A stretch of 22,546 nt of DNA. Origin: a virus. The translations under genes and the position numbers were made by a program. Positions within the stretch are counted from its first letter, which is position 1. Each line of letters starts with the position of its first letter. Positions 1 through 22,546 of this stretch are shown in pieces. The notes beneath the pieces were generated by a model. The model worked only from the letters and a program-made list of their open reading frames with translations. It was not told where the DNA came from and did no database searches. The stretch is from IMG/VR virus record IMGVR_UViG_3300025131_008556, positions 1 through 22,546 of that record, one strand, 5' to 3'.

Positions 1-135
1 ATAGGGGGGGGGTATACATGGGCTATACATGGCTGCCCCGTGCCCAGCAGCGCCGGCCCCGTGCAGCAGCGCCCACAGGCCGCCGGCCGGCAGCACCGTA
101 ACCCCGTGACCCCACTGCACATAGGTGCACGGGCC

Positions 136-192
136 CAGGCGGGCAGGGGCACAGGCGGGCAGGGCACAGGTGGGCAGGGGCACAGGCGGGCA
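136..192 (+). repeat. G-rich tandem repeat, about 3.6 copies of 15-16 bases
   Basis: The copies are CAGGCGGGCAGGGGCA (136-151), a 15-base version lacking one G (152-166), CAGGTGGGCAGGGGCA (167-182) and a partial copy (183-192). Each unit carries two G3-4 runs, so the array satisfies the usual G-quadruplex pattern several times over on the plus strand, for example G-runs at 141, 146, 157 and 162 with loops of 2, 7 and 2 bases. The function is unknown. Confidence 0.85.
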
Positions 193-261
193 CCGGTCCG
201 CCCCCACAGACGGGGGGTGGGCTTGAGAGAGGGGGTGAATATGGGGGACCCTACCTGTATT

Positions 262-311
262 CCCCCACGGCATACCCCCATAGCCCCCACAGTCCCCCAG
301 TGGTTGCCCCC
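262..311. repeat. Evenly spaced C5 tracts (G-quadruplex-like on the minus strand)
   Basis: Five CCCCC tracts lie at 262-266, 275-279, 284-288, 294-298 and 307-311, spaced about 9-13 bases apart and often followed by AC or ACAG. On the minus strand these are G5 runs separated by short loops, a G-quadruplex-like arrangement of opposite polarity to the repeat at 136-192. The array ends just upstream of, and partly inside, the longest possible version of the small gene at 339-563. Confidence 0.6.
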
Positions 312-338
312 ACAGACACAGGGCCGTATATTACCCCT

Positions 339-563
339 ATGCACCGCTATCACACCCTGGCAGCCCAGCGCATACGCAGACGCCGCAAGGCCCTGTGGGA
401 TCATTGGACTGACGGGCACCCACCAGCACGTAACTTCAATAAGGGCACTCCGTTGGGCCGGTGCGGCCAGCGACATTGCCGCATATGCTATCAGGTGGCG
501 GACAAGTACCGTCGCACACAGGAGCAAGGCCCCCTGCCCCACGAGTGGCCTTCCTGCAAGTAG
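339..563 (+). CDS. Small Arg-rich protein with Cys/His cluster (hypothetical)
   Basis: This encodes 74 residues from the ATG at 339; a GTG at 300 would add 13 residues. The N-terminal half is basic (an IRRRRK run near residues 11-16). The middle carries CGQRHCRICYQ, giving a CxxxHCxxC cluster that could bind zinc. The pattern of a basic helix followed by a short Cys cluster resembles small proteins common in phage genomes whose role is unknown. No good ribosome-binding site precedes either start, and the gene sits alone between repeat-rich segments, which lowers confidence. I favour this frame over the longer overlapping frame because it has a balanced composition and a motif. Confidence 0.5.
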   Translation: MHRYHTLAAQRIRRRRKALWDHWTDGHPPARNFNKGTPLGRCGQRHCRICYQVADKYRRTQEQGPLPHEWPSCK

Positions 564-815
564 GACCCCCCCGGGCGCTCCCCCTACGCCCCCGGCGCAC
601 ACAAAGTACTTGCTCCCCAGGTCCCAGGAGGCTATATTTGGGGTAGAAATAGACCGCCCCCATGCAGAATCAGGCCACATTTTAAGCAATATTGACCGAT
701 TTAGGCCACATTCCGGGCAAATGTGGCCTGGGGGGCTCTCAAATCGCGGCATAGTAATTCACCTGTGACCAATTTAGGCCAAATGCCCCTATATAGCCGT
801 GGAAGGGTGGTCCCC
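564..815. promoter_or_regulatory. Intergenic control region with palindrome and operator-like repeats
   Basis: No gene is visible in these 252 bases. The second half is AT-richer than its surroundings. It contains AGGCCACATT twice (672-681 and 703-712), an exact inverted copy of it (720-729) and a related direct repeat of the type GACC-[GA]-ATTTAGGCCA (694-708 and 767-781). A TATATAG element (790-796) and a strong ribosome-binding site (GGAAGG, 801-806) follow, just before the next start codon at 816. This arrangement suits repressor or activator binding sites ahead of the gene run that starts at 816. No exact -35/-10 pair with ideal spacing is evident. Confidence 0.5.
703..729. repeat. Perfect 10-bp inverted repeat (palindromic site)
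   Basis: AGGCCACATT (703-712) and AATGTGGCCT (720-729) are exact inverted copies separated by the 7 bases CCGGGCA. A further direct copy of the left arm lies at 672-681. It could be a dimeric protein-binding operator or an RNA hairpin. It is followed by a G6 run rather than a T run, so it is not a standard Rho-independent terminator. Confidence 0.8.
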
Positions 816-950
816 ATGAACGCCTACCAACAAGCCCAGCAGCAGTTGGACACCATGCGCCAGCAGCAGCAGGAGCAGTGGAGACGGTCAAGCCTGAGTA
901 TGAGCAGTACGTACATAAGGAATACAAGGTGTCCCTGTGACCCACTTTAA
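816..950 (+). CDS. Small Gln-rich protein (hypothetical)
   Basis: This encodes 44 residues from the ATG at 816, with a clear GGAAGG ribosome-binding site nine bases upstream. The first half is a Gln-rich helix (QQAQQQLDTMRQQQQEQW); the C-terminus is short and ends in Cys-Pro-Cys. It overlaps the start of the next gene (GTG at 937) by 14 bases, which is typical of coupled phage genes. No family is recognised. The Gln-rich part could form a short coiled coil. It appears to be the first gene of the operon that follows the repeat-containing control region. Confidence 0.5.
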   Translation: MNAYQQAQQQLDTMRQQQQEQWRRSSLSMSSTYIRNTRCPCDPL

Positions 951-1221
951 GCACTTTCACGCCCTGCCCCACCCTCGCTGGTTGACCACCCCCTACGAAG
1001 TGGGCGGCCGCTCTACCGATCTGTCTCAACTGGGCTCTTCGCTCACCCAGGTGCTCAAAGACGCCTACCCCATCAATCAGGTGCCCGACGATCTGGCCGT
1101 TCAGGCCGTATCGCTGTATCACACCCTGTTCACCGCCGAGCGCGAGATCCACGACTTTATCGAAGCCGTGTCCCGCGATTTGGCCCAACCCGAACTCACC
1201 CTCTGCAAGGAGCATCCATGA
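937..1221 (+). CDS. Hypothetical protein upstream of GroES
   Basis: This encodes 94 residues from a GTG start at 937; AAGG at 926-929 provides the ribosome-binding site. The sequence is mainly helical, with mixed charged and hydrophobic residues and no membrane segment or recognisable motif. Its stop overlaps the GroES start (ATGA at 1218-1221), so the two genes are probably translated together. Codon use matches the neighbouring phage genes. I do not recognise a family. Confidence 0.7.
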   Translation: MTHFKHFHALPHPRWLTTPYEVGGRSTDLSQLGSSLTQVLKDAYPINQVPDDLAVQAVSLYHTLFTAEREIHDFIEAVSRDLAQPELTLCKEHP

Positions 1222-1508
1222 ACCTGAAACCTTTGTCCGACCGCGTCCTGGTCCACAAAGAGCCCGCCGACGATATGACGGAAGGCGGTATTGTCATCCC
1301 CGACACGGCCCGGGGCAATTCCGACCTGGGCACGGTGATCGCGTGTGGCCCTGGAAAGCGCGAGAACGGCCACCGTCTCCCCATGACGTGTAAAACGGGC
1401 GACACCGTGGTGGTGGCCCGTTACGCCGGCACGGAAACCGAAGTGGACGGACGGCCCCTGTTTGTCCTGCGCGACGAAGACGTGCTGGCCGTGATCGACC
1501 GCCCATGA
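1218..1508 (+). CDS. groES: Phage co-chaperonin GroES
   Basis: This encodes 96 residues, the usual length for a GroES (Cpn10) subunit. It shows the N-terminal LKPLSDRVLV strand, the mobile loop with GGIVIP (residues 23-28) that docks on GroEL, the GTVIACGPGK segment and the C-terminal strand ending in EDVLAVID. In this family seven subunits cap GroEL and enclose the folding client. Phage versions such as T4 gp31 replace the host GroES so that the capsid protein can fold. No GroEL gene is in the window, so it presumably works with the host GroEL. A strong AAGGAG lies at 1207-1212. Its stop overlaps the next start (ATGA at 1505). Family assignment is firm; the capsid-folding role is inferred. 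Confidence 0.95.
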   Translation: MNLKPLSDRVLVHKEPADDMTEGGIVIPDTARGNSDLGTVIACGPGKRENGHRLPMTCKTGDTVVVARYAGTETEVDGRPLFVLRDEDVLAVIDRP

Positions 1509-1708
1509 CCCTGACCCAACTGGCCACTAAAACGGGCATCCCGCGCGAAACGCTCAAGTACTGGCGCCGCAAAGGCCTGATCGAGCCCCTGCTCACCGAC
1601 GACCAGGGCCGCACCCAGTACCCCCACGCCGCCCTGGCCCACTGCCGGCGCCTGCGGCAAACGGGGAAAAACCGCCACAACAAGCAGTATTACTACCGTC
1701 CGGACTGA
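1505..1708 (+). CDS. MerR-type helix-turn-helix protein
   Basis: This encodes 67 residues. Residues 1-31 match the MerR/excisionase winged-helix start: LTQLATKTGIPRETLKYW followed by RRKGLIEP, then a wing with QGRTQYP. There is no long dimerisation helix or effector domain, so this is a minimal DNA-binding protein, closer in size to excisionase-like or small regulatory MerR proteins. The tail is basic (RQTGKNRHNKQYYY). It overlaps groES by four bases, which suggests coupled expression. It might bind the operator-like repeats upstream of 816, but nothing in the sequence shows that directly. The fold call is good; target and role are unknown. Confidence 0.8.
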   Translation: MTLTQLATKTGIPRETLKYWRRKGLIEPLLTDDQGRTQYPHAALAHCRRLRQTGKNRHNKQYYYRPD

Positions 1709-1738
1709 GTTTACTATTCCTTATTATATATATAGACC
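1709..1738 (+). promoter_or_regulatory. AT-rich TATATATATAG element upstream of the 1739 gene
   Basis: This 30-base gap is almost pure A/T in a GC-rich genome, with TATATATATAG at 1725-1735 running into ACC and the ATG. There is no ribosome-binding site. It could be a promoter -10 region or a phage-specific promoter, giving a leaderless or nearly leaderless transcript that starts the terminase-portal run. No clear -35 box is seen at the usual distance; the nearest candidate is TTTACT at 1710-1715. Confidence 0.4.
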
Positions 1739-2140
1739 ATGCCCTCGATTCGCCTGATTTCCGTAACGCGCCTTTCTCAACTGGAACAGGGCGCCTTCTA
1801 TAAGATCGTGGGCTCGGCCTCGGACGGACTGCCTATCCCCCCCCAGGTCTTTTGCTATCAGGGCTCGGTGGTTTCCCTGGCCGGGCAAGTCTACTTGACC
1901 GGCTACTTGTGGTGGGCCGAAGGGACCCGGTGGCGGGGGCAGCAGACGCAAGTAGCGCCTGAAATGGTCAATATCCCCGAGAACGGCTGGGCCGATCTGC
2001 ACCTGGAGAAGATCGAACAGGTGCGCGGGGGCCTGATCGAAGCGCCCAGTTACCAGGATATCATCCGCCACCGCCAATTGCACGGGCCGCAGTTTAAGAC
2101 TCGCCTGCCCGCCCTGATCAAGGAGACCGGCCTTGGATAG
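1739..2140 (+). CDS. Hypothetical protein preceding the terminase nuclease
   Basis: This encodes 133 residues from the ATG at 1739. The first two thirds are predicted strand-rich (ISVTRLSQLEQGAFYKIVG, then LTGYLWWAEG); the last third is helical. No signal peptide, membrane segment or known motif is visible. Its end overlaps the TTG start of the terminase nuclease gene by eight bases, and that gene's AAGGAG sits inside it. The position, where a small terminase subunit often lies, invites that guess, but there is no HTH, so I leave it unnamed. Confidence 0.75.
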   Translation: MPSIRLISVTRLSQLEQGAFYKIVGSASDGLPIPPQVFCYQGSVVSLAGQVYLTGYLWWAEGTRWRGQQTQVAPEMVNIPENGWADLHLEKIEQVRGGLIEAPSYQDIIRHRQLHGPQFKTRLPALIKETGLG

Positions 2141-2696
2141 CCCCGTCCTCTATCTGGGTCTGGATTTGGCCACCCGGCGCGATTCGTCGGCCCTCTTGGG
2201 CGTCTATCGCCGCTCGGACGAGGTCTTCTGTGTCTACGGCAGTGCCATCTGGCCCGCGCCGGTGGATTTGCTCAATCAGGTGGAACCGGCCCTGTTCGAT
2301 ATCCTCAAGCAGTATCGGGTGGCTGGCCTCCTCTACGACCCCTACCAGATGGCGGCCACGCAGCAGCGCCTGATCGAGTTGGGCTACGAAGACATCCTGG
2401 TGGAAGTGAATCAGCAGACCATGATGCTCCCCTGCTCCAACACGCTCCACGACCACTGCACCAACCGCACCGTCATGCTCCCGTCCGACCCCGACTTGCG
2501 CGCCCATTTTGCCGCGGCCAACGCCCAGCACGGCGAACGGGGGTGGCGCATTGTCAAATCCAAGCAATCCCGCCAAATCGACGGCGTCGTCGCCTGCGCC
2601 ATGGCCCTGTGGGGCGCCACCCAGGAAGTGGGCCACACCTGGCATCCGGCCTGGGATTCGTCCACCCACGTCCGCACCCTGATGAGCCTGCCGTGA
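2133..2696 (+). CDS. Terminase large-subunit nuclease domain, stand-alone (RNase H-like)
   Basis: This encodes 187 residues from a TTG start, supported by AAGGAG at 2120-2125. It matches the C-terminal nuclease half of phage large terminase. Three Asp residues are in the expected places: D11 in LGLDLAT, D69 in LLYDPYQMA and D150 in SRQIDGVVACAMAL. In this fold they bind two metal ions and cut concatemeric DNA at the portal. The usual N-terminal packaging ATPase (Walker A/B, about 250 residues) is absent. The upstream gene is short and has no P-loop, so the ATPase must be encoded elsewhere or the terminase is split. A related RuvC/RNase H nuclease is the alternative, but the portal nearby favours terminase. 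Confidence 0.75.
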   Translation: MDSPVLYLGLDLATRRDSSALLGVYRRSDEVFCVYGSAIWPAPVDLLNQVEPALFDILKQYRVAGLLYDPYQMAATQQRLIELGYEDILVEVNQQTMMLPCSNTLHDHCTNRTVMLPSDPDLRAHFAAANAQHGERGWRIVKSKQSRQIDGVVACAMALWGATQEVGHTWHPAWDSSTHVRTLMSLP

Positions 2697-3688
2697 TCTA
2701 TGCCGACCGGCCCGAGCGGTGCCAAGCCCAACACGAGATCGAGCCCTTGTTGGTTCGCTCTCATCAATGTCTGTTGGATCGGGACCATGATGGAAACCAT
2801 GAAATCACCGTTCATTATTACTGGAAAGATAAAGATAAACCTATGAACGATACCGGATTCGGGTCGCCTACCCACCGAGAACAACAGGCCTTCCACCATA
2901 CGGGCGTAGAAGCTCAGTCTAAATGTGCCCATTTAAATATAGATTCAAAGCCCCCTGTCACTTGCATGTTGCCCATCGGGCATGAAGGGGGTCATTGCGC
3001 GGCCACGGGTGAGCGATGGGGCCACCCCCACGATGCTCCCACCTCACCCCAATCCGTCTACCTGCGCATCCCCACCGTCGACACCGTGGTGCGCCCCCTG
3101 ACCAAATGGCTCCACCACGTGCCCCGCGACACCGACCAGTACACCTTCGACGCCGATATCCTCTATACGGCCGGGTGGGGCATTGCCGAAGGGCGCAACA
3201 ATATCATTCGTCTGTTTCTGGACTCCGACTGCGATATCCTGTGGATGATCGACTCGGACGTGGTGCCCCCCGTGCACACGGGCCTGTTGGACCGGTTGGA
3301 CGCCGAGCGCCAAATGGTGTCGGGTGTCTACGAAGGCTTCAAGTTGGAGTTGGGCCTCTACTGGCACGTCTACGATCAGACGGGCACGGACGACGAAGGC
3401 TACCCCACCTACGCGATTAAGCCCACCCCCACCTGGCCCCCCGAACCCTTCCACGCCGCCGCCGCGGGTTTGGGCTGTATCGTAATGACCCGCCGCTTTG
3501 TGGAAGCCTTACCCGAAGACCCCTTCCAATTCACCCGTAAAAAAGACGGCACTTTGCAGGGGGAAGACTTCCTTTTCTTTCATGCCCACAACGGCGTCTG
3601 GGTCGATCCCACCTACCCCTGCGCCCACGCCAAGCAGGTGGACCTGTCCGCCATCCATCAGGCTATGGCCCAACGGATCCTCCGATGA
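2693..3688 (+). CDS. GT-A glycosyltransferase with two N-terminal Cys/His motifs
   Basis: This encodes 331 residues from the GTG at 2693, which overlaps the terminase stop (GTGA); an ATG at 2843 would give a 281-residue product. The C-terminal 210 residues look like phage-encoded family 2-type glycosyltransferases: a VYLRIPT strand, a GRNN segment, the metal-binding D187-S-D189 in ILWMIDSD, SGVYEG, a conserved AAAGLGCIVMTRR strand, E291-D and a late Asp-Pro/His segment. Such enzymes transfer sugars from nucleotide sugars, to phage DNA, capsid or host surface; the target here is unknown. The N-terminal 110 residues hold two copies of C-x5-H-[DE]-G-x-H (C26/H32/H36 and C91/H97/H101), each with an earlier Cys, so they may bind zinc. 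Confidence 0.8.
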   Translation: MIYADRPERCQAQHEIEPLLVRSHQCLLDRDHDGNHEITVHYYWKDKDKPMNDTGFGSPTHREQQAFHHTGVEAQSKCAHLNIDSKPPVTCMLPIGHEGGHCAATGERWGHPHDAPTSPQSVYLRIPTVDTVVRPLTKWLHHVPRDTDQYTFDADILYTAGWGIAEGRNNIIRLFLDSDCDILWMIDSDVVPPVHTGLLDRLDAERQMVSGVYEGFKLELGLYWHVYDQTGTDDEGYPTYAIKPTPTWPPEPFHAAAAGLGCIVMTRRFVEALPEDPFQFTRKKDGTLQGEDFLFFHAHNGVWVDPTYPCAHAKQVDLSAIHQAMAQRILR

Positions 3689-4416
3689 GACACCTGGCCA
3701 CCAACCCGTCGGCCCTGGGTCTGACCTGCCTGTGGTTGCTGGACGAGGCTGTCGCCGGCCACGATACCTTTGAGCTGGAGTTTAGGCGCATTGGATTGGG
3801 GTTAGCCTGGGACACCATGGCTCACTTGTGCGTGGTGGGCGAACGCTACTTTGAGCACCGCGACCACCATGAGTCCGTCTTTGTGGTGCTCGACGAAGCC
3901 GTCGTCACCCCGGCCCACCTGGTGGGCGAAGCGGCCATTCCCTTGAAAGACCGCTACCGGGCGGACACCCTCTACGGCCCCGACGCCCCGGCCGACCTGG
4001 CCCTGGCCCTGCGTAATTTAGACGGCTTGACCCGCTACACCCACGAAGCCCACCCCGACGCGGCCCGCCACCTGTGGCCCACCTTTCAGGACTTCGACAC
4101 CACCTGCGGTTTGAAGCTGGGGGCTTCCCTGGACGAACAAACCGTACACCAGGGCCTGGAACGCTTGCTGACCACCCTGGCCCGGGATCCGGGCAAAGAC
4201 CGCGAATTAATCGATCAAGAAGGCCTCACCACCCCCCGCCTGGTGTTTCCGGCCGACCTGAACGTGAAGGCCACCCAGGAAGGGGTCTCCCGAGGCCAGG
4301 AACGGGCGGCAGCGGCCCTGTGGCGCGTGTGCTCTGGGCTAGATCGGTCTCCCCACTACGTCCGGCCCACCGCCGAGCCCCACCAACACCAACCCAACCC
4401 CATCACGGGCTACTGA
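3685..4416 (+). CDS. Unknown protein, possibly a degenerate RNase H-like terminase domain
   Basis: This encodes 243 residues and starts inside the previous gene's stop (ATGA). I do not recognise it with confidence. The order of apparent strands and helices (RIGLGLAWDTMAHLCVVG, then VFVVLDEAV, then ADTLYGPDAP with a following helix, then a closing helix from about residue 215) resembles the RNase H-like nuclease half of large terminases. The first catalytic Asp of that fold would fall in LGLAW, where there is Gly instead, so it may be inactive. It sits between the true nuclease gene and the portal, where terminase parts belong. The C-terminus is His/Pro/Gln-rich. This is a hypothesis from pattern only. 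Confidence 0.65.
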   Translation: MRHLATNPSALGLTCLWLLDEAVAGHDTFELEFRRIGLGLAWDTMAHLCVVGERYFEHRDHHESVFVVLDEAVVTPAHLVGEAAIPLKDRYRADTLYGPDAPADLALALRNLDGLTRYTHEAHPDAARHLWPTFQDFDTTCGLKLGASLDEQTVHQGLERLLTTLARDPGKDRELIDQEGLTTPRLVFPADLNVKATQEGVSRGQERAAAALWRVCSGLDRSPHYVRPTAEPHQHQPNPITGY

Positions 4417-4730
4417 TGACCCTGGACGCCTTATATAATAGAATAGACTGGTCTCAAGCCGATCTGGCGCAGGATCAATGGCAGGAAGACCATACGGAGG
4501 CCCCCGTCATCCAGCCGGACAAGAAGTGGCGTATCAATGTGCTCTACGAAGCCTTGCAGGGCCTGCTGGATCTGCCCACCCCGCCCGAAGTGGGCGACCG
4601 GCGCTCTGATTTGTTCCAGTCCTACGATGAGCACGACGTGAAGAAGACGGCCCGCTATCTGCTCCATTGCGCCGGGGTGTGGGACCAGGTGATAACGATA
4701 CTGAAAGACGAAGGTCTGATTGATGACTAG
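4416..4730 (+). CDS. Hypothetical protein (104 aa)
   Basis: The ATG at 4416 overlaps the preceding stop (TGATG), and the gene ends by overlapping the next start by eight bases. The protein is acidic and mostly helical, with no known motif (INVLYEALQGLLDLPTPPEVGD in the middle, a helical YLLHCAGVWDQVITILKDEG end). The codons right after the start (TTA TAT AAT AGA ATA) are unlike the usual GC-ending choices here and create a perfect TATAAT at 4434-4439. A packaging or head accessory role is possible from position only. Confidence 0.7.
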   Translation: MTLDALYNRIDWSQADLAQDQWQEDHTEAPVIQPDKKWRINVLYEALQGLLDLPTPPEVGDRRSDLFQSYDEHDVKKTARYLLHCAGVWDQVITILKDEGLIDD

Positions 4731-4911
4731 TAAATCGTCCATTGGCCCCGACCAACTCCAGCGCGTCTGCCGCATGTACTACACCAACCAGGACGCCATG
4801 CGCGCCCTGGGCCTGCACAACAACTTTTATTTCAAGACGCTGTGCTACAAATACGGCCTGGAGCCTCCCTCCGACCGTAAAAAACGCTTGACATGTGCCA
4901 ACATGGGGTAG
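4723..4911 (+). CDS. Small helix-turn-helix protein
   Basis: This encodes 62 residues from the ATG at 4723; an in-frame TTG lies three bases earlier, but AAGG at 4711-4714 is well spaced for the ATG. Residues 11-50 form a helix-turn-helix of the type DQLQRVCRMYYTNQDAMRALGL, followed by a second helix with CYKYGLEPP and a basic RKKRL end. The shape resembles DNA-binding segments of phage regulators or small terminase subunits. Given its place directly before the portal, a small-terminase role is conceivable, but at 62 residues it would lack the usual oligomerisation part. Confidence 0.65.
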   Translation: MTSKSSIGPDQLQRVCRMYYTNQDAMRALGLHNNFYFKTLCYKYGLEPPSDRKKRLTCANMG

Positions 4912-4917
4912 TACGCT

Positions 4918-4947
4918 CTCTTGTAGGGGCATTTGCCCCACCAAGAG
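4918..4947 (+). promoter_or_regulatory. Hairpin overlapping the portal ribosome-binding site
   Basis: CTCTTG (4918-4923) pairs with CAAGAG (4942-4947), and inside it GGGGC (4926-4930) pairs with GCCCC (4935-4939) across an ATTT loop. The only Shine-Dalgarno-like bases before the portal ATG (AAGAG, 4943-4947; ATG at 4954) lie in the closing stem. Folding would therefore hide them and could limit or time portal synthesis. A TTGACA at 4888-4893, upstream, could be a -35 box, but no good -10 box follows at standard spacing. Confidence 0.55.
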
Positions 4948-4953
4948 CATACT

Positions 4954-7263
4954 ATGGCCCAATTATTTCCCGATCCCGTACCCTTAAATCTGTCTGCAGC
5001 CGAAAAGGAAGAGATCCTGTCGCACCTGACGGATCTCTACAACGGCCAGGTGGAAGACCGTGAGAAGTGGCGCACCACCCACGAAGGCTACGACGCCATG
5101 TTCCGGGGCGACGTGGGTCCGCGCCAGGGTCCCTGGGAGGGCTCGGCCGACCTGCATATCCCCGCCTCCTACTGGCTGGTCGATTCTATCTGCGTGCGAT
5201 TGGATTCCACCGTGTGGGGCCAGACACCGTTGGTGGGCGGCCAGGCCGAAGAAGACGACGACCAGGACGCCTTCCGCCATGCCTCTAACCTGATCGACTG
5301 GCACCTCCAGCCCAAGCGCATGAACGCCCGCATGATCTGGTCCCGCTGTTCGCGCCTGCGCGGCATTCACGGCTTTTCTGTGGCCTTGCTCTCCTACGTC
5401 AAGGACATGCACGTCCACCGCAAACTCAATCAATCCGGCCCCCCCGCCTTCATGGTCAACCCGGACCAGACCTTCCAACTGGACGAAGAAGGCAAGCCGG
5501 TCGAAGCGGTGCCCCAGGACATTGAGTGGGCCGAAACGATCAAGTATCACGGCCCCGTGATCGAACCGCAGGATTGGGACGACGTGGTGACGGGGGAAAC
5601 CACGGGCATTAACCTGCAACCCCGCTCTCCGTCGAACCCCAACGGCGCGCCGTGGGTTTTCTTGCGCAGTTGGGAAGACTTGAACCTGATCTGGAAAAAG
5701 AAAGAATCGACCTATACCTATATAGAAGGGGAACAGGACGACAAGGACTGGTGGAAGCAGCAGCAACCGACCCAGGACCGCTCCATCAATGAATCGGGCA
5801 CCTCCAACCAATCTGCCTCCCAGTTACACGACCGCTTTGAAGGGAGAGAGCGCAATGCCCGGGGGGTGCACCGGAGGGGCACGGCGGGCAACCCCGAATT
5901 TGAGACCATCTGTGCCTTTCATCCCTGGCTGGTCGAAGGGCCGGACGGAGAAGACGTAGATCAAGAGTGCGTCTTCTTCTTCTCGCGCCGTCCCCGGGTG
6001 CTGTTGGGTGCGTATCGCCTGTCCGATATTGTGTGGACGGGCGAACGGCCGCTCTTAGAGTGGCACTACCAGCCCGTCGGGGTGCGGTGGTATTCGCTGG
6101 GGGTGATGGAAATTGCCCAGCACCTGTCGGCCGAGCTGGACACCATCCACAATATGAGGATGGATGTGGGCTTTGCCACCAACATGCCCTTCTTCTTCTT
6201 TGTCTCCACCTCCGGTATCAACCCCGAAAACATTGAACTCAAGCCGCTCAAGGGCGTCCCCGTCGATAACATCAACGACGTGGCCTTTCCCCAACTGCAG
6301 AACGTTACCTCCTTTTTCTACCAGGAAGAACAACTCCTCTACACCCTGATCGAACGGGTCATGGGGGTCACGGATCTGTTTTTGGGCATATCCCCCACCC
6401 AGGGGGCCGCTGCCCGCCACGCCACCGGCTTTGTCGGCACCCAGCAAGAAGCGTTGGCCCGCACCCAGAATGTAGTCTCTCAGGATGCGGAAACTTTTTC
6501 TCGCCTGTGCCGCCTGGTCTACAACATGGAATTGCAGTACGGCCCCGAGCACCGTATCCTGCGCCTGCAGGGCGAAGAAGGCCCCCTGACCCGACGCTTG
6601 ACGCGGGATGAACTGAGGATGCGGGGCGAATACGACTTCCGCTTAGGGTCCAATCAGGGCACCTATTCGTCTATGCTTCGGCAGCAGCAGGGCCAACTGC
6701 TCATGGAGTTGGCTCAGTGGAACCCCCTTATGGCCCAGGACTTGGGGCGCTTGTGGGAAGCCACCCGCTTCCACATTGAAGCGGGCGATATCTCCCAACC
6801 CGAACGCTTCATCGGTCCCAAATCCGCCATCGGTCCCGGCGTGGCCAAGGACCAGGCGGAAGAGAACGGCGAGATGGACCAGCAGGTGTATGGGGTGGAC
6901 TTACCCGCCCCCGTCCACCCCAGCGATAACGACCAGCAGCACATAACGGAAAGTATTGCCCACCTGGGCTCGGACGCCTATATCTCTATGGGCCAGCCCA
7001 ATCAGGCTGGCCACCTGGCCCATATCCAACTCCATACGCAGTCCCAACAGCTAAAACAGACCATGCAGGCCCAGCAACAGGCCCAAGCTATGCAGCAAGG
7101 GGCTACGGGCCAACCGCCCGCCGCCGCCGCCCCTACACCCGGCGGCCAGGATCGCATTGTACCGCAGTTGACCAATGTGGACCAGGCCGGTCAAATGGGC
7201 CAATTGCCCACCAACGGCCAACCCCCCTCCGGTTCCCCTTCGCCCCAAATTGGACCCGTCTAA
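4954..7263 (+). CDS. Portal protein
   Basis: This encodes 769 residues from the ATG at 4954; a TTG at 4933 would add seven residues and fall in the hairpin. It has the hallmarks of large podovirus-type portals: WEGSADLHIPASYWL near residue 61, a long strand-rich wing with a PWVFLRSWEDLN segment, the stem/clip region, and an ATGFVGTQQEA segment near residue 490 followed by a long helix. The last 80 residues are Gln/Ala/Pro-rich (QQLKQTMQAQQQAQAMQQ) and likely disordered. Twelve copies form the ring at one head vertex through which the terminase packs DNA and onto which the tail attaches. The next gene starts in its stop codon (TAATG). Confidence 0.85.
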   Translation: MAQLFPDPVPLNLSAAEKEEILSHLTDLYNGQVEDREKWRTTHEGYDAMFRGDVGPRQGPWEGSADLHIPASYWLVDSICVRLDSTVWGQTPLVGGQAEEDDDQDAFRHASNLIDWHLQPKRMNARMIWSRCSRLRGIHGFSVALLSYVKDMHVHRKLNQSGPPAFMVNPDQTFQLDEEGKPVEAVPQDIEWAETIKYHGPVIEPQDWDDVVTGETTGINLQPRSPSNPNGAPWVFLRSWEDLNLIWKKKESTYTYIEGEQDDKDWWKQQQPTQDRSINESGTSNQSASQLHDRFEGRERNARGVHRRGTAGNPEFETICAFHPWLVEGPDGEDVDQECVFFFSRRPRVLLGAYRLSDIVWTGERPLLEWHYQPVGVRWYSLGVMEIAQHLSAELDTIHNMRMDVGFATNMPFFFFVSTSGINPENIELKPLKGVPVDNINDVAFPQLQNVTSFFYQEEQLLYTLIERVMGVTDLFLGISPTQGAAARHATGFVGTQQEALARTQNVVSQDAETFSRLCRLVYNMELQYGPEHRILRLQGEEGPLTRRLTRDELRMRGEYDFRLGSNQGTYSSMLRQQQGQLLMELAQWNPLMAQDLGRLWEATRFHIEAGDISQPERFIGPKSAIGPGVAKDQAEENGEMDQQVYGVDLPAPVHPSDNDQQHITESIAHLGSDAYISMGQPNQAGHLAHIQLHTQSQQLKQTMQAQQQAQAMQQGATGQPPAAAAPTPGGQDRIVPQLTNVDQAGQMGQLPTNGQPPSGSPSPQIGPV

Positions 7264-7511
7264 TGCCCAGCGCGAGAGAACAGAAAGACTTTGTCACGAA
7301 TCCGTGTTGGCAGCATCTGTGCCACGCCTTTGAGGAAATGGGCCGCAAGGAAGAATACAACCTGAAGGCCAGCGCAAGAGAGGGCAATATCACGGCTATC
7401 AACGTGCAGGCGGGTAAGGTGGAAATGCTGGATATCGTTAAACTGAGATTGCTCAACTTCGAGAAAGAAATGGATCCGCACACGGAGGACGTGGCCCTTG
7501 CCGCTGGCTAA
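7263..7511 (+). CDS. Small protein downstream of portal (hypothetical)
   Basis: This encodes 82 residues; its ATG shares a base with the portal TAA, so it is translationally coupled. It appears helical, with a Trp/Cys segment near the start (FVTNPCWQHLCHAFEEMG) and a helix with alternating charges in the second half (LDIVKLRLLNFEKEMD). No motif assigns a role. Small helical proteins after the portal can be head accessory proteins, but I have no direct evidence for that here. It overlaps the next gene's start by 14 bases. Confidence 0.65.
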   Translation: MPSAREQKDFVTNPCWQHLCHAFEEMGRKEEYNLKASAREGNITAINVQAGKVEMLDIVKLRLLNFEKEMDPHTEDVALAAG

Positions 7512-7836
7512 TCTACAACCCGATGTGCGGCGCACCATTGCCCGCAACACGCTCAACAAGGGGCCGTACGTGCTGTTTTCCTTTCCCGACGGCCAAAGCC
7601 CCCTTATCCTGCTGGATGCTCTCACGGTCAAACAGGCCCAACGAGCCCAGTCTGAACTCGGACGCATCGTCCGCCAACTCGAGGATCAACGCCATGAAGA
7701 AGTCCGGACACAGCTCGTCGGGCAAGAACCCGACCAAGGCCTCCAAGTCCCACGGCCACCCCAAAGCCAAAGCCAAGGGGACGAAGAAGGGCTACACCCA
7801 GAAAGACCCGGCCAAGCAGTATTAGACGGGTCGTAA
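7498..7836 (+). CDS. Hypothetical protein with C-terminal overlap (TTG start)
   Basis: The open frame gives 112 residues from the TTG at 7498, with GGAGG at 7483-7487 ten bases upstream. The first 65 residues look genuine (PYVLFSFPDGQSPLILLDAL, then a helix SELGRIVRQLEDQR). The last 47 residues are Gln/Pro/Glu low-complexity and are read from the same bases as the Lys-rich gene at 7694-7825 in another frame. Either both frames are translated, or this protein's tail is passive. A shorter product is not possible because no earlier stop exists in this frame. The function is unknown. Confidence 0.5.
   Translation: MPLANLQPDVRRTIARNTLNKGPYVLFSFPDGQSPLILLDALTVKQAQRAQSELGRIVRQLEDQRHEEVRTQLVGQEPDQGLQVPRPPQSQSQGDEEGLHPERPGQAVLDGS
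7694..7825 (+). CDS. Lys-rich basic mini-protein, nested in another frame
   Basis: This encodes 43 residues from the ATG at 7694, with GAGG at 7681-7684 nine bases before it. Twelve residues are Lys and one is Asp; the core HPKAKAKGTKKG resembles histone H1-type tails. It lies wholly inside the open frame 7498-7836, shifted by one base. Its composition matches the other basic mini-proteins of this window (11011-11193 and 14121-14282), which argues that this frame is the coding one here. It may bind DNA or a negatively charged head surface; this is inferred from charge only. Confidence 0.55.
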   Translation: MKKSGHSSSGKNPTKASKSHGHPKAKAKGTKKGYTQKDPAKQY

Positions 7837-7852
7837 CCGAAAGCATAAGAAC

Positions 7853-8716
7853 ATGTCCGAAGTAACCCCGGGCGTAGAAGAGGGGACCCCGGCCCCCGAG
7901 GAACAGGCCGCCGCTCCCGGCGCGGAGTCTGCCGGTGTAGAAGAAGGGCCTATTCCGTACGATCGCTTCAAGCAGGTCAACGATAAGTTGGGTCAAGCCG
8001 AGCAGGACAAGCAGAAGTTGGCGGATTGGGCCCGACAAGCCCAGCCCCATATTCAACGGCTGGAAGGCGAGAACCAGCAACTCAAGGCCCAATTGGAAAC
8101 CAACCCGACCCCCGTCAACGGCCAGGCCTCCAACGGCCAGGCCCCGGACGAAGATCCCACCGAACGGCTGCTCAACGATGCGTTCGGACGGGATGAAAAC
8201 GGGCAAAATGCCCGCCAGATATTCGAGATGGGCGTGGACCAGGCCCTGGCTAAAAAAGGCGTGGCCACGCAACAGGACGTGAGTACGGCCGTCCAACAGG
8301 GCAACCAGCAGGTTCAGGACCGCTTTACCTCGGCCTCGACCGTGCCCAACCAGCTGCAGAATATGATCCGCTCGGGCCAAATTGACCAGGAGGGGGCGAC
8401 CAAGATTTACCAGAAGGTGCAGCAACAGTTTGCCTCTGACCCCGATCTGGCCAACCGCCCCAACGATGTGCAGCACTTTATCGGCTCGACCTACGCCCAG
8501 ATGCAAACGTCGGGCGAGTTGCCCATCCAGCAGTTTCAGGCGCCCACCAACCCACTGCAGCCTTCGGGCTCCAGTCAGGGACCGCCCCAAGAAGACAAAC
8601 CCACGGTGGACGGCGGGGCGCTCAAGAACATGTTTCAGCGTTTGCGCGGGGCCGACTCGGCTCAACTGGACGCCAAGTTGAAGGCCCAGGAACAAAGGGA
8701 GGTGCCCCGTGGCTAA
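7853..8716 (+). CDS. Scaffold-like protein
   Basis: This encodes 287 residues from the ATG at 7853. It is acidic at the N-terminus (Pro/Glu/Ala-rich), carries a coiled-coil helix from about residue 43 to 80 (QAEQDKQKLADWARQAQ and onward), then Gln-rich helical segments and a basic, helical C-terminus (LKNMFQRLRGADSAQLDAKL). An acidic coiled-coil protein with a basic end, placed between portal and capsid genes, is the usual profile of a phage scaffolding protein that guides procapsid assembly and then leaves. No protease is seen nearby. The call rests on layout and composition rather than on a diagnostic motif. Its end overlaps the next start by eight bases. Confidence 0.7.
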   Translation: MSEVTPGVEEGTPAPEEQAAAPGAESAGVEEGPIPYDRFKQVNDKLGQAEQDKQKLADWARQAQPHIQRLEGENQQLKAQLETNPTPVNGQASNGQAPDEDPTERLLNDAFGRDENGQNARQIFEMGVDQALAKKGVATQQDVSTAVQQGNQQVQDRFTSASTVPNQLQNMIRSGQIDQEGATKIYQKVQQQFASDPDLANRPNDVQHFIGSTYAQMQTSGELPIQQFQAPTNPLQPSGSSQGPPQEDKPTVDGGALKNMFQRLRGADSAQLDAKLKAQEQREVPRG

Positions 8717-9521
8717 AGAACAACTGGTGGATCAAATCGACAACACGCCCGAAGTCTTGGATCTGGTCGGCGAGGCTATTGAGTGGGTGACTGGGCAACA
8801 CAAAGAGCACCAGGAATGCCCCTGGTGCGGCTGGAACCAGGCTGCCAAGTCCAATCCGTCTCAGGTGTTCAAGTCGCACCTGAGAGGCACGCACCAGCAC
8901 AAGGCGCAGGCCGCCTACGAGCAGAGTACCATGGACCCCACCTTGATTGTCACCGATCCGGTGGACGCCCAGGTGCCCCTGTTGGAGCGCATCGGATTGG
9001 AAGTCAAAGACGAGTGGGATAAGTTCAACGCTCTGGCCGTACCCGACGACATCCGCCGCGAGGCGGAAGCCGAAGGGGGCGTCTTGCGGTGGGTGGATCC
9101 CAACAAGGGCGGCTACTGGAAAAACCAGGGCGCCTGGTTTCCCAAGTATAAGCCCGAGCACGAAGACACGCTGGCCGCCCAACGCTCCACCGAAGACGGC
9201 ACCGTGCGCGCCAATGAGATGATTTTGGCGGTTATGCCCAAAGAGTTGGTGGCCAAACGAACACAGATCAAGCGCCAGCTCAACGACAATAACTTACGCT
9301 CCCGCGCCGAGGAACGTCCCGGCGGGGGGCAGGGACACCGTTCCGATACGGCCCAGAAAGCCTACGATTCCATGCTGGCCCAAGGCTCCGACAAAGCCAC
9401 CGCCCAACAGGTGGCCGACTCGGTGGATCGGGGGCTACAAAAGGGTAATATCGGACCCAAAGATACTCGCGAGGACGGGTATTTCCACTTTCAAGATCAA
9501 CAGGGTCGTCGATCCTTGTAA
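8709..9521 (+). CDS. Zinc-finger-bearing head-module protein (hypothetical)
   Basis: This encodes 270 residues from a GTG start with an excellent AGGGAGGTG ribosome-binding site at 8696-8704. Residues 37-62 form a C2H2-type site: C37-P-W-C40, then H57-LRGT-H62, which should hold one zinc ion and could contact DNA or another protein. The middle contains GGVLRWVDPNKGGYW and AWFPKYKPEHEDT; the C-terminus is polar and helical. It lies between scaffold-like and decoration-like genes, so a head or packaging accessory role is likely, but no family is recognised. Confidence 0.7.
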   Translation: MAKEQLVDQIDNTPEVLDLVGEAIEWVTGQHKEHQECPWCGWNQAAKSNPSQVFKSHLRGTHQHKAQAAYEQSTMDPTLIVTDPVDAQVPLLERIGLEVKDEWDKFNALAVPDDIRREAEAEGGVLRWVDPNKGGYWKNQGAWFPKYKPEHEDTLAAQRSTEDGTVRANEMILAVMPKELVAKRTQIKRQLNDNNLRSRAEERPGGGQGHRSDTAQKAYDSMLAQGSDKATAQQVADSVDRGLQKGNIGPKDTREDGYFHFQDQQGRRSL

Positions 9522-9549
9522 GGCGGCCCGCCTACAAGGAAGGTAACTT

Positions 9550-10047
9550 ATGGCTAATGCGGATACCCCGCATGGGTTCACGTGCTTCGGACCCATACTC
9601 GCTACCCATCCCTATTCCGTCGATGCGTCCAACGGCACCGCCTTTTTTATCGGCGATGCGGTGGAGATCGAAACCGATGGCAATGTGATTCCGGCCACGG
9701 CCACGGGCACCCAGATTTTGGGGGCACAGGATGGGATTTTGGCCGCTTCGACGGCCGGCACGGTGAACGTGCATAACGACCCGGATCAAGTCTACTACGC
9801 GCAAGGGCAATCGGGCCAGACCCCCACCCAGGCTATGATCGGCGCCAATACCGATCTGGTTGCCGGGGCGGGTAACACCAACACCAACATCTCCGGGCAC
9901 GAACTGAATCTGTCGGACGCCGATACGGCGACCTTCCAGTTCCGCATTATGGATCTGTTGCAGCGGGTGGATAACACCCTGGCGGCTAACGCCGAGTTGG
10001 TGTGCAATATCAACGAGCACTCTTTCAAAACCACAACGGGGGTGTAA
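9550..10047 (+). CDS. Capsid decoration-like structural protein
   Basis: This encodes 165 residues from the ATG at 9550, preceded by AAGGAAGG at 9536-9543. The N-terminal MANADTPHGF, then strand-rich FFIGDAVEIETDGNVIPATA, a Gly-rich turn (LVAGAGNTNTNISG) and a final RIMDLLQRVDN segment resemble a family of small structural proteins next to capsid genes in many environmental phages, often read as decoration or capsid-associated proteins. The predominantly beta pattern fits a protein that sits on the outer head surface. It ends two bases before the major capsid gene, and the two are probably expressed together at high level. The exact place in the virion is inferred. Confidence 0.65.
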   Translation: MANADTPHGFTCFGPILATHPYSVDASNGTAFFIGDAVEIETDGNVIPATATGTQILGAQDGILAASTAGTVNVHNDPDQVYYAQGQSGQTPTQAMIGANTDLVAGAGNTNTNISGHELNLSDADTATFQFRIMDLLQRVDNTLAANAELVCNINEHSFKTTTGV

Positions 10048-10049
10048 CC

Positions 10050-10955
10050 ATGGCATCTATAATGGGAACCAGCGCCTGGCCGCACCACACGACCCTGCGT
10101 GGTATCGACATCATCGTCTTCGACGAGTGGGAACAGCGCCCCCGCAAAGGGCGCGATATCTTCAACGTGAGAGACTCCACCCAGTACCAGGAAGACACCA
10201 AGACCGCCGGCGGGGCCGGGGTTATGACCGAGATCAGCGAAGGGCAATCTCTGTCCTACGTCAGTCTCAACGAAGGCTTCCGCAACACGTTCACCCATCT
10301 GGACTACGGGAACGGGATGCGGATTACCCGCCGCATGTTCCGCGAAGACCTCTACGGCACCATGGAAGAACAGGCCGCCGAGTTGGGGCGCATGGCCGTG
10401 GCCACGGAAGAGACCCTGTTGGCCAACCATTTCATCAACGGCTTTGACTCCAACTTCACGGGACCGGACGGGGTGGAACTGTTCTCTACCGCCCACAACC
10501 GGGAAGACGGCTCGACCTACTCGAATACGTTGACCAACGCAGCGGATCTGAGTCAAACGTCGTTCGAGCAGGCCATGATCGACTTTTCGGATTTCCGCGA
10601 CGGCGGGGGCAAGCGGCTCATGATCGAGCCGGCCCTGCTGCTGGTGCCCAAGGAGTTGCGCTTTGAGGCGCACCGCTACCTTAAAAGCGCCTACTCGCCC
10701 GAAGACGACACCAATGCGTCTAATCCGCTGCAGGATATCGTTCAGGCCTGCGTGTGGAACTACCTGACCGACACGGACGCCTGGTTCCTGGTGGCGCGCA
10801 AGGAAGACCACTTCCTGCTGCTCTACGAGCGCGAAACGCCGTGGACCGATTACGAGGTGGAGTTTGAAAGCAAGGACCATAAGACGAGTTTAATGTTCTC
10901 TCAGAGTAGCGGATGGGCCGATCCACGCGGAGTCTTCGGCTCGCCGGGCGTTTGA
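10050..10955 (+). CDS. Major capsid protein (HK97-fold, gpT-like)
   Basis: This encodes 301 residues from the ATG at 10050, with GGGGGTG just upstream at 10038-10044. The length, the SLNEGFRNTFTHLDYG region (extended arm to A-domain), the segment NFTGPDGVELFSTAHN that is typical of Mu gpT-type and related capsid proteins, and the final strand-rich ETPWTDYEVEFESKD all fit a HK97-fold head subunit. Its position after scaffold and decoration-like genes agrees. It would self-assemble in hundreds of copies into the icosahedral head. There is no visible N-terminal delta domain or protease gene, so the separate scaffold probably guides assembly. Confidence 0.85.
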   Translation: MASIMGTSAWPHHTTLRGIDIIVFDEWEQRPRKGRDIFNVRDSTQYQEDTKTAGGAGVMTEISEGQSLSYVSLNEGFRNTFTHLDYGNGMRITRRMFREDLYGTMEEQAAELGRMAVATEETLLANHFINGFDSNFTGPDGVELFSTAHNREDGSTYSNTLTNAADLSQTSFEQAMIDFSDFRDGGGKRLMIEPALLLVPKELRFEAHRYLKSAYSPEDDTNASNPLQDIVQACVWNYLTDTDAWFLVARKEDHFLLLYERETPWTDYEVEFESKDHKTSLMFSQSSGWADPRGVFGSPGV

Positions 10956-11010
10956 TAACTCAAGCAATAACAACCCTAGAGCATTTGTGCCTTCTAAGAA
11001 AGGGGAAATA

Positions 11011-11193
11011 ATGCCTCGAATTAAACGCAGAGTCACACCCACCCAAAGGGGCGTTCATAGCCGAGGGGCCAGTACTCATAGTTGGCGGCCTAGAAAGCGC
11101 AAGGCAAAGGCCAAGCCCAAGGCGAAGGCAACCCAAAGAGGGGTGCATAGTCGGGGTGCCAGCACCCACAGTTGGCGGCCTAGAAGAAAGTAG
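11011..11193 (+). CDS. Basic mini-protein with exact duplicated motif
   Basis: This encodes 60 residues from the ATG at 11011, with AAGAAAGGGG at 10996-11005. Twenty-one residues are Arg or Lys and none is acidic. The motif TQRGVHSRGASTHSWRPR occurs twice (residues 11-28 and 41-58), joined by a KAKAKPKAKA linker like those in histone H1 tails. The two copies are identical in protein but differ at nine codon third positions. This protein directly follows the major capsid gene. Strong positive charge suggests binding to packaged DNA, RNA or the inner head wall. No known family is recognised. Confidence 0.75.
   Translation: MPRIKRRVTPTQRGVHSRGASTHSWRPRKRKAKAKPKAKATQRGVHSRGASTHSWRPRRK
11041..11184 (+). 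repeat. Two 54-base coding repeats with only synonymous differences
   Basis: Copy one lies at 11041-11094 and copy two at 11131-11184, separated by 36 bases encoding a Lys/Arg-Ala linker. Aligned codon by codon, nine of 18 codons differ, all at the third base and none changing the residue. That shows an old duplication held constant by selection on the protein. Confidence 0.9.
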
Positions 11194-11310
11194 GCCAGTG
11201 GGTATTAGCGTGTAAAAAATCTCGCCCCCTAGAAGGCCTAGGCGGGTTCACTACAGAGAGGGGGAAGTAGCTCTCGGGCCAAACCCCCTACACAACCAAG
11301 GAAAGAAACA
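11194..11310. other. Leader region with stem-loop before the first beta-helix gene
   Basis: This 117-base gap has no gene. It holds a run of six A (11214-11219), a stem-loop formed by CCCCCTAG (11225-11232) and CTAGG plus GGG (11238-11246, one bulged C) with an AAGGC loop, and a GA-rich stretch (11254-11268). AAGGAAAG at 11298-11305 is the ribosome-binding site for the gene at 11311. The stem-loop is not followed by T bases, so it is not a terminator on the plus strand; it may stabilise a processed transcript. Confidence 0.35.
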
Positions 11311-12213
11311 ATGGCCAATCTCAATTTCGTACACGGACGCTGGATCAACTTGGACAAACCGGGGGGCCAGGTCTTCTTTGTCGGGGGCGGCACCGTCGCC
11401 GTAAACGGCAAGAGCGCGTCGGATACCAACCACGGCTTGACGCCCGAACAACCCCTGTCCACCATCGACGGCACGGCCGGTGCCTTTGCCAAGGTAGTGG
11501 CCGGACGCGGGGACACCATTGTGGTCCTGCCTGGCGCCGTCACGGTTACGGCGGCCATCGCTTTCGATACGGCCGACGTTACCTTGACCGGCATCGACCC
11601 CCAGGGCAACATCAACGCCTCGGCCATCCAGGTCAACGGGGCTATCGACGGCATCTCCGTAACGGGAGCCAACGCTGTCATTGAGAATCTGCACTTTCCC
11701 GCCGGCAGCACAGCGGCTCAGACGGCCGTTATCAATGTGGCGGCGGCGGGCACTACCATTCGCAACTGCACCTTTGCCTGCGGGGCCAACAACCTGGACA
11801 CCGTCACCATCGCCGCAGCGGGCCTACACACCGTAGTCGAGCACAACCGCTTCTACGTAGAAGCCAACGGCCCCGACAGCGCCGTGGTAATCGAAGATGC
11901 GGCCGCGCACTTCGTGGAGATCAAGGACAATATCTTCAACGGCATGAACACCACCAACTCGTGGGACGAGGCGGCGGTGGAATCGACGGTGGCGCATTTG
12001 TCGTGTCTGGTGACGCGCAACCAGTTCATCATGATCGGGGCGCACAGCATCCAGTTTTCAGCAGCGGCTACGGGCATCATTTCCTACAACGTGTTCGGCA
12101 ATGGCACCTTGACGGCGATGCTGGATCCCGGATCCTGCATGTGCTTTGAAAACTACGAAGCCGACGCTGTAGACGAGACGGGCCGCATCTTCCCGACTTC
12201 AGCCGCTTCGTAA
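11311..12213 (+). CDS. Parallel beta-helix structural protein, copy A
   Basis: This encodes 300 residues. It opens with NFVHGRWINLDKPGGQVFFV, followed by a Gly/Ala/Thr-rich ladder of short strands (AIQVNGAIDGISVTG, AVIENLHFPA, TTIRNCTFACG, TVVEHNRFYV, VEIKDNIFNGM) typical of right-handed parallel beta-helix proteins, with stacked Asn and aromatic positions. Proteins with this opening occur beside capsid genes in many environmental phages and are thought to be virion surface or fibre parts. The GRGDTIVVLPGAVTVTAAI segment is shared with the next gene, so the two are tandem paralogs. AAGGAAAG is well spaced from the ATG. The exact virion location is unknown. Confidence 0.75.
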   Translation: MANLNFVHGRWINLDKPGGQVFFVGGGTVAVNGKSASDTNHGLTPEQPLSTIDGTAGAFAKVVAGRGDTIVVLPGAVTVTAAIAFDTADVTLTGIDPQGNINASAIQVNGAIDGISVTGANAVIENLHFPAGSTAAQTAVINVAAAGTTIRNCTFACGANNLDTVTIAAAGLHTVVEHNRFYVEANGPDSAVVIEDAAAHFVEIKDNIFNGMNTTNSWDEAAVESTVAHLSCLVTRNQFIMIGAHSIQFSAAATGIISYNVFGNGTLTAMLDPGSCMCFENYEADAVDETGRIFPTSAAS

Positions 12214-12318
12214 AAAGTAAGAAACCCGGGCCGGTGCCGGGACCATCCCGATGTAGCCGGTAGGGTGGGGCGAGTAGGCCCGACAGCCCGAAGCCCCTTT
12301 ACTTGAAAAGGAAAACCC
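12214..12318. other. GC-rich leader between the two beta-helix genes
   Basis: No gene is visible in this 105-base gap. It contains nested short inverted repeats (CCCGG near 12228 with CCGGG near 12237) and several CCG/CGG blocks that could fold in the RNA. AAAAGGAAAA at 12306-12315 is the ribosome-binding site for the gene at 12319. I see no terminator (no stem followed by T bases) and no clear promoter. Confidence 0.35.
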
Positions 12319-13371
12319 ATGGCAACTGCACGTTCGTTTCCCTATCACATTGTAGCGCAGGGCGGCATCACCGCCTTCAACAACCCGGGCGGCCAGGTCT
12401 GGTACGTGGGCGCCTCGGGTTATGTAGCGGCGGGGGGCGGATCCGCTCCGGCCGACACCCTTTCGGGCAAGTCGCCCCAAAAGCCGTTTGCCACCATCCA
12501 GAAAGGCCTGGACTCGGCGGTGGCGGGCCGGGGCGATATTGTCGCCGTCCTGCCCGGGGCCTACACCATCACCGCGGCCCTGACCATGTCCAAAGACGAC
12601 GTGACCTTGACGGCGGCCCAGTCTGTCGGCCCGCACGAGTATCCCAACGTCACCATCGTCTGCGCCACCGACGTAAGCGAAATCGAGATCAACGCCAACA
12701 ACTGCACGGTGGCCAGCCTGGCTTTCGACGACAACGTCACGGCGGCTACGGTCAATACGGCCATCATTGACGTGAACACCGCCAGTACGGCCACCGATTA
12801 CACGGGTACCCGGATTATCAACTGCTGGTTCGATATGGTGGGCATGACGGACTCGGACAAGGACGGTATCATCCTGGGCACCGACGCCACCGACGGCGCC
12901 TTGAAGTCCCTGGTCCAAGGGTGTACCATCCTGGATGCGGGCCAGAACGGCATCACCATCAACGTGGGGTCCGAGTACAGTGAAATCCGCGACTGCAAAA
13001 TCTACGATGCAGCAGACCTGACTCAGTATGGGGTAGAAGTGCTGGCTACCTCCGTCACGATAGAGGGGTGCGATATCCTGGTCAGCTCAAACTTGCCCGG
13101 CGCCTGTATCCACAACGGTGTAGGCGCCGCTCGACTGGTGGCCAACAACAACACCCTCCACGCCTGGGGCGCTGACACCACGGCTATTCTGGCCATCGCT
13201 ACGGCCACGCAACGCACAGCAGCCAACTGGCTGACCGCTACGGCGGTAGGCAATCTGGCCGACTACATCACCGACAATACTTCGCCTTCGGCCGACGCCA
13301 ATGTGGCCGGCTGGTTTGCGGCTGATTCGCCGCAGGCCGCCTTTGACACGCCGACCGACGACGGAGCCTAA
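12319..13371 (+). CDS. Parallel beta-helix structural protein, copy B
   Basis: This encodes 350 residues and is a paralog of the gene before it. Both share GGQV-[FW]-[FY]-VG near the start, a GRGD-[IT]-[IV]-x-VLPGA-[VY]-T-[VI]-TAA core and a DVTLT strand. The remainder is a ladder of strands with repeated Asn, Thr and hydrophobic positions (IEINANNCTVASLAF, GTRIINCWFDMVG, SEIRDCKIYDAAD, TSVTIEGCDILVSS), fitting a longer right-handed beta-helix. The end is Asp/Thr/Ala-rich. It probably forms a trimeric or monomeric surface appendage together with copy A. Strong ribosome-binding site AAAAGGAAAA. Duplication followed by divergence is the simplest origin. Confidence 0.75.
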   Translation: MATARSFPYHIVAQGGITAFNNPGGQVWYVGASGYVAAGGGSAPADTLSGKSPQKPFATIQKGLDSAVAGRGDIVAVLPGAYTITAALTMSKDDVTLTAAQSVGPHEYPNVTIVCATDVSEIEINANNCTVASLAFDDNVTAATVNTAIIDVNTASTATDYTGTRIINCWFDMVGMTDSDKDGIILGTDATDGALKSLVQGCTILDAGQNGITINVGSEYSEIRDCKIYDAADLTQYGVEVLATSVTIEGCDILVSSNLPGACIHNGVGAARLVANNNTLHAWGADTTAILAIATATQRTAANWLTATAVGNLADYITDNTSPSADANVAGWFAADSPQAAFDTPTDDGA

Positions 13372-13374
13372 TCT

Positions 13375-13656
13375 ATGCTGTCTCTCAAAACCGTGGGCTA
13401 TATCATCAACACCCACTTCAGCAAGGGGCGAGCGCCCAAGACCATCGTAGACCGGTGGAATCGGGGCTACCCCGATCACCCGATCACATTGGAAGACGTG
13501 GAACGGGTGCTGGCTGAGACGACCAAACAGCGTAAGGCCGGTACGCAACCGGGCCGAGTGGCCGAAGCCGTAGTCGAAGCCGAGAAGCCCGTGCTGAAGG
13601 TGGTGGGCCGAAAGGCCCCGGCCAAGAAAAAGCCTTCCAAGAAACGAGGTGCCTAA
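13375..13656 (+). CDS. Small protein with helical N-terminus and basic tail
   Basis: This encodes 93 residues from the ATG at 13375; GGAG at 13362-13365 provides the ribosome-binding site. Residues 1-48 look like a compact helical domain (VGYIINTHFSKGRAPKTIVDRW, then a VERVLAE helix), possibly HTH-like. The last 30 residues are Lys/Ala/Pro-rich (APAKKKPSKKRGA), another basic tail like those of the neighbouring mini-proteins. Its stop shares a base with the next ATG (TAATG). It might be DNA-binding, based on the HTH-like layout plus basic tail, but no family is recognised. Confidence 0.65.
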   Translation: MLSLKTVGYIINTHFSKGRAPKTIVDRWNRGYPDHPITLEDVERVLAETTKQRKAGTQPGRVAEAVVEAEKPVLKVVGRKAPAKKKPSKKRGA

Positions 13657-14093
13657 TGCCACAACCACCGATTGAAGCAAGCCAGAAGACCCTGGGCCGT
13701 TTCGGTTCGTTCACGGCCCGAGTCATCTGGGACGCGGACAACGCCGAGGATTTGGACGCGGGGGTCCTGCTGGACATTGATGTGGTGTCGGGCAAACACA
13801 ACACGCCCCGCTTTGCTCTGACCAGTTTGGAGTGGGCCGCCAGTGCGGGCGTGTCGGCCGACATTGAGTTCGACTCCATCCCCGCCTCTTCGGACAACGT
13901 CATTGCCACCATCCCGCTGGGGGCTACCAACGGGGAGATTGACTGGTCGGGCCACGTCAACGGCAACCTGCCCGATCCCAACCGGGAGGCCCCGGGCAAT
14001 GTGGTAATTACCACGCGCTCGGCCGCCGACGGGGACGAACTGTTCGTGACGGGGACCTATTTGGAAAAAGGGGACACCAGCGGACTAGGATAA
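13656..14093 (+). CDS. Hypothetical structural protein
   Basis: This encodes 145 residues, with GAGGTG at 13645-13650 placed well for the ATG. It looks beta-rich: LGRFGSFTARVIWDAD, LLDIDVVSGKHNT, ADIEFDSIPASSDNVIATI and NVVITTRSAADGDELFVTG alternate with short turns. Many Asp, Gly and Asn residues suggest a soluble virion protein. It lies between the beta-helix pair and the connector, so it may be a head-surface or neck component. No diagnostic motif is seen. Confidence 0.65.
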   Translation: MPQPPIEASQKTLGRFGSFTARVIWDADNAEDLDAGVLLDIDVVSGKHNTPRFALTSLEWAASAGVSADIEFDSIPASSDNVIATIPLGATNGEIDWSGHVNGNLPDPNREAPGNVVITTRSAADGDELFVTGTYLEKGDTSGLG

Positions 14094-14120
14094 GTCCGCA
14101 CTTAACTGAAAGGAATTATC

Positions 14121-14282
14121 ATGCCACGTCGAAGAAGTCCTGTAGGGAGAGCCGCGCAAGCAGTAGCTAAGAAACGCGCCCAGCCTGTTCCCAAAAGAGC
14201 TGTAAAAAAGTATGGCAAGACATTGGGGGGCGGTCGTTCTTCGCGCAAGCGTCCCAGCGGCAGAACCAGTCGAGGCTTCTAA
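14121..14282 (+). CDS. Arg/Lys-rich basic mini-protein
   Basis: This encodes 53 residues from the ATG at 14121, with AAAGGA at 14108-14113 seven bases before it. Eighteen residues are Arg or Lys and none is acidic; it starts with MPRRRSPVGR, has a PVPKRAVKKYGK middle and ends in RKRPSGRTSRGF. It starts 27 bases after the previous gene and ends 11 bases before the connector gene. The charge pattern resembles protamine-like or nucleic-acid-binding peptides and matches the other mini-proteins at 7694 and 11011. The role is inferred from charge and location only. Confidence 0.65.
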   Translation: MPRRRSPVGRAAQAVAKKRAQPVPKRAVKKYGKTLGGGRSSRKRPSGRTSRGF

Positions 14283-14293
14283 GGGGGTAGGCC

Positions 14294-15307
14294 ATGCCTA
14301 AGACCCTCGGCTTTGTGGTTAATGCTGCAAATAAGGTAATCGGCGAAAGCGAGATAACCGAGTTTACCTCGGGCAATATCCTCGAGGAAATGCTGATCGA
14401 GGAGGCCAACAACGCCCAGCGGGACATTCTTGCCGCCCACCGCTACGAGTGGGGCCTCAAGCACACTACTCTGGTCACGACCGACGATGTGACCACGGGT
14501 AGTGTGGCCGTCACCAACGGCTCTACCACGGTTACGTCGGTGGACGCGGACGGGGACGACGCGGAGAATTTCGGCAGCGTTGCGGTTGGTATGTGGTTTC
14601 GGCGCACGTCGGACGAAACGTCCTATGAGGTCACGGATGTAGATACGGCCAGCAGTCCCGACACCCTGACCCTGGCCGTCTCCTACAAAGGCACCACAGC
14701 CACGGCTACCGGGTATCGCTGCTTCCAGGACACCTACTCGATATCCGACTCGGACTTCGACGAAGCCCAGTTTGTTACCTACGGGCAAGGCACGGGTTGG
14801 CCCCTAGCCGGTAGCGTCGATCGTCAAGTCCACCCCAAGAACTTTGCTGATCTGATCGAAGCCAGTGGGGGCGACTTGCACCGGGACAACTCAGGGAGGC
14901 CCGCCTTCTTCGCCCGCGTCTCCCGCGACTCGTCGGATAACCCCCGCGTCATCCTGTGGCCCTTTCCCACCGACGATTACCTGATGGACGTGTGGTACAC
15001 CATTCTCTTCTCGGAGAACACCACCTTTGCCACCAATCTGTTCGGCGGGGACGCCCCCGAGATTGCCTACGATGCGGTGGAACACCGGCTCAAGTACCGC
15101 GCCTTCCGCTACGAGAACATGGGCCAGGACGCGGCCGAAGAGTGGCGGCAGTACGAACGGTGTAGAGGGTGGCTCAATAAGCGGGAATCAGACTATCGTA
15201 GAGATCAGAGTATGGGCGTACAGACCTATCGGCGCTACGGGCGCAGTTCATACCCGGTGCGCTCTACGACTTACTTCGACACGAAATCGGCTATCAGGCG
15301 CTGGTGA
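14294..15307 (+). CDS. Head-tail connector / adaptor-like protein
   Basis: This encodes 337 residues from the ATG at 14294, preceded by AGGGGG. The N-terminal 55 residues are helical (ILEEMLIEEANNAQRDILAA). A beta insertion follows (GSVAVTNGSTTVTSVDADG, then VAVGMWFRR, LTLAVSYKG), then DTYSISDSDFDEA, and a helical C-terminus with VEHRLKYRAFRYENMG. This layout matches proteins placed after the capsid in short-tailed phages that are read as connector or tail-tubular-A-like adaptors, bridging portal and tail hub. Twelve copies would be expected by analogy. The end is Arg/Tyr/Ser-rich. The family call is by layout and pattern, not by a single signature. Confidence 0.65.
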   Translation: MPKTLGFVVNAANKVIGESEITEFTSGNILEEMLIEEANNAQRDILAAHRYEWGLKHTTLVTTDDVTTGSVAVTNGSTTVTSVDADGDDAENFGSVAVGMWFRRTSDETSYEVTDVDTASSPDTLTLAVSYKGTTATATGYRCFQDTYSISDSDFDEAQFVTYGQGTGWPLAGSVDRQVHPKNFADLIEASGGDLHRDNSGRPAFFARVSRDSSDNPRVILWPFPTDDYLMDVWYTILFSENTTFATNLFGGDAPEIAYDAVEHRLKYRAFRYENMGQDAAEEWRQYERCRGWLNKRESDYRRDQSMGVQTYRRYGRSSYPVRSTTYFDTKSAIRRW

Positions 15308-15526
15308 TTACTTATGATGTTTCCAGTGTTTGCCCGTGCAAATATAGGCCACAGTAGACAAATGAACACGAAACATAGCGGCTATCTCTCGATATATAAG
15401 ACCATGCTTACGAAGACGCTTCATAAGCCATACCTCGCCCTCTTTCAGCGTGGTCCATTTATGTCGCTCACCATGGGGACGATTGCCACGGCCTTTACGA
15501 AACATATTAGCGACGACGACATCCAT
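15308..15526 (-). CDS. Antisense helix-turn-helix protein
   Basis: This encodes 72 residues on the minus strand, the only minus-strand gene I support here. It fills the gap between connector and tail hub; its stop codon abuts the connector stop. Residues 25-68 match the common HTH form seen after HNH homing-nuclease domains or alone in phages: LKEGEVWLMKRLRKHGLIYREI, a turn, then a recognition helix with HLSTVAYICTGKHWKH. The N-terminal KGRGNRPHGERHKW fits the linker of that family. No nuclease part is present. GC content looks lower than in its neighbours, suggesting a later insertion. It could be a regulator or a remnant of a mobile endonuclease. Confidence 0.6.
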   Translation of the reverse strand: MDVVVANMFRKGRGNRPHGERHKWTTLKEGEVWLMKRLRKHGLIYREIAAMFRVHLSTVAYICTGKHWKHHK

Positions 15527-15564
15527 GTTACCATTAATGGGTATTTCATCCCCAAGGTAAACTG

Positions 15565-17112
15565 ATGGCCAAAGTCGAAGACAGGCACTACGATTTCTCC
15601 AAGGGCATCTACCGCCTCATTGAGCCCCATTCGCCCGAGTATCCCCCCGGCGCCACCTGGACCCTGCTCAATATGATCTACGAGCGGGACTCGACCGAGC
15701 CGGAAAAGATGAAGGGCACGACGCGGATTGGGGGCACCACCGACTTTGGGGGCCGCGTGACGGGTCTGTTCGACCACAACGAGGGGACGCGCCTGCTGGC
15801 TTGCGACTCGGCCGGGGTGATTAACGAACGGTCTACGGGCGATTTCAGCGCGGCTACGGGGGGCACGGGCTTCGATACGGACGACGATACCCGCTGGTCG
15901 GGCACCGACTTTTACGGTGTTACCACGGGCGCGCTACTGACCATCCTGACCAACGGGGTGGACGCCCCGCAAAAGTATACAGCGAGTGCGGGCGTCTCTG
16001 CCTTGGGGGGCTCTCCCCCGGCTACGGGTCAGTATCCCGTCCAGTTTGTCGGCCGTCTGTGGATGGCCGAAGGCTCTGTGCTGCACTACAGCGCGGTGGA
16101 TGATGCGGAGGACTGGACCACGTTGGGCGGGTCCTTTGCCGTAGACGGGCGCTCAGGGGCCATTACGGGCATGACCGTCTTCATGGACCACCTATTTATC
16201 TTCAAGCGCGACCGCATATTCCATATCTCGCCTGAGTCCACCATCGAAGCCTCGTCCATCTGGCGCGTGTCGGGCAGCGTGGGCTGCCCGTCCCACTTTA
16301 CGATTAAGGAAGGCAGCGGCATTTCCGAGGGGGCGCTATACTGGCTTTCGGACAACGGCGTATCCGCTATGGCCCCCACCGAGCGCACGGGTGGGTTTCG
16401 CCCGGTGAATATCTCCGAGCCGATCAAGCCCATCGTGGACCGGCGGCTCAAAACGGCCCAATCCACCGCCTGGGCGCTGTTCGACGAAGACCGCGCCGAA
16501 TACTACCTACAGTACGGCACGGCCTCGAGCACCCCGTCTGAGGGCGTCATTGCCAACACGGCGCAGAGCAAGACGCGCCGCGTGAGGTGGACCAACCACG
16601 ACTTTAACAAACTGACCGCCGGTACCTTGCTGCGGGTCTCGGGTGAAGAGATTGCCGTACAGGGCGATACCAACGGGCGCGTGTATCAGATGCACCAGGG
16701 CTACGACCGCAATCAATCGGCTTATGTCGCCCGCTTCCAATCCCCTTCCTTTTCGCAGGGATGGCCCAACTACATGAAGCGGTACCACCGGCTTTTTATG
16801 GACGTGAAGGCCAACGGCGATTACGCCATTGACACGTCCCTGGTCATGGGCCGCAAGAATTGGCCCGAACCGGGTGGGTCCACCGAAGTGCTGAACAACC
16901 TGGGCTCGTCGGACGGGTGGGGTGTGGGTACTTGGGGCGCGGCCGTGTGGGGCGGCTCGGGGTTGGCCGGCAAGTACATTCGCCCCACCAAGGTCTCCCG
17001 GGGCTACTTTATACGAGTGCAGTGCCAAACCAGCGGCACGGACGACTGGTTCAAGGTCAACGGCCTGGTCATTGAATCCAACCGCACGGGCCGGCAAATA
17101 ACCGCCGCTTAA
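15565..17112 (+). CDS. Tail hub protein, beta-propeller-like (P22 gp10-type)
   Basis: This encodes 515 residues from the ATG at 15565, with AAGGTAA upstream. It is strand-rich, with repeated blades each carrying short hydrophobic strands and Gly-Asp turns: GRVTGLFDHNEGTRLLACDS, GALLTILTNGVDAPQ, GRLWMAEGSVLHYSAVDDAE, DHLFIFKRDRIFHIS and ALYWLSDNGVSAM. A C-terminal part starts near residue 390 (YMKRYHRLFMDVKANGDY). This resembles the tail-hub or stabilisation proteins of P22-like phages that sit below the connector. No enzymatic motif is seen. The gene starts 38 bases after the antisense HTH gene and runs directly into the fibre gene. Confidence 0.7.
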   Translation: MAKVEDRHYDFSKGIYRLIEPHSPEYPPGATWTLLNMIYERDSTEPEKMKGTTRIGGTTDFGGRVTGLFDHNEGTRLLACDSAGVINERSTGDFSAATGGTGFDTDDDTRWSGTDFYGVTTGALLTILTNGVDAPQKYTASAGVSALGGSPPATGQYPVQFVGRLWMAEGSVLHYSAVDDAEDWTTLGGSFAVDGRSGAITGMTVFMDHLFIFKRDRIFHISPESTIEASSIWRVSGSVGCPSHFTIKEGSGISEGALYWLSDNGVSAMAPTERTGGFRPVNISEPIKPIVDRRLKTAQSTAWALFDEDRAEYYLQYGTASSTPSEGVIANTAQSKTRRVRWTNHDFNKLTAGTLLRVSGEEIAVQGDTNGRVYQMHQGYDRNQSAYVARFQSPSFSQGWPNYMKRYHRLFMDVKANGDYAIDTSLVMGRKNWPEPGGSTEVLNNLGSSDGWGVGTWGAAVWGGSGLAGKYIRPTKVSRGYFIRVQCQTSGTDDWFKVNGLVIESNRTGRQITAA

Positions 17113-17123
17113 AGGATAAGAGT

Positions 17124-19028
17124 ATGCCTACTCCAGTACTGGATGCGTTTACCGACAACAGTTTAAAAGACGGCACGGGCGATGATATCGGCGGGGTGGA
17201 AGTCGATGCCAACCCGACCATTATAGCCAAGTTGCTGGACGCCACCTCCGCGACCGTTTTGGGCCAGGACGGCTCTACGGGAGTGCGCTTTGAGTTGATG
17301 GGTTGGTTTGAAGACGCCAACGCCGCCGCCTCGGTGCAGGATGTGGCCTTTTTGGAATGGGACCCGGCCGACGGGGGCAATATGACGGACGGATCGTCGG
17401 GTATTGGTACTGTGTGGAAAATGCCCGACGACGCGGACACGCAGACCAACTACGCGCGACTGGACGTAAGAATGGTCAACGATGCGGCTGCTGCCGATGC
17501 CGCTGAATTTGTCCTTGAAACAGCGGTAGGGGGTACCTTGACCACGGAAGTATTCCGCACAGGGGCCAATGGTACCATTATCAACGACGACAGCAACGAT
17601 CTGGACTTTCGAGTAGAAGGGGCCAATAACGCCAACCTGATTTTACTGGACGCAGGCCAGGATGCCCTGTCCTTCGGGGGCGCTAATGTGGACGGGGCTG
17701 CCCTGACCTTAAACAACCTGACCACGCGCACGGCGATCACGTCTGTGGGCCAGCAGGCCCATATCCCGGCTCAGACCCAGAACTTTGATAATGGGTCCGG
17801 CACCATTGCCATCGGGGCGGCCAACTTTATCGGCATCCCCACCATGACCGGGGACACGGCCACCCTGACCATGACCAACGCCGCCACGCTCTATATTCAG
17901 GGTGCGCCGGTAGCCAGCACCAACGTAACCCACACTACCGCCGGGTATTCCCTGTGGGTAGATGCGGGCACGGTGCGTTTTGATGGGGGCGGCCAGATGA
18001 CGGGCACCTGGTCGGACTTGGGCACCGTTACGACCATAGACATCAACGGGGGCACTGTAGATGGGGTGACAATTGGAGCGGCGGCCGCTCCCACTGTTAC
18101 CGATTTGGGCAGTGTGGCTACGTGCGATATTAACGGGGGCTCGATTGACGGCACCACGATTGGAGCCGCGTCCGCCGCCGCAATCACCGGAACCACCATC
18201 ACGGCGAACACGAGCTTTGTAGTTGGAAACACTACCTACACCAGCAATACAATCACGCAGGCTACCGGGGCGGCCTTGAATATAGCGTTATCCGCCGCCG
18301 CTGGTGATGATTTTACGGTAGATACGACCAAGCTGGTGGTTGAAGGGGATGATGGGCACGTAGGCATTGGTACAGCCGGTCCCAGTCAAATGCTGGATGT
18401 GCGAGGAACGGCTGTAACCGAAAGTGCCTTTGACAGTACCATAAAATCGCTGGACGATACAGCCTTAGCCGCCGATGTAGGGGCAGGTATTTTGTTTGGG
18501 GGCGTGTACCAATCAGGAGGTGGGCAGACGGCCTTTGCTGGGGTGCGGGCAGCCAAGGAAAACGGCACAGACGGTCAGTTTGGGGCGCATTTGGATTTTT
18601 ACTCGCGGGCCAATGGTGCCAGTTTAGTACGGCAGTTCCGCGTGGCGGCCGACGGGGGCATCTTCTGCACCACCCTACTAGCCGCCGCTGCTTCAACCGA
18701 TGTCAACATCAACGGCAGCAATGAACTGCACTCGGTTACGTCCAGTGCCCATTATAAAGACGAGATTACAGGGGGCGTGGATTCAGATCGAATCTATGAC
18801 TTAAAACCGCGCATGTTTACCTGGCGCGATCCAGATGGAGTACCTAAAGGTTGGGCGCAGGAAGTGGGCGATCCAGGCTTGCGCGACTTTGGCCTAATTG
18901 CCGAAGAGGTGTATGAAACCATGCCCGAATTGGTAAACATGAAGGACGGTAAACCTTATTCGGTGCGCTATCAAATGCTATCGGTTTTGTTGCTCAACGA
19001 ACTCAAAAAGTTAAAGGGGACCGCTTAA
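17124..19028 (+). CDS. Tail fibre / spike with C-terminal S74 self-cleaving chaperone
   Basis: This encodes 634 residues, with AAAGGA at 17111-17116. The N-terminus is beta-rich and probably binds the tail. The middle has near-repeats (DLGTVTTIDINGGTVDGVTIG around residue 298, a second from about 327) and VGIGT near 411 followed by LDV, typical of trimeric fibre shafts. Residues 540-634 form a peptidase S74 intramolecular chaperone: S540-SAHY-K545 gives the Ser-x4-Lys dyad, then DRIYDLKPRMFTW, DFGLIAEEV, a MPELV segment and a helical LSVLLLNELKKL end. In that family the domain drives trimer folding, then cuts itself off at the Ser. The receptor is unknown. Confidence 0.85.
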   Translation: MPTPVLDAFTDNSLKDGTGDDIGGVEVDANPTIIAKLLDATSATVLGQDGSTGVRFELMGWFEDANAAASVQDVAFLEWDPADGGNMTDGSSGIGTVWKMPDDADTQTNYARLDVRMVNDAAAADAAEFVLETAVGGTLTTEVFRTGANGTIINDDSNDLDFRVEGANNANLILLDAGQDALSFGGANVDGAALTLNNLTTRTAITSVGQQAHIPAQTQNFDNGSGTIAIGAANFIGIPTMTGDTATLTMTNAATLYIQGAPVASTNVTHTTAGYSLWVDAGTVRFDGGGQMTGTWSDLGTVTTIDINGGTVDGVTIGAAAAPTVTDLGSVATCDINGGSIDGTTIGAASAAAITGTTITANTSFVVGNTTYTSNTITQATGAALNIALSAAAGDDFTVDTTKLVVEGDDGHVGIGTAGPSQMLDVRGTAVTESAFDSTIKSLDDTALAADVGAGILFGGVYQSGGGQTAFAGVRAAKENGTDGQFGAHLDFYSRANGASLVRQFRVAADGGIFCTTLLAAAASTDVNINGSNELHSVTSSAHYKDEITGGVDSDRIYDLKPRMFTWRDPDGVPKGWAQEVGDPGLRDFGLIAEEVYETMPELVNMKDGKPYSVRYQMLSVLLLNELKKLKGTA

Positions 19029-19310
19029 ATGGCGACTAATACGAACATTAAAAACGCTTTGTCTTTTCCTGCGTCGGCCAACAATGTACTTATCACGGAC
19101 GGGCGCACGGTAGGCAACGCTGAGCTGACCCGCATACAAGATTGGTTAGACGCTGAATACGCTACTCAATTGGTGGTGTTGGGCAAAGCCAATGTAGACG
19201 CCGACGATATGGCCGCTGTACTGTGGCGCGTCATAGCCAATCAAGTGAAACGGCACGAAAAACAAGTGGCCAAAGCGGCCCTGGCACCTCCCGCTGAGTT
19301 GAGCGAATGA
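19029..19310 (+). CDS. Hypothetical protein after the tail fibre
   Basis: This encodes 93 residues; the ATG directly follows the fibre stop codon (TAAATG), so the genes are coupled. It has a short polar start, then two apparent helices (ELTRIQDWLDAEYATQLVVLG and DDMAAVLWRVIANQVKRHEK). There is no signal peptide or membrane segment. Its stop overlaps the next start (ATGA). Position suggests a fibre-assembly or accessory role, but no motif supports it. Confidence 0.65.
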   Translation: MATNTNIKNALSFPASANNVLITDGRTVGNAELTRIQDWLDAEYATQLVVLGKANVDADDMAAVLWRVIANQVKRHEKQVAKAALAPPAELSE

Positions 19311-19510
19311 CCGCCGACCAGCTCAACACCAAGATTGCCCAACTGAACGAACAGGCCAAGGCGATCAATGCCCAATTGCAAGCCCAGTCTCCTGAAATGC
19401 AATTGGTATTGGGCCAGATTAAGGCCCTGGAAATGGTGAAAGCCAGTTTAAACGGAGAGGCAAAAGAACATGCCCCTGATCCCGATCCTGTTGAAATTCC
19501 TCAAGGGTAA
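19307..19510 (+). CDS. Small coiled-coil protein
   Basis: This encodes 67 residues, overlapping the previous gene by four bases. Residues 1-50 are one Gln/Ala/Leu-rich helix with heptad-like spacing (LNTKIAQLNEQAKAINAQLQ, then LVLGQIKALEMVKASLNG); the end is Pro/Asp/Glu-rich. It could oligomerise. The 3' end overlaps, in another frame, with the tiny ORF at 19470-19556. No family is recognised. Confidence 0.65.
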   Translation: MTADQLNTKIAQLNEQAKAINAQLQAQSPEMQLVLGQIKALEMVKASLNGEAKEHAPDPDPVEIPQG

Positions 19511-19556
19511 GGCTATTGTACAGTTGGTCGCTCGTATTATACTGAAAGCAGGTTGA
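19470..19556 (+). CDS. 28-residue cationic amphipathic peptide
   Basis: The ATG at 19470 has GGAGAGG at 19454-19460 nine bases upstream. The 28-residue product starts MPLIPILLKFLKGK and continues AIVQLVARIILKAG: about half Ile, Leu, Val and Phe, with five basic and no acidic residues, spaced to give an amphipathic helix. It overlaps the end of the coiled-coil gene in another frame, and its TGA lies one base before the next ATG (TGATATG). Such peptides can insert in or sit on membranes. A holin-like, lysis-timing or leader-peptide role is possible; chance is not excluded because the ORF is short. Confidence 0.45.
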   Translation: MPLIPILLKFLKGKAIVQLVARIILKAG

Positions 19557-19557
19557 T

Positions 19558-19737
19558 ATGTGGAGTCAAATCAAGGACCGCATCCCCGCCTTTGTCTCCA
19601 AGCGCATTGGCGCGGGCGTAGCCGGGGTGGCCGTGGGCCAGGTGGTGGACGATCCGAATATACTCTGGTACACCTTGGCCCTGATTGCGTCACAGACCCT
19701 GATTGACTGCGTAACCGCATGGCGCGACGGCTCCTAA
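19558..19737 (+). CDS. Small membrane protein (holin-like candidate)
   Basis: This encodes 59 residues from the ATG at 19558, one base after the preceding TGA. After a polar start (MWSQIKDRIPAFVSKR) come a Gly/Ala/Val-rich segment (residues 18-30) and a hydrophobic segment, LWYTLALIASQTLIDCV (residues 36-52), separated by DDPN. That gives one or two membrane spans in a very small protein, in the place where lysis genes often sit. Holin-like is a reasonable guess, without a family match. Its end overlaps the next gene by 19 bases. Confidence 0.6.
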   Translation: MWSQIKDRIPAFVSKRIGAGVAGVAVGQVVDDPNILWYTLALIASQTLIDCVTAWRDGS

Positions 19738-20006
19738 GATACCGCAAGCGCAAGTCGCGCCTGCGCCGGGTGCTGGTGGCCAAGGCGGCGACGTTGTTGG
19801 GGGGTGCCCTGGCCATGGCCGGGCACATGCTGCTCAAGTCGTGCGATAAGCAACCCCAGACCACGCCGCAAAGCCCGTTGCCGCCCCGTAACGCCGAGGA
19901 GGTCTTGCAGGAGTACTCGGGCGATCAGATCGAGCCGCCCGCCTTTTATGTGCCGCACCTGCTATCGAGAGATCCGTACTATGTGGTGCACTGGAGCCCC
20001 GACTGA
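19719..20006 (+). CDS. Membrane-anchored protein with basic start and Pro-rich part
   Basis: This encodes 95 residues from the ATG at 19719, inside the previous gene. Ten of the first 17 residues are Arg or Lys, followed by a hydrophobic segment (residues 18-39), then K-S-C42 and a Pro/Gln-rich stretch (QPQTTPQSPLPP). The layout of charged start, hydrophobic segment, Cys and Pro-rich region resembles outer-membrane spanin lipoproteins (Rz1), but the residues before the Cys (LLKS) are a poor lipobox. The C-terminus contains FYVPHLLSRDPYYVVHW. A simple single-span membrane protein is the alternative. Confidence 0.6.
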   Translation: MARRLLRYRKRKSRLRRVLVAKAATLLGGALAMAGHMLLKSCDKQPQTTPQSPLPPRNAEEVLQEYSGDQIEPPAFYVPHLLSRDPYYVVHWSPD

Positions 20007-20374
20007 TGAATCGGTCCGATCCCCTGGAGCGCCGCGTAGAGCAACTGACCAACCTGAACCAGCGGTTGCAGGATCGGGTGCGGCAACTGGAGGCCGATAA
20101 CAAGCTGTTGCGGGACCATAAGGGGGTCCCCGCTTCCCAACCCAAGGCGCGGGGGGTGCTGGACAAAAAGGGCCAGGTGGATGTGGGCAAGGCGGCGGCG
20201 GGCAATGTGAGTGCGGGCGTGATTATCATGGCCATTTACGCTATATTCAGGGAGGGGGGCTGGCCCGTGGGCTCGGAGCGATTCTGGACGGATGAGGGGA
20301 TTTACGCTGTGTTGTTTGGGGTGCTCAATACCCTGATTGCCGCCGGGTATAAGGCCGGCAGAAAGTTTGACTGA
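20006..20374 (+). CDS. Coiled-coil protein with two membrane segments
   Basis: This encodes 122 residues, starting at the TGATG junction. Residues 7-37 are a strong coiled coil (LERRVEQLTNLNQRLQDRV and on). Two hydrophobic segments follow: AAAGNVSAGVIIMAIYAIF (63-81) and YAVLFGVLNTLIAAGY (100-115), separated by a polar loop with Trp and Pro. This gives a membrane protein with a soluble coiled-coil N-terminus. It could be a holin or an inner-membrane spanin partner. The neighbouring genes are also small membrane proteins, so a membrane-disruption role is likely. Confidence 0.65.
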   Translation: MNRSDPLERRVEQLTNLNQRLQDRVRQLEADNKLLRDHKGVPASQPKARGVLDKKGQVDVGKAAAGNVSAGVIIMAIYAIFREGGWPVGSERFWTDEGIYAVLFGVLNTLIAAGYKAGRKFD

Positions 20375-20637
20375 TGGCACCGGAAGCCAAAGAACGGCTC
20401 ATGTCGAACGTGCAAGCCTGGGCATCTATTGTGGTGCCTGTGCTGCTGTCCTTGACGTTGTATATCCTGGTGGATATCAAGGCCCGCATGGACATGGCGG
20501 TGGACAACCAGGAAAAGCTGGCGGGGGCGTTCAATCAACACTTGATCCAGCACCCCGACGACGCCTTGTCGGTGCGGATTGCGCTCCTGGAGCAAAAGGT
20601 GGACGACCTGACCTTCAAACAAAGAACTGAGGACTGA
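20374..20637 (+). CDS. Single-span membrane protein with helical tail
   Basis: This encodes 87 residues from the ATG at 20374 (TGATG overlap); an inner ATG at 20401 would give a 78-residue form. One hydrophobic span (AWASIVVPVLLSLTLYILV, residues 15-33) is followed by a charged helix and a short coiled coil (LSVRIALLEQKVDDLTFKQ, 65-83). That is an N-in, C-out type layout as in inner-membrane spanins (Rz), and it lies just after the possible Rz1-like gene. Holin accessory is the alternative. No family signature is recognised. Confidence 0.6.
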   Translation: MAPEAKERLMSNVQAWASIVVPVLLSLTLYILVDIKARMDMAVDNQEKLAGAFNQHLIQHPDDALSVRIALLEQKVDDLTFKQRTED

Positions 20638-20641
20638 TATT

Positions 20642-22546
20642 ATGTGGGGAGCATTGGCAGCTGAGCTACTGCCCACCATACTGGGCAGTCTTTTTAATGA
20701 TGGGGGTGGCAGTGGGGGCTACACCAACGAGCAGCGCCGCCTGATTGACGCCCAGGCCAGCATTGCCGAGTTGATGCGGAAGCAGATGGAGCACCGCTTC
20801 AACCGGGTAGAAATGCCCTTCCTGGAAACGGCCATGCAGGATGCGTTTGGCTATGGGCAAAACCTGCTACAACGCCCCCGGGACGTAATGTGGGCGCCGG
20901 GTATCTTTGAACCGCAGTTGACGGCCAAGAACGAGTATGCGCCTGCCGCCCGACCTGAAGCCGGTGGGGCCACAACCGACCTACCTGTTACCCCTGAGCC
21001 CCCGACTTCGGAGATTGAGGGTGGACTGGCCGACGAGCGGGTGGCGCCGCCAGAACGCTACCCCATATCCATGTGGACCCCCGAAGAGATCAAGACCAAC
21101 CTGTTCGATCCGCTGGCCCAGTTTATGGGACCGGCGGGTCCCCTGGTTAATATTGAACCGGGCGCCTTTACGGCTCTGGGTGGCGAAGGCGGGCGCAGTC
21201 AGTTCGATATGCCCGAAGGGCCGTTGGTGGATCTGGGCCAGTTTGGTTCGCGCCCCTTCTTTGAAATGCCCGAAGGCCCCCTGGTGGATCTGGGTCAGTT
21301 TGGTTCGCGCCCCTTCTTTGAAATGCCGGAAGGGCCGCTGGTAGACTTTGGGGAGTTTGGCTCCAATCCTTTGGTCAACTTTGCCGAAGGGGCTGTGCGG
21401 GGTGGTGCCGGGGGTATGGGCGGCGGCGGCGCAACTATGCAGATGCCCGAAGGGGGCTTACTGCAATTACCTGAGAAGCTGATCAACTTTGAGCCGGGTT
21501 CCGTCATGGGCGGCGAAGGGGGCGCGGGTGGCGCGTTTACTATGCCCGATACACCCTTGCTTAACATTGAGGAAGGGGGCATAACGGCGATGGGCGGAAC
21601 GGGAGGGGGGCTTGCTATGCCCGAAGGCCCCTTGGTAGATTTCGGCGACAGTCCATTGGTCAACTTTGATCCCAATTCCGTTGTAGCCCAAGGGGGTGCT
21701 GGGGGCGCCGGGGCCGAAACGGGGCCGTTTAATATGGACGCTTTCTTCCGGGGCATGGAGGGCCTGATCCCCCAGGGAGGCGAGACGCCCGGCATAACCG
21801 GGGCCGATATGGTAGCCCTGGCCGACGCCATGCGGTTGGATCCAGGGGCCTTTCAGGGCATGGTCAACTTTGCGGAAGGGTCAGTTCAAGGCGGCGCTGG
21901 GGGAGCAGGGGGCTTGGGGGGCAGCGGCGGGATCGGCCTGGGCGGCCGTGGGGGCACGGGCTTGGGCGGATCGGCTCAGGGCGGCACGGCGCAAGGGGGC
22001 ACGTTCGCCCCTGCCTTCTCGCCGGTGAACAACCCGTCCAATGTGTGGGATTTGAACAACGGAGTTGTCAATGTGCCCCCTGGGGACGATGTGTCCCCCG
22101 GCAGCGACACACCCGTAGTGCCCCCTCTGGGTTCAGCCGGAGACAGCGGCTTTCCTGGTTCGGGTCTGGATGATTTTATGCGCTATTTCTTCGGCCCGGA
22201 GACCACCGGGGACCGAGGCCTGGAGTTGGATGATTACGTGAAGACCTACTTTGGAGAAGGAGGCGATCAGGGCACTAACCTTTACAAAGGGTACGAAGCG
22301 CCTACTTTTGCAGAAGGAACCAAGCCTTTTATTGTTGGAGACGAAGGCAGATACTACCACCAACCCTTTGAAGAGGGCGATCAGGGCACTAACCTTTACA
22401 AAGGGTACGAAGCGCCTACTTTTGCAGAAGGAACCAAGCCAGCCATTACAGGTGATCCCGGTAGATACTACCACCAGCCCTTTGAAGAGGGCGATCAGGG
22501 CACTAACCTTTACAAAGGGTACGAAGCGCCTACTTTTGCAGAAGGA
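20642..22546 (+). CDS. Large repetitive Gly-rich protein, 3' end beyond the window
   Basis: The frame is open from the ATG at 20642 to the window edge: at least 635 residues with no stop. GAGG at 20629-20632 is the ribosome-binding site. The N-terminus has an amphipathic start (WGALAAELLPTILGSLF) and a helical region to about residue 75. The rest is modular: MPEGPLVDLGQFGSRPFFE in tandem (21209 on), six N-[FI]-x-x-[GN] modules each followed by a GG-x-GG stretch (about 21149, 21376, 21482, 21563, 21661 and 21867), a Gly-rich linker, and a 38-residue repeat from 22262. It may be a virion or DNA-ejection protein by position and N-terminal style. No family is recognised. Confidence 0.75.
   Translation, partial: MWGALAAELLPTILGSLFNDGGGSGGYTNEQRRLIDAQASIAELMRKQMEHRFNRVEMPFLETAMQDAFGYGQNLLQRPRDVMWAPGIFEPQLTAKNEYAPAARPEAGGATTDLPVTPEPPTSEIEGGLADERVAPPERYPISMWTPEEIKTNLFDPLAQFMGPAGPLVNIEPGAFTALGGEGGRSQFDMPEGPLVDLGQFGSRPFFEMPEGPLVDLGQFGSRPFFEMPEGPLVDFGEFGSNPLVNFAEGAVRGGAGGMGGGGATMQMPEGGLLQLPEKLINFEPGSVMGGEGGAGGAFTMPDTPLLNIEEGGITAMGGTGGGLAMPEGPLVDFGDSPLVNFDPNSVVAQGGAGGAGAETGPFNMDAFFRGMEGLIPQGGETPGITGADMVALADAMRLDPGAFQGMVNFAEGSVQGGAGGAGGLGGSGGIGLGGRGGTGLGGSAQGGTAQGGTFAPAFSPVNNPSNVWDLNNGVVNVPPGDDVSPGSDTPVVPPLGSAGDSGFPGSGLDDFMRYFFGPETTGDRGLELDDYVKTYFGEGGDQGTNLYKGYEAPTFAEGTKPFIVGDEGRYYHQPFEEGDQGTNLYKGYEAPTFAEGTKPAITGDPGRYYHQPFEEGDQGTNLYKGYEAPTFAEG
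21209..21379 (+). repeat. Three tandem 57-base coding repeats (19-residue unit)
   Basis: Copies start at 21209, 21266 and 21323, each opening with codons for MPEGPLVD. The first two encode the same 19 residues (ending GSRPFFE), with a few third-base changes; the third diverges after MPEGPLVD. A fourth, isolated MPEGPLVDFG module lies near 21617. The repeats are in frame with the large protein from 20642. Confidence 0.85.
22262..22546 (+). repeat. 114-base coding repeat reaching the window end
   Basis: A 57-base block starting GGCGATCAGGGC is identical at 22262-22318, 22376-22432 and 22490-22546. The copies are exactly 114 bases (38 residues) apart, and the intervening 57 bases are similar but not identical (TKPFIVGDEGRYYHQPFEE versus TKPAITGDPGRYYHQPFEE). 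The third block ends at the last base of the window, so the array probably continues. The nucleotide identity points to recent expansion or ongoing homogenisation. Confidence 0.9.

Follow-up and report, generated by a model that had tools for sequence, protein, structure and literature searches.

The mini-gene that follows the major capsid gene in the window (the whole stretch of DNA analysed, a phage record of 22,546 nucleotides) is a real gene under purifying selection, because its two repeat copies diverge at third positions only and their codon identity is close to that of independent choice. As far as the collections show, it is probably an accessory gene specific to this lineage that sits in an insertion slot, rather than a conserved partner of the capsid, because most junctions behind related capsid genes are gene-free, the closest relative carries an endonuclease there and others carry different basic proteins. 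The features are collected in Table 1.

Table 1. Features of the capsid-fib1 region in the window and of the slot in the closest relative
Feature	Position	Strand	Basis
Major capsid protein gene, Mu gpT-like, immediately upstream of mini-gene	10053..10955	+	Pfam, PHROGs
Junction (insertion slot) from capsid gene to next conserved gene	10956..11310	+	comparison of relatives
Shine-Dalgarno GAAAGGGG, 5 nt ahead of mini-gene ATG	10998..11005	+	sequence
60-aa hyperbasic mini-protein gene	11011..11193	+	ORF translation, composition
Repeat copy 1, TQRGVHSRGASTHSWRPR	11041..11094	+	comparison of copies
Linker KRKAKAKPKAKA between repeat copies	11095..11130	+	translation
Repeat copy 2, same 18 residues, nine synonymous differences	11131..11184	+	comparison of copies
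fib1 leader RNA, downstream of mini-gene: short stem UCUC/GAGA and hairpin GGGGG-AAGUAG..CCAAA-CCCCC	11220..11289	+	covariation
Next gene, named fib1 here, conserved in relatives	11311..12213	+	no Pfam or PHROG match
Endonuclease VII-family gene in slot	L069 3955-4653		Pfam E 8.6e-24

A repeated peptide under purifying selection

The product of the mini-gene, MPRIKRRVTPTQRGVHSRGASTHSWRPRKRKAKAKPKAKATQRGVHSRGASTHSWRPRRK, is laid out as MPRIKRRVTP-TQRGVHSRGASTHSWRPR-KRKAKAKPKAKA-TQRGVHSRGASTHSWRPR-RK. Translation bears out the sequence-only reading, which had counted 21 basic and no acidic residues: there are 13 Arg and 8 Lys without any Asp or Glu, a net charge of +21, and each 18-residue module contains one Trp, two His and four Arg. 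The position behind the major capsid gene, claimed in the same reading, is established by the matches of the preceding gene (Pfam Mu-like_gpT, 3e-12, and Phage_capsid_4, 3e-12; PHROG head proteins to 3.5e-25). With 21/60 basic residues, the mini-protein falls within a protamine-like definition of very high Arg/Lys content without acidic residues, and such an extreme positive charge suits a putative nucleic-acid- or capsid-binding protein. Two further small basic proteins are encoded in the window (7694-7825 and 14121-14282), and charge alone is thus not specific. AlphaFold gave a mean pLDDT of 67, a pTM of 0.13 and no secondary structure, which as a single-sequence prediction is weak evidence that the mini-protein may be without a confident fold.

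Comparison of the two DNA copies confirms that the 18-residue repeat occurs twice and that nine of its 18 codons differ, each at the third base only and all synonymously. The 18-mer has 13 synonymous and 41 non-synonymous sites by the Nei-Gojobori count, and the chance that all nine changes are silent is (13/54)^9 = 2.7e-6. Simulated sets of nine changes never kept the peptide (0/400,000 at each of kappa 1, 2 and 5). With nine synonymous changes and zero non-synonymous ones, these simulations uphold the earlier claim that selection acts on the protein to preserve the repeat. Identical codons are shared between the 54-nt copies at nine of 18 positions, compared with 8.0 expected from independent draws on this phage's codon usage. 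Because codon identity matches independent codon choice, the synonymous sites look saturated, and the copies therefore appear to have long been separate with the peptide constant throughout. Gene conversion was considered as the cause of the identical repeats and rejected, since it would also have wiped out the synonymous differences. The last five codons of the repeat (SWRPR) are identical in DNA too, so divergence between the copies is not uniform, and recent gene conversion may have covered a short tract at the repeat's 3' end. A degenerate pattern covering the motif's first part has no other occurrence in the window (0/100 shuffles), and RNA folding of the two copies yields nothing beyond shuffles. 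That the ORF is spurious and untranslated is scarcely credible in the face of third-position-only divergence and a strong Shine-Dalgarno sequence.

No relative of the mini-protein was found in Pfam, PHROGs, NCBIfam, PADLOC, PDB, GenBank phages, plasmids or GTDB, in agreement with the earlier statement that no family with this motif is known. A match to NCBIfam BchO (E 0.06) lies far below the family cut-off and was rejected. The IMG/VR search returned only a near-identical contig of the same phage; the collection scans require an exact 8-residue stretch, so that strongly diverged versions could escape them. This second contig (3300025112_000031, 45 kb) is 99.98% identical to the window over 5.6 kb including the mini-gene, and its other end matches the right-hand part of the window; it would be the same phage, with ends as expected of a circularly permuted genome. 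The contig breaks inside the pair formed by fib1 and its tandem paralogue (12319-13371, 38-39% identical over about 140-150 residues). A fibre or beta-helix nature of fib1 is a guess. Among annotated phages whose capsid proteins are more distantly related (29-33% identical), the capsid gene is followed by ordinary proteins of 96-321 aa, not hyperbasic ones, and one phage of this group has a 30-aa ORF with 8 basic residues. A literature search for hyperbasic proteins beside phage capsid genes found nothing direct.

A variable slot behind the capsid gene

Capsid-based scans gave 31 and then 80 loci, of which 59 contain both the capsid gene and fib1; by a crude criterion these represent 37 distinct junctions, some of them still close relatives of each other. 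The junction is gene-free and 58-140 bp long in 32 of the 37, and enlarged in the other five: the window, L069, L034, L035 and L103. Hyperbasic repeat proteins occupy four of the five enlarged slots (the window included) and an endonuclease occupies one. The closest relative, L069, whose capsid protein is 83% identical, carries a 232-aa endonuclease VII-family protein in the slot and no mini-protein. No orthologue of the mini-gene was found beside the capsid gene in the Mu gpT-type relatives, which have either a gene-free junction or, in L069, L034, L035 and L103, other genes. The expectation of conservation beside capsid genes therefore failed, as relatives with capsids up to 83% identical are without the mini-gene altogether. 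This absence refutes a virion component conserved across the group, but it does not refute a role in this phage.

The same comparison bears on the idea that the mini-protein is a capsid-binding cement or assembly factor, in which each module would dock onto the shell at an acidic site, with the pair bridging subunits. The mini-gene does adjoin the capsid gene, and the exact identity of its modules is what the occupation of equivalent sites would predict. However, relatives with 39-83% identical capsid proteins lack the mini-protein, and the slot occupants of other lineages have no significant full-length similarity to it. We regard a cement role as unlikely.

The other occupants of the slot are basic in different ways. 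L034 has two Arg-rich repeat proteins (147 aa, +44, and 125 aa, +40), L035 has one (119 aa, +37), and L103 has a Lys-rich protein (74 aa, +17) in which 20 residues are duplicated in tandem, with almost no DNA difference between the copies. At this sensitivity the slot proteins of L034 and L103 have no relatives in IMG/VR except L035, which was found via the capsid gene. The L103 protein matches phrog_13634 over 21 lysine-rich residues only, which was taken as composition.

L034 and L035 agree at 99.7% of positions over 3.6 kb on one side of the slot and at 99.5% over 2.2 kb on the other; these near-identical phages count as one lineage. Their slots measure 776 bp (L034 3943-4718) and 287 bp (L035 3580-3866) and share only short similar patches. 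Because the two phages are near-identical outside the slot and different inside it, the contents of the slot seem to change fast. The slot proteins of L034 and L035 have common N-termini (MPVRRRVNPQ and MPIRRRVNPQ) and a C-terminal RRRANPQ..RRY with a rearranged middle, which suggests recombination among the repeats; mis-assembly of this repetitive stretch is possible. Such a difference between phages 99.5-99.7% identical around the slot would be expected of arms-race cargo, that is, of a host-directed late or injected effector in which a basic peptide binds the host nucleoid, RNA or a defence nuclease. T4 IPI, an inhibitor of a restriction enzyme, offers a precedent (PMC9026906), although the mini-protein has no match in Pfam, PHROGs, NCBIfam or PADLOC, and we consider an effector fairly unlikely.

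The variability of the slot may also be read as tolerance, with a short repeat-built ORF as a selfish or nearly neutral insert that does little for the phage. The slot is empty in most cases, its occupants are singletons, and in the nearest relative an endonuclease VII-family gene lies there. Nevertheless, nine synonymous changes and no non-synonymous one need sustained selection, though possibly in an earlier host genome, which leaves a neutral insert quite unlikely.

The N-terminus MPRIKRRVTP of the window protein resembles those of the L034 and L035 proteins, with 16-24 of 5,000 composition shuffles as good over the first 16 residues. Full-length similarity to the L034 and L035 proteins is not significant in the shuffle test, nor is that to the other slot occupants. 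Because the nearest relatives of the window are without any such gene, independent acquisition of the window and L034/L035 proteins is at least as likely as common descent.

Two other small basic proteins were observed outside the slot. The first is a Lys-rich protein of 39-51 aa, usually ending in KQY (window 7694-7825; L059 1012-1152, L041 4694-4816 and others), whose gene lies between the portal and scaffold-like genes in nearly all relatives and is kept in relatives without the mini-protein; Pfam does not match it, and its PHROG match is very weak. The second (window 14121-14282; L051 1751-1912 in reverse-complement coordinates) is Arg/Lys-rich, with 53 aa and a charge of +18, and differs at three residues between two otherwise almost identical strains. 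In the same shuffle test this second gene scored no better than shuffles.

A conserved leader RNA downstream of the slot

Between the slot and fib1, most relatives have an RNA element composed of a short outer stem and a hairpin G(G)GGG-GAGUAG...CNAAA-CCCC(C), with the conserved hairpin letters GAGUAG / CNAAA. It was found upstream of fib1 in L004, L006, L011, L013, L015, L016, L031, L069, L070, L073, L078, L082, L085, L088, L100, L103, L106, L109 and L121, and in part also before the second paralogue in the window (about 12227-12300). Changes on both sides of the named pairs occupy 28 cells, compared with 9.4 in shuffles (21 sequences); ten pairs were named, and this count includes columns 21 and 90, which never pair. 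The covariation score is 0.391, compared with 0.152 in shuffles (0/500) and at most 0.146 when slid. An Rfam search, with Mu-gpT-DE as one candidate, matched no family. It is possibly a new cis-acting RNA of Mu gpT-type phages.

Since the leader RNA starts 26 nt past the stop codon of the mini-gene, the mini-protein might act as an RNA-binding regulator, for example of this element, and an Arg-rich peptide encoded beside a covarying RNA ahead of the next gene would fit such a role. However, most relatives without the mini-protein keep the same element, so the RNA does not need the protein, and regulation of this kind is very unlikely. Because relatives without the mini-gene keep the element, the leader RNA is, on this comparative evidence, independent of the mini-protein.

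A candidate polycation of the phage head

The explanation we favour, though tentatively and at somewhat less than even chances, is that the mini-gene is a lineage-specific accessory gene for a probably unfolded polycation with two equal binding modules that would bind phage DNA or the inside of the head and enter the head with the DNA. Counted in its support are the coding selection on the repeat, the strong Shine-Dalgarno sequence right after the capsid gene, the charge of +21 in 60 aa, the lack of a confident fold, the hyperbasic repeat proteins in the same slot of three other records (L034, L035 and L103), the N-terminal resemblance to the L034 and L035 proteins, and the precedent of the T4 internal proteins. 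Counted against it, most relatives do without the mini-protein, so that this capsid type does not need it; L034 and L035 amount to one lineage, and, as the slot occupants have no significant full-length similarity to the mini-protein, a role shared with them is suggested by charge, repeats and position; and the window's two further small basic proteins make charge alone unspecific. Under this explanation, the accessory gene would have been inserted downstream of the capsid gene and ahead of the leader RNA that precedes fib1, and its small, probably unfolded product would be translated from the capsid region. Each 18-residue module may be a single unit that binds nucleic acid or an acidic surface of the capsid, with the KRKAKAKPKAKA linker tying the two together. 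The polycation would most likely enter the head with the genome, neutralising part of its charge, and would be delivered or lost along with the DNA, as has been proposed for the small basic internal proteins of T4. Late expression, DNA binding and presence in the virion are inferred, whereas the gene itself, its coding selection, its absence from relatives and the other basic repeat proteins in the slot were observed.

The internal-protein locus is said to vary among T-even phages. The T4 internal proteins are small and basic, with about 300 copies in each head; they bind DNA when salt is low and are co-packaged with it; IPI inhibits a restriction enzyme, and the roles of IPII and IPIII are unsettled (PMC9026906). 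Our best guess, by analogy, is that the mini-protein is comparable to them in kind, being likewise small, basic, phage-encoded and among head genes (60 aa, +21, directly after the capsid gene). However, no sequence similarity to IPI, IPII or IPIII was found (Pfam, PHROGs), and by sequence it is not a member of their family. The T4 proteins are of 8-20 kDa and have a propeptide that targets them to the prohead core, whereas the mini-protein has two 18-residue repeats, no known propeptide, and is known here from its gene. Protamine-like proteins of eukaryotic dsDNA viruses (baculovirus P6.9, ascovirus P64, adenovirus VII and mu) are likewise polycationic, of low complexity and virus-encoded; the viruses and sequences are unrelated, however, the mini-protein has Trp and a defined repeated motif, and DNA condensation by it is hypothetical. 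The capsid-fib1 junction also behaves like the endonuclease insertion sites beside phage structural genes, as L069 has an endonuclease VII-family gene there, although the window mini-gene encodes no nuclease.

A broader reading, possible but doubtful, is that a cassette site of fast turnover lies behind the Mu gpT-type capsid gene, where different lineages would each, independently, gain or reassemble polycations made of repeats that serve as phage 'protamines' or injected cargo, with the number and order of repeats remodelled by recombination and the peptide repeat under strong purifying selection. Outside T4, little is known about the small basic proteins found in phage heads, and annotation usually misses genes of such short length and low complexity. 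A site occupied by different basic repeat proteins in phages that are 99.5-99.7% identical would be a natural system for studying the function of such proteins and what drives their turnover.
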